Shown piece after piece: positions 1 through 64,000 of a stretch of 64,000 nt of DNA. Each line of letters starts with the position of its first letter. Position 1 is the first letter of the stretch. Position numbers and translations under genes: made by a program. The notes under the pieces were generated by a model that was not told where the DNA came from, made no database searches, and saw only the letters and a program-made list of their open reading frames with translations. Source of the stretch: Fibrobacterota bacterium (GTDB lineage: Bacteria > Fibrobacterota > Chitinivibrionia > Chitinivibrionales > FEN-1185); the NCBI GenBank assembly GCA_003165595.1, contig PLWQ01000019.1:1-64000 (forward strand). Direction: 5' to 3'.

Positions 1-95
1 TGCTTCGGGGTTAGCGAGCGAATCAAAATATTTCTTTTTCCGCAGGGACGGAAGATTCCCCGCAGCTTGCTGCGGGGTCGTTCAATTGGCGGGGG
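1..95. repeat. Dispersed repeat family A, copy 1 (cut by window edge)
   Basis: Non-coding sequence whose core, GTTAGCGAGCGA followed about 35 bases later by GAAGATTCC and an inverted repeat (CCCCGCAGC-TTGC-TGCGGGG at about 58-77), recurs at 34091-34188. The stem is conserved by paired change: CCCCGCAG/CTGCGGGG here and CCTCGCAG/CTGCGAGG in the other copy. The element probably begins before the window. No ORF of note; bases 96-157 hold nothing recognisable. Confidence 0.7.
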
Positions 96-157
96 GCATT
101 TGGCTGCGGGGCAAAGGGGAAGTAAACAGTGAATAATGGCGCACCAAGGATGAGGGT

Positions 158-589
158 ATGACAAAATTCCTCTTTGCGGTCATGTTGAGTTCGCTCCTAT
201 TTTGTTCGAGCGGGCACGATGTTATTCACCTAACATATTGCGGTGATGGCATTGATTCAATCGCAAGTGTAACAAATGGAACGTCAGACACGACTCAAAG
301 AGCTGTGCGGTTTGATAGTTTACAGCGAGGACAGTTCAGGCTTCTGGATCTGTGCTTTAAGGATACCCTGGGCGACACTATTTCAATAAAATGGCCATTG
401 CAATACAGTTGCGATGTGCTACTTGAACTGCTGAACCAGGATGGATACGTAATAAGGACTATTCTCAAACAAAGTTTGTCGAAAGGAAATTACACGATCT
501 TGATTCAAAATAGTAAAGACTACAGAGTGTATGGTGTTCGGCTCGTGTACGGTACCTATGACAACACAGTATGGTTTTACGCCAGTTGA
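158..589 (+). CDS. Small exported protein of unknown function
   Basis: A 143-residue ORF with a hydrophobic N-terminal export signal (residues 1-19, ending LLFCSSG). The Cys does not sit in a good lipobox, so secretion is likelier than lipidation. No domain recognised; the mature part looks like an all-beta secreted domain, with a tail rich in Tyr, Val and Asn. The ATG at 158 follows a weak GGATGAGGG ribosome site. Codon use is noticeably more AT-rich than most genes here, a possible sign of transfer or low expression. It lies 109 bases upstream of the GH16-fold gene on the same strand, so co-transcription is possible. Confidence 0.6.
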   Translation: MTKFLFAVMLSSLLFCSSGHDVIHLTYCGDGIDSIASVTNGTSDTTQRAVRFDSLQRGQFRLLDLCFKDTLGDTISIKWPLQYSCDVLLELLNQDGYVIRTILKQSLSKGNYTILIQNSKDYRVYGVRLVYGTYDNTVWFYAS

Positions 590-698
590 ACGGGGCGAGG
601 GAAGAGGATGAAGGATGAATGAAATGCAAAATCAATTCAATCCAAAATCAATGCAAATGCCTCTGGATCGCTGAGCGGGTTGACCTGGGAGGTTTCAT

Positions 699-1721
699 TT
701 GAACAAGCCCATCGCATTTTGTATGTTGCTGGGTCTTATTTCAGCCGCTTTTGCTGCCCCGCCGCCTGGATATACTCTTGTCTGGTCTGATGAGTTCAAC
801 GGCACGGCACTTGATACAAACAATTGGAGTTATGATACAGGCGGAAATTGGCCTTCTGGACAGCAACAATTCTATACCAACGGCCTTAATATGTCTTTTG
901 AAAACGGCTCTGCGATCCTTTGGGCGAAAAAGCAGACATACGGCCTAAGTGCCTACACTTCTTGCTACATCACCACACAGGGCAAACGAGAATTCAAATA
1001 CGGCTATATCGAAGTGAGGCTGAAAGGACCCTGTGGCCGCGGGCCATGGCCATTCTTCTCGCTGTGGGGCAAAAATTATCCCTGGCCGGAATGCGGGGCT
1101 ATTGAATTATATGATCAAATGACAGGGCCTCAGAACTTTATTACAGATCCCGGCGACAGTGGCTATGTCGCAGGTTGCTATTTTAAGGGAGCCTCAAATC
1201 CGCAAGTCTTTGAGTCAGCAGTGCACAAATATACAGACCGTCTGTCCAACGACTATCACTTATATGCTATTGAATGGGATTCTCTCGGAATAAAATATTC
1301 TTTCGATGGCAACCAATTTTTGGAATACGACACTATCAATGCGAGTTATAATTCTTCTACTTTTCATCAACCATACTTCCTTAACGCCAATCTCGTCGTT
1401 TATGGCTATATAACTGATACAACTATTTTCCCCCAGAAGATGTACATCGACTACGTCCGCGTCTACCAGAAGAGCACGCAGACAGTTGCAAACCCTCCGA
1501 AGCGAATGAATATTACCCTGCCGAATCCCTCTGCAGCCCAACTGAGAGTATATAATCTCCAGGGCCGTCTAATGGGCGACTATACCGATATGGTAAGACG
1601 CCTGAAACCCGGCGAGAATGCGATGAAGGAAATAGCGTCCAATTTACCCATCGGAACATATGTGATCAGACTCCTTGACGGTGTGAAAACGGTCTCGGAA
1701 AAGCTGGCAGTGTCGAGGTGA
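699..1721 (+). CDS. Secreted GH16-fold protein with degenerate catalytic motif and C-terminal sorting domain
   Basis: 340 residues. The start is TTG at 699, chosen because GGGAGG lies 6 bases upstream; it gives a clean signal peptide (ending AAFA, residue 19). Residues 24-260 are a glycoside hydrolase family 16 jelly roll (WSDEFNGTALDTNNW; YGYIEVRLKG; late MYIDYVRVYQ strand). Active GH16 enzymes carry E-x-D-x-x-E. Here the aligned stretch reads A134-I-E136-L-Y-D139, so nucleophile Glu is Ala and acid/base Glu is Asp. It is therefore probably a carbohydrate-binding pseudoenzyme. Residues 265-340 (LRVYNLQGRLM, LPIGTYVIRL) resemble a type IX secretion sorting domain, implying surface attachment or release. 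Family assignment is firm; loss of activity is inference. Confidence 0.88.
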   Translation: MNKPIAFCMLLGLISAAFAAPPPGYTLVWSDEFNGTALDTNNWSYDTGGNWPSGQQQFYTNGLNMSFENGSAILWAKKQTYGLSAYTSCYITTQGKREFKYGYIEVRLKGPCGRGPWPFFSLWGKNYPWPECGAIELYDQMTGPQNFITDPGDSGYVAGCYFKGASNPQVFESAVHKYTDRLSNDYHLYAIEWDSLGIKYSFDGNQFLEYDTINASYNSSTFHQPYFLNANLVVYGYITDTTIFPQKMYIDYVRVYQKSTQTVANPPKRMNITLPNPSAAQLRVYNLQGRLMGDYTDMVRRLKPGENAMKEIASNLPIGTYVIRLLDGVKTVSEKLAVSR

Positions 1722-1806
1722 GAGTAAGCCGGAGAAATCGATGAGAATCGGCCCAGAGAAGGAAAAAAGAGCACATGCCGGAACAAAGCACATCTCGCGG
1801 TATTCA

Positions 1807-2351
1807 ATGAAGAAAAAATGGTTTTGCCTGATCCTCGCAACGGCCGGCCTGCCAATGATCGGCGGATGCGCTTTTGGAACAAGGAATGTGATGCTCAGGA
1901 ATTCCGAGGTTGCCGGAGGCGCGGTTACCTTCTTGAAGCAGGCGGAGTTGATTGCGGGGGAGAGAGCGCGCAACTGCCCGTGTATCCGCTCAGGAATTTC
2001 TCCGCTTCCATTTTTATAGAGTATCTTGCCCGCGACAGCCTTGGCAATTATTTCCTTGCGACACGCGCGACTAATGACTGGGACGGGACGCTTATAATAG
2101 ATTTCGGCCAGCCCGGCGACATGGCCAAAGAACAATTTTACGGAATCGCGCGCGGCTCATCCTCAAGGATTTCCTTCGCGATAGACGGTCAGCAGGCAAT
2201 TGCCTATTTCCCGGACATGACCTCGGGTGCCGCCTACCTGCAGATTGGCGGCGTAAAAAGATCGCTGGAGATTGTCCAGCCGGCCGGGCAGATCATGAAC
2301 GCACTCGGGTTTGACTGCTGGTCGAAGATGAGGTACTACGGCTACCTGTAG
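1807..2351 (+). pseudogene. Lipoprotein gene broken by a -1 frameshift at a G run
   Basis: The first frame opens with a clear lipoprotein signal (MKKKWFCLILATAGLPMIGG-C, Met at 1807; an upstream in-frame ATG at 1741 has a GGAG site but would give an odd 22-residue extension) and runs only to 2019. The next frame continues a coherent protein to 2351 (SAQLPVYPLRN, then YLARDSLGNYF). One extra G in the five-G run at 1956-1960 would join them into about 180 residues reading ...LIAGGESAQLPV. No family recognised. Either a sequencing error in the homopolymer or a true frameshift; the intact second half suggests the change is recent. Confidence 0.65.
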
Positions 2352-2433
2352 GGGAGAAATGCACGAGAGGTTCTCAAGCCACATCCTGTGCTCCGGCTCG
2401 CCTTGGTACCGCCGGGTGACCTCTGCCGGAATC

Positions 2434-3591
2434 TCAGTCTTCGAGCAGCGTCATAGTCAGGGTGGCTGCCGGTGCGAAATTGGGCGCCCCGGTCGAATAG
2501 TTCGGGCCCGAGACCGGTTGCGGGATAGTGGAGGTGCACAAATAGCTCAGAACGGTCGTTTGTCCGACGGTTGAAATTTCCGGCATCCTGAAGACGCCGT
2601 CGTACCCGGTAATCGACGCCCGGTCGGCAGACGCCGCGCTCGGCGAAGCCCATGCGAGCGTGTGGTTGGCATCGAGCCCGAGCATCCCATAGGTTCCGAA
2701 CGATATTCCATTTCCGTTGAAGGCCACCACCCAGTCCATATCACTGCTGCTCGGACAAACGGCCTGGTCCTGCCAGGTCACGGAAACGGGAGTCGCCGAA
2801 TCGCCGTAGAGAAAGAGCAGGCTCACGTTCCCTCCGGCGCCCACTCCCCATTTGTAAGCCATTGCCGTCCCTATATTGCTGTAGAAAGCGGCTTTCCCGA
2901 ATTTGCTGATCGAGGGGCTTATCGGCGGGCTGCCGGACGTTCGGGGCGGCGAGAACGAGCCGTTGGAGAAGGTGGTCATGAGCCAGTGCGTCGGATCGAA
3001 AACGACATAGACCTGGGGAGTCGAGTCTGTGTCGATCGTAACGGGAGAGGCGAAGCAGACGAAGGATGTGCCGTCTTCCGAGCCGGCGTTCTGGTCGGTC
3101 ACCTGGATGGGTTGGGCGCCGCCGGACGGCGGTGTCGTGTCCAGTTTGCCCGGTGAGGTCGGATCCGAATAAATTCCCGCTGCCGAATCGTCGATGACCA
3201 CGGTATAAGTATTACTGTAGTTGATTACCACACCGCCGAAGGTCCCGGTCTGCACCACGACACCGTCTGTATTCAGCGTGGCGAGCGAACCCATTGACCG
3301 ATCATACGTTGCGGTAAATCCGGATACCGCGCTGATAGCGGAATTCATCGGGTTTCCGCCCACCGGAAAAAAACCGACACCGGTGATGGTGATCGTCATT
3401 TTTGATGGTGACAGACGATAATCCCCTCCCAAAGAAGAGAGAGAGATTTTCTTGGACAGCCCCCTTGCCGGCGCTGCCGCGGTCGGACCGTTAAGGATGC
3501 TCAGTTTTCCCGTTGCGGTCGGGTGGTTCGGTTTCATTGCGCACCCTGCAACCACGATTGCTGCGAGCAATAGTACCCATGTTTTTTTCAT
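2434..3591 (-). CDS. Outer-membrane-type lipoprotein, unknown function
   Basis: 385 residues opening with a textbook lipoprotein signal (lipobox VVAGC, Cys17) and a ribosome site AAAGGGG upstream of the ATG. The rest is Ser/Thr/Gly/Pro-rich and looks like tandem all-beta surface domains; no known domain recognised. It converges with the broken lipoprotein at 1807-2351, with only 82 bases between the stops. A surface-exposed envelope role is inferred from the signal alone. Confidence 0.75.
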   Translation of the reverse strand: MKKTWVLLLAAIVVAGCAMKPNHPTATGKLSILNGPTAAAPARGLSKKISLSSLGGDYRLSPSKMTITITGVGFFPVGGNPMNSAISAVSGFTATYDRSMGSLATLNTDGVVVQTGTFGGVVINYSNTYTVVIDDSAAGIYSDPTSPGKLDTTPPSGGAQPIQVTDQNAGSEDGTSFVCFASPVTIDTDSTPQVYVVFDPTHWLMTTFSNGSFSPPRTSGSPPISPSISKFGKAAFYSNIGTAMAYKWGVGAGGNVSLLFLYGDSATPVSVTWQDQAVCPSSSDMDWVVAFNGNGISFGTYGMLGLDANHTLAWASPSAASADRASITGYDGVFRMPEISTVGQTTVLSYLCTSTIPQPVSGPNYSTGAPNFAPAATLTMTLLED

Positions 3592-4235
3592 TGCGGTTTT
3601 CCCCTTTATAGAACCATAAAAACCGGTTCCGGCAATCCTTCGCTACTGACCGACTGATAGAAATTTTCTTTTTTCGCAAGAGGTGGGGCGTATAAAGAGA
3701 GTTTCTTTAGAGATGCTCATCTTTTCGCCCTTTCCCGAGCCCACACCGTCCGCGCCTTGTTCGGCTCCAGGGAAAAAATATACTTCCGCGTACCATTGTC
3801 ACACCGGAGAACCTGTGGTTTTGGGGCTGGCACCGAATCAAGTATGAACCTGGTGGGGAACCCGCAAGCGGTCGCTTTTGCGCCCTTCCTGTTTGGGCGC
3901 GCGAAATCCCTGGCCTCCGGCTTCCAGCGCTATGCGCTGGTGATCCGGAGGCACACCCCATCCAGCAGAAACGTGCGCTATTCGCAACGTTTACACGTTG
4001 CGAGCGTCACGTTTCCGCAACGCCTTCTCATTGGTGGCCGCTTCGCGGCTAACAAATGCAAGTTCACATTTTCCTAAAAGAATTTTTTAACCGGGTGCCT
4101 CTTCCGTGCGTGCAGCAGGAGTTTCTGTCTCGCAACAGCACCGTCACGCTGCACAGGCTCAGCAATCCCAAAAAGGAACAAGACGTGGCATGTGAGCCCG
4201 GAGGGTTGGTCCGCTCGCGGAGAAAGGCTTGTGTT

Positions 4236-4400
4236 GTTTTGTTTTTCTTCCGCCATCAGCGCCGCCCGCTCGGCCAGAGGATTGGCCCGCTCGTGCTGCC
4301 CGAGCCCGGCATCTTTGAACAAAATCGCACGTTGTCCTGCCGGGTAAGTTCACGAGCGGCCCGCAGGCCGAGCGATCAGGCGGCGCTGCAGGCGCGGCGT
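4236..4400 (+). repeat. Dispersed repeat family B, copy 1
   Basis: This stretch matches the reverse complement of 16021-16185 along its length with scattered mismatches. Shared blocks include CCGCCATCAGCG, CGAGCCCGGCATCTT, TTGTCCTGCCGGGT, AGTTCAC and CTGCAGGCGCGGCG. Both copies sit in gene-free spacers. No coding capacity is conserved, so it behaves like a non-autonomous dispersed element. Confidence 0.75.
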
Positions 4401-4406
4401 TCTTTG

Positions 4407-4504
4407 CTTACTTTCTTTCGCTGCAGACAAGGCAAACGACACAATATCTGGTGCGAAGCACCAACTACTTTGCCTTGGGGAACGGAAGTGACACAGAAAG
4501 TAAG
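4407..4504. repeat. 98-base imperfect palindrome (REP/MITE-like)
   Basis: Nested inverted arms: CTTACTTTCT (4407-4416) with AGAAAGTAAG (4495-4504), CAAGGCAAA (4428-4436) with TTTGCCTTG (4469-4477), and a central GGTGC-GAA-GCACC loop. It is followed by a second small hairpin, GGGAG-TGAA-GCTCCC. The transcript would fold into one long interrupted stem. The nested symmetry is direct evidence; mobility is inference. Confidence 0.7.
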
Positions 4505-4679
4505 TCTGGGTTCGGGAGTGAAGCTCCCGACCCCGTTGTTGGCAACCGAAACTTTCCTCAAGCAGGCGGTATTGCTTGCAGAGGACATCGCGGCGGGGAA
4601 GTAGGACGAGGGCGTTGCTTTGTCGCGCCAGTGGCGCAAAAGACCCGAGGCTGGATGCCGAACACCGGCTTCCAAACGC

Positions 4680-5498
4680 CTACCCTTGTCGTTCGTTTTC
4701 TTCCCAAGCTGATATTCCGCGCTCGATACCGGCGTTCATTTTTTCCGCCATGAGCGCGGATAATTCCTTTTTATCAAGTCGCGCCACGGATGCAGCCGGG
4801 ATCGGGTCTCCCACAACCACGAAAACCGTGCCGGGCACAAGGCTCAGCGACCGTTTTGCCATAATGCTCCTGGCGCCAACGATGGAAACCGGTACGACCG
4901 GCACGCCGGCCTCTATTGCAAGAGTAAAGCTTGCCCGTTTAAAAGTCCCCATAACGTCGGTGCAGCTTCGTGTGCCTTCCGGAAACAATACAAGCGAAAT
5001 GCTTCCCTTGTTGATGCGATCAACCGCCCGCGAAATCGACTTTCTCGCCTCTCTTGCATTATCGCGGCTGATCCAGACATGGCCCGCCGCGCTCATGGCC
5101 CAACCGAACAGCGGAATACGAAACAATTCCTTCTTTGCAATAAAGCTTAACAAAAAGGGAAGCCCTGCCGAAAGCGCCGGAATATCGTAATAGCTCTGAT
5201 GATTGGCCACAAAGACGTAATGACAGTCCTTGTCGAGTTTTTCTTTGCCTATTGTTTTGATATGTACACGGGAAAAATACAGCAGGTGAATCATCCACAA
5301 ACGCGCCACCCGTTTGGCCATGGTGCCGGCAAGAGGCGCCAGCGACAAGACCGTGGTGCAATAGACGAGCGAACTTATGCCGATCCAGAGGACAACAAAG
5401 GCCCGATACGGAACCAGGAGTATTCCCTCTACGCCGCGATTTTGCTGATCCACGGATTTTCCTTTCCACATGCTTCTGATGGTGTCGACGGTTCCCAT
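4680..5498 (-). CDS. plsC: 1-acyl-sn-glycerol-3-phosphate acyltransferase (PlsC family)
   Basis: 272 residues with a hydrophobic N-terminal segment (about 28-58) followed by the acyltransferase fold. Block I is NHQSYYD (the HX4D catalytic pair) and block III is FPEGTRS, which binds the glycerol phosphate; a later VPVVPVSIVG segment also fits. It would transfer a second acyl chain to lysophosphatidic acid at the inner membrane in phospholipid synthesis. The ATG at 5498 lacks a strong ribosome site; Met10 is a possible alternative. No operon partner: the next gene upstream diverges after a 342-base gap. Confidence 0.9.
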   Translation of the reverse strand: MGTVDTIRSMWKGKSVDQQNRGVEGILLVPYRAFVVLWIGISSLVYCTTVLSLAPLAGTMAKRVARLWMIHLLYFSRVHIKTIGKEKLDKDCHYVFVANHQSYYDIPALSAGLPFLLSFIAKKELFRIPLFGWAMSAAGHVWISRDNAREARKSISRAVDRINKGSISLVLFPEGTRSCTDVMGTFKRASFTLAIEAGVPVVPVSIVGARSIMAKRSLSLVPGTVFVVVGDPIPAASVARLDKKELSALMAEKMNAGIERGISAWEENERQG

Positions 5499-5840
5499 TG
5501 CCGCGTTTACCGTACCACTCCGCGCCTAGACACGGTCCTCGTTCTCCTCTTGCGTAACGAGATTCAGCACCAGGCTGCATTCGCCGTACAGTTCTCTCAC
5601 TACCGTTTCCGGATTGTACTGGTAAAATAACGGTTCCCGGACGGGAGGAGGGATTCAAGCTGCATTCGAACGGATAGAGGGCAGATTCTTCGGGCGTTCG
5701 CAAGAACGGCATAATGCATAATGAAGAATCTTATAGTAGTTAACCGATATAATAAATTAATTTTAGTTAGGAACGCCTTTTTGAGTCCTTTTTGCCATGA
5801 TACACGAGTCTCGATCTGCTAGTTTCCAAAGGGGAGTGCT
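5499..5840. other. Intergenic region between divergent plsC and the TPR gene
   Basis: 342 bases without a supported gene. The part near 5700-5770 is strikingly AT-rich and contains TATAAT at 5748-5753, about 90 bases before the TPR start, which may be a -10 element; no good -35 was found. Nothing else recognised. Confidence 0.4.
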
Positions 5841-8800
5841 ATGAATATGAGCCGGGGGTTTGTTCGCGCATTTTTTCTTTTCCTGTGCATCGGGTGGGTG
5901 GCGTCCAGCGTGGACGCGGACTCGACCCTCGATCAGCTTGTGCGGTCGAAGAAGTACCAGGACGCCGTTGCATACGCCGATGCGAAGCTGCCGTCCAACG
6001 TGCGCACCGCCGACGTATGGGTGAGGCTCGGTATCGCCAACGAAGAGCTCGGAACTACGGAAAAGGCGCTTGCGTGTTTTCTTGTCGCGTCGCGAATGGA
6101 CCAGAAAAGCTACGAAGCGGAACTGGGCATAGCACGCGTTTACAACAAGCTTTCGCAGCCCGACAATGCCGTGGTGTTCGCGAAGAAGGCGCTCGATCTT
6201 CAATCTACGGGCGAGGCGAGTTGGGAATATGCCAAGGCGTGCATGGCGATCAAGCGGCCTGCCGACGCGAAAGAGGCGCTCGAACGGGTCATCCAATCCG
6301 ATCCGTCGAATGCGGCCGCGAGCAGGGGACTGGCCGAGATTTACTGGCAGGAACAGGAATACAAGAAGGCCATACCGCTTCTCAAGGTTGCGTATGTCTC
6401 TCAGCCGAACGCCGACGATGCCTACAAAATAGGAAAGTCGCTTCTCGAAGCCAACCGGCTCGACTCCGCCATTTACTACCTCAAGGACGCCATAGCCAGG
6501 AACCCCGGCCTGTATGCGGCAAACCTGGATCTTGCGCGGGCCTATTATCAGAAAGACAAGTTCCTTGCAGCGGCAAACGAATTTGAAAAGATCGCCGGCA
6601 AGATCAAGCTTACCGCAGACGATCAATACTATCGCGCCATTTCGCAGGAAAAAACAGGCAGCGCGGAAAGCGCGCTCAAGGCGTACCGGGCCGCGGCAGA
6701 GGCGTTCGGCGCGGAAAAGTCACCCGAGGCAATCTCGTCGAACCTGAAAGTCGGAAACGCGGACCTCGAAAAGAAGAATTACGAATCCGCGCTTGTCCAT
6801 TTCCGGGCGGTCGCCCTCGCGGACACCGACGGAACCAGGGTTCCGGACATCCTGTTTCTTCTTGCCGACGCCTACAGCGGGGCGGGCAATCTCACCAAGG
6901 CAATTTCGAGCCTGGAAAAAGCCCTCACAGCCGACAGCAAGAACGTCGAGGCCTACGCCCGGCTGGCCGATCTGTATCAGAAGAGCGGTATGCCCGAAAA
7001 GGCGGCCAAGGTGTACGAAAAAATCACCGCCATAAGCCCTAACGACCCCAAGATTTTCGTGACGCTCGGAGATTACAGCCTCAAATCGAAGAAATACACC
7101 GAGGCGCTCAAGTATTACGAGAAGAGCTACATCATAGACAGAAACGTCAAGGCCGCGGCGGGCATCGCCATGGCCGCGTCGGCGCTCGAACAATGGGACA
7201 AAGCAATTGACGCGGCGGAATCCGCGATACGGATCGATCCGACGCTCGTGGATCCGCGCGTGGTGCTTTCCAAGGCATATCTGCGCAGCGACAAGTTCCG
7301 GGAGGCCAAGGAGCAGCTCGATTTCCTGGTTGGAAAGAAGCCGTTCGAAATCGAGTACTGGAAGCAGCTTGCCTACTGCTACAAGAAACTGAACGACCCG
7401 GTAAACATGGCCTATGCCGACAAGAAAGTGGTCGAGCTCGACAAGTCCAACGTGGAATCGCGACAGCGGCTGGGCGCCTACGAGCTTTCCCAGCGGGAAT
7501 ACAAGACCGCGTTCGACATTTACAAAGAGCTTGCGGTGCTCACGCCGCAGAACCCGGAAGTTTTCAAGAGCCTGTACGAAATAACGCTCAACAGCGGCGA
7601 CAAGGCCTCGGCGGCGTCCTATCTCAAGAAATACATCGCTTTCAATCCGTCGGACCCGGTTGCCCAGCGCAACCTGGGCCTTCTGTATTTCGAGGTCAAG
7701 AACTACGAATCGGCGCTTCTCGCGTTCCACTCGGCCATCAAGCTCGACCCGACAATCAAGGGGGTTTACAAACCGTACGCGGAAATCATCCTGGCGCGCG
7801 GCCCCAAAGAGGAACTTTCGGCGGCGCTCGCGGGCGCCGTTGCCGCGGGCGAGGCCGACGCAGGCATGTATTCGACCCTCGCGCTCACGTATCAGCGGCA
7901 GGGAAATTGCGCCAAGGCGATCGACCTCTACCAGAACGCTCTCGCGAAGAATCCCAAGGACGTTCCGGTGCTCGCCGGTCTGGCGCAATGCCAGGCGAAA
8001 ACCGGGGCCGTGGATGCGGCCGTGGTATCCTACGAACAGGTGATTGCGCTCAACCCGTCGGCGGTGGAAGAACTCAAGGCGCTCGGCGACCTGTACACCA
8101 AGCAGAACAAGGATGCCGAAGCGTCGGCAATTTACAAAAAGTACCTCGATAAACGGAAAGACGACAGTAAGGTTGCCCTGGCGGTCGGGTCGTATGCATT
8201 CAAGCAGAAGAACTACGACGACGCCGCAAAATATTTCGGCATGGTAAGCGGGGAGGAGACCAAGCGCTCTTCCTTTCTGATGGAATACGGCCAGGCCTGT
8301 TACTATGCCAAAAACTACCGGAAAGCTTCCGCGATCCTGGGCCAGCTCGCCGTGCTCACGCCTCTCAATCCCGAGGTGTTCAGGCTGCTGTACACGATTT
8401 CGCAACAGGACACGGCCCAGGCGGCCGATGCGTCCGGCTACCTCCGCAAGTATCTGGCCCTCAAGCCGTCCGACGCGGCTGCCCAGAAGAACCTGGGCGA
8501 CCTGCTCTATGCGCAGAAGGAAAATGCGGGCGCGCTTTCGGCGTACCGCAAGGCGCTTGCGCTCGATCCGTCCATCAAGGGGATTTACAAAAGATATTTC
8601 GATCTGGCAAGTGCTCTGGGCGTTTCGGCCGACATCGCCGCGGCGCTCACCGGCGCCATCAATGCCGGCGAAGCCGACGCGGGAATGTATGCCGCGCAGG
8701 GGAACACCTATCAGCGTGAGGCCCAGTATCCCAAGGCCATCCAGATGTACCAGAAGGCGCTTGCGGCCGACCCCAAGAACACGTCGGTGCTCATGTCGCT

Positions 8801-11558
8801 CGGAACGTGCCAGGTGAAGGCCGGCAACACGACCGAAGCTTCCGTCACGTACGAACAGGTACTCGCGCTGAGTCCGCAGGACGCTCGCGTCTACAAGATG
8901 CTGGGTGATATGTATGTCCACCAGAACAAGAAAGACCAGGCGATCGGGGTTTACAAGAAGTATCTCGACAAACAGCCGAAGGACTATGCGGTCGCCTCCA
9001 TCATCGGCGAATACGCCTACACAAATAAGAACTACGACGAGGCCGAGAAATATCTTGGCATGGTGGTCGGCACCGAGGCAAAGTCGTCGGCATTTCTTAC
9101 CATGTACGCATTCTCCTGCTATCAGAAAAAAGATTACGACAAAGCAAAGGAATTATACTCTCAGTTGGCCTTGTTGACGCCGGCAAACCCCGACGTGTAC
9201 AGGATCTTGTATACGATTTCGTCGCAGGATACCGCCCAGAAGGCCGCAGCCGCCGGATACCTCAAGAAGTACCTTGCGCTCAAGCCTTCGGATGCGGCGG
9301 CCCAGAAGAACCTGGGTGATCTTCTGTACGACAGGAAGGAATTCGCGGGCGCGCTCGCCGCCTACAAGAAGGCGCTTGCGCTCGATCCGACGATCAAGGG
9401 CATTTACAAACGGTGCTACGAAATGGCCACGGCCCTTGGACTGGCCGCCGATGCCGCCGTTGCAATCAAGGGTGCGGTGAACGCAGGCGAGGCCGATGCG
9501 GCGATGTACAATGCGCAGGGTGCGGTGTATCAGCGGGAAGCGTTATATCCGCAGGCGATCCAGATGTACCAGAAAGCGCTTGCCATGGACCCCAAGAACA
9601 CGGCGCTGCTGATGGCGCTCGGAACATGCCAGGTAAAGACCGGCAACACCACCGATGCCTCGGTCACCTACGAGCAGGTTCTTGCCGTCAATCCGCAGGA
9701 GATACGGGTGTACAAAATGCTCGGCGAAATGTACCTGCAGCAGAAGAAACAGGATCAGGCGGTTTCGGTCTACAAGAAATACCTCGAAAAGCAGCCGAAA
9801 GATTATGCCATCGCATACTTTGTGGGTCAGGACGCGTTTAAAGACAAGAACTACGACGAGGCAGTCAAGTATTTCGGAATGATTGCCGGAGAAGATGCCC
9901 GGAAGTCCGCTTTCCTCAACATGTATTCCCAGGCCTGCCTCCAGAAGAAAGATTACGAAAAGGCCAAGGAACTGCTGCGGCAGCTCGTGGCGATGGAACC
10001 GGGAAATTCTGATGTTTACAGAAGCCTGTACGAGATCTCGCTTCACAACAACGAAAAGGAAACGGCGATATCCTATCTCCGGAAGTACATCGCGCTCAAC
10101 CCGCGCGACGCGCAGGCCCAGAAAGACATGGCCGACTACCTCTACGACCAGAAAGACCTGAGCGGCGCGTTTCTGGCCTACCGGACGGCGCTTTCGATCG
10201 ACCCGTCCATCAAGGGAGTTTACAAAAGGTATGCCGAACTCGTGGTCGCCAGGGGAACCCCCGACGAAGTGCTCGCCGTGCTCACCAAGGTGGTAAGCGC
10301 GGGGGAGGCCGACGCATCGACCTACGCGACCCTGGGATCCATTTACGAGAAGAAATTGCTGTATCCCAAGGCCATGGCCAACTACAACAAGGCGTTATCG
10401 CTCGATCAGCGCAATACGTCGCTGCTGACGTCGCTTGCGCGGTGCCAGCTCAAGAGCGGAAACACGGCCGACGCCATCGTGTCGTACCAGCAGGTGGTGG
10501 CCATCAACCCGGATGCGACGCAGGAGTGTAAGGTCCTTGGCGACCTCTACATGAAGCAGCACAAGAAGGACGAGGCGCTCGATGCGTACAAGAAGTACCT
10601 CGCAAAGTCCACTACCGACGATCCCGAGATCGCGATGCTGGTCGCCGACGACGCGTTCAAGAAAAAGGAATACGAAGAGACGATCAAGCTGCTCAACAGG
10701 GCCGTAAAGGACAAGGGACAGGACGTGGAATTCCTGTACCTGTACGGTCGCGCATACTACTACGCGAAAGATTACAGGAAGAGCGCGGATATCTTTGAAC
10801 GGTTGCACGGCCTGGTGAGGACGGGCAAGGTCAAGAACCCGCATAATGCGGCGACGCTGCGAATGCTCGCCGACTCGTACGACAAGATCGGCGATAATGC
10901 CAACGCGGCAAACGCTCTGGCGGCCTATACAAAATTGCCCGAAGTAAACGACCCCGAGGCGTCGTTGCGGAAGGCGCAGCTCGAAGAAGCGGTGAACGGC
11001 CCGGCGGCCGCAAAAATGTACGAGGAAAATCTGCTCAAGTCCCCGCGGGACTACCGGAACTATTTCGGGGCAGGCCTGCAGTACGCAAAACAGCCGGCCA
11101 ATCTCGAAAAGGCCGCCGCGTACCTCAAGAAGGGGCTTTCGCTCAAGGATACGCTGCCGCTTCTGTGGATAGAGGTGGGCACGATATACGGGAAACTCGG
11201 AAAACCCAAACTGGAGACTGAGGCGTACCAGAGCTATATTCAACATGACGCAACAAATCCCGACGCCTGCGCGGAAATCGGGGTAGTCCTTCTTAACAAA
11301 CGTGAATTTAACGACGCCATGGTATTTCTGGAAATGGCAAACGCGCTCAAGGCCAATACGCCCGAATTCATGTATCAGCTCGCCCGCGGGTACGTAAAGA
11401 CCGACCGGCTTGCCGATGCGATGCCGCTGCTCGAAAAAGCGGAGAAACTCAGCCCGGATGACGAGAAAATCAAGAGCCTGTACAATTTCGTCTTGCAAAA
11501 GACCTCGAGCGGCGGCAAGACTCCGGCCGGGAAGCAGGATGCCAAAGCCGATTGGTGA
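5841..11558 (+). CDS. Giant exported tetratricopeptide-repeat protein
   Basis: 1905 residues. The ATG at 5841 has GGGGAG 5 bases upstream and opens a signal peptide (about 1-26, hydrophobic FFLFLCIGWV). Nearly all the rest is TPR helices (consensus AxxxYxKALxxDP). From about residue 470 to 1560 the TPRs form a higher-order repeat of about 273 residues: the (K/R)KY(I/L)A segment recurs at residues 596, 869, 1142 and 1414 (DNA 7626, 8445, 9264, 10080; spacings 819, 819, 816). Modules 2 and 3 are very similar at DNA level too, implying recent tandem duplication. Probably a periplasmic scaffold for envelope or secretion complexes. No enzymatic domain seen. It precedes mltG on the same strand. Confidence 0.9.
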   Translation: MNMSRGFVRAFFLFLCIGWVASSVDADSTLDQLVRSKKYQDAVAYADAKLPSNVRTADVWVRLGIANEELGTTEKALACFLVASRMDQKSYEAELGIARVYNKLSQPDNAVVFAKKALDLQSTGEASWEYAKACMAIKRPADAKEALERVIQSDPSNAAASRGLAEIYWQEQEYKKAIPLLKVAYVSQPNADDAYKIGKSLLEANRLDSAIYYLKDAIARNPGLYAANLDLARAYYQKDKFLAAANEFEKIAGKIKLTADDQYYRAISQEKTGSAESALKAYRAAAEAFGAEKSPEAISSNLKVGNADLEKKNYESALVHFRAVALADTDGTRVPDILFLLADAYSGAGNLTKAISSLEKALTADSKNVEAYARLADLYQKSGMPEKAAKVYEKITAISPNDPKIFVTLGDYSLKSKKYTEALKYYEKSYIIDRNVKAAAGIAMAASALEQWDKAIDAAESAIRIDPTLVDPRVVLSKAYLRSDKFREAKEQLDFLVGKKPFEIEYWKQLAYCYKKLNDPVNMAYADKKVVELDKSNVESRQRLGAYELSQREYKTAFDIYKELAVLTPQNPEVFKSLYEITLNSGDKASAASYLKKYIAFNPSDPVAQRNLGLLYFEVKNYESALLAFHSAIKLDPTIKGVYKPYAEIILARGPKEELSAALAGAVAAGEADAGMYSTLALTYQRQGNCAKAIDLYQNALAKNPKDVPVLAGLAQCQAKTGAVDAAVVSYEQVIALNPSAVEELKALGDLYTKQNKDAEASAIYKKYLDKRKDDSKVALAVGSYAFKQKNYDDAAKYFGMVSGEETKRSSFLMEYGQACYYAKNYRKASAILGQLAVLTPLNPEVFRLLYTISQQDTAQAADASGYLRKYLALKPSDAAAQKNLGDLLYAQKENAGALSAYRKALALDPSIKGIYKRYFDLASALGVSADIAAALTGAINAGEADAGMYAAQGNTYQREAQYPKAIQMYQKALAADPKNTSVLMSLGTCQVKAGNTTEASVTYEQVLALSPQDARVYKMLGDMYVHQNKKDQAIGVYKKYLDKQPKDYAVASIIGEYAYTNKNYDEAEKYLGMVVGTEAKSSAFLTMYAFSCYQKKDYDKAKELYSQLALLTPANPDVYRILYTISSQDTAQKAAAAGYLKKYLALKPSDAAAQKNLGDLLYDRKEFAGALAAYKKALALDPTIKGIYKRCYEMATALGLAADAAVAIKGAVNAGEADAAMYNAQGAVYQREALYPQAIQMYQKALAMDPKNTALLMALGTCQVKTGNTTDASVTYEQVLAVNPQEIRVYKMLGEMYLQQKKQDQAVSVYKKYLEKQPKDYAIAYFVGQDAFKDKNYDEAVKYFGMIAGEDARKSAFLNMYSQACLQKKDYEKAKELLRQLVAMEPGNSDVYRSLYEISLHNNEKETAISYLRKYIALNPRDAQAQKDMADYLYDQKDLSGAFLAYRTALSIDPSIKGVYKRYAELVVARGTPDEVLAVLTKVVSAGEADASTYATLGSIYEKKLLYPKAMANYNKALSLDQRNTSLLTSLARCQLKSGNTADAIVSYQQVVAINPDATQECKVLGDLYMKQHKKDEALDAYKKYLAKSTTDDPEIAMLVADDAFKKKEYEETIKLLNRAVKDKGQDVEFLYLYGRAYYYAKDYRKSADIFERLHGLVRTGKVKNPHNAATLRMLADSYDKIGDNANAANALAAYTKLPEVNDPEASLRKAQLEEAVNGPAAAKMYEENLLKSPRDYRNYFGAGLQYAKQPANLEKAAAYLKKGLSLKDTLPLLWIEVGTIYGKLGKPKLETEAYQSYIQHDATNPDACAEIGVVLLNKREFNDAMVFLEMANALKANTPEFMYQLARGYVKTDRLADAMPLLEKAEKLSPDDEKIKSLYNFVLQKTSSGGKTPAGKQDAKADW
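7400..10600 (+). repeat. Approximately 819-bp tandem modules inside the TPR gene
   Basis: Anchor points at 7626, 8445, 9264 and 10080 begin equivalent codons in four consecutive modules; other landmarks (VYKKYL, QAxxPKAIQMYQKAL, GEADA) recur with the same spacing. The middle modules are closest to each other and the outer two more diverged, as expected for expansion by unequal recombination from the centre. Boundaries are approximate. Confidence 0.8.
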
Positions 11559-11751
11559 ACCCGACGGGAAAAGAACGGCGTAATGTGTTGACTAAAAGGA
11601 TGCAGCACCCCCTGTCCGCGTCGGGCTCGCCGCGGGCCTCATGAAGAACCCCGTCGCGGAAGCGCTTTTTCGCACGTGGTTTACCGGTGCGCTCTATTGC
11701 CTGGCGGCAGTGGGGTATGTTTTTTACGGACTGTTGTGGACATTTAGATTC

Positions 11752-12780
11752 ATGCAAAAATTCAAAGTCCTTTTTCTTGCGGTCGTCGCGCCCGTGGTGC
11801 TTGCAATAGCGGCCGCGGCCTACCTCCTTATCCCTTTCCGCGCTACAACCATCCCCGTTGAAATTGTGATCGGGAAGGGCACAACCATCCATGCCGTCGC
11901 CCGCAAGCTCAAGCAGGAGCGCGTGGTGCCTTCATCGCACGCGTTTGTCCTTTGGCTGGAGATGCTTGGGATAGACAAGAAAATGCAGGCGGGCCGGGTT
12001 TCGCTGTACCGGGGCGAAGGCATTATGTCCGCGTCCCGGAAGCTGCTTCACGCCGAACCGATCGAAATCACGATGACCGTGCCCGAGGGGCTCACGCTGG
12101 AGCAGACCGCCGCAATAGTCGGTGCGACCTTCGGCATCGATTCGGCCGCGTTCCTGAGCGCCTGCGCCGATCAGGAAACGCTGCGCCGTCTCGGTATTCC
12201 CGCTCAGTCACCGGAAGGGTATTTGTTTCCCGACACCTACCGATTTCCGCCGGATGTCAAGGCATCCGACATTGTAATGCGCATGGTGAACCATGGCATA
12301 GAAATGTACGCCACACTCGTGCCCGATTCCTCGGTGCAGGGGTTTTCGAAGCAGGAAATCGTAACGCTTGCCTCAATCGTGGAGAAGGAGGCTACGCTCG
12401 CTTCGGAACGGCCGCTGGTGTCCGGAGTATTCCACAATCGTCTCACCAGGAAAATGGCGCTCGGCGCGGACCCCACCATACGGTATGCTCTGCGAAAGTT
12501 TTCGGGGCCGCTGCTTGAGTCCGATCTGGCAACCGAGACCCCGTACAACACCCGCCGCCACACGGGGCTTCCGCCGGGTCCCATATGCTCTCCGGGGCTT
12601 GCGTCGCTGCGAGCGGCGTTGTTTCCGGAAAAGACCAAGGAGCTTTACTTTGTGGCAAAGTGGGACGGCTCGGGCGCTCACGATTTTTCCATCACCAACA
12701 AAGAACATGAGAGAAAGAAGAACGAGATTCGTCGAATGAACGAAATCAGGAAATCACAGGCTGCGCGGGAAAAGAAATAG
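11752..12780 (+). CDS. mltG: Endolytic murein transglycosylase MltG (YceG family)
   Basis: Inner-membrane lytic transglycosylase that cuts nascent glycan strands and terminates peptidoglycan polymerisation. From ATG 11752 it is 342 residues: one membrane helix (about 5-27), a LysM-like segment (VEIVIGKGTTIHAVARKLK), then the YceG domain with the signature LASIVEKEA, whose first Glu (E211) aligns with the catalytic residue, plus SPEGYLFPDTY and PYNTRRHTGLPPGPI. The frame is open back to 11641, which would add 37 residues and an odd second hydrophobic stretch; neither start has a strong ribosome site, and 11752 gives the normal topology. Lies between the TPR gene and a thioredoxin-like gene on the same strand. 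Confidence 0.92.
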   Translation: MQKFKVLFLAVVAPVVLAIAAAAYLLIPFRATTIPVEIVIGKGTTIHAVARKLKQERVVPSSHAFVLWLEMLGIDKKMQAGRVSLYRGEGIMSASRKLLHAEPIEITMTVPEGLTLEQTAAIVGATFGIDSAAFLSACADQETLRRLGIPAQSPEGYLFPDTYRFPPDVKASDIVMRMVNHGIEMYATLVPDSSVQGFSKQEIVTLASIVEKEATLASERPLVSGVFHNRLTRKMALGADPTIRYALRKFSGPLLESDLATETPYNTRRHTGLPPGPICSPGLASLRAALFPEKTKELYFVAKWDGSGAHDFSITNKEHERKKNEIRRMNEIRKSQAAREKK

Positions 12781-12816
12781 ACGCGGCCGCTGCTGTCGAC
12801 ACATCAACACTGGAGC

Positions 12817-13323
12817 ATGATGACCTTCAAACCTTTCGCGATGCTTGGCATTTTGTGCAGCCTTGCCTTTGGACAATTTCCTCCCCCGATAATGGAAGAA
12901 ACTGCACCCTTTGATTCTTCCGACATTATTGCGGATCAGCTGCTGAAGTCCAAGGTGCCCGTGCTCATCGATTTCTGGGCAACCTGGTGCATGCCGTGCA
13001 GGATGCTCGGGCCTACGGTGGAAGACCTCAAGAAGAAGTACGCGGGCAAGATACGCGTGATGAAAATAAACGTGGATGTCAACAGGAAAATCTCCTCCTA
13101 TTTCCGGGTGTCGGCGATTCCGGCCGTTTTTCTCGTCAAGGACAAAGCCGTCATGCTGTACCTGCAGGGGTTACGGCCCAAGGAAGATTACGAATCCGCG
13201 ATCAAGCAGGTTCTGGAAATGAAACCGGCGCCTGCGGACAGCACGCTGCAAAAGCAGCAGCGCACCCCGGGAAGCGATAACGTCGCAAATGAGGGCCGCA
13301 AAAGTAAAGAACCGCGGCCCTAG
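12817..13323 (+). CDS. Exported thioredoxin-like protein
   Basis: 168 residues: a signal peptide (about 1-20) and one thioredoxin fold with redox motif W-C58-M-P-C61 and the cis-proline loop SAIPAVF. The CMPC dipeptide differs from cytoplasmic thioredoxin (CGPC), suggesting a different redox potential. The C-terminal 30 residues are a charged low-complexity tail. Probably a periplasmic disulfide reductase or thiol exchanger; partners unknown. It follows mltG after 36 bases. The stop lies inside a GC-rich stem-loop that may terminate transcription. Confidence 0.85.
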   Translation: MMTFKPFAMLGILCSLAFGQFPPPIMEETAPFDSSDIIADQLLKSKVPVLIDFWATWCMPCRMLGPTVEDLKKKYAGKIRVMKINVDVNRKISSYFRVSAIPAVFLVKDKAVMLYLQGLRPKEDYESAIKQVLEMKPAPADSTLQKQQRTPGSDNVANEGRKSKEPRP

Positions 13324-13334
13324 GCCGCGGCTTT
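13312..13334 (+). terminator. Possible terminator at the thioredoxin-like gene end
   Basis: CCGCGGCC (13312-13319), loop CTA, GGCCGCGG (13323-13330), then CTTTG. The stem is perfect, but the T tract is only three bases and the stem overlaps the stop codon, so termination efficiency is uncertain. Confidence 0.4.
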
Positions 13335-13436
13335 GATGGAAAGACGGAATACGCTGCGTGCTCACCAGGAACCCGGAGACGCGCCAGTGCCGGAAAAGTC
13401 GGGAACGGCTGTGCCGCTTGCACGTCTCCTTGCCGT

Positions 13437-14717
13437 ATGATGGCTCTCCCCGAACTCCTTGCCCCTGCCGCGACCGTCCAATGCGCGCGCGCGGCCTTCG
13501 ATCACGGCGCGGACGCCGTGTACATAGGCGTGGGTCCGCATAACCTCCGCGCCCGCTCAAAGAACGCCACGCCGGACGAACTCCAGGGCCTTCTCGAGTT
13601 CGCGCTTGAAAAGAAACGAAGGGTGTACGTCGCCCTCAACACCATGCCCGGCGACGATGCACTGCCCGGCATCGAATCCCTGATTGTTTCGCTTGTAAAA
13701 CGGAAGATCGCGCCCCACGCGTTTATCGTGAGCGATCCGGGCGTTATTTCCCTGTGCCGCACGCATGCCGCGTCGGTGGCGCTTCACCTGAGCACGCAGA
13801 CCGGAACCTTCAACGGCGCCGCCGCGGCCTTCTGGGCGCGCCAGGGAATCGGCCGCATCGTGCTTCCACGCGAACTCGCGCTGGGCCAGGTTCGGGCGCT
13901 GTGCAGCGGTTCACAAACGGAAATGGAAGTGTTTGTTCACGGCGCCATGTGCGTGTCGATCTCCGGCAGATGCCTGCTCGGCGTTTACACGGCGAAACGG
14001 CATCCCAACCAGGGCGACTGCCCTCAGCCGTGCCGCTTGCGCTACCGCGTGTCGCCTCTGTACGACAACGAGACCGAAAGCGGGGAATGGTACACCGTCG
14101 AGGAAGACGAGGCCGAGTCCGGCACGCCGGTGCGGGCGTTTGTGTTCAACTCCAAAGACCTGTGCTGTTTGCCCATTCTCGACCGCATCGTTCGCGCCGG
14201 CGTTGCGTCTGTAAAGATTGAAGGCCGCAACCGGAGCATGCATTATGTTTCGTCTGTTGTCAAGGTGTACCGGGCGGCGCTCGACAGCCTTGCGCAGGGC
14301 GGCGAGTATGCGGTGAAACAGGAATGGCGGGAGGAACTCGACAGGCTCGATCACCGGCCCTACACCACCGGTTTTTACGCGGGCGAGTACCTGCTGCAGG
14401 ATGTGGAGGACAGCCGGCCCCTGCCCGCCGTGCGGATTGTGGGCCTCGTGCGGGAAATTGTCGCCGGGAGGACCGCGGTTGTCGACGTCAGGAATCCCTT
14501 TAACAAAGGGGATCGGCTCAATGTGCTGCCCGTTCGGAAGGAAAGAATGCCCTACGAGGCGACAATCCGGGAAATACGGGACACGCAGGGGCGCCCTGTA
14601 GAACGGGCGCTCACCAACAGAATCGTGATTGTGGATGCGGAGGAGGGGACGGAGCTGGCGGCGGGAGATCTGCTGCGGAAGTGCGAGGGGACCGGAAAGC
14701 CGTTACGCGCGCAGTGA
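13437..14717 (+). CDS. U32 family peptidase / hydroxylation-type protein
   Basis: 426 residues of the U32 (YegQ/RlhA-like) family. It opens PELLAPAATVQCARAAFDHGADAVYIG, as is usual, and carries the family signature VFVHGAMCVSISGRCLL followed by the Cys-rich GDCPQPCR segment, the likely metal-cluster site. SVKIEGRNRSMHYV is also conserved. Some U32 members modify tRNA or rRNA bases, others were described as collagenases, so substrate is left open. ATG at 13437 (a second ATG immediately follows). Its last 15 bases overlap convergent rlmN. Confidence 0.88.
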   Translation: MMALPELLAPAATVQCARAAFDHGADAVYIGVGPHNLRARSKNATPDELQGLLEFALEKKRRVYVALNTMPGDDALPGIESLIVSLVKRKIAPHAFIVSDPGVISLCRTHAASVALHLSTQTGTFNGAAAAFWARQGIGRIVLPRELALGQVRALCSGSQTEMEVFVHGAMCVSISGRCLLGVYTAKRHPNQGDCPQPCRLRYRVSPLYDNETESGEWYTVEEDEAESGTPVRAFVFNSKDLCCLPILDRIVRAGVASVKIEGRNRSMHYVSSVVKVYRAALDSLAQGGEYAVKQEWREELDRLDHRPYTTGFYAGEYLLQDVEDSRPLPAVRIVGLVREIVAGRTAVVDVRNPFNKGDRLNVLPVRKERMPYEATIREIRDTQGRPVERALTNRIVIVDAEEGTELAAGDLLRKCEGTGKPLRAQ

Positions 14718-15677
14718 TGCCCGCAGTTGCCCGCAGGCTGCCCGTATGCCGAGTCCTTGAGATTGACGCACACGCACAAACAGTTTTTCCCTCACGAGCC
14801 GGTCGCGGAAGCGCTTCACCTGATCCATTTCCGGCGGGCCAAAGGGCAGCGAATCGTTCCCGTTGCAGGCGATGAGATTCACGCGGACCGGGAGTCCGGC
14901 CAGAAACTCCGCAAGGGAAGCGGCCATTTCCACGGAATCATTGACTCCTGCGATAAGAACATATTCCACAAAGAACAGACCGCCTTTGCCGAGAGGAAAA
15001 GATTGTAAGGCTTTTCGGAGAGCCCGTAGCGGGTATTTCCTGTTGAGGGGCATAATTTCGCTGCGGACTGCGTCGGTCGGGGCGTTGAGCGAAAGCGCCA
15101 GACGCACCTTCGGCATTCCCGGGGCGGCAAGCCTGTTGATCCCTTCAACATGGCCGGCAGTGGAAATGGTTATGCGGCTCTGGGGGATGTTGAGTCCGCG
15201 CTGGTCGCAGAGGACCCGCACCGCCTGGATCACATTGTCGAAATTGTCAAGCGGCTCGCCCATGCCCATGAATACGATGTTGTCGATTGCGTGCCGCAGT
15301 TCAAAACGGGCGGCAAACGCCTGCCACACGATTTCTTCGGCGGTGCAGTTGCGCACGAATCCGCCAACGCCGGTTGCGCAGAACGCACACCCCATCCTGC
15401 AGCCGACTTGAGACGAAACGCACAACGTTGTCCGGCCTTTACCCGGAATTATCACCGATTCAATGATAGTGCCGTCGGCAAGGCGGGAGGCAAATTTAAG
15501 CACGTCGGCATCTTCTTGCGCGACTATTTTGCAGTCGGGCAGTTGCAGGTCGGGCAGGGCTTCAGGAACGGTTCCGTTCTTGAAGAAGTTGCGGTACAGG
15601 GCCGCGGCTGAACCGGTTCCATGCTGCATCTTGACTGAAGCGGAAAAGTCCGGGAATGTCTGCGCGAGAATGTTCAT
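14703..15677 (-). CDS. rlmN: 23S rRNA (adenine2503-C2)-methyltransferase RlmN
   Basis: 324 residues. Radical SAM enzyme that methylates A2503 of 23S rRNA and A37 of some tRNAs. The SAM cluster motif is CRMGCAFC (CxxxCxxC), followed by FMGMGEPLDN, ITISTAGHV and LALSLNAP. The Cys that forms the methyl-carrier/covalent intermediate is in the C-terminal IRAACGQL segment. Slightly short for the family (usual 340-390), with an abbreviated N-terminal domain. It converges on the U32 gene with a 15-base overlap of the ends. Confidence 0.93.
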   Translation of the reverse strand: MNILAQTFPDFSASVKMQHGTGSAAALYRNFFKNGTVPEALPDLQLPDCKIVAQEDADVLKFASRLADGTIIESVIIPGKGRTTLCVSSQVGCRMGCAFCATGVGGFVRNCTAEEIVWQAFAARFELRHAIDNIVFMGMGEPLDNFDNVIQAVRVLCDQRGLNIPQSRITISTAGHVEGINRLAAPGMPKVRLALSLNAPTDAVRSEIMPLNRKYPLRALRKALQSFPLGKGGLFFVEYVLIAGVNDSVEMAASLAEFLAGLPVRVNLIACNGNDSLPFGPPEMDQVKRFRDRLVREKLFVRVRQSQGLGIRAACGQLRASLRA

Positions 15678-16020
15678 GGAGAAACCAGGAAAAGGCCTTC
15701 ATCGACTTTGTGGCTGCGGTCGGAAAAGCCTGCATCGTTACTGAACTGCCCTTTGTTTCTGCTTTTCACGTGCGTGAAGCTTCTGAGTAGTATGAAACCA
15801 TAATCATACGAATATACTACCGATACGACATGCGGTGTTTCCGCATTTGTTGTGGCCAATGTCCGCAGTGTGCCACTGCCGCCCCGGCAGTGCGGTTGAC
15901 CGTTGTTTACGGACTCAACTGCCATCATGGGAGCAGGCCTCCGCATGTTCAGAGTCAGGAGGGTCGCCCCCCGGCACCCCCGACCAGGGAGGCCTCTGCA
16001 GCGAGGCCCCCCTGGACCTC

Positions 16021-16185
16021 CGCGCCGCGCCTGCAGTGCCGGCTTGTCCAACAGCCTCCGGGCCGCTTGTGAACTCACCCGGCAGGACAATCGCAAAATC
16101 TGAACAAGATGCCGGGCTCGGACAGCACAAGCGGCCAATCCGGAGGCTGTTGGGCCGTCGCTGATGGCGGTAGACAAAAGAAAAC
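16021..16185 (-). repeat. Dispersed repeat family B, copy 2
   Basis: Reverse-complement counterpart of 4236-4400; shared blocks listed there. Immediately followed on the + strand by family C, so the two modules may be parts of one composite element read on the minus strand. Confidence 0.75.
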
Positions 16186-16214
16186 ATAAGAACGAACCCG
16201 CGAAAGCCATGATT

Positions 16215-16378
16215 GACGAATGGCAAACACACTTTTGCGCCGCGCCAGGCTGGACCGGCAGGTGCGCCAGAGCGCAGGGCCGGCCGACCCGCGCCATAGG
16301 CGCAGAGGGCGGTCCGGCACCGAGGTCCTAGGCCGAGCCTATAGGGAGAGCCGCCGCCGCGCAGCAGCGGGGCGCCCA
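16215..16378 (-). repeat. Dispersed repeat family C, copy 1
   Basis: Its reverse complement aligns with 52674-52840 through GGGCGCCCCGC, CGGCGGCTCTCC, CCTCGGTGCCG, GGCCCTGCGCTC, GTCCAGCCTGGCGC and the closing TTTGCCAT/TTTGTCAA region. Gene-free in both places. Confidence 0.7.
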
Positions 16379-16443
16379 CGTCTTCCACTTGATATTGCAG
16401 CGGGGCGCCCATGTCTTCCACTTAATACTAGCGCGGGGCGCCC
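16365..16443. repeat. 33-bp tandem repeat, about 2.4 units
   Basis: GGGGCGCCC occurs at 16369, 16402 and 16435, an exact 33-base period; the first two full units share CAGCGGGGCGCCCA(C/T)GT followed by CTTCCACTT. The third is truncated after the GGGGCGCCC core. Lies at the edge of family C. Confidence 0.75.
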
Positions 16444-16491
16444 AAAACAAATGGCTAACAAAATTGTGGCAAAGACAAATGTAACAGTCTG

Positions 16492-16520
16492 TTGACTTGA
16501 AGAGTATGGAAGGATATATT
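16492..16520 (+). promoter_or_regulatory. Sigma70-type promoter for the PIN/NYN-like gene
   Basis: TTGACT (16492-16497), 17-base spacer, TATATT (16515-16520). Predicted start near 16527 leaves about a 130-base leader before the ATG at 16659. Confidence 0.65.
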
Positions 16521-16658
16521 TAGACTGCGATGTTGTTCGAATTCCTCCCTGCGCAAATCCCGGCCTTCGCACAACCAACCCATACAAATGGCTTTGTCGC
16601 AAACGGTTAGAAGTGCGGCGAGGCGTCAACCAACTCTGTTCCTGATGGAAAGGATCTT

Positions 16659-17291
16659 ATGAAGAAGAATATCATCCTGATCGATTATGAGAATGTTCAG
16701 AAGCACGATCTGAGGCCGCTGCTCGATCAAGACGTTCTGATAAAGGTTTTTCACAGCGAAAACCAGAAGTTCACGAGTGAGTTTACCAGGCTTGCCCTGG
16801 AATTCGGCAAGGAGAAATTTGAGCTGGTTGGAATCAAGGGGCAGGGCAAGAACGCGGCCGATTTTCACATCGCGTACTTTATCGGGAAGCTTTCAAAAGA
16901 GATCCCGGATTCGCTCTTCCACATAATTTCAAGAGACACGGGGTTCAAGGTACTGGCGGATTTTTTGAATCAGGTGCAAGGCACCCCCTGTAGGGTAGTG
17001 CCGTCCATTGCAGACATTCCGCTTCTCAAGCCGGCTGCGCCCGCGGCGAAACCGGTTTCGCCTGCGCCCAGGCCCGTCGTGGCAAAGTCGGGTGAGGACT
17101 GGTATGCGCTGGTCAAAGGAAAATTGACCAATGCAAGAGGCCACAAACCCAAGAACAAGAAAACCCTGCGGAACCAGATCATCAGCATTTGCAAAAGAAA
17201 GATAAGCGAATCTGAGGCGGATGCGATTATACAGGCGCTTGTAGAGAATAAGGTGATAGAATGCAGGAATGAAGTGATAATTTACAAGTAG
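16659..17291 (+). CDS. PIN/NYN-like domain protein
   Basis: 210 residues. The N-terminal 125 residues look like a PIN/NYN RNase fold: IILIDYENVQ (first acidic strand), GQGKNAADFHIAYFIGKL (central acidic helix) and HIISRDTGFKVLADFL (third acidic site), the usual arrangement of metal-binding Asp residues. An Ala/Pro linker (about 128-145) leads to a basic C-terminal helical domain (150-210) that may bind nucleic acid. ATG with AAAGGA upstream. Probably a cytoplasmic ribonuclease; target unknown. It stands alone behind its own promoter, next to repeat elements, which makes a defence or RNA-decay role conceivable but unproven. Confidence 0.75.
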   Translation: MKKNIILIDYENVQKHDLRPLLDQDVLIKVFHSENQKFTSEFTRLALEFGKEKFELVGIKGQGKNAADFHIAYFIGKLSKEIPDSLFHIISRDTGFKVLADFLNQVQGTPCRVVPSIADIPLLKPAAPAAKPVSPAPRPVVAKSGEDWYALVKGKLTNARGHKPKNKKTLRNQIISICKRKISESEADAIIQALVENKVIECRNEVIIYK

Positions 17292-17458
17292 GATGGTAAA
17301 TTCGGGGGAATACATCCGGGATATGAATAGAGATTGAGGGGACCTCTAAATGTTCAAAAACGCGTTTTGTCATTGCGAGCAAAACGAACCAGGGGACAAG
17401 GCTTTGTATCACCCCTGTAAGCGGTGGAATAAAGATGGGGCCGAGTCCGCGGCGGCGT

Positions 17459-20400
17459 TTACCGGGGCAAAACGACACGAAACCCGTAGTCGTAGGTCCT
17501 CTTGGTCGGGGTGTCGACGCCGCGGAACGCTGAACGGTAGATAACGAAGCCGACTTTGTCATCAAACCACGAGCCTCCACGCACAATACGGGAGCTTCCC
17601 GAAGTCGCCCCCGTCGGATTGGTTGCCGGCGGTGCGGCATAAGGCCCGAGCCAGTCGTTGCACCACTGCCAGACATCACCGGTCATGTCGTAAAGCCCCC
17701 ATGCATTTGCCAGTTTTGTCGCGACCGGCTGAGTAAGGTTGGGGCTATTGGAATACGTCCATGCGCGGGCGTCTATGCCGGTGGTGTCGGGTCCCCACCA
17801 ATACTCTGTGGCGGAGCCTGCGCGACAGGCGTATTCCCATTGGGCCTCGGTTGGCAAACGGTATCCGTCTTTGGTAAAATCGGCCGCCCCTGTGTTGGTA
17901 TTGTAAACGGTATCCAAACCAGTAAGTTTACTTAAGGCATTGCAGAATTGAATTGCGTCGTACCAGGTTACCTGCTCAACCGGCTTTAGAAGGTTGCCTG
18001 TGTAATATGCCGGATTCGTTCCCATCACCGCCTGGTACTGTTCTTGCGTTACATCCGTCTCCTGCATTGCAAAAGCACTCAAAGTGACCTGATGCGGCGG
18101 TGCCGCCTCATAATCGTCGGAACTGTCTGATCCCATGACAAACATGCCGGCCGGGATATTCTTCATTACAATTGGCCTTTGCAGCCCGGACAGCGCTGGC
18201 GGATTGGCATTGGTATTCTTGACGCATCGGACACTGTACCCGTCAATAAAGTTGCTGGCGTTGCGGGTTGCTGCCGCGGACCTGCAGTTCATGTTGCAGC
18301 TCCATGGGCTGGTTATATTATACACCGTTGACGACCACCAATCTCCGTCGTTGTAAACGCCGTAGTATGTCCCGTCGATGCTGCGGGTACCGCAGGGAAG
18401 CGCCGTAAAACCGGTTGAATTCGTGGCGCCGACGTTCGGGGAGGCAAAATCCGCCGTACCGGCTTCTTTGAGCGGGCCGCCGGCCACACTCTCCCCGCCA
18501 AGGAATGTTGTGAGCGTGATCCAATCGGAGTCGGTGGGCACATGCCAGCCTTTTGGGGCAAGTTTGCCGGTGCTTACGGCATACCCATTGTATAACGCTC
18601 CATAAATATTGGTGGGGATCTGGGTCCTTTTTGAAAGGCCTGCTGGCGTCTCATTCTCGTACCAGCAATACCCCGGCGTTGTTAATGCGGCCCAGGCAGC
18701 GTTGTCCGTTACCAACGGTATTGGAGCCCCATCGTTGTATTTTCTGGTCTTAAGATTCTGCACCGTCCAAACCTGCGTCCCTATGGTAACAGCGTCGTAC
18801 ACGTTCCCGTCCGTATCGGTTACCGCGCCGGTGGAAATGACGGTGACCAGCGCGCCGTTGCTTGTTGCATTCGGTAAATTACCGTTCGATACCCTCACCG
18901 TATATGTTCCCGCATTGGTTGTCTGGACGCTTAGTATCGAATAGCTCGATGAAGTCGCTCCGGAAATTGCGTTACCCCCCAGGAACCATTGATAGGAAAG
19001 GGGAGAAGCGCCCGTCGCCGTCACGCTTAGTGTCATGCTCCTGCCGGCCGGTACGGCCTGTGATTGCGGTTGCAGAGTGATTGTCGGCGCCGTTGCTGTT
19101 GCTTGCGGCGTCGCGGTAGCCACCGCGCTCAATCCCGATTCCCCCGCCGCGTTCACCGCCGAAACCGCGAACGCGTACTGTGTGCCATTTGTCAAAGTCG
19201 TCACCTGTTTGGGTGACGTCACTCCGGTCACTTTCGTCCCGGTCGTCTTGTCTACCGTTGTCCCTGCCTTGTAGTACAGATTGTACGATGTCGCGCCGCT
19301 TACCGTGTTCCAGCTTATGGTCACACCGGCGCCGGCGGCGACCGCGGAATCCATCACGGGCGCGGAGGGGGAAGTGGGATTGGTATTCTTGACGCATCGG
19401 ACACTATAACCCCAGGTGTAGTAGGCTGTGGGGACAGAGTCATTCAATACATACTCAAATATGTAGCTCACAACAAGCCTCCACAAGCCCGATGTACTGT
19501 TCCGCGCTGAAGACCACCAGTAGCCGCCGGAATCAACGTTGCTGAAGCTGCCGTTGCCGAAACGATAACCGCCCCCAAGCGCCGAAAAGCCGCTGGTATT
19601 GCTGGCAGCTATATTGGGAGGAGCCCAATGCGCCGTACCGGTTTCTTTGAGCGGCCCTCCGGCTGCGTTCAGGCCGCCAACGAAAGCGGTCAATACGAGC
19701 CATTCTGAATCCGTGGGCACGTGCCAGCCTTTGGGAGCAAGCTTTCCTGTTTGAACGACATAGCCATTGTATAATGCGCCGAAAGAATTTCCATATGTTG
19801 CCGAATCGTCATACCAGCAATATCCGCCCGCCGCAAGATTGCTCCACGCGACATTGGCAGTTACCAACGGTATTGGTGAACCGTCATTATATCTCGTAGT
19901 TTTCAAGTTCTCTTTCATCCATATTTGCGTTCCGATAGTAACGGTTTGATACACATTTCCATCGGTATCGGTGACCGTACCGGTGTCGCCTCCCGCCTGG
20001 GGCGTCGCGGTCAGCACCGCACTCAATACCGATTCTCCCGACGCATTCACCGCCGAAACCGCGAACGCGTACTGTGTGCCGTTTGTCAATCCTGTCACTT
20101 GCTTTGGAGAGGTCACTCCCGCGAGCTTCGTAGCGGTTGTTAGGGGAACGGTTGTTCCGGCGGCGTAATAAAGATTGTATGAAGATGCGCCGCTTACGGT
20201 GTTCCAACTCACCGTCACGCTGCCGTCTCCTGCCGTTGCGTTTGAAATTGCGGGAGCGGAAGGAATGACCAATGCCGCCTGCGGAATCGTGGTCTGCACC
20301 ACGCTCAATTTCGACTCGCCGGCGCCGTTCACCGTGGACACCGCGAACGCATACGTCGTGCCGTTTGTCAATCCAATCACCAGCTTTGGAGAATTCACTC

Positions 20401-20638
20401 CCGAAAGCTTAATTGCGCTCGCGATATCAATGGTTGTTCCCGCATTATAATACAGGTCATACGAGGACGCTCCGTCAACCGTAGTCCAGAATACGGTGGC
20501 GGTGCCGTCTCCCGGCGTCACGCCGGTAATTGCGGGAGCCGGCGTCGGCAGCACGCCCAGATCTCCCGGCAGTTTTGCGCATCCGAAAAACAACGGGAAC
20601 AACAACAAGAGCCACGGAACGCAGGACGATCGTGTCAT
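17459..20638 (-). CDS. Multidomain lipoprotein: fibronectin III, FISUMP x2, Ig-like and FGE-fold domains
   Basis: 1059 residues. Lipoprotein signal (LLFPLFFGC, Cys20). Order: two FN3 domains (about 32-210), FISUMP domain 1 (about 217-415; TVTIGTQIWMKENLKTTRYN, GWHVPTDSEW, YSVRCVKN), FN3 (420-510), Ig-like (515-600; YQWFLGGNAISG), FISUMP 2 (605-820), then a formylglycine-generating-enzyme/SUMF1 fold (830-1059; MGSD, RLPTEAQWEYACRAG, VRGGSWFD). FGE catalysis needs a Cys pair near the C-terminal GFRC motif; here it reads YGFRVVLPR, so this is probably a non-enzymatic sugar- or protein-binding fold. Likely surface adhesin. Lies 29 bases downstream of the CsgG-PEGA gene on the same strand. Confidence 0.88.
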   Translation of the reverse strand: MTRSSCVPWLLLLFPLFFGCAKLPGDLGVLPTPAPAITGVTPGDGTATVFWTTVDGASSYDLYYNAGTTIDIASAIKLSGVNSPKLVIGLTNGTTYAFAVSTVNGAGESKLSVVQTTIPQAALVIPSAPAISNATAGDGSVTVSWNTVSGASSYNLYYAAGTTVPLTTATKLAGVTSPKQVTGLTNGTQYAFAVSAVNASGESVLSAVLTATPQAGGDTGTVTDTDGNVYQTVTIGTQIWMKENLKTTRYNDGSPIPLVTANVAWSNLAAGGYCWYDDSATYGNSFGALYNGYVVQTGKLAPKGWHVPTDSEWLVLTAFVGGLNAAGGPLKETGTAHWAPPNIAASNTSGFSALGGGYRFGNGSFSNVDSGGYWWSSARNSTSGLWRLVVSYIFEYVLNDSVPTAYYTWGYSVRCVKNTNPTSPSAPVMDSAVAAGAGVTISWNTVSGATSYNLYYKAGTTVDKTTGTKVTGVTSPKQVTTLTNGTQYAFAVSAVNAAGESGLSAVATATPQATATAPTITLQPQSQAVPAGRSMTLSVTATGASPLSYQWFLGGNAISGATSSSYSILSVQTTNAGTYTVRVSNGNLPNATSNGALVTVISTGAVTDTDGNVYDAVTIGTQVWTVQNLKTRKYNDGAPIPLVTDNAAWAALTTPGYCWYENETPAGLSKRTQIPTNIYGALYNGYAVSTGKLAPKGWHVPTDSDWITLTTFLGGESVAGGPLKEAGTADFASPNVGATNSTGFTALPCGTRSIDGTYYGVYNDGDWWSSTVYNITSPWSCNMNCRSAAATRNASNFIDGYSVRCVKNTNANPPALSGLQRPIVMKNIPAGMFVMGSDSSDDYEAAPPHQVTLSAFAMQETDVTQEQYQAVMGTNPAYYTGNLLKPVEQVTWYDAIQFCNALSKLTGLDTVYNTNTGAADFTKDGYRLPTEAQWEYACRAGSATEYWWGPDTTGIDARAWTYSNSPNLTQPVATKLANAWGLYDMTGDVWQWCNDWLGPYAAPPATNPTGATSGSSRIVRGGSWFDDKVGFVIYRSAFRGVDTPTKRTYDYGFRVVLPR

Positions 20639-20667
20639 GAAAGTATCCTTTGGCTACAGTCCCTTTG

Positions 20668-21831
20668 TCAAAATGCGAAACTGATTGCAAATCCGGCCGC
20701 GAATACGCCGGCGGCGATATAACACACATTTCTGATTGTGTTGAAATTCCGCGCATCTGCGGCGTTCGTGTTGAGTTGGCCCTGATAATCACTCGTATTG
20801 GAATAGCCGGAATTCACGTACTGCTTTTTCAAATCCGCGTCATGGTTGATTCTATCCTGTTCCATGGAGTTGAACACCACGCCCGCGACCGCTGACCCGG
20901 CGGCTAGCAGGCCGAAAACAATCTTTGGGGCAACGCTGTGCTTTTTGCGCGGTTCGCCTGAGCCCTTCGCCGCTACGGTCTTCACCGGTGCGGGCTTTGC
21001 AGCCTCAGCCGCCGTCCTGCCGGCGGATTCGACGGAATCCTTCCAGACTTTTGTATGGTTCAGGTTGAACGTGTCGGCCACCTGCTCACCGGAAGAAACG
21101 GAAACGACCGTATCGAGCCCATTGTATCCGTCAAGCTGGATGGCGAGGGAATGGCTGCCGGCGTCCAGCGTGTCCCTGGAGTACGGTGTCACACCATTGT
21201 CAACCTTGTCCACAAAGATCCTCGCTCCGGGAGGAACGGTCCGGACGCGCAGGGAGCCTGGGGCCGGGGACGGGGCTTCCGGAGGCGCCATTGAAGCCAC
21301 TGCGCCGCTTTTGCCCGTGCTCGCGGCTATCTTTTCGGCAATCGAAGGAACGGACTTCGTGAGAACGTCTTCGATGGAGCACCGGCAATCGACGCTGGTT
21401 GTGTAGATGATCTGGGCGGTCCGTACGTCTATGATGCGGATATCGAGCGTATACATGCTTCCGAGTTTGCCCACGGTGCCGGCAACGATCTGTGAAACGC
21501 CGAGAACCTGGCCTATCTCCACCAGGCATTGGTCGGAGGTGCAGCCGGCGTGCTGAAAGCCCTGTTCCTTGAGAATGTCCTGCATTGATTGACGTTCGAG
21601 AACATTGAACGTGCCGGCCTTGAACAGATTGGTGCGCAGCCGGTCGCTCACGATGGCAGCCGATTCCTGGTCCACGCCCCGGCCGACGAGATCGGAAACC
21701 GCAATGTTCGTCTTGGTTTGCGATGAAGCCCCCAATGCAAAAAGGTTCAGAAGAAGAAGACCGTTGTAAAGGAAAGATGATTTCAGGCGCACGGGAGCCC
21801 GGGAAAAATGCAAACGCAGTGTTTCCATCAT
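20668..21831 (-). CDS. Exported CsgG-like protein with PEGA domain
   Basis: Start set at the ATG-ATG at 21831, which gives a signal peptide (FLYNGLLLLNLFALGASS); the frame stays open 48 codons further upstream without a better start. 387 residues: CsgG/GNA1162-like domain (about 40-165; NIAVSDLVGRGVD, FNVLERQSMQDILKEQG, GVSQIVAGTVGKLG), a PEGA domain (about 195-265; VRTVPPGARIFVDKVDNG), a Lys/Ala linker and two C-terminal hydrophobic helices. Likely an envelope protein; the PEGA domain suggests cell-wall or glycan contact. Forms an apparent operon with the FISUMP/FGE lipoprotein just downstream, so it may help display it. Confidence 0.82.
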   Translation of the reverse strand: MMETLRLHFSRAPVRLKSSFLYNGLLLLNLFALGASSQTKTNIAVSDLVGRGVDQESAAIVSDRLRTNLFKAGTFNVLERQSMQDILKEQGFQHAGCTSDQCLVEIGQVLGVSQIVAGTVGKLGSMYTLDIRIIDVRTAQIIYTTSVDCRCSIEDVLTKSVPSIAEKIAASTGKSGAVASMAPPEAPSPAPGSLRVRTVPPGARIFVDKVDNGVTPYSRDTLDAGSHSLAIQLDGYNGLDTVVSVSSGEQVADTFNLNHTKVWKDSVESAGRTAAEAAKPAPVKTVAAKGSGEPRKKHSVAPKIVFGLLAAGSAVAGVVFNSMEQDRINHDADLKKQYVNSGYSNTSDYQGQLNTNAADARNFNTIRNVCYIAAGVFAAGFAISFAF

Positions 21832-22044
21832 GACAAAACCCTTTTGGGAAGGTATCTGTACGTAAATGCCGATTTTTCTCTGGAGTAAGACCTCGGGCTG
21901 TAACAGAATACGATTGTAACACGGCTTGTTAAAAAAGACAAGGTATTTAGTCAACAGGAGAGGATGCTGGAACAATCTGTTCTTGTCATTTTGAGGTGAG
22001 GAAATGAAGAATCTGCCAGCGTGTGAGGGTACGGGGCCGGCTCG

Positions 22045-22461
22045 TCACGCCGCCAGAAAATCTCTCCAATTATCGACTCTGGTCTCCGCACCGCATTTGT
22101 AACAAATCAGAGTCACTTCTTCGCCCAGAAACTGCCTTGTTGGTTGTCCCCCGGCCAGAATTTTATCGGTAAATTTTGCTTTGTAATTTTCCGCGGTTCG
22201 AACCTGACGGCCGCATTTCGGGCATTTAAGCCTGTTCTCGGCGACAGCTTCCAACAGTTCGGGGCATGGGCTGGTGCCGGTGTCGCGGTTGCCGGGGTTT
22301 TTGAAAGTGACCAGCCTTAGCGACCGGTCCCTCGACACTTCTTGATACTTAGGGTTGTCGCGAAGCCAGTCCATGATTATTTGATCAAAAGGAACCGGGC
22401 TTTCGCGAAAAGTAACAGCCGCCTCGGGGGCAAACGTTACGGGTGGAGTTCCAAGGTTCAT
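22045..22461 (-). CDS. Small zinc-ribbon protein
   Basis: 138 residues from ATG 22461, preceded by AAGGGG at good spacing (a longer open frame to 22671 has no such site). Two CxxC pairs, CPKC and CYKC, about 45 residues apart in the C-terminal half form a likely zinc ribbon. The N-terminal half contains a DWLRDNPKYQEVSRDRS helix. No specific family recognised; probably cytoplasmic and nucleic-acid or protein binding. Alone on this strand, about 300 bases from the next gene. Confidence 0.65.
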   Translation of the reverse strand: MNLGTPPVTFAPEAAVTFRESPVPFDQIIMDWLRDNPKYQEVSRDRSLRLVTFKNPGNRDTGTSPCPELLEAVAENRLKCPKCGRQVRTAENYKAKFTDKILAGGQPTRQFLGEEVTLICYKCGAETRVDNWRDFLAA

Positions 22462-22785
22462 GATTTTCCCCTTTACAACAATATATATGCGGCCTCCCCG
22501 GATCTTTGTGTTTCTCAAGAACAACGGCTTGAGCCAAAAAAGGTGATGTCTTTGCGGTGCGGCTGTGGAGTAAACAACCACGGCCAGAGACCGTGGCATT
22601 ATTTCACCCCTGAAAGGGGTGGGCAGTTCAAAGTCGACAGTGGAAGTTATTGGAGAAACGCCCGATAGCAAGGGCGTGTTACAATCGGCCCGATGCCCAA
22701 CTCCTCACCTACTTGTTGCGGCAGGCGTGCCCGCCCTGCACGCGCTCAGCAATCCCAAATCGTATCCCGGATTCACGGACTTCTG
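22462..22785. other. Intergenic region with stem-loops
   Basis: 324 bases without a supported gene. It contains CCACGG/CCGTGG (about 22579-22597) followed by CACCCCT-GAA-AGGGGTG (about 22603-22620), two adjacent hairpins, and GCTCAGCAATCCCAAA (22744-22759), which also occurs at 4157-4172. Possibly remnants of the same class of extragenic repeats. Confidence 0.45.
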
Positions 22786-23838
22786 TCAGCGGACAACCAT
22801 TTTTCCCGCGCCCAAAATCCCCTTGCCTCCCTTGATAGCAAATAGGTAAATGCCTTTTGACAAACGCTCCATGATATGCCCGTGCGCAAGACCGGCGGGG
22901 CCGGATTGCAAAGACGTGACAGCGGCGACTCTTCCGTCCAAATCATAGACAACGAACGAAAGTTTTTCCAAGGTCATGGACGAGGGGACCTTTATCGCAA
23001 CAGAATTGTCAATTTGAGAAACTACCGTGAGATTTGTCGCTTCTCCCGCTCCATTCCCGATGGTCCTGATAACGGCGGACGGCGCAGGCTCCAGAAAAGT
23101 AACCACACTGTTTAGAACGGAAATGCCGCCTACCGTGGTAGCTATTCTCGATATCGAGAAGCTTGTATTCTTCGGCAGAGTCGTGTCTTCCCAACTGAAA
23201 TTCGTCGTAGTCATCGTATATGCCGAAGTGAGCACCGTGCCCAGCCAGGTCGAGTCGGTTTGTGTAGTTACACTTTTGAAACGCAGTGCTTGGGAAAAAG
23301 TCTTCCAGGGCAACACGAGTTTTCCTGTGCCATCGAACGTTACCGTTCTTATCCCGTCGATTTTCGACACAAGTGCCGTATTCAAAGCCGGGGTGGTGTC
23401 GCGGTACCCGAAGACGTCGGTGAATGAATTACCAAATGCAAGTGTGCGTAAGTCCATCAATTCCGGATTGAAATAGACAACGGTTTGAAGGCTGTCGGCA
23501 AACCCCAAAAGCATGAGGCTATCGTTGGCAATATGGTAATAGGTGTACTCGGTAAGGGTACCCCGGGAAAGGAGGGCGTCGGTTGCCGACGGGAATTTCG
23601 AGAAATAGGGAGTGCCTGCCGCCGGGAGCGCCTGGGCATCTGAGTTTATGGTATCGCGTACCGTCAACGGAATCGTCCAAGTCACGTTGGCGCCGGCAGG
23701 GCCTTCCGAAACCCCGGCCGTATCGCAACTTACCGAAAGGATTTTTCCCGCGCCAAACAATCCCTGACTGAATGGTTGGGCCTTGACAATAAGCACCGTT
23801 GCCGTCAATAGAATTATTCCAACGTTCCGGATATGCAT
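22786..23838 (-). CDS. Exported protein with type IX-like C-terminal sorting domain
   Basis: 350 residues from ATG 23838, preceded by GGGAGG. Signal peptide about 1-21 (IILLTATVLIVKAQ). The body is beta-rich with no recognised domain; segments such as SVSCDTAGVSEGPAG and FSWEDTTLPKNTSFS suggest a surface protein. The last 80 residues (LSFVVYDLDGRVAAVTS, LSKGIYLFAIKGGKGILGAGKMVVR in part) fit a T9SS type A-like sorting domain, comparable to the GH16-fold protein here. Probably secreted to the cell surface. Confidence 0.7.
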   Translation of the reverse strand: MHIRNVGIILLTATVLIVKAQPFSQGLFGAGKILSVSCDTAGVSEGPAGANVTWTIPLTVRDTINSDAQALPAAGTPYFSKFPSATDALLSRGTLTEYTYYHIANDSLMLLGFADSLQTVVYFNPELMDLRTLAFGNSFTDVFGYRDTTPALNTALVSKIDGIRTVTFDGTGKLVLPWKTFSQALRFKSVTTQTDSTWLGTVLTSAYTMTTTNFSWEDTTLPKNTSFSISRIATTVGGISVLNSVVTFLEPAPSAVIRTIGNGAGEATNLTVVSQIDNSVAIKVPSSMTLEKLSFVVYDLDGRVAAVTSLQSGPAGLAHGHIMERLSKGIYLFAIKGGKGILGAGKMVVR

Positions 23839-24288
23839 CGTGCCTCCCTTCGCATCTTTTTGAGGTAGGAAAATCCTCTCCTGGAACACCTTTCCGCGCC
23901 TTCAGATGTTGTAAATCAAATTAACAGATCATAAGGAAGCAACTACGATGCCATTCAAGATCGAGGGTGAAAAAGGGGGGTGAAACGACGGTGATGTTGG
24001 CCGTTCACGGGGGTGCGCTCGGTTCCCGTATGGAGCGCGAGACTTTTGGCAGGAATGATTATTGATTCCCGGATTCACCATTGATTTTGTCCAGCGCGAA
24101 CAAGCATCAGAGGGAAGCCTGGTTCTTTACCGGCGGGTCACGCGCCGTTTCTTGAGACGGGAGAACAATGGCATGGTAATAGCTGGCTCTTACATTCAGC
24201 GGAACCGGCTGCGCCGCCCAAGGATGTTCCATAGGAGCGTTGTCGGCCGCAGGAAGAAATTGTTTGTTGCTTGAAAGAAGGAGAAACA
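23839..24288. other. Intergenic region upstream of the ferredoxins
   Basis: 450 bases between divergent genes. Contains repeat family D copy 1 (24083-24137). No ORF with a credible ribosome site and no clear promoter was found, although promoters for both flanking genes are expected here. Confidence 0.45.
24083..24137 (+). repeat. Dispersed repeat family D, copy 1
   Basis: Shares CAGCGCGAACAAGCAT(C/T)AGAG and GAAGCCTG, then GGTTCTTTAC, with 31361-31424. The second copy has a few extra bases between the blocks. Copy 1 is upstream of a ferredoxin gene, copy 2 lies between two convergent stop codons. Confidence 0.7.
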
Positions 24289-24480
24289 ATGGAAGCCGCC
24301 GTGGACAGGAAGAGATGCCTCGGGTGTGAATCATGCTCGCAAATTTGCCCGGCGGTTTTTTCGATGGGTGAAGACGGTTTTGCTCTGGGCCCCTCGCGGC
24401 CCGTCAAGCCGGAACACGAAGACATTTGCAGGCTGGCCGACGAGAACTGCCCGATGGAAGCGATCCTCATCACGGAGTAA
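24289..24480 (+). CDS. Small [4Fe-4S] ferredoxin
   Basis: 63 residues from ATG 24289, chosen because AAGGAG sits at ideal spacing; an ATG six codons upstream is less likely. The motif CLGCESCSQICP (CxxCxxCxxxCP) plus a distal CP (DENCPMEAI) matches monocluster ferredoxins of the Thermotoga type. Low-potential electron carrier, cytoplasmic. Followed by a paralog 110 bases on and lying next to the Rnf operon, which is a ferredoxin:NAD oxidoreductase, so it is a plausible redox partner (inference from position). Confidence 0.88.
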   Translation: MEAAVDRKRCLGCESCSQICPAVFSMGEDGFALGPSRPVKPEHEDICRLADENCPMEAILITE

Positions 24481-24590
24481 GCGACCGCCGCCATAGGCAC
24501 AGCCACAAAAGGAAATTCGAGGTAGCGCGTAATGAATGCGTCAGCCGCGCCGCCCAACAAAACCATATCCCCGGAACCAAGGAGTTCCCC

Positions 24591-24782
24591 ATGAAGGTTT
24601 CAATCGACGAAACATTATGTACAGGGTGTGAATTGTGCGTGGACATTTGCCCGCTGGTCTTTACAATGGAAGAGGGCCCTTGTCCCAAAGCTCCGCCATG
24701 GCCCGTTCCTGCAGAGCACGAACCGTGCTGCGCCGATGCCGCGGGGCGTTGTCCGGTGGAGGCGATAGCGGTGGCGGAGTGA
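24591..24782 (+). CDS. Second small [4Fe-4S] ferredoxin
   Basis: 63 residues from ATG 24591 behind AAGGAG. The N-terminal cluster motif is CTGCELCVDICP and the distal motif is RCPVEAI, as in the neighbour, but the loop is Pro/Cys-rich (EGPCPKAPPWP, EPCCADA), adding extra cysteines absent in the first. Clearly a paralog diverged in the loop; the two may differ in potential or partner. Same strand, 110-base gap, so probably co-transcribed. Confidence 0.87.
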   Translation: MKVSIDETLCTGCELCVDICPLVFTMEEGPCPKAPPWPVPAEHEPCCADAAGRCPVEAIAVAE

Positions 24783-25061
24783 TACTGGCGAAAGGCAGGT
24801 CGGGTGATCAAGCATTACCCAGGCCGGCATTTTTGGGGAATACCTTGTTTACATGACCATCGAGAATGCGGTTTTCCAGGATTCAAGCAAGCACAATCTC
24901 TTCATAAACCATCTTATCTTGCAAAGCTGAACTTGACAATTGTGGGGAGGGTTTTGCCCGGCATTCCCACTGTGCCGGCGCCTGCCGCGTATTCCTTGCA
25001 TTGTCTGCACATCAATTGTAGAATTGATGGTTCAGATCCCTTGCCTAAACCAGGAGAATCC

Positions 25062-25217
25062 GTGAAAACGTTCAAGGTTACGCTAAAGGACAGGCCGGAG
25101 CCCGAGATAATTAATGCTGAAAAATGCAAGGTATCTTTGGACCAAATTTATTTTGGTGATAGGGACACAATTTTCCTTTTGGAAAATGTCATCTCGGTGG
25201 AGAAACTTTCCGTCTGA
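25062..25217 (+). CDS. 51-residue protein, GTG start, unknown function
   Basis: A GTG at 25062 preceded by AGGAG at 6 bases opens a 51-residue ORF beginning MKTFKVTLKDRPEPEIINAE and ending in ENVISVEKLSV. The strong ribosome site and alternating charged/hydrophobic composition (two-strand beta-like) argue that it is real despite its size. No family recognised; one Cys. It lies between the second ferredoxin and the convergent rnf operon. Confidence 0.6.
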   Translation: MKTFKVTLKDRPEPEIINAEKCKVSLDQIYFGDRDTIFLLENVISVEKLSV

Positions 25218-25293
25218 TCTCTCGCTCCATTTTTCACGCTGCACCCGGCCGGCAATCCGAAATGCCTGCGAGCAGTTCCCGCCCCGGCTCCAA

Positions 25294-26313
25294 CTAGACC
25301 CTCATCACCCTTCTCCTGCTGTCTTCAACGTATCCCAGACCGCCCCACATGGCGATGGCGTGGACGGGGCAGGTATTGAGGCAGAGGCCGCAGCCGATGC
25401 ACTTTTCCTTGTTGACAACATGGCGGCGTCCCTTTTCTCCGGCGATGGCATCGGTGGGGCACGAAGGCACGCAGTCGCCGCAGCCGGTGCAATTGGCGTC
25501 GATGTTCACCTTCGGGCGGAATTTGACGAGATCGACAAAACAGTTGGACGGACAGGTGTGTGCGGCTACGACGAAGTTCTCCCCAAGAGAGTAGTCAAGC
25601 ACGGGAAGGTTGTTTCCCATGGTGATGGCGCCGGAGGGAGTTGCCTTGACGCACAGAGTACAGGCGGTACAGCCGACGGCGCAATATTTCTTGACGCGCG
25701 TACCGCGGTCGTGGTTGACGCACGAGAGATATATCTTGTGCACCCTTGGAATCAGGTCGATGACGCTTCGTGGGCAGGCGCGCACGCACAACCCGCAGCC
25801 GGTGCAGGCGTCCGGGTCCACCACGGCGACCCCGTTGCCGCTCACGTGAATCGCGTCGAAGGGACACGCGGTAACGCAGCTTTCAAGGCCAAGGCAGCTA
25901 TCGGCGCAGGTCTTGTGGCCGTTGCCCGCAAGGATTGCCGCATGGCAATCCTTGATACCGTCGTACACGCAACGGTGCGCCGCCTCCTTGTCGCCGCCCT
26001 TGCAGTGGACAACGGCCATCACGGGGTCCAGCGGCGTTATTGCTATCCCCAGGATGTCGGCGATTTCATGCGCGGATTTGGCTCCTCCGGGAATGCAGCC
26101 TGTGGCTTCGGCCTTGCCTTCGGCGACCGCGCGCGCAAAGTCGGCGCAGGTGGCATACCCACATGCGCCGCAATCGACGTTCGGCAGCGCGAGGATGATC
26201 TTTTTAATATTCGCGTCGGCATGGGCGTAGGAAGTTCTCGACAAGGCTCCGAGCGCGGCGCCGAAAATGAGACCGAGAATCCCGAGAAAGAGGAGCGGAA
26301 GTGTAATCGCCAT
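25294..26313 (-). CDS. rnfB: Rnf complex subunit B, multi-cluster ferredoxin subunit
   Basis: 339 residues. Membrane anchor (about 4-26), then the Fe-S domain NVDCGACGYATCADF with C-x2-C-x4-C spacing, then a row of ferredoxin motifs: CADSCLGLESCVTACP, CTGCGLCVRACP, CAVGCTACTLC-VKATP, CTGCGDCVPSCP and CIGCGLCLNTCP. The third lacks its final Cys (T in place of C), so that cluster is degenerate. RnfB accepts electrons from ferredoxin for Na+/H+-coupled NAD reduction at the inner membrane. Last gene of rnfCDGEAB; 2 bases after rnfA. Confidence 0.93.
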   Translation of the reverse strand: MAITLPLLFLGILGLIFGAALGALSRTSYAHADANIKKIILALPNVDCGACGYATCADFARAVAEGKAEATGCIPGGAKSAHEIADILGIAITPLDPVMAVVHCKGGDKEAAHRCVYDGIKDCHAAILAGNGHKTCADSCLGLESCVTACPFDAIHVSGNGVAVVDPDACTGCGLCVRACPRSVIDLIPRVHKIYLSCVNHDRGTRVKKYCAVGCTACTLCVKATPSGAITMGNNLPVLDYSLGENFVVAAHTCPSNCFVDLVKFRPKVNIDANCTGCGDCVPSCPTDAIAGEKGRRHVVNKEKCIGCGLCLNTCPVHAIAMWGGLGYVEDSRRRVMRV

Positions 26314-26315
26314 GG

Positions 26316-26936
26316 CTACCCGCCGATTCCTTTAAGAATGTGAAATCCGCTGAATCCCAGGAATGCAAGCGACAACAGGCCGGCGCTTAAGAAAGCGGCC
26401 GGCAGTCCCCGGAGAGGGCGGGGCAATTCGGCGTATTCGAGCCGTTCCCGTATCGCAACCATCAGCACGAGCGCAAGTGTGTAACCCACGCCCGTGGCGC
26501 AGCCATTGACAAATGCAGACACCAGCGTCATGGGGCGGTTGGTGATCGGATTTGCCTGTACCGCCATGAGCGCCGCCGCGATAACAACGCAATTGGACGC
26601 CAGCATCGGAAGATAGACCCCGGTCCGTTCGTGCAGGGCCGGAGATAGTTTTTGCAGCGCCATTTCAGCGATCAAGGTGAGCGACACGATGACCATGACA
26701 AATACGAAAATCTGCAGGTACTCTGCCCTCAGGGGCAGCAGAATACCGTGGTCGATGATCCACGCAAGGGCCGATGCGATCGCCATCACCACCGTTGCCG
26801 ACAAACCCATGCCCAGAGCGCCCGGCAGCTTGTATGCCGCGCCGCACAGGGGGCATACGCCGATGCAGCGCGACAGCACGATGTTATTCACGAGGATCGA
26901 TGCGACGGAAAGTTCGAGCAACGGACCGGCGTTCAT
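26316..26936 (-). CDS. rnfA: Rnf complex membrane subunit A
   Basis: 206 residues from ATG 26936 with AAAGGAAAGG just upstream; the longer frame to 27017 is rejected. Six membrane helices; conserved LVNNIVLSRCIGVCPLCG with the Cys that helps bind the intramembrane Fe-S cluster shared with RnfE. Later segment NPITNRPMTLVSAFVNGCATGVGYTLAL is typical. The ATG overlaps the rnfE stop (TAATG), so translation is coupled. Confidence 0.95.
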   Translation of the reverse strand: MNAGPLLELSVASILVNNIVLSRCIGVCPLCGAAYKLPGALGMGLSATVVMAIASALAWIIDHGILLPLRAEYLQIFVFVMVIVSLTLIAEMALQKLSPALHERTGVYLPMLASNCVVIAAALMAVQANPITNRPMTLVSAFVNGCATGVGYTLALVLMVAIRERLEYAELPRPLRGLPAAFLSAGLLSLAFLGFSGFHILKGIGG

Positions 26937-27535
26937 TATGCCTTTTCCTTTCCTTTTTGCGCCATGAAGTAATTGTACAGTCCAAGCACAAACGCAAGGC
27001 TGAAAAACGCGCCGCACGCGGTGGTAAGCGCGAGGAACGGCTGGTGGCCCGGAATCACTTTCTGACCCATCAGGCTGAAATTACCGAACAGTTCCCGTAT
27101 CATGGAGCAGGCGAGAAGCGCAACGGTAAATCCGATCCCGACAACAATGGCGTCGAGCAGGGAGGCAATCGGTTTATTCTTGGCCGCAAAGGCGTCCGCT
27201 CTGTTGAGAATGAGACAATTGACCGCGATAAGAGGAACGTAGATTCCGAGCGCGGCGCTAAAATGCGGGGACCTGTTTAGAAGCAGCATGTTGGCCATGG
27301 ATGCGAAAGCGGTTATGATAAGGATCTGGCAGGGAATCCGCACCCGCTGCGCAATGAGGTTCCGCGTAATCGAAACCGCCAGGTTCGATGCCGCAAGAAC
27401 GGCCATCACCAGGCCGCTCATGACAAGCGCGTCGGCCATGGTTGCGGTCACGGCAAGGGCCGGGCACACGCCAAGGGCAACCCGGAACACCGGGTTTTGG
27501 GCAAAAATGCCTCGTCCGAATTCGCCTGCCGTCAT
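26936..27535 (-). CDS. rnfE: Rnf complex membrane subunit E
   Basis: 199 residues with six membrane helices. Conserved AQNPVFRVALGVCPALAVTAT carries the cluster Cys; VRIPCQILIITAFAS and IYVPLIAVNCLILNRADAFA are also characteristic. Paired with RnfA in the membrane, it transfers electrons across the bilayer. Overlaps the anchor-only rnfG ORF by 4 bases and rnfA by 1 base. Confidence 0.95.
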   Translation of the reverse strand: MTAGEFGRGIFAQNPVFRVALGVCPALAVTATMADALVMSGLVMAVLAASNLAVSITRNLIAQRVRIPCQILIITAFASMANMLLLNRSPHFSAALGIYVPLIAVNCLILNRADAFAAKNKPIASLLDAIVVGIGFTVALLACSMIRELFGNFSLMGQKVIPGHQPFLALTTACGAFFSLAFVLGLYNYFMAQKGKEKA

Positions 27536-27714
27536 TTGACCTCCGCCGGATGAGACGCAGCACTGTCTTTTGCCAAAGTCACCCCGTTTGAGGCGGAGGA
27601 GGCCGCGCCGCCGGGTGCGCTTGCACTGAGCGACGCATGAGTCAAGATGATGAGCATTCCCGCAAACACCGCAACTCCCATCATTGCGAGGGCCGACTTC
27701 ACAACGTCATTCAC
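27532..27714 (-). CDS. Anchor-only RnfG-position protein lacking the FMN domain
   Basis: 60 residues: a single N-terminal membrane helix (VVKSALAMMGVAVFAGMLII), then a short Ala/Ser-rich tail. It sits where rnfG sits in rnfCDGEAB, overlapping rnfD by 8 bases and rnfE by 4, so it is a neat coding unit and not decayed sequence. Normal RnfG is about 200 residues and has an FMN_bind domain with a flavinylated Thr in an (S/T)GAT motif; nothing of this is present. Identity as a truncated RnfG is inferred from position and the membrane segment. Alternatively an unrelated small subunit occupies the slot. Confidence 0.65.
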   Translation of the reverse strand: MNDVVKSALAMMGVAVFAGMLIILTHASLSASAPGGAASSASNGVTLAKDSAASHPAEVK

Positions 27715-28747
27715 GCTTCTTCCTTTCGCCGTACGGCCGGGGCCGGCAGTACCGGTCGAGGATCGGCACGCAGAAATTCATCAACAGAATGGCCCAACAC
27801 ACCCCGTCCGCATAGCCGCCGTATTTTCTGATGAGAAAGGTGATCACGCCGCATCCGATGCCGAACAAAATCCGCCCCCATGGCGTCATGGGAGAGGTAA
27901 CGGGATCGGCCGCCAGGAAGAAAGCCCCGAGCATGACGCCGCCGCCGAACACTTGATACAGGGGAACAATGAACGCTTCCGTTGATAAAACGTCGCCGGT
28001 CCCGTTGAAAATCCAAGACAACAGGAAAATGCTCCCGATAAAGGAGAAGGGCGTGCGGAAGCGGATAATGCCTTTATACAAAAGGAAGATTGCGCCAAGA
28101 AGTATTGCAATGCCCGATGTGGCTCCGAGGCTTCCGCCGACATTGCCCACAAGGAGGCTGCCGATGGCATCCTGGAGGTCGAGCGGATGGAAATTGCCGG
28201 TTGCCAGAGCGTTCTTGAAGTAAACAAGCGGGGTAGCTTCGGTGACTCCGTCGAGCGCTCTGGACAAGCCGAACATCGTTCCGTGCGCGGGAGCGGTAAA
28301 CGAGGTCATGGCGGCGGGGAAGGACACCATGAGGAATGCGCGGGCGGCCAGGGCGGGATTTACCAGGTTGTTGCCAAGCCCTCCGAACGCCATCTTGACA
28401 ACAGCAATGGCAAACACGCTCCCCGCGGCTCCCATCCAGAACGGCAGGTGCGCCGGCAGGGTAAAGGCGAACAGAAGTCCCGTAACCACCGCGCTCAAAT
28501 CGCTTGTGGAAAGTTGTTTACGGAAAAGAATACAGAGGAGCGCCTCGGTACCGACGGCGGCGGCCGTGCACACGAGGGTCAGAGCCAGTGCGCGCATCCC
28601 GAAGAACACCATCGACGCGACAAACGCGGGAATGAGCGCGATGATCACCGACAGCATAATGGTGTGCACGCTTTCGCTCTGCCGGATGTGGGGCGGCGTG
28701 GAAAGGTGCAAAAGCGGTTGCGGGCTTTCGGAAACGGGTTCGTTCAT
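27707..28747 (-). CDS. rnfD: Rnf complex membrane subunit D
   Basis: 346 residues from ATG 28747, which overlaps the rnfC stop (ATGA); the extended frame to 28864 is rejected. About nine membrane helices. The flavinylation region reads LDGVTEATPL, retaining the Thr in the A-T-P context that carries FMN in other RnfD proteins; GGLGNNLVNPALAARAF and FFLAADPVTSPMTPWGRI are conserved. So the RnfD flavin site appears intact even though the RnfG flavin domain is missing. Confidence 0.94.
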   Translation of the reverse strand: MNEPVSESPQPLLHLSTPPHIRQSESVHTIMLSVIIALIPAFVASMVFFGMRALALTLVCTAAAVGTEALLCILFRKQLSTSDLSAVVTGLLFAFTLPAHLPFWMGAAGSVFAIAVVKMAFGGLGNNLVNPALAARAFLMVSFPAAMTSFTAPAHGTMFGLSRALDGVTEATPLVYFKNALATGNFHPLDLQDAIGSLLVGNVGGSLGATSGIAILLGAIFLLYKGIIRFRTPFSFIGSIFLLSWIFNGTGDVLSTEAFIVPLYQVFGGGVMLGAFFLAADPVTSPMTPWGRILFGIGCGVITFLIRKYGGYADGVCWAILLMNFCVPILDRYCRPRPYGERKKRE

Positions 28748-30093
28748 GCCGCTGCTCCCGGCGCCGCGCGGGACGCTGCGGCGTTTTTCACCCGGTATTT
28801 CCCCAGTTTCATAAAGTGAACCAGATTGATTTTCGCCGGGCACACGTACGCGCAGGAACCGCATTCGATGCAGTCCGCAACGCCCCAGTGCTGCGCGTCA
28901 ATTACGTTGTTCTTATCAGTAAACCGCATGAGGTAGGCCGGAGACAAGCGCATGGGGCAGGCGCGCGTACACCTGCCGCAGCCGATGCAGTTATAGTTCC
29001 GTACGCCCGGAACAAGCGTATCAAAGGCGAAGACGCCGTAGGTGGTTTTGAGCACCGGCGCGTCAAGTTCGGCCTGGGCGCTGCCGCGCATGGGACCGCC
29101 CATCACCACTTTCTTTGTCCGCTGCAGGTCCGTACCGCAGAATTCGAGAACGTTTCTTACCGGCGTCCCCAGGCGAACCAGGAGGTTTTTGGGTGTGGAA
29201 ACGCAGGGTCCCCCGGCAGTGAGGGTACGCTGGTACAGGGGAGTGCCGCTCAGCACGGACCGCGCGATGGCGAGAATGGTGGCGGCGTTATGCACGGCGC
29301 AGCCGGCGTCCGCCGGAGTCCCGCCCGAGGGGATTTCTCTCTTTGTCAATGTGCGAACAAGGATCTTCTCGTCGCTCTGCGGGTATTTCGGTCTTACCAG
29401 GGCGACGGATAGATCGTGAAATTTCTCATCCTTGCACGCGTCCGAAAGCGAGGACGCAACATCGGCGGCGGAACTGTCCGCTACAACGATTGCCCGTTTC
29501 GCTCCCAGAATCTTCCTGACGATAAGGGCGCCGGTAAGAATTTCGTCGGTGTGTTCTTTTACGAGGCGCAAGTCGGCGACCGCGAAGGGCTCACACCCGG
29601 TGCAATCGACGATAACCGTGTCCACCGGATTATTCGCCGGCGGAAGGAGATTCACCTGGGCCGGAACGCCCGTCCCGCCCATTCCCACAACTCCACAGGA
29701 AAAGATTTTCCGCACAATTTCCTGTGGAGCGGCCTCTTTCCAGGGGGTGTCGATGCCGGCCGTCTCGACGGCCAAATCCTGGCCGTCATTTTCTATTTCT
29801 GCGGCGAGAACGTGCGCGCCCAGCGGGTGGGGAAAGTTCGCCACCGAAAGCACGACGCCGGATACCGACGAATGTACAGCTGCCGAATCAGGAGACGATG
29901 GTTCCGCGATCAATTGGCCCAGGCGCACCCTGTCCCCGCGTTTCACAAGGATGCTGGCGCAGGGGCCCGTGTGCTGTAGAACCGGGATTATGACTTTGGC
30001 GGGCGGCGGCAGCACTTCTATGGGTGAGTCTGCCGTGGGGTTTTTGTACTTGGGAGGGTGAATGCCACCGCGAAAACCGAGTGACCGGAACAA
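28744..30093 (-). CDS. rnfC: Rnf complex subunit C, NADH/FMN-binding
   Basis: 449 residues from TTG 30093, chosen because homologs start just before the conserved FRGGIHP and because AAAGGA lies upstream; the ATG at 30216 would add 41 non-conserved residues. Contains the NADH/flavin domain (CGVVGMGGTGVPAQVNL; VIVDCTGCEP, TAGGPCVS) and two ferredoxin motifs, CIGCGRCTRACP and CIECGSCAYVCP. RnfC reduces NAD at the cytoplasmic face. First gene of the operon; the preceding 159 bases should hold its promoter, none obvious. Confidence 0.94.
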   Translation of the reverse strand: MFRSLGFRGGIHPPKYKNPTADSPIEVLPPPAKVIIPVLQHTGPCASILVKRGDRVRLGQLIAEPSSPDSAAVHSSVSGVVLSVANFPHPLGAHVLAAEIENDGQDLAVETAGIDTPWKEAAPQEIVRKIFSCGVVGMGGTGVPAQVNLLPPANNPVDTVIVDCTGCEPFAVADLRLVKEHTDEILTGALIVRKILGAKRAIVVADSSAADVASSLSDACKDEKFHDLSVALVRPKYPQSDEKILVRTLTKREIPSGGTPADAGCAVHNAATILAIARSVLSGTPLYQRTLTAGGPCVSTPKNLLVRLGTPVRNVLEFCGTDLQRTKKVVMGGPMRGSAQAELDAPVLKTTYGVFAFDTLVPGVRNYNCIGCGRCTRACPMRLSPAYLMRFTDKNNVIDAQHWGVADCIECGSCAYVCPAKINLVHFMKLGKYRVKNAAASRAAPGAAA

Positions 30094-30252
30094 TACCTTT
30101 GTCCTTTGATGTGAGAAGTGCGAGAAGAAACGATAGTGCTCCGCGCATTGCCCGCATGCCGGACGCTCTATCAAATTTGGTGAAATTAAAGTACGTCCGG
30201 TGCGACATGAAGTCAAGGTAAAATCTTCGGGCAGCCGTGCGCCCGAGACGAT

Positions 30253-30606
30253 CTATAGCGTGTTGTTTTCCGCCTCTTTCCAGAACGCGTCTTCTGATGA
30301 AAAAAGAGGGATCACTTTGCCGATTTCAAGGACATAGAATACGTCCCACACGTTTCCCGCCGGGCAAATAATCGCCATTGTCGCGCCGCTTTTCTTCGCG
30401 AGGTACGACAGCTTGAGAATGGTTGACAAAGAATAGCTTGCAATGATCTTGAGCCCGCTCATATTGAGTACAAAAGCCTTTTCACCGAGGCTGAGATGTT
30501 CTCCAAACGCCACCTTGAGCTGGCGGGAACCGTCGTAATCGAGGTCGCCGCTCAGATGGAAAAAGAGACGGTCGTTTTTCTTTTCCGGGGTAAGTACAAA
30601 TTGCAT
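30253..30606 (-). CDS. STAS-domain protein (anti-sigma factor antagonist-like)
   Basis: 117 residues forming one STAS domain: FFHLSGDLDYDGSRQLKVAF at the start, KAFVLNMSGLKIIASYSLSTILKL at the usual switch region. In classic antagonists the switch is D-S-S-G with a phosphorylated Ser; here the aligned residues are A-S-Y-S, with Tyr at the usual phosphosite. It may be regulated differently or act as a constitutive binding module. No anti-sigma kinase or phosphatase gene is adjacent. Lies between rnfC and DUF4416. Confidence 0.82.
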   Translation of the reverse strand: MQFVLTPEKKNDRLFFHLSGDLDYDGSRQLKVAFGEHLSLGEKAFVLNMSGLKIIASYSLSTILKLSYLAKKSGATMAIICPAGNVWDVFYVLEIGKVIPLFSSEDAFWKEAENNTL

Positions 30607-30815
30607 GGCAGCCTTTATGTTTGAGGAAACAACTATAAAATCGTATTTGCCCCGCGCAGCGGAAATCAGAATCGGCAGGTAATTGCGAATTCCGCCCGCA
30701 TGTATTTTCTCATCAGTTGGAGACTTCGATTTTTTCCATTGCAGGTTGCGCAGCTAGATCTTCATTTTGTGCTGCATGGCCGCCGGGGCACAGACAATCG
30801 CAAAGAGGAGTGGCT

Positions 30816-31361
30816 GTGGGAGCGGCAACGATACCGGACAAAGTCAAACTGTTTGCGGCGATCACGTTCGCGCCGGAGGCGCGCATCGCGGAGGTAACGT
30901 CGGCTCTGGCGCGTTCCTTTGGCTCCGTTGACTTTTCCTATGGTCCGGTTCCCTTTGATTTTACCGACTACTATGGAGATGAAATGGGGCGGGGCCTCAG
31001 GAAAATGTACTTGACATTTGAAACTCCCGCGGAACGCGAAGCGCTGTCGGGCGTTAAGGTCTTCACCAACGACCTGGAATGTCGGTATGCCGCGAAAGGC
31101 AGGCGTGCGGTCAATATAGATCCGGGGTATATTGCAGCCGACAAGCTCGTGCTCGCGAGCACCAAGGATTTTTATCACCGCGTGTACCTCTCGCAGGGAA
31201 TTTTCGCCGAGGTCACGCTTCATTACCGCAAGGGGATCTACCGGTTTTTTTCCTGGACGTTTCCCGATTACCGCGAGCCGGCCTTTCTCGAATTTCTCCA
31301 GCGGGTTCGCGCTCGCTATGTAAAAACCGCGCGCGAAGCGCGTGAGTCACGGCGCGGGTGA
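30816..31361 (+). CDS. DUF4416 family protein
   Basis: 181 residues from GTG 30816, supported by AGAGGAG 5 bases upstream; the frame is open further back without a ribosome site. Matches the DUF4416 pattern: KLFAAITFAPEAR, FSYGPVPFDFTDYYGDEMG, FTNDLE, VNIDPGYIAADKLVLASTKD, GIFAEVTLHYRKG and FPDYR. Conserved acidic and basic residues suggest an enzyme, but function is unknown. No clear operon context; it converges with osmC, and repeat D copy 2 begins at its stop. Confidence 0.88.
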   Translation: MGAATIPDKVKLFAAITFAPEARIAEVTSALARSFGSVDFSYGPVPFDFTDYYGDEMGRGLRKMYLTFETPAEREALSGVKVFTNDLECRYAAKGRRAVNIDPGYIAADKLVLASTKDFYHRVYLSQGIFAEVTLHYRKGIYRFFSWTFPDYREPAFLEFLQRVRARYVKTAREARESRRG

Positions 31362-31424
31362 TTTCGTGCAGCGCGAACAAGCATTAGAGAGAAGCCTGTG
31401 GCCGTGGTTCTTTACTCGCCGGCC
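31361..31424 (+). repeat. Dispersed repeat family D, copy 2
   Basis: Counterpart of 24083-24137 (shared blocks given there). It fills the 50-base gap between the convergent DUF4416 and osmC stops and runs slightly into the osmC end. Confidence 0.7.
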
Positions 31425-31819
31425 GTTACAGCGCTCACCGCTATGACTGGAGGCGCCGCCAGGTGCTTCTTGACCGTGCAGGACTCCGCGGCTCGGACTA
31501 CGGCCTCTTTATACTTTACGGGAAAATCGGGCGGGAGCAGGATTGCGATATCGATTCGTTCCACGAAGTGCGTAGCGTCATTGCGGAATACCGTCTGCGT
31601 GAGCCGGATATTTTCGGTTGCAATCGACCGCGCCCGGCAGAACAATGCCACGAAGTATCCGGCGCACGTGGCAATAGACGCGAGAAACAGTTCAAAAGGC
31701 GACGGCGCGGCGTTGGTTCCTCCGTCGGCCTCGGGTTGATCTGTCGTAATTGTGAAGCCCCGGATCGTCGCTTCCACTTTTGTGCCTCCCGGCAGCGAAA
31801 CACTGATGACTTGTTCCAT
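31412..31819 (-). CDS. OsmC/Ohr family peroxiredoxin-like protein
   Basis: 135 residues. Carries the two OsmC cysteines: the first in FLASIATCAGYFVALF and the second in AAESCTVKKHL, which reduce organic hydroperoxides. The opening TIRGFTITTDQPEADGG segment and PSPFELFL are typical. ATG at 31819 with a purine-rich GGGGGAAG upstream. Probably cytoplasmic; lipoyl or thioredoxin partners are usual for the family. Closer to OsmC-like (YhfA) members than Ohr by general pattern; not certain. Confidence 0.88.
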   Translation of the reverse strand: MEQVISVSLPGGTKVEATIRGFTITTDQPEADGGTNAAPSPFELFLASIATCAGYFVALFCRARSIATENIRLTQTVFRNDATHFVERIDIAILLPPDFPVKYKEAVVRAAESCTVKKHLAAPPVIAVSAVTAGE

Positions 31820-31885
31820 TCTTTCTTCCCCCTGTTTCCTTTTTCTCTGTGCCCTCTGCGCCTCTGTGGTGGATCTTTCGTCCTC

Positions 31886-32641
31886 TTAGAAAATCACGAA
31901 CCGTCGTATCGCATGATACCAGGACTTGTACCACGGCGGATTGGGAGGCGCCGTTGCCGCCATTCGCCGCGCAACCTCTTTGTCGAGATCGGAGAGCAGC
32001 CGCGGAAGAATGAGGGCGGTGGCAAGCCGCACGAGCCACTGGGGCATGGGCTGCCACACCCAACCCTGGGCCACGATGCCCAGCCTGCACGAGTCGCGCC
32101 CTGCCGGGACGACAAACGCGGCAAGGCGCACGCCGTGTGTTCTGTAGTTGAGCCAGCCCGACAGCTGGCTGCTCCATTTTGCCTCCAGTACCGGGTCCTC
32201 GGTCTGGCTTGCAAAGAAGCGGAGATGAGTGGAATCGGTCCAGGAGATGGTGTCGACGATGCCGATACTCCACACGCGCGCTATGGCGGCCCGTCCTTCA
32301 ACATACCATGTGCTTAGACCTCTCCGGAGCCGGGCGCGCGGCTCGTTGATGCGGCGGCACTGGTATACATTCCGGAAGATGTGCTCATAGTTGCTCAAGT
32401 CAAGCGCAACGCGTCCGACCTGCGGTGCCGGATACGGCAGGCTCCACACTCCCCAGGCGCGGTACACCACGGGCGTGTCGGACAATTGCTGGAATTCCAC
32501 GCGGTTGTCCGATCCGGACCGCAATTGATTCTCCACGAAGGCGTAGTCGAATTCGGCAAGGCGGCCGGGCGGACGGGCCGCGGCCCCGGCGATCGCGATG
32601 GCACAGAGTAGCGCACAAATGGTTGGGGTTCGGATAGTCAT
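31886..32641 (-). CDS. Exported protein, possible START-like lipid-binding fold
   Basis: 251 residues from ATG 32641 (a TTG four codons upstream is possible). Signal peptide about 1-22 (ICALLCAIAIAGAAA). The body has alternating strands and RAWGVWSLPYPAP, TWYVEGRAAIARVWSIGIVDTI segments reminiscent of SRPBCC/START-like proteins, but this is weak. A C-terminal amphipathic helix (LVRLATALILPRLLSDL) may anchor it at a membrane. No functional neighbour. Confidence 0.6.
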   Translation of the reverse strand: MTIRTPTICALLCAIAIAGAAARPPGRLAEFDYAFVENQLRSGSDNRVEFQQLSDTPVVYRAWGVWSLPYPAPQVGRVALDLSNYEHIFRNVYQCRRINEPRARLRRGLSTWYVEGRAAIARVWSIGIVDTISWTDSTHLRFFASQTEDPVLEAKWSSQLSGWLNYRTHGVRLAAFVVPAGRDSCRLGIVAQGWVWQPMPQWLVRLATALILPRLLSDLDKEVARRMAATAPPNPPWYKSWYHAIRRFVIF

Positions 32642-32687
32642 GGGTATGCTCAAAATACTTTATAGTTCCCCGCGCGGCAGAGCATCC

Positions 32688-34010
32688 TCACGAGACCGAG
32701 GCGTTATTCGCTTTTGCCAAGTCCATCACTTGCTGCACTGCCGGGGCGTCCCAGCCGGGAAGCAGGGTGATGAAATAAGAGTCGTTATGGGACAGCGGCG
32801 TCTGCCGGAGGACAGGATACGCCGCGGCATAGCGTTCGAAGAGGGGAGTGCGGGGAACGGGAGACACAAATACCGGCTTCGTCTTTACCGAAAGCGAAGC
32901 CACGAATTCCATTTCATCCTCGACCTGGTCCCGGGTCTGGCCGGCAAGCCCGGCCATCACATACACGCCGATCGACGCGCCGCCGAATCCCGCCTGTTTC
33001 GCAGCCGATACGGCGCGGGCAAGCCCCTTCCTCGATGTTTTTCCGCCGGTGTCCCGGAGGAAGGCGTCGCCGCCGGTCTCGTAGCCGAAACGCAGGGTCT
33101 CAAAACCTGCCGATTTCATTCCGTCAAGTACCTCGGGCGTGGCCCAACGCACGTGCAGACCGTTGGGAGTGTGAAAGGCCCCGGTGACGCCTGCGCGGGA
33201 AAGCGCGCGTGCGACGAGGAGGAAGTGTTCGCCGTTATTGTGCAGCAGCGCGTCGTCGTACCAGGCGAAGTTGCCCACGCCGAGGCGATTCTGCAGAAAC
33301 GCCAGTTCTTCCGCCACAACCGGGGCGGGCCTCGGAACATACCCGGGGTGCAGGAATCGCGAGGCGCAATAGGAACAGCTCAAGGGGCAACCAAGAGACG
33401 AAAGCGCGGGCCCATGGAAGGCACGGGAGAGCACCTCGAGGGCAGGCAGCAGCGAATCGCATGCGGAAAGCGATTTGAGACTTGACAGATACGGAATATT
33501 CGATGCGCGGATCGCCGTCTGATCGAACAATGTTCCGCCGTATACAAACGCGTCGGGGCACGCTTCCCGCACCGCCGACGGGATCAATTGGGCGGAAGTC
33601 CCTCCGATTACCACCGGCGTGCCCGGCACAACGCTCCTCACCACGCGCACCGTTTCCCGCAGTCCGGGCAGCCAGTAGGTCATGGATGAACCGACAAAGA
33701 CGGCATCGGGAGCGGGTATGCCCGAAAGACGGGTGCAGAGATCGCTTTCCGTACTACCGTACAGCTTGTAGCGGCGCAACATGGTCCCGTAGATCGCCGG
33801 CTTGGGAAACGGGCGGTGAGGAAAAGCGCCGGTGCCGTTGGCACGTCCTAACGCATCGGGCGGGCGCTGGAGACAGTCTACATAGAGAACTTGTGCCCCG
33901 TTCTGTTTGAGCATTGCGATGAGAAAATACAGCCCGACGGGGTGCATCCATTCGTCGTAAAGCTTGAAGTCGGTGACCCATGGATTTACAACCAGTGCGC
34001 GAAACGACAT
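32688..34010 (-). CDS. B12-binding-type radical SAM protein
   Basis: 440 residues. N-terminal Rossmann-like domain of the cobalamin-binding type (VVNPWVTDFKLYDEWMHPVG; PDAVFVGSSMTYWLPG; VVIGGTSAQLIPSAV), lacking the canonical DxHxxG ligand, then a radical SAM barrel with CPLSCSYC (CxxxCxxC), RFGYETGG and SIGVYVMAGL. Such proteins methylate or rearrange lipids, antibiotics or hopanoid precursors; substrate unknown. Alone on this strand, with a repeat-rich gap upstream. Confidence 0.85.
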   Translation of the reverse strand: MSFRALVVNPWVTDFKLYDEWMHPVGLYFLIAMLKQNGAQVLYVDCLQRPPDALGRANGTGAFPHRPFPKPAIYGTMLRRYKLYGSTESDLCTRLSGIPAPDAVFVGSSMTYWLPGLRETVRVVRSVVPGTPVVIGGTSAQLIPSAVREACPDAFVYGGTLFDQTAIRASNIPYLSSLKSLSACDSLLPALEVLSRAFHGPALSSLGCPLSCSYCASRFLHPGYVPRPAPVVAEELAFLQNRLGVGNFAWYDDALLHNNGEHFLLVARALSRAGVTGAFHTPNGLHVRWATPEVLDGMKSAGFETLRFGYETGGDAFLRDTGGKTSRKGLARAVSAAKQAGFGGASIGVYVMAGLAGQTRDQVEDEMEFVASLSVKTKPVFVSPVPRTPLFERYAAAYPVLRQTPLSHNDSYFITLLPGWDAPAVQQVMDLAKANNASVS

Positions 34011-34066
34011 GGGGTTTCCGTCAAAAAAAGAGATTGGGGCGGCTCGACTGGCAATTTATATTGAAT

Positions 34067-34250
34067 CCCACAGCGAGGGCGTCCTCGGAGTTTGCTCCGG
34101 GGTTAGCGAGCGACTAAGCGACTATGAGTATGTTTTATTCCATAGGGATGGAAGATTCCTCGCAGCTTGCTGCGAGGTCTTTCAATCCCACAGCGAGCGC
34201 ATTCCCCGATGCTTGCGTCGGGAGGCCTTTGTCCGGCCGCCGCCGCTGAA
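34067..34250. repeat. Dispersed repeat family A, copy 2, with three hairpins
   Basis: Counterpart of 1-95. Full copy shows three stem-loops: CCTCGGAG-TTTG-CTCCGGGG (about 34083-34102), CCTCGCAG-CTTG-CTGCGAGG (about 34159-34178) and CCCGATG-CTTG-CGTCGGG (about 34205-34222). TCCCACAGCGAG occurs at both ends (about 34071 and 34187), flanking the inner part like a direct repeat. The 394-base gap 34011-34404 otherwise holds only the upstream region of the histidine kinase; no gene. Confidence 0.72.
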
Positions 34251-34404
34251 ATGTGTGGCTCTTTTCGGTTGTCCATAGTATAATTTTTCACGTTAAAACC
34301 GCCGGATGCACAAGCAAGCACAGCCAATATAATTGCTGCGCGGAAAATTGCCGTGCTCCGGTTTTCGCATGAGCGGCGCAAGCGCGCAAACATGGAGTAG
34401 ACGA

Positions 34405-36501
34405 GTGGCCTTTGAAACCCAAAAGAACTTCCTCGGGAAAACTCAGACGATTCTGATGGCCGAGATCGAGTCGGAGCGGTGGAGCTCGTGGATCCGGCTT
34501 GGGATAGCAATCGGGTATTCGTTTCTTGCTTTCTACTGTTATTCCCTCGATGAACTGTCGGTGCACGCGTTCGCAGTGCAGATGGTTGCCGTGCTCGTTT
34601 TGCTCACCTGCAGCGGATTCTACCTTACCAGATACAGCAGGGCTCGGCTGCACGCCTATACCTCTTTTATCCTGGTTGCTCTGGATGTGGCCGTCATGAC
34701 AGCCGTGTTGTGGTCGTATTCGTTTATGGGCATGCCGTCGATGCCGTTCAGAAGCTCGCTGTTCGGCATGTATTACATCGCCATTATTTTTACGGCGCTT
34801 CACAACAAACTGAGCCTGTCTCTGTTCAGCGGCATCATGTCGGCAGTCTGTTACGCCGCCTACTACGTGTACGCGTTGAATAACAATGCAATGCCTCACG
34901 ACTCGTGGGTTTCCGATATGACAATACGCGTAATGCTGCTCCTGATGGTTTCGGCAATAGCGGGCATCATTTCCCGCAAGAACAACACGACGATCAACAA
35001 GGTGATTACCTCGGAGTTGCGGTATCAGAACCTCGTGCACCGGCTTCCCGAAATGTTGTTTACCCTCGACGAGAAAGGGCGGTTCCAGTGGGCAAACAGC
35101 ACCTCGTATGCCCTGCTCGGGCTGCCCGCCAAGGTGATTCCGGGAAGGAGCATTTTCGATTTCCTTGCCAGCCAGGAATCCCTCAAACTCGACAAAACGG
35201 AATTCAAGAACACCATTCAGATCAAAGACTTCCATGGGCAGAGTAAATTCGTCGACTGTCTTCTGCAACCGCGCGAGGAAGGGGACAAGGGAACCATTTA
35301 CGAAGGAATTATGACCGACGTGAGCGACCGCGAGCTGGCGCTCTCCCAGCGGGAAGAAATGGTAAACCGGCTCTATCAATACCAGAAAATGGAATCACTC
35401 GGTACCCTGGCCAGCGGCATGGCGCACGATTTCAATAATATCCTTCAGACCGTCGGCGACATCACCGCCCTTGTGGAGAAGGACACCGGTGAACCGGAAA
35501 CCAAGAACCGCATGGAAGTTATTTCGGAGACGCTCGTTGAAGCGAAGATCCTCATTTCCGAACTGCTGGCGCTGGGAAGGAAGAAGCTTCTCGATTACAA
35601 ATCCATCCACCTGCAGGATTTTTTCGAGGAGATCATCCCGCTCTATGGCGCACAACTGGGTTCAACGTTTGAAATCGTGCTCAAGGCGCCCGATGAACCG
35701 CTATGGATTCAGGGAGATGTCGATTATTTCAAACGGATTTTCCAGAATCTTATCGGCAATTCGCGGGATGCCATGCCAAAGGGCGGCACCATTACCATCG
35801 AGTGCTTCCCGGAACGAAACGACGGGAAAATAGGCACCGCGGTGATCCGGTTCTCCGACACGGGAACCGGCATCCCGCACGAGATCGTGGAGAAGGTGTT
35901 CGACCCGTTCTTTACGACAAAGAAGTCCGGCAAAGGCACCGGCCTGGGGCTGGCGCTTGTGCAGCGGATCGTGTCGCTGCACAACGGGCGGATTTCCGTG
36001 GAAAAGACCGACCGTCACGGCACCTCGTTCAGGATTGAAATTCCCGAAAGTGAAGGCGGCGAAGTGGATCACGACACCACGGTGGTGCTGCTCAACCGCA
36101 AGCCCACCATGGTGCTCCTGCTCGATGACGATCCGAAGATTCGCGGCATTCTCCGGTTCTTTATGAAAGAGTTCAAATACTCGGTGTGCGAGGCTTCAAC
36201 GCTGGACGAAGGGGTACGCGAACTGCAGAAGCACCTTGAAGAATGCGAAGTGGTTATCATGGACTGGAAGCTGGGGAGAGACGATCCGCACCAGGCGATC
36301 AGCCGCCTGCGGCTCATCAAGCCGTCGCTCATCGTGATCGTGGTGTCCGGGTATCCGGCGGAGCAGAAGGCCGTTGAGGAACTAAAGATATGGAAGTGGG
36401 TTACGAAACCGTACGACAAGAACCAGCTCGATCTCGAAATCCAGAAGGCGCTTTACTTTTCGAAAAAAGGCGCCGTCAAGCAGAAACAGCGCATGGAGTG
36501 A
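34405..36501 (+). CDS. Membrane hybrid histidine kinase with PAS and receiver domains
   Basis: 698 residues from GTG 34405 (GGAG 7 bases upstream; the frame stays open to 34333). About six membrane helices (residues 30-205), PAS-type sensor (about 215-325), HisKA with H341 in [12 protein letters not shown], HATPase with [18 protein letters not shown] and [10 protein letters not shown], then a receiver domain ([11 protein letters not shown]; phospho-acceptor D620 in VIMDWKLG; conserved Lys in WVTKPYDK). The FNNIL-type H box is common in NtrB-like kinases. Phosphate probably passes to D620 and on to an unlinked regulator. Converges with the AraC-type gene. Confidence 0.92.
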
Positions 36502-36540
36502 GTGAGAAAGTATCGGCCCCTGCCGCCCTGGCCAACGCCG

Positions 36541-37998
36541 CTAGGCCACCTGGTTTTCCTTGCGGAACTCCAGCGCGGTCGTCCGGCACAGCTTCTTGAA
36601 ATATTTCTCCATCTCGGCCACGTTCTTGAACCCGCACGATTCCGCGATCGAGGTCTCGCTCGAATGCGAAGAACGCAGACGTTCCTTGGCGATTTCGATC
36701 CGCAGGAACGTGATAAACTCCTTGAACGTCTTTCCCTTGTGTTTGCGAATGAGCTTTTCCACCCTGCCCGGCGGCATTGCAAGCTTTTCGGCCACGCCGC
36801 CCAGCGTAATGTCTTTTCTGGTTACCGATTCGTCGATTATCTGATAAATCTGATCGGACAATTTCTTTTCTTCTTCGGATTGTTCGAATTTCTCGAATGA
36901 GACCGATTTCCTGCGCACGAAAAGTACGATGAGTCCTATCAGAAGCGTGCAAGTGAGGCCGGCCCCGAAGCTCAGCAGCAACAGGGTGAGCGGGTCGCTG
37001 TAGAAGGGACGCGGCAGCAACAAAACGGACGCCCACAAATACGGGCTGAACATTGCTCCCGCTGGCGCCTCCACCCAGGACAGGCGGACGATCTGGTTGT
37101 TCTCATCGGGCAAGCGCACCACCACATTGCATCCGAACGAATCGGGGATTTCCCGGCCAAAGAACGAGACCGGGACCACGACACTCGCCCTGAATCCTTT
37201 CACGTCCAGTTTGCTTATCTCGTACCGGCACGTGCATGGTTCTTTGCTTGTTGCTATATCGAAGGAGCCGCTGGGACCCGGCATCGGGCGGTACAGCGTC
37301 TTGAACGGTGTGCCTTCAAGCGGTATAACGAGAGAAAAAGCGTTTTGCGGAGGATACGGTTTTCGCGAAAGCCCGGGATCGATGCAGATTTCAAGTCCCG
37401 CCTCGCCGAGCTTCCCCTTGGCCGCTCCGTTGAAAATGGCCGGCGCTTCCGCCTCGGCGAGAAAGCGTATGCCCTCTCGGTTCCAGCACGCCGAAACGCG
37501 AACGTCAAGGGAACTCCGCGAACTTGATGCCGTTCGAGTAAACAGGGGGAAGCCGGTGCTGCCGGAGAATGGGATGGAAGCGACGGGACACACGGCCGAC
37601 TTGTTGGCGACAAAAATGCCGCTTACCGAACGGGAAATCCGCTGCCCGTTCTTGAACGACGCATCGATCGAAAATGACATCCCCTTGTAAAGCTGATTGG
37701 GCAGGTCGTCGGTATTCCAGATGAGCTTGAACGGGGGATGGGTTATGCGGCCCAGCAGGAGTGCAGTATCTCCTTTGGCGTTTGGCACGGCAAAATGTGC
37801 CGTGAAACCGACGGCGGCCACCTGATCGCAGGCGGCGACGGAAACGGTGCACAGGGGCGTGGTAACGACAATTCCCTGGCGCGGCGAATCGATGGTGACG
37901 CAGGAAGAATCGGCGGACGCATTGACGTATACGAAGCAGCCCGCCGCCAGGATACCGCCCACAACAGGAAGAAAACGTCCCATAGAATTTTCTAGCAT
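36541..37998 (-). CDS. Transmembrane AraC-family transcriptional regulator
   Basis: 485 residues with unusual topology: signal-anchor (about 8-28), a long periplasmic beta-rich domain (30-335; includes VTIDSPRQGIVVTTP, an Ig-like opening, and a possible sugar-binding half around ILEICIDPGL-type strands), a membrane helix (about 348-375, LLLSFGAGLTCTLLIGLIVLF) and a cytoplasmic AraC HTH (390-485; TLGGVAEKLAMPPGRVEKLI, SIAESCGFKNVAEMEKYFKK). It probably senses an extracytoplasmic ligand and binds DNA from the membrane, a one-component design. No two-component partner attached. The target is unknown; no AraC site was identified. Confidence 0.85.
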   Translation of the reverse strand: MLENSMGRFLPVVGGILAAGCFVYVNASADSSCVTIDSPRQGIVVTTPLCTVSVAACDQVAAVGFTAHFAVPNAKGDTALLLGRITHPPFKLIWNTDDLPNQLYKGMSFSIDASFKNGQRISRSVSGIFVANKSAVCPVASIPFSGSTGFPLFTRTASSSRSSLDVRVSACWNREGIRFLAEAEAPAIFNGAAKGKLGEAGLEICIDPGLSRKPYPPQNAFSLVIPLEGTPFKTLYRPMPGPSGSFDIATSKEPCTCRYEISKLDVKGFRASVVVPVSFFGREIPDSFGCNVVVRLPDENNQIVRLSWVEAPAGAMFSPYLWASVLLLPRPFYSDPLTLLLLSFGAGLTCTLLIGLIVLFVRRKSVSFEKFEQSEEEKKLSDQIYQIIDESVTRKDITLGGVAEKLAMPPGRVEKLIRKHKGKTFKEFITFLRIEIAKERLRSSHSSETSIAESCGFKNVAEMEKYFKKLCRTTALEFRKENQVA

Positions 37999-38058
37999 CG
38001 TTTAAAATTCGGAGGAGTCTCAACGAGACGGGCCGTAACAGCCGGCACGAAGGGAAAA

Positions 38059-38132
38059 TGGGCGCACCTGGATTCGAACCAGGGATCTCTGCGATGTGAA
38101 CGCAGCGCTTTAACCAGCTGAGCCATACGCCC
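38059..38132 (-). tRNA. tRNA-Val (anticodon CAC)
   Basis: The reverse complement folds as GGGCGTA/TGCGCCC acceptor (one T-G pair), D arm GCTCAGCTGGTTAAAGC (one D-stem mismatch), anticodon stem CTGCG/CGCAG with loop TTCACAT giving CAC, and T arm CCTGG-TTCGAAT-CCAGG. Discriminator A; CCA is not encoded. CAC reads GUG valine codons. Stands alone on the minus strand, upstream of the AraC-type gene. Confidence 0.95.
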
Positions 38133-38142
38133 GTGACAGGTA

Positions 38143-38171
38143 AAAATAGAAGACTGGTTGCATTCAATCAA
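38143..38171 (-). promoter_or_regulatory. Probable promoter for tRNA-Val
   Basis: Read on the minus strand: TTGATT (38166-38171), 17-base spacer, TATTTT (38143-38148), about 10 bases before the tRNA 5' end. Moderate matches to consensus but exact spacing and good position. Confidence 0.5.
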
Positions 38172-38352
38172 GGACTTTGACTCTTTTTGTTATCGCCGCG
38201 CCCCGGGAGGCTCGTATCCATACAATTACCGGCCCCCGGGCATCGGCAAATCAACTATTTTAGGACGCAAAGACGGGTCGCGTCGCAAACGATTTCGATG
38301 ATTTTCTTCCCGTAAACGAAAATATTCGTTATTGGTTGACCGTAAACAACAC

Positions 38353-39450
38353 ATGAAACGCAACCGTTTAGCGCTCAAGCTGTGTATGTGTGCCTTTCTG
38401 CCGGTTGCGCATGTTTCCGGGGCCGACTGGAACTACTATTCGGACAATACGCGTGAGACCTTCGTGCCCCCGCGTGAGGCCGCTTCCGGGGCCTCGGATA
38501 TCGTTTTTGCCAGGGACGGCAGCTCACAATCGAATGCAGGCGCCATTCCCTTCGATTCCGTAAACGAGCTCACTCTTTCTTACGCCTCCTATTACGAGAA
38601 TACCTTCAGCACGTCGATTCTTTCCTACGCAGGCGTCATAGACCGCGTTTCGGGGTTTTCGCTTTCGCTGAGCTATCTTTACGATCCGGGAATCGCAGGG
38701 ACGCAGAATCTCGAAGTCGGGTCCGACGGCATGCCGGTGTGGGATCCGTCCCGTTTCGTGTACTCAAACGAATCGGTTGTTTACTTTCACGCAGCCTACG
38801 GTCGCAGGTTCGACGTGAGCCGCCGGTTTGAGATCGGAGTAGGGGCCGCGCTCAACGCGATGCGGCACTGTCTTCCTTTTGGGGAGTATAAAGGATACGG
38901 CATGGGATTCGACGGGGGCCTCATACTCAACTTTCCACGGCCGGAAATCAGGCTCGGATTGCTGTGCGAGAATATCACCTCGGAGTATACCCGCTGGAGC
39001 CCGACCTATTCCGAGAAGGCCTATCCGCATCTGATGTTCGGCATAGGCTGGGAAAAGGAAATTCCCTATATTTACGGGCATATCAAGATCCACTACAGAA
39101 CGCTCGACATGCTTTCCAGCGAGGGTGCAAATACCATAAGCTCCTCAACGGTTTTCGGAACATCGGATTCGTCGACCACGGCTGCGGACCAGAGCCTGTC
39201 GGTGCCCCAGAGCGAAGCGGCGACGGCATCGCTTCAGTCCGATCCATGGTGGTTTCTCCTGAGCGGGAACATCGGCCTTGAATACCGGGTCATGGACGTA
39301 TTCGCGGTGCGCGTGGGCCACAGCATGGTCAACACGTGGACTTTCGGCTGCGGGGTCTCCATGCTCAAGAAAAGGCTCGGTTTCGACTTCGCATATCTTA
39401 CGCATGAGCTGGCCCCAACCTATCAATTAAGCGTGACATATCGACACTAA
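38353..39450 (+). CDS. PorV/PorQ-like outer-membrane barrel protein
   Basis: 365 residues from ATG 38353 (a TTG 7 codons upstream is possible). Signal peptide (about 1-24, ending VSGA). Repeated aromatic-rich strands (FSLSLSYLYDPG; LPFGEYKGYGMGFDGGLILNF; IRLGLLCENIT; FAYLTHELAPTYQLSVTYRH) and a terminal aromatic residue fit the PorV/PorQ beta-barrel family. In type IX secretion, PorV/PorQ-like proteins shuttle or anchor cargo, which would suit the sorted proteins in this window. Barrel call is fairly firm; T9SS role is inference. Confidence 0.72.
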   Translation: MKRNRLALKLCMCAFLPVAHVSGADWNYYSDNTRETFVPPREAASGASDIVFARDGSSQSNAGAIPFDSVNELTLSYASYYENTFSTSILSYAGVIDRVSGFSLSLSYLYDPGIAGTQNLEVGSDGMPVWDPSRFVYSNESVVYFHAAYGRRFDVSRRFEIGVGAALNAMRHCLPFGEYKGYGMGFDGGLILNFPRPEIRLGLLCENITSEYTRWSPTYSEKAYPHLMFGIGWEKEIPYIYGHIKIHYRTLDMLSSEGANTISSSTVFGTSDSSTTAADQSLSVPQSEAATASLQSDPWWFLLSGNIGLEYRVMDVFAVRVGHSMVNTWTFGCGVSMLKKRLGFDFAYLTHELAPTYQLSVTYRH

Positions 39451-39462
39451 AAATGTTATACT
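39433..39462 (+). promoter_or_regulatory. Probable promoter for the HD-GYP response regulator
   Basis: GTGACA (39433-39438), 18-base spacer, TATACT (39457-39462), 5/6 matches each. The -35 lies in the end of the upstream gene. About 120 bases to the ATG at 39590. Confidence 0.5.
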
Positions 39463-39589
39463 AATACTTTGGGCGCGCTCAAACAAGCGTTGTGAGGCCT
39501 GAATCATTCCGGTGTTCGCGGGCGCCCTCGCCTGAGCCCTGCGGCACCATTCTGCCATAACAAGCGAAGCCGAAGTGGAACCGTGACCG

Positions 39590-41575
39590 ATGAACATCGG
39601 TGAAGAATACCTTATTCTCATTGTCGACGACGACCACACCCTCTGCAACGCGCTTTCCAAGTTCTTTTCCGAGCTTGGATACAAAACGGTGCTGGCCTTC
39701 AATGGGCTCCAGGCAGTTGAGATGTTCGACGAACTCCGGCCGCACCTGGTGATCCTCGACATCCACATGCCGGTGATGGACGGCATTCAATTCCTTAACA
39801 GAACGCGAAAGAACGGCACGAGCGTCCCCGTCATCGTCACCACGGCGCATCCGGATATCAATACCGCCATCGAGGCCATTCAAAGCGGCGCATTCGACTA
39901 CATTGTAAAGCCCTTTGAGCTGGATGTACTCCAGCAGAAGGTGACCCGAGCTCTGCAGACCACCAAGCTCGTCCGCGAAAACACGCTGCTTACCCAGCTC
40001 GTTTCGCTTCACGAAATCACGAATAAGCTCACGAGCACGCACGATATCGAAGAGCTGCTCGACGTTACCTTCCACTACTGCCTCACGGTTTGCAAGGCGG
40101 AAAGCGGCTCCATTCAACTGGTGCACAAGGATACCGATGAACTCGTCATTGTACGTCAAAAGGGAATTCAGCTTACACAGGTCCGGTCGCCGCTCAACAA
40201 GACGGACGAATGGGCGATTTCGAAGTGGGTGCTTAAAAACGGGCGCTCGCTGCTCATCTCCGACACCGAAAAGCTTCCCGACCTCTCCATTTCGCTCAAC
40301 CGGCAGGACATCGGCTCCTCGCTGTCGGTTCCGCTCAAGGTGTCCGATGAAGTCATCGGCGTCATCAATCTCAACCGCGGCAGGAACAAAGAACAGTTCT
40401 CCATGGTTGAACTCAATATCATCAACATGCTCGCCACGCAGGCAAGCATCGCCATCAATAACGCCAACCTGCTGTCGTCAATCCGTCAGAAGCTCGACGA
40501 GTTGTCGCTCATCAGCACCTACTCCGAACAGCTCATGGGGCTGGTCGACGAGAATGACGTTATCCGGAGCCTGTTTACCACGGTGCAGAAGCATTTTCCG
40601 ATCGATGTCATCGCGTTCCTCATTGTCCAGAAGCGCAACCACGAGCTTCTCTATTGGTCGCGGGGCGCGCTGAGCCAGCAGGATGCCGACAAAATCTGCG
40701 CCGAAGTGATTCTGGAATACAATCGGGCCACCCACAGCAGGGTCCAACAGAAGCGTGTGACGTATCGCCAGCTCATGCCGCCCATGGAATTCGCGCCGAA
40801 CATCATTTTGCCCCTCGGCTTCAAGTATGCCGTGCCCATCGTGGGGGAGGCGTTCGACTACGGCGGTCTTTATTTCGGGGCAATGAAGGATCTGCCGGAC
40901 AGGCACGAACAGCTCACGCTGCTGTCGAGCATCGTGAGCCAGACGCGGATTGCGCTTACCAACTCCAAACTCTACAGCGACATGAAAGAGAATTACATCC
41001 GCACCATCAAGGCGCTTGCCATCGCGGTTGACGCAAAAGACACCTACACTCACGGGCATTCGGAAAACGTCATGAACATTGCCGAGGAGATTTCCCGTGA
41101 ACTGGGCGTGGACGCAAAGAAAGCAAGCAGCATTCGCGACGCGGGACTGCTTCACGACATCGGCAAGATCGGCATTCCGGGCTACATTCTTAACAAACAC
41201 GGATCGCTCACCTACGAAGAATTCAACGGCATCATGAAGACCCATTCCTCGCTGGGCGCAAACATCGTTAAAGATGTGCCGTTTCTCCAAGATTTGTATA
41301 AGCTTATTCTCTATCACCACGAGAACTACAACGGCAGCGGTTACCCGGACGGTCTCAGGGGCGAAATGATCCCCTTTGGCGCACGCATCATCCGCGTCGC
41401 CGACGCCTTTGAGGCAATGACCTCTAACCGGCCCTACAGAAACAGCCTCGGCAAGAAAGAGGCTGTAAAACGCCTCAAGGAAGGTAGCAACGTTGAATTC
41501 GACCCCGACGTGGTTGAAGCGTTTCTGCGGGTGGCGCGAAAGAAGAAGTGGCTGGAAGAATCGGACGTTGGGTAG
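39590..41575 (+). CDS. Response regulator with GAF domains and HD-GYP phosphodiesterase
   Basis: 661 residues. Receiver (1-125; IVDDDHTL, phospho-acceptor D57 in LVILDIHMP, Lys in YIVKPF), a GAF domain (about 140-300) and a second GAF-like stretch (310-470), then HD-GYP (about 480-640; H522-D523 in LLHDIGKIG, HHENYNGSGYPDGLRG at 576, ADAFEAMTSNRPYR). Hydrolyses cyclic di-GMP when activated. The catalytic HD and GYP signatures are complete. Probably cytoplasmic; the cognate kinase could be the hybrid kinase upstream, but no direct evidence. Confidence 0.95.
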   Translation: MNIGEEYLILIVDDDHTLCNALSKFFSELGYKTVLAFNGLQAVEMFDELRPHLVILDIHMPVMDGIQFLNRTRKNGTSVPVIVTTAHPDINTAIEAIQSGAFDYIVKPFELDVLQQKVTRALQTTKLVRENTLLTQLVSLHEITNKLTSTHDIEELLDVTFHYCLTVCKAESGSIQLVHKDTDELVIVRQKGIQLTQVRSPLNKTDEWAISKWVLKNGRSLLISDTEKLPDLSISLNRQDIGSSLSVPLKVSDEVIGVINLNRGRNKEQFSMVELNIINMLATQASIAINNANLLSSIRQKLDELSLISTYSEQLMGLVDENDVIRSLFTTVQKHFPIDVIAFLIVQKRNHELLYWSRGALSQQDADKICAEVILEYNRATHSRVQQKRVTYRQLMPPMEFAPNIILPLGFKYAVPIVGEAFDYGGLYFGAMKDLPDRHEQLTLLSSIVSQTRIALTNSKLYSDMKENYIRTIKALAIAVDAKDTYTHGHSENVMNIAEEISRELGVDAKKASSIRDAGLLHDIGKIGIPGYILNKHGSLTYEEFNGIMKTHSSLGANIVKDVPFLQDLYKLILYHHENYNGSGYPDGLRGEMIPFGARIIRVADAFEAMTSNRPYRNSLGKKEAVKRLKEGSNVEFDPDVVEAFLRVARKKKWLEESDVG

Positions 41576-41742
41576 GGGTTGCTTGGTCTCGTTTTTCCCC
41601 TTGGGAATCTCGTTCCTTGATCACAGTAATATTCGTCCCCCGACCAGTTTCTTCCGAATGTCAAAGCCGCAATAATATATATTGGTTATTCCCGATTTCG
41701 TTAATTCCCATCTTATCAATTTTCAACGCGAAAGGTCTTCGT

Positions 41743-42732
41743 ATGAAGAAGTGCATGCTCGTGTTTCTCATGCTTCTCGTTTGCTGCGCCAACGAAAACA
41801 AGCCGCAGGACGGCGCCATACGCGTCAACGGTACCTGGATCAAGAAAGACAATATCGACAAGGTGGTGGAGTTGTACCGGCAACAGATGCTCGCGGCGTT
41901 CCCCCAGAAATCACTTGAGGGCATTCCTCCAACGGTCAAGAAGAACATCGCACAGCAGCTCATCGCGAACGAACTGGTATTGCAGGAAGCCCGCAAGCGC
42001 AAGATGCCGTGCGACTCCGCGCGGCTGGAACAGATGCTTGAAGGGATAAAGAAGCAATTCCCGGACTCCGCCGCTCTCGACCGGGAGCTTGCGAAGATGG
42101 GACAAACGCGCCAGGACATGCACAATCAGGTTCGCGACGGACTCCTCATCGACACCCTCATCAAGTCGCTCAGCAAGCCTTCCGACTCCGTGAGCGAGAA
42201 GGCCTGCAAGGAGTACTACGACGGCAACCAGCCCCAATTCGCCTCGGAAAAACGTTTCCGGGTGAGCCAGATACTCTTTGTAGTCAAGAAAGACGCCTCT
42301 GCCGCGCAAAAGAGAGCGGCGGCCGACAAGGCGGCAAAGGTTCTCGCGGAAGTCAAGGCTGGAAAAGATTTCGCGGCGGAAGCCAAGAAGTATTCCGAAG
42401 ATCCGTCAACGGCCAAGGCCGGCGGCGATATCGGCTGGTTCAAGAAGGGGGATCTCAAGAAAGAATTCGATGTGGTTGCCACGCCCCTCAAGCAGAACGA
42501 GGTGAGCAACGTGTTCGAAACCGATGCGGGATTTCACATTGCAAAGAAAACGGGTGAGGAGATGCTGCCGCCCGAGCCGTTCGAGAAGGCGAAGGACCAG
42601 ATCGTAAAGATGCTGACGCTCAAGAAACAGAATGATATGGTAAAACATTTTATCGACAGTCTCATGGTCGGCGCGAAAATAGAGTACGCAGACACGTCAT
42701 ACAAGCTGGACAAGTCTGCGATGGCAAGGTAG
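41743..42732 (+). CDS. Parvulin-type peptidyl-prolyl isomerase lipoprotein
   Basis: 329 residues from ATG 41743 (AAAGG upstream; frame is open further back). Lipoprotein-like signal (MLVFLMLLVCC, Cys14/15). SurA/PpiC architecture: helical N-terminal chaperone (about 30-170), parvulin domain (about 175-275; RVSQILFVVKKD, AKKYSEDPSTAKAGGDIGWFKKGDL, TDAGFHIAKK) and a C-terminal helix. Likely periplasmic chaperone for outer-membrane proteins, in keeping with the barrel and TPR genes nearby. Starts a group of same-strand genes only in part; the following ones are on the other strand. Confidence 0.9.
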   Translation: MKKCMLVFLMLLVCCANENKPQDGAIRVNGTWIKKDNIDKVVELYRQQMLAAFPQKSLEGIPPTVKKNIAQQLIANELVLQEARKRKMPCDSARLEQMLEGIKKQFPDSAALDRELAKMGQTRQDMHNQVRDGLLIDTLIKSLSKPSDSVSEKACKEYYDGNQPQFASEKRFRVSQILFVVKKDASAAQKRAAADKAAKVLAEVKAGKDFAAEAKKYSEDPSTAKAGGDIGWFKKGDLKKEFDVVATPLKQNEVSNVFETDAGFHIAKKTGEEMLPPEPFEKAKDQIVKMLTLKKQNDMVKHFIDSLMVGAKIEYADTSYKLDKSAMAR

Positions 42733-42803
42733 CGACTCCTGCGCAGGAACGGCGGGTTCCGCCAGCGCGGCCCGTGATCGGCAAGCGCGGTATCCGATTA
42801 TGG

Positions 42804-43319
42804 TCAGGCAGGCTTGTCGAGGTGTTCCGCCCGGAAGATACCGTATTTGAGCTTACAGTCGTGCAACAGGTAGGCGTCGCCGTCGGGCCGCATGCCGGCC
42901 TGGAACAATGTGTCCATCATCTTGAGCTGCTCTACGTTCTTCTTGAGCCTTGCGGGATTGGAAACAAAGACCTCCGCAAGGCTTTTTTTTGTTCGGAAAT
43001 CGTTCTCCGCCTGGTTGGCAACACGGATTCCGTAGGGCCCGAGCTGCTGTTTGAAGGAATAGACGTGACGCTTAAAGTCACGGTCGGTGCCTATTCGCAT
43101 AGCGAGGCGTTCGATGACGAGCCAGACTGTGCGCTCCAGTGCCGCTGCAAGGACCGCCAGCCATATCGACCTCACGGCAAACAGGTAGAAGGCGATTCCG
43201 CACGCCAGTGCGAAGTAGAACCTGTAAAATCCGACGAGCCACATGTACAAGACCTTTTCTGGGCTATGGCGCCACAGGAGATTCTTGGGAGGAAGGCGCA
43301 GCGGAATGCGAAGAAACAA
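42804..43319 (-). CDS. Small membrane protein, unknown function
   Basis: 171 residues from TTG 43319 (an ATG at 43244 would shorten it by 25). Two hydrophobic helices (about 31-48 and 50-66) followed by a charged cytoplasmic-like tail with KRHVYSFKQQLGPYGIRVANQ. No family recognised. It follows two other minus-strand small genes (43608 and 43355) and may belong to the same transcript. Confidence 0.55.
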   Translation of the reverse strand: MFLRIPLRLPPKNLLWRHSPEKVLYMWLVGFYRFYFALACGIAFYLFAVRSIWLAVLAAALERTVWLVIERLAMRIGTDRDFKRHVYSFKQQLGPYGIRVANQAENDFRTKKSLAEVFVSNPARLKKNVEQLKMMDTLFQAGMRPDGDAYLLHDCKLKYGIFRAEHLDKPA

Positions 43320-43354
43320 TCCGAGGTACGCCCACGATCAGCAAGAATGCCTGG

Positions 43355-43564
43355 TCACTTCTTTTCCTTGAGCATTTCCTTGAGAACGCCGGCAATCATC
43401 TTTGCCGCTTCTTCGCTGAGGCCTTTACCTTTGTGGGGAATTCTGGCCTGAACATTCCTGATCTTCTGCGCTTTTGTGGTTGCGGGAAGCGAGTCTTTTC
43501 GACAGGGGTTTTTGTCGAGCCGCTTGTAGCCGTGTGCGGTGAGATACTGGGGTTTTTCGAACAT
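43355..43564 (-). CDS. Small basic protein, unknown function
   Basis: 69 residues from ATG 43564, preceded by GGAGG at 8 bases; the longer frame to 43630 lacks such a site. Very basic (MFEKPQYLTAHGYKRLDKNP; GLSEEAAKMIAGVLKEMLKEKK), ending in a Lys/Glu helix. No domain recognised; could bind nucleic acid or RNA. Middle gene of a minus-strand trio. Confidence 0.6.
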   Translation of the reverse strand: MFEKPQYLTAHGYKRLDKNPCRKDSLPATTKAQKIRNVQARIPHKGKGLSEEAAKMIAGVLKEMLKEKK

Positions 43565-43607
43565 GCGACGACCTCCGTCTTCGGCAAGGGCCCGTACCAT
43601 TATTGTA

Positions 43608-44105
43608 CTATACCCTGAATTCCCTTTCAACGATTTCGTTAATGAACCTGTCTATTGACACGGGGTAATACTTGAACATGGGGCCGAAGATAAGGCCGGT
43701 CCGGATGTTTTCCTGACTTCCCAGCTGGTCGTTGACCCTGTCCACGTGCTCCTGGGGTTTTTCCTCGCATGACTTGATGTTGAAATACTCGCTTTCGATT
43801 TTGACGCTCTTTTTGTGCGCGATGGCAAATGAGAACATCCTGCCCTGAAGTTCCTTATCGAACGTTTCCGGGTCGAACACGTCGCCGAATGTGTCGCCAA
43901 GCATGTTGGGTGTGATCACGAACTTGGGAGACACATTAATCTTGCCGTTGATTTCGATGGATGCCGACTCGTTGGTTTCATCGGGAGCGACGAGGATGTA
44001 GGGAAGTTCGTGATAGCCGGACACAATGCCGGAAATAGGCTTGCGGACAATATTGGTTTTGAAGAATATTTCCCGCAGATGCTCGTTTTTGTCGTAATCA
44101 AACAT
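43608..44105 (-). CDS. Unknown cytoplasmic protein
   Basis: 165 residues with no signal or membrane segment. Mixed alpha/beta composition: LPYILVAPDETNESASIEING, then GDVFDPETFDKELQGRMFSF and FGPMFKYYPVSIDRFINEIV. No family recognised. ATG at 44105. First of three closely spaced minus-strand genes; function unknown. Confidence 0.62.
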   Translation of the reverse strand: MFDYDKNEHLREIFFKTNIVRKPISGIVSGYHELPYILVAPDETNESASIEINGKINVSPKFVITPNMLGDTFGDVFDPETFDKELQGRMFSFAIAHKKSVKIESEYFNIKSCEEKPQEHVDRVNDQLGSQENIRTGLIFGPMFKYYPVSIDRFINEIVEREFRV

Positions 44106-44190
44106 GGTGGAAAAATACTCTGTTCTACGATTGCCGGGTTGGAGATGATGAGACTTTAATCAGCAAAGCTTCGCCTGCGGCCGCGGTTGT

Positions 44191-45531
44191 TTACTCTCCG
44201 ATCACTTCAACCCCGGTTTGCTGCGTATCCGTCCGCGGCTGCGGTGGAATAGCGGTGTCATGCCGCGCCGCCTTTCTCATTACCGCATCTTTCATGGCCG
44301 CATCTCTCAGCGAATCCCGGTGAACATCCTGGTCCACCAGCGCATCCGCAATTGCCTTGAACCACTGGCCGATGTTCCCATCGAATTGTCCAAGAGTGTA
44401 CAGGGCCTGGTTGACGGCGTTCTTCCCGGCCCAGATTCGTTCCTGGGTAAGGCGGTACCTGTGCGCCGTCTGCTGCCTTCCCGCGTCGCGTTTCGCCTCG
44501 AAGATGGGATAATACGCCGTGGAGGAATTGCCGTGAAGGTCGAACACGGATATCGCCAGCACGTAATTCGATGAGTCAATCTGCAAAGTCTTTGTGATGC
44601 CTTCGCGCTTTGATCCTTTGAAGTAAATGCTTTCCCGGCAGGAATCCGCGCCGAACTGCGCTTCCCGCAGGCCCACATCGCTTGTTGCTGTAAACGTGAC
44701 CGAAACCTGCTGGGTTTCGGTATAGGAGAGCGTCACGTCGCGAATGGCCGGCCCGGCGCCGCGGTCCTTGTCAATGGAAGAAACTTGCGAGGGGTTAAAA
44801 AAGAATGCGAGCTTGTAGGCGGCGCACCCCGTGTCGATGCCGTGCACGTTGACGGGCAAGGGCAGCGTGCTCACGCCCGAACGTTCGTCCAGAACAAAGG
44901 ATGTGCCGGCCAGACCGAACGAAAATGCGATGCGCAACCCGTCTTCCCGGTTTCTCGCCAGCATGGCGGACGAAAAGCTCTTTGAGAATTCCTCCGCTTT
45001 GTCAACTAGCTGCAGCTTGGCCGCAAATGAGGTATCTGCAATGGACGCCGCCCACATCGTCTGCGTGGTGTTGCACGAGGCGCAGGGGAAGAAAAGCGTC
45101 TTTGTGCGAGTCGCCGTGCCATACCGGACGATGGAGGAGTCGAACCTGAGAGCTTGCGGGGTGGCGGAAAAAAAATAGGTTGCCGAGACCACAAGCGTAT
45201 CGAACCTGTAGATTCGGTCGAATCGCATGAGAAGATAGTCGAAGCCGCATTCGTAGGCCATGTGTTTGAGCATGCTGAGGTCGTAGTGCCATTCGGCCCT
45301 GCCCGATTCACAGAACGCGCATTCGTTGAACAAAGGTGATCGTGGAGGATTGAGCGGGAGAAACTGCGGCTCTCCCGCGACAATCGTCAAGGACTCGGCA
45401 GGACTCTGATGAATTACGAATGCAGGCTTCCGGGGCTCCACATTTGAGGCGTTGGCGGACAATGCAACAAGAGACAGGGCGCAACTTACCCTCAAGAACA
45501 AACCAAATACCTTAAGAAGCCATGTTAGCAT
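44191..45531 (-). CDS. Exported protein of unknown function
   Basis: 446 residues from ATG 45531, chosen because it opens a signal peptide (LLKVFGLFLRVSCALSLVALSANA); the open frame continues 40 codons upstream from a TTG. The body has a CAFCESGRAEWHYD Cys/His cluster and beta-rich segments (RIYRFDTLVVSATYFFSATP; FSFGLAGTSFVLDERSGVS). A C-terminal helical region (RYRLTQERIWAGKNAVNQAL) is followed by a Pro/Thr-rich tail. No family recognised. Confidence 0.65.
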   Translation of the reverse strand: MLTWLLKVFGLFLRVSCALSLVALSANASNVEPRKPAFVIHQSPAESLTIVAGEPQFLPLNPPRSPLFNECAFCESGRAEWHYDLSMLKHMAYECGFDYLLMRFDRIYRFDTLVVSATYFFSATPQALRFDSSIVRYGTATRTKTLFFPCASCNTTQTMWAASIADTSFAAKLQLVDKAEEFSKSFSSAMLARNREDGLRIAFSFGLAGTSFVLDERSGVSTLPLPVNVHGIDTGCAAYKLAFFFNPSQVSSIDKDRGAGPAIRDVTLSYTETQQVSVTFTATSDVGLREAQFGADSCRESIYFKGSKREGITKTLQIDSSNYVLAISVFDLHGNSSTAYYPIFEAKRDAGRQQTAHRYRLTQERIWAGKNAVNQALYTLGQFDGNIGQWFKAIADALVDQDVHRDSLRDAAMKDAVMRKAARHDTAIPPQPRTDTQQTGVEVIGE

Positions 45532-45995
45532 ATTGATGCAATATTTGTAATAATAAAGACTTGCAATAATGAAAAGCAAATTGCGTGATCTGAGGTATAC
45601 GCTCCGGCATTCATCATTATTTTTCTGCCTGCAGCAGATTCCAACTGCCAATCATACATGGCCAACGCTACGGGTCTGCAAATCGGTTGGCTCGCCGCAA
45701 GCGCCCCAGCGGACAGAATCATAATATAAATGCGGCTAACCAATCATTTTGTGCCGCATGTGTAGGTGTGCGAGAGAAACCTGCGGTGTCTTTTTGAAAA
45801 GAGAGTGTTTGGGTTTGCAATAATATTTCGGAAAATCCGTCACCAAGCGTGGTGGTTGTCCTGCCAAGCAGTTTTTCGAATCCGGGACAATACGTGTGAC
45901 AAACAGACGTAATAATCTGACACAAAAGTATTGACAGCTGACTCAGAAATCGCTATATTTAACTGCAGAGTTATTTCTTTGACCATGGAGTCATA
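45532..45995. other. Intergenic region between divergent genes
   Basis: 464 bases. Contains the tetR promoter (45931-45959) and, toward the minus strand, AT-rich sequence that should hold the promoter of the exported protein gene. No repeat or ORF with a credible ribosome site. Confidence 0.45.
45931..45959 (+). promoter_or_regulatory. Sigma70-type promoter for the TetR-efflux operon
   Basis: TTGACA (45931-45936), 17-base spacer, TATATT (45954-45959). The spacer and -10 region would be the natural place for TetR operator binding; no palindrome was proven. Transcript start near 45966 leaves a 30-base leader to ATG 45996. Confidence 0.72.
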
Positions 45996-46658
45996 ATGGA
46001 ACTTAATGCAAGAGAAGCAAGAGGCCAGCTGGTTCACGACGCAAAGAGCAGCTTGATTCTTGACGCGGCCCTCAAGGTATTTGCGGAAAAAGGATTTCAC
46101 GAATCAAGACTTGAGGATATTGCTGCAACCGCTGGCTTTTCAAAGGCTTCTCTATATAACTACTATGAAGACAAGGAAGAGATCTTTCTTCACATTCTCA
46201 TCAGAATGCATGAGAAGATCATTGATGCACTTAGAAATGAATTAAGGGAAGACCGCCACATCCGGGACAACCTTCTTGCCATGCTTCGTTCAATTCTCAA
46301 GGTATATGGAGATAACTTCTCGTTTTCAATGAGCATGACCGATTTGAAAACCATGGCTCCCAGCAGCATGCAAAGGTTTCAGGAAAGACACCAGCAACTA
46401 ATGGCAAGGTTCAAGCATTATGCGAAAGAAATGACCGACTTATCCATCGCTGCTTTTGCGCTCGGCAGAAAACGGGGAGAAATAGTATCATCCCTTGATG
46501 ACAAGACCCTTTCGCAGTATGTAACCGCAATTGTCCGCGGAGTTTTGTTTGATTGCAAAGCCGAGCGTAAGCTTGGCGATTTGGAAGTTCATTCCCGAAG
46601 CATCATGGAGTTCCTGTCGCATGGGATTGGGTTTGCGAATCTGCCGGCAGCAAAGTGA
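45996..46658 (+). CDS. TetR-family transcriptional regulator
   Basis: 220 residues. N-terminal TetR HTH: ILDAALKVFAEKGFHESRLEDI then AATAGFSKASLYNYYEDKEE (recognition helix and the conserved YxYY/F-KEE turn). Ligand-binding C-terminal all-helical domain. First gene of a tetR-tolC-MFP-RND cluster with only short gaps, so it most likely represses its own operon and responds to a substrate of the pump. Confidence 0.93.
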   Translation: MELNAREARGQLVHDAKSSLILDAALKVFAEKGFHESRLEDIAATAGFSKASLYNYYEDKEEIFLHILIRMHEKIIDALRNELREDRHIRDNLLAMLRSILKVYGDNFSFSMSMTDLKTMAPSSMQRFQERHQQLMARFKHYAKEMTDLSIAAFALGRKRGEIVSSLDDKTLSQYVTAIVRGVLFDCKAERKLGDLEVHSRSIMEFLSHGIGFANLPAAK

Positions 46659-46759
46659 AAAGACTTATGAAGGACGAGAGTGATTCAAGCAGACGTGAGA
46701 TGGCACGGATTTTGATGACGGATAATGTACGAATTCTGATAAGCAGATGGAGATCAATC

Positions 46760-48220
46760 ATGCGCGAAAGACGAACGTTGTTGATTCTTGGCATTGGTGC
46801 CGTGGTATTCTTTCTAGGCCGTGCGCAAGCTCAGAGTCTGACTGTTGAGCAGGCAATACGAGAAGTCTGCACCAATAGCGATTCGGTGAAAATGATGAAG
46901 GAAACCATCAAAAAATCAAATGAAATGGTGCGCGAAAACTGGGCGAACGCGTTGCCCTATGTTTCGGCCACCGGCGCATATGTCCATGAATACGGGTCTC
47001 CCTTTAGCAGCAGCAGCGGCAGCAGCTCCGGTTCTTCCCGGCCGCTTGCCAAAGAAGCTAGTACCTTTACTCCCATGGACTCCGGTTTGGTGTCGGCACT
47101 TGCGAGTATTGTGCCCATGCTGAAATCTTTTAGCGACCTTTCAAATCCGGTTCATTCCAATATTTATACCGCCGGGATCTCGTTCAGTCAGCCCATCTAC
47201 ACTTTTGGCAAGGTGGGAAATGCCATAAGCGTTGCGAGTGACTACAACAAGTCCGCGAAGTGTTCCTATGCCCGCAACATGCAGACGCTTCAGCTCGGCG
47301 CACTCGATGTGTTTTTTGGCACGGTAATTATTCACAAGAGGGCCGAAATCGCGGACCACTCGCTTGATCGCAAAAAGGAGTTGGACAGTTTCCTCGAAAG
47401 GAATTTTCAGAATGGATCCGGCAGCAAGGCGCAGGTCCTCAAAACGAGGGCGGATGTGGCTGATCAGGACGCCCAGACCATAATCGCAATTCGGGATGCA
47501 AAGGTTGCTCGGATGAATCTTAATGCGATGATGGGGCGACCGCTCACCGACACGATGAGCCTGGACACGGTTTCGATGCTTGGTCAGATCGTCACCATGA
47601 GCATCCCGCAACCGGAAGACGCTGTAAAGGCGGCACTCTCGGACCGGACCGACATCAAGGCAATAAAGTTTTTGGCCGAAACCAACAAGGGCGGCGCAAA
47701 GATCTACAGAGCCATGTATCTTCCCTCGATCGCGGCAACCGGATCCGCCGGTTACACAAGAATGAACTCCGATTTGTCACTGCTCAGCAATAACGGTAGT
47801 CCAAGCTGGACTCTTGGCGTCGGCGCGCAATGGACGCTTTTTGACGGCTTTGCCAACAGCGCCAAGGCTGCCCAGTACCAGAGCGACGCCAACAAGTTCG
47901 AGATTTTCGTTTCCACAATGCAGAAAATGGTTGAAATCGAAGTCCGTTCCGCGATACTCGAATGTGCGGCTGCCGACAGCAATCTGAACTCTTCGAGGGA
48001 AATGCTCACGTCGGCCCAGGAAGGATACCTACTGACAAATAACAATTTCAAACAAGGAAGCGGTCAGTTCGCCGATGTGCAGCTGTCTGACGAAACTCTG
48101 AAGCAGGCTGAACTGGGAGTGATCAATGCGCGCTATCGTCAGGTACGCTCCCGCGCCGCTCTCCTTATCGCCATGGGCAAGGAAATAGTTGCACTTAACA
48201 ACGATCAAAAATCCAAATAG
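46760..48220 (+). CDS. TolC-family outer-membrane efflux protein
   Basis: 486 residues from ATG 46760 (GGAG at 7 bases; signal peptide ending RAQAQ). A GTG at 46655, overlapping the tetR stop, would add 35 residues. TolC features: repeated helices with SLTVEQAIREVCTNSDSVK at the start, FSQPIYTFGKVGNAISVA, and a second-half repeat around WTLFDGFANSAKAAQYQSDAN. A Ser-rich SSSSGSSSGSS insert lies near residue 80. Forms the outer-membrane duct for the pump encoded downstream. Confidence 0.9.
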   Translation: MRERRTLLILGIGAVVFFLGRAQAQSLTVEQAIREVCTNSDSVKMMKETIKKSNEMVRENWANALPYVSATGAYVHEYGSPFSSSSGSSSGSSRPLAKEASTFTPMDSGLVSALASIVPMLKSFSDLSNPVHSNIYTAGISFSQPIYTFGKVGNAISVASDYNKSAKCSYARNMQTLQLGALDVFFGTVIIHKRAEIADHSLDRKKELDSFLERNFQNGSGSKAQVLKTRADVADQDAQTIIAIRDAKVARMNLNAMMGRPLTDTMSLDTVSMLGQIVTMSIPQPEDAVKAALSDRTDIKAIKFLAETNKGGAKIYRAMYLPSIAATGSAGYTRMNSDLSLLSNNGSPSWTLGVGAQWTLFDGFANSAKAAQYQSDANKFEIFVSTMQKMVEIEVRSAILECAAADSNLNSSREMLTSAQEGYLLTNNNFKQGSGQFADVQLSDETLKQAELGVINARYRQVRSRAALLIAMGKEIVALNNDQKSK

Positions 48221-48229
48221 GAGGTTCCT

Positions 48230-49294
48230 ATGTTGCGAACAAAGAAATCGTATATCGCCCTGAGCATCGCATTCGTCACGATGCTCGTGCTCACCGGCGC
48301 CAAATGCGGCTCCGAAGCGAAGAAGGCGCCTGCTGCCTCGGCAAAACAGGCCGCCGATTCCGTGGCGGTAAAGGTGGTAGTCGCCGATGTCAACGAGAGT
48401 GCGTTTGAGGACTGGGGCAGCTACTCGGCCGACCTGCGCGGCATCGAAGACGCGAATCTTATCGCGCCCAGTCAGGGAGGCCGTGTCAATTCGCTCAAGC
48501 CCGTGGGCACCTATTTCAAGGCCGGCGAAGCCCTGTGCGACATCGACGGCGACAAATACGGCGCCGCGCTTGAGGCGGCAAAAGCACAGGTCGCGGTTAC
48601 GAAAGGCGATCTCGACCGGGCAACCGCCAATGTTGAGAACGGCTCGTTGGGTCGATCTGCGCAGGACGCCGCCAACCTCGCCTACCAGAACGCCAAGGTG
48701 ATGCTGGCAACGGCGAAGCGGGCCTACGAAGATTGCCAGTGCCAGGCGCCGTTCGACGGGATCCTGGTGAGCCGCAACATCGAGAAATACCAAACCGTTG
48801 CTCCGGGTGTAAACACCGTGCGGGTTTCGAGGGTCAGTCAATTGGAGGCCGTGATTGCCATACCGGAAACCGAGGCGTATAGCTACGAGGAAGGAATGAA
48901 AACCGAATTCCGGCTGCTGCAGCATCCGGAAAAAGCCTACGAGGGCAGGCTCACCAGCCTCGATCGGGCCGTGGACACCAAGTCCAGGACGGTCACCGCG
49001 CGTATCGTGGTCAACAATCACGACGGCTCTCTCACGCCGGGCATGGTCGGAAAGGCCAGCATCCTGCGGAAGAAATACGCGAAGGCCATTGTCGTTCCGT
49101 CAACGGCACTGGTGCGTCTCCAGACCGGGATCTCTGCCATGATCGTTGAAAACGGCGTTGCCAGGCAGCGCGTGGTGAAGGTGGCAGCCTCCAACGTCGA
49201 CAGTTCGCTCATCAGCGAGGGGCTTCGCTCCGGCGAAAAACTGATCGTGACCGGCGCGTTTGAGGTGACCGACGGGACGAAAGTAACGTTCTAA
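48230..49294 (+). CDS. RND efflux membrane-fusion protein
   Basis: 354 residues from ATG 48230 with AGGAGG at 6 bases. Export signal with Cys26 in LTGAKC, though not a standard lipobox. Barrel-sandwich lipoyl halves (LIAPSQGGRVNSLKPVGTYFKAGEALC; CQAPFDGILVSRNIEKYQTV) around a short helical hairpin, then beta-barrel (VPSTALVRLQTGISAMIVENG). Links the RND pump to TolC. Follows tolC by 9 bases. Confidence 0.92.
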   Translation: MLRTKKSYIALSIAFVTMLVLTGAKCGSEAKKAPAASAKQAADSVAVKVVVADVNESAFEDWGSYSADLRGIEDANLIAPSQGGRVNSLKPVGTYFKAGEALCDIDGDKYGAALEAAKAQVAVTKGDLDRATANVENGSLGRSAQDAANLAYQNAKVMLATAKRAYEDCQCQAPFDGILVSRNIEKYQTVAPGVNTVRVSRVSQLEAVIAIPETEAYSYEEGMKTEFRLLQHPEKAYEGRLTSLDRAVDTKSRTVTARIVVNNHDGSLTPGMVGKASILRKKYAKAIVVPSTALVRLQTGISAMIVENGVARQRVVKVAASNVDSSLISEGLRSGEKLIVTGAFEVTDGTKVTF

Positions 49295-49300
49295 AAGAGA

Positions 49301-49412
49301 GTTGAAAGTTTAAAGTTTTAAGTTGAAAGCAATTGGATACCTAGCATCTTCGGCAGTCTATCTCCAGGGTATTTTCTTAACTTTCAACTTCCAACTTCCA
49401 ACTTTCAACTTC
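49301..49412. repeat. AACTTTCAAC-type inverted repeat in the MFP-RND gap
   Basis: GTTGAAAG units at 49301-49329 oppose CTTTCAACTTCCAACTTCCA at 49381-49412, giving a long imperfect stem in the intergenic transcript between the fusion protein and the pump. A related AACTTCAACTTCTCAAC string lies near 63100. Could tune the ratio of pump subunits or be a low-complexity extragenic element. Confidence 0.65.
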
Positions 49413-49442
49413 AGACTAATTCTGCTTTGAAGGAGAAATTGA

Positions 49443-52400
49443 ATGACCAAGTTCGCACTAAAGAATCCGGTGTCGGTAATCGTGCTCGCGGCGCTGCTGT
49501 TTATAACGGGCCTGATGAGCTTCGGCGGCATGCGCAGGGAATCATTCCCCGAAATCAAGATTCCCTATATCTTCGTGACCACGGTGTATCCCGGCGCCAA
49601 TCCGCCCGAGGTCGAAAACCTCATCACGCAGAAGATCGAAGACAAGCTCGACGGTATCGACGGCGTCAAGCAGATGACGAGTTCGAGCAACGAGAGCTAT
49701 TCGAACATCTTTCTCGAATTCGAACCGTCGGTGCAGGTGGAGGATGCGCTCCGGCGCGTCAAGGACAAGGTCGATCAGGCCAAGGGCGACCTGCCGCTTG
49801 ACGCAGAAGATCCGATCACCCAGGAACTCAACTTCAACACCATACCGATCGTCAATATAGCGCTGTACGCCGATTACGATCTCGAACGCCTCGAAAGCCT
49901 GGCCGACAATCTGAAAGACCGCATGGCCAAAATCCCGGGCGTTTTGGAAGCAAAGGTTCTTGGCAAGCAGGACAAGGAAATCGCCGTGGACGTTGACCCG
50001 GCTCTCCTGCAGCAGTACGGGTTGACCTTGTCGGACATTTCCAAGGCGATTTCCACCCAGCATACCAACGTGCCGGGTGGGACCATGATCACGTCCGGTT
50101 TCAGGTTCTCCATCAAGGTGACGGGCGAACTCACCAGCCCGGACCAGTTCAACGACCTGATAGTCCGCTCCGTCAACGACAAGATGATCCGCATCAGGGA
50201 CGTCGCGAAGGTGGCGTTCACCTACACGCGCGACCGGCAGACAATTTCCCGCACCAACGGCAAACCGTCGCTCACGCTCACGGTTGCGAAACGCACCGGC
50301 GAAGATATCGTGCGCATCGTGGACGAGGCGAAGAAGATCATCGCCGAAGACCAGGCGCACTGGCCGGCGGGCACGCATTATGAAATCACCTACGACATGT
50401 CGAAGAACATCCGGCAGATGGTGGACGAACTTCAAAACCATCTTCTCATGGGCATCCTGCTGGTGCTGCTGGTGCTCAGCTTCTTCCTGGGCGTGCGCAA
50501 CTCGCTCTTTATTTCCACGGCAATTCCCTTTTCCATGTCCATGGGCTTTATCATTCTCAACTACATGGGCGTCACCCTCAATATGGTTGTGCTGTTTTCA
50601 CTGGTGATGGTACTGGGAATGCTGGTGGACGACGGCATCGTGGTTGTTGAGAACATCTATCGCCATCTTGGAATGGGGAAAAGCAGGTACCAGGCGGCTC
50701 TGGACGGCACAAAGGAAGTGATGGTACCGGTGTTTACCGCGACAGTCACAACCGTAGCGGCCTTTGGGCCGGTATTGTTCATGCCGGGCGTGATGGGCGA
50801 ATTCATGAAATATCTTCCGTTAACCGTCGGCATCACCTTGTCGGGTTCTCTGTTTGTCGCGTTCATTTTCAACCCGGTGTTCGCCTCACTCACCATGACC
50901 AACAAAGAAGCGCAAAAGCTTGAAGGCGGACAAAAGGGATGGTTCGAACGTTTCAAGGATATTTACCGCGGGCTCCTGCAGCGCACGCTCAACCATCCGT
51001 GGCTGCTGGCGGTTCTTTGCATCGTTTTTGTGGTCTCCGGCATTTTCATGTACGGGAAGTTCGGGCCGGGCGTCGTCTTCTTTCCCATCATAGAGCCTGA
51101 TGTCGCATCTGTCCAGATCGAAGGCCCTCTGTCTCAGGATATTGACATTACCGACGCAACAATCAAGACGCCGGAGGCTGTCGCCATGTCGATGTCTCAA
51201 AAAATCGCCTCGGTCAAGACAGTCAACACAATCGTCGGTTCGGGAAAGTCGTCACGGATGGTTTCGTCCGGTCAGGCGGAAAGCAACAAGGGGTACCTGG
51301 ACCTGGTATTCGATGATTACGAGACGAGAAAGGTCTCGTCGTACAAAACCATGAAATGGCTCGAAGACACCTTGCCCGGCCTCGTTCCCGGGTGGAAGCT
51401 GCAGGTGATAAAACAGGCCATGGGCCCGCCCACGGGAAAACCGGTGGAGCTTGAAATAGGCGGCGACGACTACGCGCAATTGAGTCGGCTTGCCGACAGC
51501 CTCAAGACGGTGATACAGAAGGTACCGGGCTTGACAAATGTAACAACCGACTACGATCCGGCGCGGCCGGAGATACGCGTGAATGTGGACCGCGAACAGG
51601 CCAAGCGCCTCGGATTCTCCACGCTTGACGTTGCCAGCGCGGTCCGCGGTGCCATTTATGGAAACGAAGCCGCCAAGTACCGCGTGGGCAAGGACGAATA
51701 CAAGATAATGGTCCGTCTGCCGCCCGAGGTGCGCGAAAACCTCAACGGTCTAAGTCGGATCGTCGTTTCCAAAGACGGCAAGGAAGCGCCCCTGTCGAGC
51801 GTCGCCACTATCACCCAGGGCGCCAACATCGCGTCAATAAAGCATATCGACGGCAAGAGATCAATCCAGGTGACCGCCGAACTGGCGCCGGGACAAAAGG
51901 ACGAGCGGGGGCCCAAGAGTCTTGCCTATGCGGCCATCAAGAAGATCAGCACGCCGCCCGGGTATTCGGTGCGGCCCGGAAGCGGCAACAGGATGCAGGC
52001 TGAATCCCAGGGTTTTATCGTAAAGGCGTTCTTTATCGCAATGGGACTTGTGTTTCTTACCATGGTGTTCCAGTTCAACTCGCTGTTCCAGCCATTCCTT
52101 ATCCTCATTGGGATCGCTTTGTCGCTGGGCGGCGTGTTCTGGGGTCTGCTGATAACCAACAAGATATCTGCACTTGTCAATTTGTTTACCGGCGGCACCG
52201 CAGACCTTCGAGACGTCACCTTCGCTGTTCTTATGAGCGGTGTCGGAATTATCGCGCTTGCGGGAGTTGTCGCGAAAAACGGCATCGTGCTCATAGACTT
52301 CATGAACAGGCTCAGGAAGAGCGGGCGTCCGCTTCGCGAGGCGGTTATCGAGGGCGGCGCAACCCGCTTGCGCCCGGTTCTCCTGACTGCCATCACCGCC

Positions 52401-52628
52401 ATGATAGGGCTTCTGCCGATAGCAACGGGCGTGGGTCTCGATTTTCTCCATCTTGGCTTTGTAACGAGGTCCGAGACCACGCAATGGTGGGCTCCCATGG
52501 CATGGGCGATCTTCTGGGGCCTGCTCTTCAACACACTGCTTGTGCTCGTGGTGACGCCCACCTTCTACTATGCGTGGGAAAGCTGGCGGGAAAAGGCAAA
52601 GGCGAGGAAACAGGCAAGGGTTTCATAG
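49443..52628 (+). CDS. RND family efflux pump, inner-membrane subunit
   Basis: 1061 residues of the AcrB/MdtB superfamily with the usual twelve membrane helices and two large periplasmic loops. FALKNPVSVIVLAALLFITG opens the first helix; NMVVLFSLVMVLGMLVDDGI VV-type segment with the paired Asp is in TM4; the tail GLDFLHLGF and VVTPTFYYAWE end the protein. The ATG at 49443 follows GAAGGAG. Proton-driven antiporter for hydrophobic compounds; substrate unknown. Ends the tetR-tolC-MFP-RND operon. Confidence 0.94.
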   Translation: MTKFALKNPVSVIVLAALLFITGLMSFGGMRRESFPEIKIPYIFVTTVYPGANPPEVENLITQKIEDKLDGIDGVKQMTSSSNESYSNIFLEFEPSVQVEDALRRVKDKVDQAKGDLPLDAEDPITQELNFNTIPIVNIALYADYDLERLESLADNLKDRMAKIPGVLEAKVLGKQDKEIAVDVDPALLQQYGLTLSDISKAISTQHTNVPGGTMITSGFRFSIKVTGELTSPDQFNDLIVRSVNDKMIRIRDVAKVAFTYTRDRQTISRTNGKPSLTLTVAKRTGEDIVRIVDEAKKIIAEDQAHWPAGTHYEITYDMSKNIRQMVDELQNHLLMGILLVLLVLSFFLGVRNSLFISTAIPFSMSMGFIILNYMGVTLNMVVLFSLVMVLGMLVDDGIVVVENIYRHLGMGKSRYQAALDGTKEVMVPVFTATVTTVAAFGPVLFMPGVMGEFMKYLPLTVGITLSGSLFVAFIFNPVFASLTMTNKEAQKLEGGQKGWFERFKDIYRGLLQRTLNHPWLLAVLCIVFVVSGIFMYGKFGPGVVFFPIIEPDVASVQIEGPLSQDIDITDATIKTPEAVAMSMSQKIASVKTVNTIVGSGKSSRMVSSGQAESNKGYLDLVFDDYETRKVSSYKTMKWLEDTLPGLVPGWKLQVIKQAMGPPTGKPVELEIGGDDYAQLSRLADSLKTVIQKVPGLTNVTTDYDPARPEIRVNVDREQAKRLGFSTLDVASAVRGAIYGNEAAKYRVGKDEYKIMVRLPPEVRENLNGLSRIVVSKDGKEAPLSSVATITQGANIASIKHIDGKRSIQVTAELAPGQKDERGPKSLAYAAIKKISTPPGYSVRPGSGNRMQAESQGFIVKAFFIAMGLVFLTMVFQFNSLFQPFLILIGIALSLGGVFWGLLITNKISALVNLFTGGTADLRDVTFAVLMSGVGIIALAGVVAKNGIVLIDFMNRLRKSGRPLREAVIEGGATRLRPVLLTAITAMIGLLPIATGVGLDFLHLGFVTRSETTQWWAPMAWAIFWGLLFNTLLVLVVTPTFYYAWESWREKAKARKQARVS

Positions 52629-53033
52629 CTTGCAAAATAGAAAGTTTTGTCTAATTCTTTTTGGTCGGTACTTGGGCGCCCCGCGGCTTCGCCGCGGCGG
52701 CTCTCCTTGCGAGCTCGGCCAATAGCCTCGGTGCCGCCTGCCGCAACGGCCTGCGGCCGCGGTCAGGCGGCCCTGCGCTCCAGCGCACTCTCCAGTCCAG
52801 CCTGGCGCTGGGCAGAGGATGAATGCCACATTTGTCAAGATGGCAAAGGCACGACCCGATCTTGACATCAGCCCAATTACTGCTTCAACCGGAAGACTGC
52901 ATCCTGCTAAAGACTTTCAACCCCGACACTTGCGCGATCAGTCTATCCTGCCGTCCGTTGAAATCATGACAGGGCTGATGTATTTTGCAGTGGGAAAAGT
53001 TCTAAAAGTTGTTGGGATCGAAAGGGACTTCGG
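52629..53033. other. Gene-free spacer carrying repeat C copy 2
   Basis: 405 bases after the RND gene. The left half (52674-52840) is repeat family C; GC-rich inverted repeats (CCGCGGC-TTC-GCCGCGG at about 52681) make it strongly structured. No supported gene; the right half has no recognised feature. Confidence 0.55.
52674..52840 (+). repeat. Dispersed repeat family C, copy 2
   Basis: Aligns with the reverse complement of 16215-16378 (shared blocks given there). Both copies lie in intergenic DNA. Confidence 0.7.
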
Positions 53034-53264
53034 GTGCGAAAATCCTTCATGAGCACTATATTCGCCATTGTGCTTCTTAGCACCGGCTGTGCGCCCGTGA
53101 TGCCGCCGCCACCTCCTCCTGCCGTGGTAATGCCGGCGCGGCCCCATGCCGACGCGGTGTGGGTTACGGGGCATTACAAATGGCGCCCCTGGGCCCACCG
53201 CTATCAATGGGTCCCCGGCCACTGGAAAGTCAGGCGGGGCAGGACGTGGGTCATCATCAACTGA
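53034..53264 (+). CDS. Small WxxGxW-type lipoprotein
   Basis: 76 residues from GTG 53034 (AAGGGA upstream); ATG at 53049 is the alternative. Lipobox LLSTGC (Cys19). Pro-rich linker, then ADAVWVTGHYKWRPWAHRYQW and VPGHWK: tandem YxW/WxxGHW motifs of the WXXGXW lipoprotein group. A small envelope lipoprotein, probably lipid-anchored in the outer membrane. The stop overlaps a possible start of the radical SAM gene (TGATG). Confidence 0.78.
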   Translation: MRKSFMSTIFAIVLLSTGCAPVMPPPPPPAVVMPARPHADAVWVTGHYKWRPWAHRYQWVPGHWKVRRGRTWVIIN

Positions 53265-53281
53265 TGTCTCCGGAAACACCA

Positions 53282-54715
53282 ATGTCAAAAATCCTTTTTG
53301 TAGAGCCTCCGCCGACGCTCGATTGGACCGTTGGTTCCAAGGTATCGAAGGCGGGCAGGCGTCATCCGTGCCTCAACGAGACCGGCGAGCAGGTTTACAG
53401 CTACCAGAACCTTTCGTGCGCAGCCGTGCTTCGCAATGCCGGGCATGCGGTGGAGTACCTCCATTGTCCCACGCAGCGGCTCGATCTCCCTATGACAAAA
53501 GAGGAAATTTCGAAGCGCAAGCCCGGCATGCTCGTTATCATGGTGGAGCATATCAACGCACCCGTGGCGTGGGAGGTGAGCAGGCACGCAAAGGACAATG
53601 GCGTGACGGTTGTGTGGGTGGGGCCGTTCGTGACGTCGCTGCACGAAAACGAAATCAAACGCGCGTGCGTCGATTTTATCCTGCGAAAGGAATGGGACTA
53701 TTCGGTTGGGGCGCTGGCGCACGCGGTTATCGCCGGAGAAGATCTCGCAACGGTAAAGGGACTCACCTGGAAGGACCGGGCCGGCGGCTCGCGCGTGAAC
53801 CCGGACGTCGACCCCATAGCCGACCTCGACAGTCTTCCCATTCCTGCCTACGATCTTCTCGACTTGAGCAAGTTCTACGAAAGCGTGTTCGTTGCGTTTC
53901 CCGCGGCAACCATGATCACCTCGAGAGGATGCCCGTTCAACTGCATCTTCTGCTCCTACCCGCAGACCATTTACGGACACAAATACCGCGCCATGTCGCC
54001 CGAGCGCGTTGTACGCGAGATCGAGTTTCTGGTGAACGACCGGGGCGTCCGGGAAATCCGCATCGACGACGACACCTTCAACGTGGACCGCCAGCGCGTT
54101 GTTGATATATGCAAGCTCATGGTGGAACGGAAGGTTCGTGTGCTGTATTCGGTACAGGCGCGGGCGCAGCTCATGACCGAGGAGACCGCCTACTGGCTCA
54201 AGAAATCCGGGTGCCGCATGGTGCTTTTCGGCGTGGAATCGGGCAACGAAGAGGTACTCAAGCACATGCGCAAGAACACCACCAAGGACGAAATAAGGCG
54301 CGGGGTCGCTCTTGCCAAGAAACACGGCCTGGATGTCCTCAACTGCATCATGCTGGGGTTTTACTGGGACACCAAGGAAACCATGGAAGAATCGATGGCT
54401 TTCGCGTTCGAGCTTAATGCGGAATTTACCCAGGTGTCGGCGCCCACGCCCCTGCCGGGAACCGACTACTTCAAATTGCTCAAGGATAACAATTGTCTGC
54501 TCACCGAGGATTGGGACAAGCACGACAGCGTGCACCATTCCGCGGTCGAGCTGCCGCATTTGTCAAATGACCTCATCAACGGTTATCTGTCGACCTTCTA
54601 TCGCCGGTATTACCGCAGGCCCAGGTATCTCTGGATGATGGTGAGGCGGTCGCTGCGGTCGTGGGGCAATTTTACCCAGAGCCTTCGCAAGTTCAACGTC
54701 CTTTTTACAAAATAG
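53282..54715 (+). CDS. B12-binding-type radical SAM protein
   Basis: 477 residues from ATG 53282 (ATG 53264, overlapping the upstream stop, is possible). Cobalamin-domain-like half (residues 1-180; VIMVEHINAPVAWEVSRHA; VVWVGPFVTSLHENEI) without the usual DxHxxG histidine, then the radical SAM barrel: ITSRGCPFNCIFCSYPQT, IRIDDDTFNVDRQRV, VLFGVESGNEEVLKHMRK, CIMLGFYWDTKETMEESM. Resembles class B methyltransferases and hopanoid/lipid-modifying members. Substrate unknown. Not the same protein type as the radical SAM gene at 32688, which has a shorter N-terminal domain. Confidence 0.87.
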   Translation: MSKILFVEPPPTLDWTVGSKVSKAGRRHPCLNETGEQVYSYQNLSCAAVLRNAGHAVEYLHCPTQRLDLPMTKEEISKRKPGMLVIMVEHINAPVAWEVSRHAKDNGVTVVWVGPFVTSLHENEIKRACVDFILRKEWDYSVGALAHAVIAGEDLATVKGLTWKDRAGGSRVNPDVDPIADLDSLPIPAYDLLDLSKFYESVFVAFPAATMITSRGCPFNCIFCSYPQTIYGHKYRAMSPERVVREIEFLVNDRGVREIRIDDDTFNVDRQRVVDICKLMVERKVRVLYSVQARAQLMTEETAYWLKKSGCRMVLFGVESGNEEVLKHMRKNTTKDEIRRGVALAKKHGLDVLNCIMLGFYWDTKETMEESMAFAFELNAEFTQVSAPTPLPGTDYFKLLKDNNCLLTEDWDKHDSVHHSAVELPHLSNDLINGYLSTFYRRYYRRPRYLWMMVRRSLRSWGNFTQSLRKFNVLFTK

Positions 54716-54726
54716 ATTACCCGGGT

Positions 54727-54755
54727 TTGACACTCCGCGGCCGGGGGAGTATAAT
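54727..54755 (+). promoter_or_regulatory. Perfect-consensus promoter of the Ser/Thr kinase
   Basis: TTGACA (54727-54732), 17-base spacer, TATAAT (54750-54755): both hexamers are exact consensus. About 57 bases from the predicted start to ATG 54819. Unusually strong for this window, hinting at high basal or tightly repressed expression; no operator seen. Confidence 0.82.
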
Positions 54756-54818
54756 CTCGTAACGAACCGGCGGTCGCTGCGCTGGAATCCGTTTCCTTCT
54801 TCATGGACAGTCTGATCA

Positions 54819-56765
54819 ATGCCGTTCACTCTCAAGGACTATTCCGACATCAGGGAGCTTGCCAAGGGCGGCATGAGCAGGATATACTGCGCCACCCAGA
54901 TTTCACTCAAGAGGCAGGTCGTGATCAAGGAAATGGCCGCCGGTCTTGTCACCACCACCAGCGAGATCAAACGGTTCGAAAACGAGGCGCAGGCCGGCGC
55001 GTCGCTCTCCCACGACAACATCATCCGGATCTACGACTTCGGCGAGGAAAAAGGGTCGTTTTACATCGCGATGGAGTTTGTTGACGGATTGGACCTTGAC
55101 CGCCTCCTGCGGCAACAGGATTTTCCCCGCGAGATAGGGTTGATGATCCTGCAGCAGGCGCTGCGCGGTCTGGCCTATGCGCACGAAAAGGGCGTCGTTC
55201 ATCGCGATGTCAAGGCGGCCAATATCCTGGTGGGGAGTACCGGCGCGGTGAAGGTGGTCGATTTCGGTCTTGCATACGCGGGCGCGCGGTCCGCGCAGCT
55301 CACGTCCACCGGCGCGATCGTGGGTACGCCGGTGTACATGTCTCCCGAGCTTGTAAACGGCGAAGAAACCAAGAACCCGCGCATGGACATCTGGGCCGCC
55401 GGTGTGCTTCTGTATCGTTTGATAACCGGCGAGTTTCCATTTACAGGAGAGAATGTCCCTTCGACGCTCATCAACATAATCCAGAACAAGGAAAAACCGG
55501 CCGAAGAGATCGACAAGACGTTGCCCGCCTCCGTGGCAGGCCACCTCCACGACTGTCTCGAAAAAGACCACACCAAGCGTCTCTCGACGCTTGCGCCGCT
55601 CATCCAGGCCCTGCAGGACTATTTCTTTGAGCTTGGCGTTCGCGACCCTGTCGACATGATCAAACGGTATTTTGCCGACAAGGATGCGGCTGTCGGGGAA
55701 TTGCAGGCACTGTGTGCGCGGTATCACTGGAACAAAGGCAACGAACTTGTCGGCGACGGGAAGCATGTCGCTGCCCTGGCGCACTACAAAGAAGCTCTCA
55801 AACGCGATCCGAAGAGTAATGAGATTGCACAGGCGGTTGCAACGGCCGAAGACTATGTGGCAGCCACGCTCACCACCAGGACCGCAAACGTGCAGCAGTA
55901 TGTTGTGACCCAGGTTCGTGCAAAAAGGCGTGCAGGCAAGGCACGAAGATCCGTTGGCCGGATGGTTGGCGTTGTTGCTGCGCTTCTTGTGGCCGGGTTT
56001 GTTTTCGCTTATCAACCCCTTCCCGACGCATTGAGAGCAGTACCCGGACTGCAGTCGGCGCACAAGCTGGCGCATTCTGCGCCATGGCAAACAATCTGGA
56101 GAACAGTGGGAAACACGGGAGAGCACATGGTGAAGTTGGCAAACCGTATCCGGGAAGCGCAGCCGGACGTTTCTCAGCGCGTCGCGGGCAGGGGGCAGCC
56201 GGCCACGGTTGCAAACAGTGCGGTCGCAGCGCGCGTCGTTGCTAAGACGGATTCCGGAGCGACCGCTGCAGCGGCGGGCAATCGTCCTCAGAACCTGCAG
56301 GTCCCCGGCCCCTTGCCGGGGCTGGTGAGGGTAGAGGTGAATCCTGCATCGGCGGAAGTCAAGATAGACAACAAGGAAATCATGGCGCCCAAGGAGCGAA
56401 GCGGGGGCGTGTTCCTTGCCAAAGGCGTGCATCAGTTCTCGGCAGCCGCCGAAGGATTTGGTCCTGCAACCACATCGATTGCCGTGTCCGGAAGCGATAC
56501 GCAGACTGTGATGATCGGGCTGACGCCGCTGGAGAAGAAGCCCGGCGCGCTCCAGATATTTTCGGACATTGCCGCCGAGATTTACATCGATGGAGAGTTC
56601 AAAGGAAATACGCCGACCTCCGCGCCCATCGCACTTGCGGAAGGGGAACACGCGGTTGTTTTCAAGCGTCCTGGATTTGCGCCGTACCAGAAAACGGTGC
56701 AAATAAAGTCCGGCGAGACCCGTGAGATGAAGGTCGAATCGCAGAGCGGCAAGGACTGGGAGTGA
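54819..56765 (+). CDS. Membrane Ser/Thr protein kinase with PEGA domains
   Basis: 648 residues. Kinase domain (about 1-265): glycine loop LAKGGMSRIY, catalytic Lys37 (VVIKEM), HRD motif H128-R-D130 (VVHRDVKAANIL), DFG at D148 (VDFGLAYAG), TPVYMSPE. A TPR-like stretch follows (about 300-335), then a membrane helix (382-402) and a periplasmic tail with two PEGA-like domains (about 500-560 and 575-640; VRVEVNPASAEVKIDNKEI, LQIFSDIAAEIYIDGEFKG). So a transmembrane PknB-type signalling kinase with wall- or glycan-contacting ectodomain. Independent consensus promoter just upstream. Confidence 0.93.
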   Translation: MPFTLKDYSDIRELAKGGMSRIYCATQISLKRQVVIKEMAAGLVTTTSEIKRFENEAQAGASLSHDNIIRIYDFGEEKGSFYIAMEFVDGLDLDRLLRQQDFPREIGLMILQQALRGLAYAHEKGVVHRDVKAANILVGSTGAVKVVDFGLAYAGARSAQLTSTGAIVGTPVYMSPELVNGEETKNPRMDIWAAGVLLYRLITGEFPFTGENVPSTLINIIQNKEKPAEEIDKTLPASVAGHLHDCLEKDHTKRLSTLAPLIQALQDYFFELGVRDPVDMIKRYFADKDAAVGELQALCARYHWNKGNELVGDGKHVAALAHYKEALKRDPKSNEIAQAVATAEDYVAATLTTRTANVQQYVVTQVRAKRRAGKARRSVGRMVGVVAALLVAGFVFAYQPLPDALRAVPGLQSAHKLAHSAPWQTIWRTVGNTGEHMVKLANRIREAQPDVSQRVAGRGQPATVANSAVAARVVAKTDSGATAAAAGNRPQNLQVPGPLPGLVRVEVNPASAEVKIDNKEIMAPKERSGGVFLAKGVHQFSAAAEGFGPATTSIAVSGSDTQTVMIGLTPLEKKPGALQIFSDIAAEIYIDGEFKGNTPTSAPIALAEGEHAVVFKRPGFAPYQKTVQIKSGETREMKVESQSGKDWE

Positions 56766-56788
56766 AATACCGCGGACTCCCCTGATAT

Positions 56789-58219
56789 TCACTCCCGAAT
56801 CTTCACAAAGAACATCAGCGCCATTGCCGGAATAGTGGCGCAAAAGCCGATCACGAAAAGGTTGGTATAGCCAAGGTGCTCCACGATTATCCCGCTGAAC
56901 GTCCCGAAGATCGTTGAGAAAACCGACATGAACGCAGACCCGATGGCATAGTGCCCCGCCTTGAATTCCTTCTTGCACGTTTGCAATATGTAAACGATAA
57001 GCACGGCGTTGCCCAGGCCGGCCGCAATCTGTTCGTAACAGTACACGCCGCCGATGGTGAGCATGCCCGAAAGCGACGTCGCGTAGGGCCGCTGCCAGGC
57101 GAGCCATACGTAGGCGAGAATGTTTACGTTCATCAGCAGGGTGAGCGGCCAGATCGCCCTTGCAAGCCCCGTTTTCTTTATCCACAACCCGCCTACGGTA
57201 GTACCGACAATGGAACCGAAAAGTCCCACGAGTCCGCTCATCCATGCCAGCTGAATATTGGTGACCAACAGATAGCGTTTGAGAAACGGGGTGCCCATGG
57301 AAAAGATGATTTCGTCGCCGATCTTATAGCAAATAATGAAAAGAAGACTGAGCGCAACGGCCGGCTTTGCCTGAACTGCCATGACAACGAGGAGCGCCAG
57401 GATGCCGAAATTCATGGCTGGTACGGCTTCCGTCTTGCATATGAGAAGCACCGCGAACGTCGCCATGGCGGCGCCGACGCCGCTTGCAAGGGCGGTGAAT
57501 GACTGCCGCCTTGATATTTCCAGGTAGGAAGAAAACGAGGTGAGAAAATCGTCCGCGGCCTTGCGTATGGTGGCGCCGGGTTTCTGCGCCGTGCCGAAGT
57601 CCGGAAGCGCAAACAGATGATAGACGGCGAACAATCCCATGATGGCCGCCGCCGCGGCGAAGCCGAAGCTCCAGGCCGTGTAAATGCTGCCGCCCGCGAC
57701 GCGTTTGGCGGTCATGCCGACGGCGTAGATGATACCGAACTTTGCCACTACAAGCGCCAGGCGGTAGGCGAAAACCCGGTAGCCCGTGTAGGCGGCCTGT
57801 TCCTTGGTGTCGGTGAGACCTTCCATGTAATAGCCGTCGATGACCACGTCGTTGGTGGCGGCGACAAACGCCATTATGACAAACAGGAACACGAAAATGG
57901 AATCGGGAACCGCAATGCCATGTGCCTTGCCTGCCACTGAGCATAGCGCTGCGGCGAGTAATGCAAGCACTGCGACTGCCGCCTGCACGCTCTGCATCCA
58001 CCGGCGTTTGCCGCCGAAAATGTCGACAAGCGGCGCCCACAAGAATTTGGCGTTCCACGGCAGTCCCAGCGCGTTGAGGTACCCCAGGTAACGCTCACGC
58101 ATGCCGATGTCGGTGAAGAACACCGAGGTCATCATGCGTACGATTCCGAAGGGAAATCCTTCGGCAAAATAGGTGGTGAAGCACCAGGCGGAAGGTTTTC
58201 TGAGAGTATCGGATTTCAT
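56789..58219 (-). CDS. MFS transporter, AmpG-like
   Basis: 476 residues from ATG 58219, which overlaps the ATPase stop (ATGA), so translation is coupled. About twelve membrane helices. The opening PSAWCFTTYFAEGFPFGIVRMM and FTDIGMRERYLGYLNALGLPW match AmpG/acetyl-CoA transporter-like MFS proteins; VVIDGYYMEGLTDTKEQA replaces the usual short loop. AmpG imports anhydro-muropeptides for cell-wall recycling, plausible alongside MltG, but substrate is inferred from family only. Confidence 0.82.
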   Translation of the reverse strand: MKSDTLRKPSAWCFTTYFAEGFPFGIVRMMTSVFFTDIGMRERYLGYLNALGLPWNAKFLWAPLVDIFGGKRRWMQSVQAAVAVLALLAAALCSVAGKAHGIAVPDSIFVFLFVIMAFVAATNDVVIDGYYMEGLTDTKEQAAYTGYRVFAYRLALVVAKFGIIYAVGMTAKRVAGGSIYTAWSFGFAAAAAIMGLFAVYHLFALPDFGTAQKPGATIRKAADDFLTSFSSYLEISRRQSFTALASGVGAAMATFAVLLICKTEAVPAMNFGILALLVVMAVQAKPAVALSLLFIICYKIGDEIIFSMGTPFLKRYLLVTNIQLAWMSGLVGLFGSIVGTTVGGLWIKKTGLARAIWPLTLLMNVNILAYVWLAWQRPYATSLSGMLTIGGVYCYEQIAAGLGNAVLIVYILQTCKKEFKAGHYAIGSAFMSVFSTIFGTFSGIIVEHLGYTNLFVIGFCATIPAMALMFFVKIRE

Positions 58220-59559
58220 CGGTTTGAACCCGGTTTTTTCATCAGGTTGGCCAATTTTCCCGCGCAATATATGGGCAGCATACGGCGGTTGCCTCTGAGT
58301 TCGCTGTTTCTGGCGGAAAGAATGTACGAGCGCCCCGGCCGAAAACGATTTTCATAAACTCCCAGGCTTTTCGAATGCGTTACCCGGCCCGATTTGACTT
58401 CGATCGGAACTATTCCCTGCACGGTATCAACCACAAATTCTATTTCGGCAGTTTTTCCCTGCCAACAATATAGTTCGGAAAAACCTGCGGCTCTCAGTTC
58501 CTGGGCGACAAAATTTTCAGCCACGTATCCCTGATAACTGCCGAAGCCATAGTGCAGAAAATTTCCCGGTTGTATATCACTGACCGCGCCCAGTATTCCA
58601 ACGTCAAACATGTAGAGTTTAAAATTATTCTCCGATGCACAAGCGGAAAGGGGAACGGCTGTCTGTTCGATAATGGATGTATTAATAATCAGACCCGCGC
58701 TCTTAAGCCAGCTTATCGGTCCGGACAACCGCTCAAAGCCGCGCATTCCCCGAACAGCGTCTTTGAACCTGAATTTTGGGGCGGATCCATCGATGTTTCT
58801 GGCAAGCTGCTGCGGGACATTGCGCCATAGCCGTTCTATATGGAGCGCGTTTGGTTTTCCGCTGTGCTTCGCGATGTCTGCGAGATAGGCATGAAAAATA
58901 TCCCGCTGCATCCTCCTGACCAGATTCGTTGCTTCGAACAGGTTGGCTCTGTTGGCCGCGTACTCCTTTACAACCGCGGGAAGACCTCCCACGACAAGGT
59001 ACTGTTTCCACAGTTCCCAAAGCCGGTCGTGGGCAATCGCCGGATAGTGTTCTTCCGGGTCATGATCGCGTACGAGAATGAAAAGTTCCTCTTCACCCGC
59101 CCCTTCGAGAAACTCCGAGAAATTCATTGGCTGCAAGTCGAGGAACGTTACTTTGCCTACGGGAAAAGATTCGGCATCAAAAATCACGCCAAGCAGCGAG
59201 CCGGCGGCGCAAAGCGCAAGGCGGGGGGCCTCTTCGCAGAAGTATTTCAAACTCGTAAGCGCGCGTCCGCAACGCTGGATCTCGTCGAAAATAACAAGGT
59301 CGGATGCCGGATCAATATTCCGGTTAAAGTAGAAACGCAGTTCATCCATGATACGCTGCGGCCGCAGGTCGCCATCAAATATCCGGGAAATCCGTTCGTC
59401 TTCTTCAAAATTTACGTAATGGAAATTCTTGAATTCGTTTTCACCGAATTCTTTGAGGGAATATGTTTTCCCGACCTGGCGCGCTCCGCGAAGGATGAGC
59501 GGTTTGCGATTCGCGGAGTTCTTCCATTCTGACAGGCTTTTCAGGATTTCTCGCTTCAT
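58216..59559 (-). CDS. AAA ATPase of the AAA_14/DUF4143 family
   Basis: 447 residues from ATG 59559. Walker A GARQVGKT (P-loop), Walker B DLVIFDEIQ, then FPVGKVTFLDLQPMNFSEFLEG and a DUF4143 C-terminal (nuclease-like) half ending IEVKSGRVTHSKSLGVYE, with the E-V-K reminiscent of PD-(D/E)XK enzymes. Members of this family are often mobile or defence-associated, but function is unknown. The predicted start puts the +1 only about 1 base before the ATG, so the mRNA may be leaderless. Coupled to the downstream MFS gene by a 4-base overlap. Confidence 0.9.
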   Translation of the reverse strand: MKREILKSLSEWKNSANRKPLILRGARQVGKTYSLKEFGENEFKNFHYVNFEEDERISRIFDGDLRPQRIMDELRFYFNRNIDPASDLVIFDEIQRCGRALTSLKYFCEEAPRLALCAAGSLLGVIFDAESFPVGKVTFLDLQPMNFSEFLEGAGEEELFILVRDHDPEEHYPAIAHDRLWELWKQYLVVGGLPAVVKEYAANRANLFEATNLVRRMQRDIFHAYLADIAKHSGKPNALHIERLWRNVPQQLARNIDGSAPKFRFKDAVRGMRGFERLSGPISWLKSAGLIINTSIIEQTAVPLSACASENNFKLYMFDVGILGAVSDIQPGNFLHYGFGSYQGYVAENFVAQELRAAGFSELYCWQGKTAEIEFVVDTVQGIVPIEVKSGRVTHSKSLGVYENRFRPGRSYILSARNSELRGNRRMLPIYCAGKLANLMKKPGSNR

Positions 59560-59566
59560 GTTGCAT

Positions 59567-59595
59567 AATATACCATCGACGGGTATTTTTGGCAA
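59567..59595 (-). promoter_or_regulatory. Promoter of the AAA_14 ATPase, leaderless transcript likely
   Basis: On the minus strand: TTGCCA (59590-59595), 17-base spacer, TATATT (59567-59572). Predicted start is near 59560, one base before ATG 59559. Confidence 0.6.
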
Positions 59596-59630
59596 GCAAA
59601 TAGTGCTTGCTTATGGTATTTTCGGCAACC
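59582..59630. promoter_or_regulatory. Possible operator overlapping the ATPase -35 region
   Basis: Near-direct repeats GGTATTTTTGGCAAGC (59582-59597) and GGTATTTTCGGCAACC (59615-59630), and an inverted repeat GCAAGCA (59592-59598)/TGCTTGC (59604-59610) between them. The first direct repeat overlaps the -35 element. Suits dimeric or cooperative repressor binding. Confidence 0.5.
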
Positions 59631-59806
59631 AAAGAGCAGTTTGCGGATCGGTATGGTGGTAGGTGCTGTCACACGCGCCTATTAAACAATGCTACCGCTA
59701 GAAGGTGGTTAGTATTTTTATTGAGGTGGCACCTTACATCCACCCCTTAGCTCGATTATCGTTTCTCGGAAAGAACCTGCACCTGAAAAACCGGCCCTTT
59801 CCGGAT

Positions 59807-59836
59807 TTGACAATGGCGGGCGGAAATGCCTATATT
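59807..59836 (+). promoter_or_regulatory. Sigma70 promoter in repeat E copy 1
   Basis: TTGACA at 59807-59812, 18-base spacer, TATATT at 59831-59836; drives the stub-BRO-stub unit with a roughly 150-base structured leader. Confidence 0.72.
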
Positions 59837-59990
59837 TTCCCGTGAGGCCGTTCAAAATACGGCGATGGCGACGCTTCGAAGTACCCGAAGGGGTAATGCG
59901 GGGGAAACCGGGGAAATATTTGAGCGTCTGTAAAGAAACGGTTTTTATACACCCACCCGCTTGCGAAAAGAGCAATTACCTATCAGATTC
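59807..59990 (+). repeat. Promoter-leader repeat E, copy 1
   Basis: Sequence repeated at 61258-61412. It starts with a promoter TTGACA (59807-59812), 18-base spacer, TATATT (59831-59836) and continues as a leader of about 150 bases. The last 85 bases (GAAACCGGGG...CTATCAGATT) are nearly identical between copies; the second copy lacks about 28 bases of the middle. Both copies end just before a gene start (59993 and 61430). Confidence 0.88.
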
Positions 59991-59992
59991 CC

Positions 59993-60178
59993 ATGGCTGG
60001 TGCAAATGAAGGATGGGCAACGCTCGCTAGAAATCTACGGGGGGAAATAGACGAAGAGAAGATTGAAGCTTTCAAGGAAACAGTACCACTACCTTTTGAA
60101 CTTGGTAGTAGAAAACAGGTTGCCATCAAGATCGTCGATGACCGCGGCATCGAAAGTTTAAAAATTATCAGACTGTAG
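59993..60178 (+). pseudogene. C-terminal fragment, likely DNA-methyltransferase tail
   Basis: 61 residues reading MAGANEGWATLARNLRGEID, then [20 protein letters not shown]. This pattern resembles the far C-terminus of type III-like site-specific DNA-methyltransferases (GxNEGW, [23 protein letters not shown]). Only the last 60 residues remain, right after the leader repeat, so the rest of the gene appears deleted. Identification rests on recall of the family tail and needs a search. The stop lies 11 bases before the BRO gene. Confidence 0.5.
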
Positions 60179-60189
60179 AGGATGTGGAT

Positions 60190-61041
60190 ATGAATTCCGG
60201 GATAGCTCTTTTTGAAAATTTTAAGATTCGGCGAATTTATGATGAAAAAGCTGTAGAATGGTTTTTCTCCGTTGTGGACATCCTTCAAGTATTGCTCCAA
60301 CAGCCGGATTATCAGGCTGCCAGAAATTACTGGAAGGTGTTGAAAAACCGATTAAGAAAAGAAGGCAGCGAGTCGGTTACAAAATGTAACCGACTGAAAT
60401 TATCGGCTGCCGACGGCAAAAGCTACCTTACGGACGTGGCCGACGCTGAAACCCTCCTTCGGATTATTCAAACTGTTCCAAGTCCTAAAGCCGAACCGGT
60501 GAAGTTATGGCTGGCTAAGGTCGGATACGAACGGCTGCAGGACATGGCCGATCCGGCCCGATCCGTTGACCGCGCGCGGGAATACTGGCAGCAGCGCGGG
60601 CGAAGTGAAAAATGGATTCAACAGCGCATGATGGGGCAGGAAACCCGCAATAAGTTGACAGATTATTGGAAAGATCACGAGATTAAGGAAGAATCTGAAT
60701 ATGCAATTTTAACCAATATCATCCACAAGGAGTGGTCGGGCATATCGGTCCAGAAGCACAAACAAATAAAAGGTTTGAAAGACCAGAACCTCCGCGATCA
60801 CATGAACGAAGCAGAATTGATTTTCACAGCCCTTGCCGAACTTTCTACCCGTCAATTTGCCGAAAGTATTCAAGCTACCGGAATGACGGAAAATGCCGAT
60901 GCCGGTAAAAAGGGCGGTGGAGTCGCACGACGGGCGCGAAAAGACCTTGAGGATAAAACGGGCAGAAAAGTCGTAACCGGTGAGAATTTTCTTCCTCCAG
61001 CCCAATCCCGAAAAATGATAGATGAAAAGGACCGGAAATAG
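60190..61041 (+). CDS. BRO-N family antirepressor-like protein
   Basis: 283 residues from ATG 60190 (AGAGG upstream; GTG 60184 is possible). N-terminal BRO domain: [74 protein letters not shown] and [10 protein letters not shown]-type helix. The C-terminal region ([27 protein letters not shown]) is the widespread partner domain of phage antirepressors and of accessory genes in restriction islands. Probably a DNA-binding regulator. Flanked by the methyltransferase-like stub and the restriction-like stub in the same direction. Confidence 0.9.
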
Positions 61042-61042
61042 C

Positions 61043-61203
61043 ATGACTCAAACCATAGACAAACTCATCGTAAATACCCCCTACAAAGAACCGGTGGGCT
61101 CTGGAAAGAACAGTCGCCGCGTCCGCCGCCGGAAGATAAGCCGCCGCCTGAGGTCAAAGAGTCGGTCCTCGACTACGAATTCATTGAGAAAACATGCGCC
61201 TGA
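61043..61203 (+). pseudogene. N-terminal stub resembling a restriction helicase/endonuclease
   Basis: ATG at 61043 follows the BRO stop by one base and begins MTQTIDKLIVNTPYKEPVG, like the opening of BPTD_3080-type (type III-like) restriction enzymes. Frame is then disturbed: the alternative frame reads LWKEQSPRPPPEDKPPPEVK and ends at 61203. So only a short head survives. The identification is by pattern memory of the N-terminus and is provisional. Confidence 0.45.
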
Positions 61204-61257
61204 CATCCTCGAATATTTTTTGCTTGCACCGGAGCCACGAGACGGGTATACACAGAA

Positions 61258-61287
61258 TTGACAATTGGCAGCGGAAATACCTATATT
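61258..61287 (+). promoter_or_regulatory. Sigma70 promoter in repeat E copy 2
   Basis: TTGACA at 61258-61263, 18-base spacer, TATATT at 61282-61287; drives the gene at 61430 with a leader of about 135 bases. Confidence 0.72.
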
Positions 61288-61412
61288 TTTCCTTGAAGCC
61301 AATCAAGATGCGCACGGAGTAAGCGGGAAACCGGGGAAATATTTGAGCGTCTGTAAAGAAACCGTTTTTATACACCCACCCACTTGCGAAAAAAGCAATT
61401 ACCTATCAGATT
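61258..61412 (+). repeat. Promoter-leader repeat E, copy 2
   Basis: Counterpart of 59807-59990, about 28 bases shorter in the middle. It ends just before the start of the unknown gene at 61430. Together the two copies bracket the BRO island with direct orientation. Confidence 0.88.
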
Positions 61413-61429
61413 GAGAGGTTCCCGACAAC

Positions 61430-61930
61430 ATGGACAAAGCGCCCCTACTTTCCAGACAGGAAATCATCGATTTTGCATCGCGGTATACTTCTCCGGAGGA
61501 GGTCGTCGATTTTCCCCACGACGGCGACCTGTTCTGCCTGTTGCAACGCGCGTTGCCGGACAACGCCGTGCTCGCGGACGACAAGGGATGGACGTTTGCG
61601 GGATATGGAATATGCTCCGGCTACGCAATTGATGAGACGGAAATACCCGCAGGCAAATGGCTGTGGATGCGTTTTGTGAGCCTGGCGGCGTTCCCGCCGA
61701 CTTCGCAGACGCTCAAGCTTCAGCCACCCCATATTGCCAAGGGACGGTTTCAGAGCCCGGACCGCAAAATCGAGTTCCGCATTCTAAAGATCGCAACCGG
61801 ACAGGACCCCGGAGCCGTGCGCGACCGCGAAGCGGTTGCACGGGGGCGAATCGGGAAAAGAAAATCAGGAGAACGCCATACGGGAAAAATTGTCGCGTTC
61901 CGGAAGAAGGTCGACGCAAAGCGTGAATAG
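61430..61930 (+). CDS. Unknown protein behind promoter-leader repeat E
   Basis: 166 residues; no signal or membrane helix. N-terminal half is acidic (SRQEIIDFASRYTSPEEVVD; LFCLLQRALPDNAVLADDKGW), C-terminal half basic (RIGKRKSGERHTGKIVAFRK). No family recognised. It shares its promoter and leader with the BRO island, so may be part of the same regulon. A strong terminator follows directly. Confidence 0.62.
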   Translation: MDKAPLLSRQEIIDFASRYTSPEEVVDFPHDGDLFCLLQRALPDNAVLADDKGWTFAGYGICSGYAIDETEIPAGKWLWMRFVSLAAFPPTSQTLKLQPPHIAKGRFQSPDRKIEFRILKIATGQDPGAVRDREAVARGRIGKRKSGERHTGKIVAFRKKVDAKRE

Positions 61931-61958
61931 AAAAAGGCCCGCGCAGGCGGGCCTTTTT
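61931..61958. terminator. Bidirectional intrinsic terminator
   Basis: AAAAA, stem GGCCCGC (61936-61942), loop GCAG, stem GCGGGCC (61947-61953), then TTTTT. Serves the unknown gene on + and the convergent TolB-like gene on -. Confidence 0.92.
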
Positions 61959-61982
61959 CATGCAGCACCGGCAATGTGCCGG

Positions 61983-63023
61983 CTACTTTGCAATATGGAT
62001 GTCCGGCCACCGGTCGTTCCCCGTATGGAACGTCAACCGTACCGCGTCCTTCTGCGGTGTGCCGATTTTCCATACATATACTTCGTAGTCGTAAATGTCG
62101 TGTTCCTGACCGTAAATGGTTGCGCACCAGACCATCCACTGGCCGTCGGAACTTATCGTGGGGAAGTACTCGTGCGAGCGGCGTCCGGGCAGATCCATGA
62201 ACCGGAATTTGTTGTCGATGGAGACGCCCCCCGGAATGGCAAGAGGTTTTCCATTGTCGTCAAGATCGAACTTGAGTTCTTCGGTGCTGCCGTTGCCCTG
62301 ACCTTCGTTCATCCTCACCACCGATTTGTTATCGGGGAACCAGCTGATTTCGCATCCTGCGCCGGTGGTGTACCATTCTTTCTTTTCAAAATTCCAGATG
62401 CCGGTCTGACGCGTGGTGCCGCGGAGGGTTATCGCAAGAAACTTGCCGCTGGGCGACATTTCAGGTTGCTGCGCCCAGGTACTCTTCTTGAACTGTTTCT
62501 CCGCGTCGAAAATTTCCTTTTCCTCATTGGTGGCAAGGCACTTGATAAACACCTTTGACGCCCGCGCAAAGACGATGGAATCGCCCGTTGGCCGCCAGGT
62601 ACCCCATACCGCGCCCTCGGCCACTTTCTTTTCTCCGGTGCCATCGGGCTTGACGGTCCACAGGTCCCATTTGTCGTTCATTTCCGCGTCGTTCTCGGCG
62701 GCCCAGCCGGACTTACTCCGGCAGAAAAGGATTGTGGCGCCATCGGGTGAAAATCGCGGGAACCAATCGACGTTATCCGGACTGTTGGTGACCGGTTTCA
62801 GGTCGGTGCCGTCCGCGTTCATAATCCAGATATCGTGCTTGGAATGAACACGGGACGTGGACCAGCAGATTTTGCCGGTTATTTTTCCCTTGAGACCGTC
62901 AAGCGCCTTCTGTTCGTCCTTTGTGGGCTGGACCGTGGCGCCGGTCGGGGCTTCCTGGGCCCGCACGAAAAGGGAAAAAGAGACGATAGCGCACCCGACA
63001 ATCAAAAGTAAACGCTTGTTCAT
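61983..63023 (-). CDS. Exported TolB-like beta-propeller protein
   Basis: 346 residues with signal peptide (about 1-23) and GAGGAGAG upstream of the ATG. Multiple WD40/PD40 blades: WIMNADGTDLKPVTNSPDNVD, FPRFSPDGATILFCRSKSGW, WTVKPDGTGEKKVAEG, EMSPSGKFLAITLRG, YFPTISSDGQWMVWCATIYG. Resembles TolB and related periplasmic propellers that bind envelope partners. Ends at the shared terminator. Confidence 0.86.
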   Translation of the reverse strand: MNKRLLLIVGCAIVSFSLFVRAQEAPTGATVQPTKDEQKALDGLKGKITGKICWSTSRVHSKHDIWIMNADGTDLKPVTNSPDNVDWFPRFSPDGATILFCRSKSGWAAENDAEMNDKWDLWTVKPDGTGEKKVAEGAVWGTWRPTGDSIVFARASKVFIKCLATNEEKEIFDAEKQFKKSTWAQQPEMSPSGKFLAITLRGTTRQTGIWNFEKKEWYTTGAGCEISWFPDNKSVVRMNEGQGNGSTEELKFDLDDNGKPLAIPGGVSIDNKFRFMDLPGRRSHEYFPTISSDGQWMVWCATIYGQEHDIYDYEVYVWKIGTPQKDAVRLTFHTGNDRWPDIHIAK

Positions 63024-63137
63024 GAGTCTCTCCTCTACGGTTAATGGTTATCGGTTTATTTCCAGGAATTGAACGTATTGCAATTTCGAACTGTCAACCA
63101 TCAAAACTTCAACTTCTCAACCCTTCAACTTTTGGTT

Positions 63138-64000
63138 CTATTTCATTTCTAGCGGCTGCCACAACTGGCTGTAATTAAATAAATCGCGCGCCACCATCAT
63201 GTAGATAACAACTCGTTTCTTGTCGAGGTTGTTCTTGCGTGCGCGGTAGAATTTGTCGCGCACGAGCGGACCGCCGCCCCAACTTGTAACGATGTCGAGC
63301 GGAATGCCAGTATTGGCGGAGATGTGCGCGCCAACGCCGGCGGCTTTGCAATCGATAAGCTCGAACACGCCGGTAAAGCTGTCGCCGATGAGCATGACGG
63401 GCGATTCCGGATTGGCGCCTTTGTACAGCGAACCATCCGGATTGTGCACCTGCTTCGCGGCGATTTCAACTGCCGGGAATGCTGTCTTGTCGGCTTCTGC
63501 GAGTTTGTCAACAAGATCACCCTGGCGCATGAACGATGTGTCTTTCACAGTGAAGGACACATCGTTTTTTGAAAGGCCCGGATACCACGAATATTGCCTG
63601 ATGCGGTCGGCGATAAGCTTCGCGGCGATTTCGAGGCCGCGGTCGGTCCAGTGGGTGTCCTGTCGCTGGTACAACGCTTCCTTATTCTTTGGATCATCCT
63701 TCTTTGCCGCGAGAAAAGAGGGGAGGAGATCGACAACCTCCACGCCCGCGTTCTGCAGGTCGTGCAGGAACTTTCTAGCGTACGGATTGACAATTCCGTA
63801 CTCATCCTTGGGCGGGTTGTCTACGGGCAGTTTGTCGAAGTAGACGTCGGATTTGTTTGGCACCGGGACAAAGAGAAGCGAAATGTTTTTGCTCTTGAGG
63901 AATTTTGCGAATTCAACGAGGTGCGGGATGGGGTTCTTGTCGGCCGCCTGCAGCGACATGTCGCCGCAATTGAGGTAGGACACTTCGCCGCGGAAGAACA
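63138..64000 (-). CDS. AlgX/AlgJ-like SGNH hydrolase-fold protein (5' end beyond window)
   Basis: Frame remains open past 63983 to the window edge (reads FFRGEVSYLN before the apparent GTG), so the true start lies outside. About 285 residues visible. Catalytic motifs of AlgX/AlgJ acetyltransferases: D-x-H-W in QRQDTHWTDRG and the Ser nucleophile in VMLIGDSFTGVFEL; NTGIPLDIVTSWGGG follows. Probably a periplasmic polysaccharide O-acetyltransferase. Its usual partner, an MBOAT acyltransferase, is not in view. Confidence 0.85.
   Translation of the reverse strand, partial: FFRGEVSYLNCGDMSLQAADKNPIPHLVEFAKFLKSKNISLLFVPVPNKSDVYFDKLPVDNPPKDEYGIVNPYARKFLHDLQNAGVEVVDLLPSFLAAKKDDPKNKEALYQRQDTHWTDRGLEIAAKLIADRIRQYSWYPGLSKNDVSFTVKDTSFMRQGDLVDKLAEADKTAFPAVEIAAKQVHNPDGSLYKGANPESPVMLIGDSFTGVFELIDCKAAGVGAHISANTGIPLDIVTSWGGGPLVRDKFYRARKNNLDKKRVVIYMMVARDLFNYSQLWQPLEMK

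Follow-up and report, generated by a model that had tools for sequence, protein, structure and literature searches.

A putative anchor-only RnfG in a reduced Rnf operon of the Chitinivibrionales

The stretch of DNA analyzed here, a window of 64,000 nucleotides from a Fibrobacterota bacterium of the order Chitinivibrionales, carries a minus-strand Rnf operon whose genes were identified by Pfam and NCBIfam searches (Table 1). All six positions of the order rnfC-D-G-E-A-B are present, the G position being occupied only by a stub gene. The sequence aaggaag lies shortly before the GTG start of this gene, and its frame overlaps rnfD (which ends at 27707) by 8 bases and rnfE (which starts at 27535) by 4 bases. 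The 8-base overlap is typical and recurs in many relatives whose RnfG is normal.

Table 1. The Rnf operon and adjoining genes in the window. Changes were counted at alignment columns with a conservation of at least 96% among intact relatives.
Gene	Position	Strand	Length and features	Near-invariant residues changed
DUF4416-type neighbor	30717..31361	+	divergent from the rnfC side; presumed family	
STAS-domain gene	30253..30606	-	between rnfC and the divergent DUF4416-type gene	
rnfC	28744..30096	-	450 aa, GTG start inferred; both [4Fe-4S] motifs retained, NADH/FMN loop altered	22/105
rnfD	27707..28747	-	346 aa; FMN Thr (ATPL) and riboflavin Asn/Asp retained	9/85
rnfG stub	27532..27714	-	60 codons, GTG start; membrane stalk and short Ala/Ser tail, without FMN domain	
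rnfE	26936..27535	-	199 aa; both cluster Cys retained	24/70
rnfA	26316..26936	-	206 aa; both cluster Cys retained	30/77
rnfB	25294..26313	-	339 aa; 29/29 conserved Cys retained	6/93

The stub protein consists of a single hydrophobic helix (approximately residues 4-26) and, behind it, a tail rich in Ala and Ser, and it gave no match in Pfam or NCBIfam. For the comparison with RnfG N-termini that a sequence-only reading of this DNA had proposed, a stalk profile was built from 30 intact RnfG proteins, of which the first 40 residues were used. The stub scored 12-13 bits against it, compared with 4.3 bits for the second-best ORF of the window and 9.9 bits for the best of about 2000 shuffles. Thus, the N-terminal membrane stalk of the RnfG family (PF04205) is present, with a modest score and in the agreeing position, and the FMN_bind domain with its [S/T]GA[S/T] motif is absent. 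The stub resembles RnfG/NqrC proteins in position, in the rnfD overlap and in the stalk helix, but it lacks their entire FMN-binding domain together with the flavinylated Thr. The coordinates, the single helix and the profile score agree with the sequence-only reading, which had placed an anchor-only RnfG overlapping both neighbors in the G slot; judged by its sequence, the 60-codon gene is an RnfG cut back to its stalk.

The remaining genes share gene order and subunit homology with the Rnf complexes of Acetobacterium woodii (9ERI), Clostridium tetanomorphum (7ZC6) and Azotobacter vinelandii (8AHX). The two Cys ligands of the [2Fe-2S] cluster in each of RnfA and RnfE, the [4Fe-4S] ligands of RnfB and RnfC (29 RnfB Cys and 8 RnfC cluster Cys) and the riboflavin residues of RnfD are in place. 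The flavinylation Thr of RnfD, which had been said to be kept, is indeed there, as the T of an EATPL motif that aligns with A. woodii T156. Unlike the known complexes, this one has an RnfG without the covalent FMN domain, an altered NADH loop in RnfC and an RnfA and RnfE from which many conserved residues are gone.

We compared the locus with 40 other genomes of the order, 39 of which gave an RnfD-like match. The genus has one further genome, that of a sister species (G001) whose RnfD is 67% identical to that of the window genome (G000). Its G slot holds a 65-codon stub with both overlaps identical to those described above, and the match between the two stubs was beaten by only 3 of 5000 shuffles. 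All operon genes are open and the overlaps are kept in both species at 52-67% identity, and no FMN_bind protein of the RnfG type was found in G001. Because the sister species has the same layout, the stub is neither an assembly error nor a product of fresh decay; that it had not decayed was what the sequence-only reading had supposed from the overlaps. The slot is thus short in both genomes of the genus, but it is not always short among relatives: outside the genus a normal RnfG of 201-266 aa occurs in every complete operon examined except those of four genomes (G002, G005, G030 and G037), which indicates that the short form is derived.

These four exceptions are reduced in different ways. G002, of the same family, has a 214-aa RnfG without an FMN_bind match or flavinylation motif, its RnfD Thr is lost and no ApbE was found in its genome, which is 79% complete. 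G005 has a 174-aa RnfG without detectable FMN_bind, and directly after its rnfB lies a gene for a small FMN_bind protein of 133 aa that has a membrane anchor and an AGAT motif (L060 3764-4162, plus strand), so that this pair could represent a split RnfG. The sister species encodes, elsewhere in its genome, a protein 41% identical to this small FMN_bind protein, which is absent from the window genome (best match E 0.77). In G030 (L057 4986-9654) there is no rnfG, the cluster Cys are lost in both RnfE and RnfA and the FMN loop of RnfD is deleted; neither ApbE nor FMN_bind was found in that genome, and its genus-mate G035 (82% complete) has no detectable Rnf. The G037 locus (L100 2222-5604) consists of rnfC-rnfD-rnfB only and its RnfB lacks the N-terminal membrane helix; further Rnf/Nqr-type loci are found elsewhere in that genome. 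The genomes that retain the RnfD Thr (G000, G001, G005 and G037) have an ApbE, and in those that have lost it (G002 and G030) none was found.

In a tree of concatenated RnfB, RnfC and RnfD all six reduced loci group together. In the RnfB tree, by contrast, the C-D-B locus of G037 falls among its own family and an AU test rejects a single clade (p 0.014), so that inheritance of one reduced Rnf can be dismissed and the grouping in the concatenated tree is probably a long-branch effect. The trees indicate at least two independent reductions in the order. The divergent gene on the rnfC side, whose product we take to be of the DUF4416 family, adjoins rnfC in many intact loci and in reduced relatives. 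This common neighbor points to one ancestral locus reduced in place and argues against the acquisition of an Rnf from elsewhere by horizontal transfer. The STAS-domain gene next to rnfC occurs in all three genomes of the family (61% identical in G001 and 28% in G002), with one weak match only (22%) among the remaining loci. A wider survey covered 80 loci from other phyla and from the same phylum in a species-level genome collection. An RnfG match lay within 77 of the 78 usable loci, in one of them away from the usual place, the sole exception being the G037 locus, and therefore the anchor-only RnfG is not a widespread form.

The sequence-only reading had described the stub as a clean ORF, and its 60-codon frame is open, but the operon is otherwise not normal, as rnfA, rnfE and rnfC are unusually divergent (Table 1). 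At the columns used for the counts in the table, the far outgroup G041 has 7 changes in RnfA, 11 in RnfE, 4 in RnfC, 6 in RnfD and 14 in RnfB. Relative to an expectation based on RnfB, identity to intact relatives was about 23 points lower for RnfA and RnfE (residual sd about 4), about 10 points lower for RnfC (sd 2.7) and 4.5 points lower for RnfD (sd 3.4). Between the window genome and the sister species the corresponding deviations were -17 for RnfA, -20 for RnfE and +2 for RnfD; the rate of RnfD between the two stub species is about normal. Among the residues of RnfA and RnfE needed for pumping in A. woodii (PMC11889175), K32 is replaced by Y, L108 by M/S and T111 by S/A in RnfA, and E115 by D in RnfE; R67 is replaced by A in the sister species.

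In RnfC the sequence GGTGVPAQVNL stands in place of the GGA(S/G)FPTHVKL of relatives, and GCEP in place of ECEP. The glycine loop of the NADH/FMN site is therefore partly kept, with Phe changed to Val, Lys to Asn and the first Glu of ECEP to Gly; the assignment of these residues to the NADH site rests on the homology of NuoF and RnfC. Wherever the RnfC of a reduced operon could be aligned (that of G005 was not), the near-invariant loop Phe is either replaced or deleted. Scores against PF01512 were 185-190 bits in intact relatives, 121 in the window genome, 140 in G001, 130 in G037, 104 in G002, 60 in G030 and 38 in G005. Across the reduced operons, many residues that are invariant elsewhere have been lost from RnfA, RnfE and RnfC, and the clusters of RnfB are retained.

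One reservation of the sequence-only reading was that a full-length rnfG might lie elsewhere in the genome. Profile searches of the window genome (5.39 Mb in 42 contigs, 98% complete) found no second or displaced rnfG: FMN_bind gave no match at E<=0.001 and none above the cut-off at E<=10, and no second Rnf or Nqr was found, the genome having one RnfA/RnfE pair and one RnfD. The ApbE for which a search had also been advised is present in one full-length copy with a lipoprotein-like signal. A DUF2271-like protein containing DAVSRATP (L197 1399-2688, minus strand, G000:C28) scored 25.0 bits in the genome search and 22.8 in hmmscan, just below the cut-off of 27.3, and could be another ApbE substrate. 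We also noticed a possibly secreted or outer-membrane protein (L207 1009-1869, minus strand, G000:C22) with a bare flavinylation-like motif, VDAVSGATKTS, and no FMN_bind domain; this motif may be due to chance. Given these other possible targets, ApbE by itself is no proof that RnfD is flavinylated. ApbE of other bacteria uses DUF2271 as a substrate, and genomes with ApbE but without FMN_bind made up 17% of a survey, or 4% once DUF2271 and DUF3570 were counted as substrates (PMC8238504). A multihaem cytochrome was considered as a replacement for the missing domain and rejected, as the family searched (PF14537) has no match in the window genome.

RnfG is generally regarded as indispensable, and there is no agreement on how electron flow in Rnf is coupled to ion pumping, the ion path being placed either in RnfA/E or in RnfD. 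In the known electron path, ferredoxin reduces RnfB and the RnfA/E cluster takes the electrons across the membrane; RnfG then hands them, by means of its mobile FMN domain, to the RnfD flavins, from which they reach RnfC and NAD+ (PMC11889175). In A. woodii, RnfG T185A, which lacks FMN, and RnfG Y113A abolish activity and growth, including ferredoxin-to-NAD activity (PMC11889175). Because removal of the RnfG flavin has this effect in Acetobacterium, the canonical U-shaped path cannot, by analogy, run unchanged in this genus of anaerobes. The sequence-only reading had argued that, if no full-length RnfG exists elsewhere, electrons would have to take a different route. The published mutants support the part of this claim that concerns the canonical route. 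Transmembrane transfer by another route is one possibility; the relaxed RnfA, RnfE and RnfC, the altered NADH site and the parallel losses of G, E and A make changed or lost pumping at least as likely.

We propose that the ancestral Rnf operon of the order was reduced in place and that RnfG would have been trimmed until only its stalk helix was left. This helix is most likely retained because it packs against RnfB, RnfA and RnfE within the membrane. The RnfG helix of known complexes forms a bundle with helices of these three subunits (PMC9588780), and V23 and A27 of Bacteroides RnfG face RnfA/RnfE (PMC12718326). From this bundling and from the inactivity of the RnfG mutants we infer a structural role for the stub helix and a broken pumping cycle. 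Without the mobile FMN domain, the RnfA/E [2Fe-2S] cluster would have no known route of transfer to the RnfD flavin, so that ion pumping driven by electron flow from ferredoxin to NAD+ has probably been lost. Three parts would still be under selection: RnfB with its full set of clusters, the RnfC clusters and the site in RnfD that holds riboflavin. That they are kept in every reduced operon that could be checked suggests an electron-transfer role on the ferredoxin side with a changed acceptor, probably something other than NAD+ bound as in canonical Rnf. We would put at about even the chances that the stub is a structural element within a repurposed, probably non-pumping Rnf centered on RnfB, RnfC and RnfD. 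The stub in both genomes of the genus, the absence of FMN_bind, the unequal divergence of the subunits and the parallel reductions in relatives are observations; the structural role, the loss of pumping and the change of partner are inferred.

Counting against such a repurposed Rnf, all four RnfA/E cluster Cys, the FMN Thr of RnfD and ApbE are retained, for which there would be no need if the transmembrane path had been given up altogether. A direct cytosolic route between RnfB and RnfC would be without structural support, as their nearest clusters in A. woodii lie more than 30 A apart (PMC11889175). The main rival explanation, unlikely but deserving serious attention, draws on the same retained residues: RnfG may be split, with the stalk staying in place and a separate periplasmic flavoprotein or other carrier acting in trans, so that electrons would pass from RnfB through RnfA/E to the carrier and on to RnfD and RnfC. 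G005, with its small FMN_bind protein beside an FMN-less RnfG, is a concrete example, the sister species encodes the related protein, and the DUF2271-like protein of the window genome falls only just below the cut-off. Yet the window genome has neither the small FMN_bind protein nor any other FMN_bind match above the cut-off, nor a PF14537 cytochrome, and a carrier in trans leaves unexplained the drift of the RnfC NADH loop and of the RnfA/E pumping residues.

A third possibility, which we regard as improbable, is slow decay of an Rnf that is redundant in these fermenters and is being lost, the open frames being remnants of little function. The graded series from intact operons through the stub and the absence of RnfG to the absence of detectable Rnf in G035 would fit, and five further NuoF/HydB-like proteins of the window genome could link NADH and ferredoxin. 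This is hard to reconcile with operon genes that are all open, with overlaps kept in two diverged species, with the full set of RnfB Cys and with the normal rate of RnfD. An artefact, that is, a full-length rnfG in the 2% missing from the 42-contig assembly or a misassembled slot, is very improbable, since the independent genome of the genus has the same stub in the same place and likewise no RnfG-type FMN_bind. Returning to the repurposed Rnf, a broader view, which we advance tentatively and rate somewhat below even, is that the periplasmic flavin branch was removed repeatedly in the order, so that selection would now maintain a membrane-bound RnfB-RnfC-RnfD electron module that has a new partner and does not pump, for which the RnfG stub would be an intermediate stage, or else that the RnfG flavin moved to a separate small protein.

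Rnf as such is well known, and we found no report in the open-access literature of an Rnf with an anchor-only RnfG or without the RnfG domain. The closest described partial systems lose other parts and retain FMN_bind (PMC8238504, PMC11334425). Those of Meheust et al. resemble the present case in having a partial Nqr/Rnf apparatus, but in them the FMN_bind subunit is present and works with an RnfD-type membrane domain that is fused to PF00175 (PMC8238504); here no such fusion with an FMN_bind partner was found, and the FMN_bind part is lost while the other Rnf subunits all remain. The Rsx system of Escherichia coli, which reduces SoxR, is likewise an Rnf complex with an output other than energy conservation from NAD+ reduction, an output that for the present operon is proposed from sequence; unlike the stub, RsxG retains its flavinylation motif (PMC12174285). 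A lineage without the RnfG flavin but with the rest kept, together with relatives at successive stages of reduction, amounts to a natural set of subunit deletions, in which the reduced operons indicate which parts depend on the shuttle (RnfA, RnfE and the RnfC NADH loop) and which are independent of it (RnfB and most of RnfD). For genome-based metabolic reconstruction it means that gene order alone is no proof of a working Rnf pump.

Two small single-cluster ferredoxin ORFs, absent next to rnfB in the sister species, lie in tandem at 24271-24480 and about 24591-24782 on the plus strand, convergent with rnfB. The sole Rfam match of the window is a tRNA gene at 38059-38132 on the minus strand.
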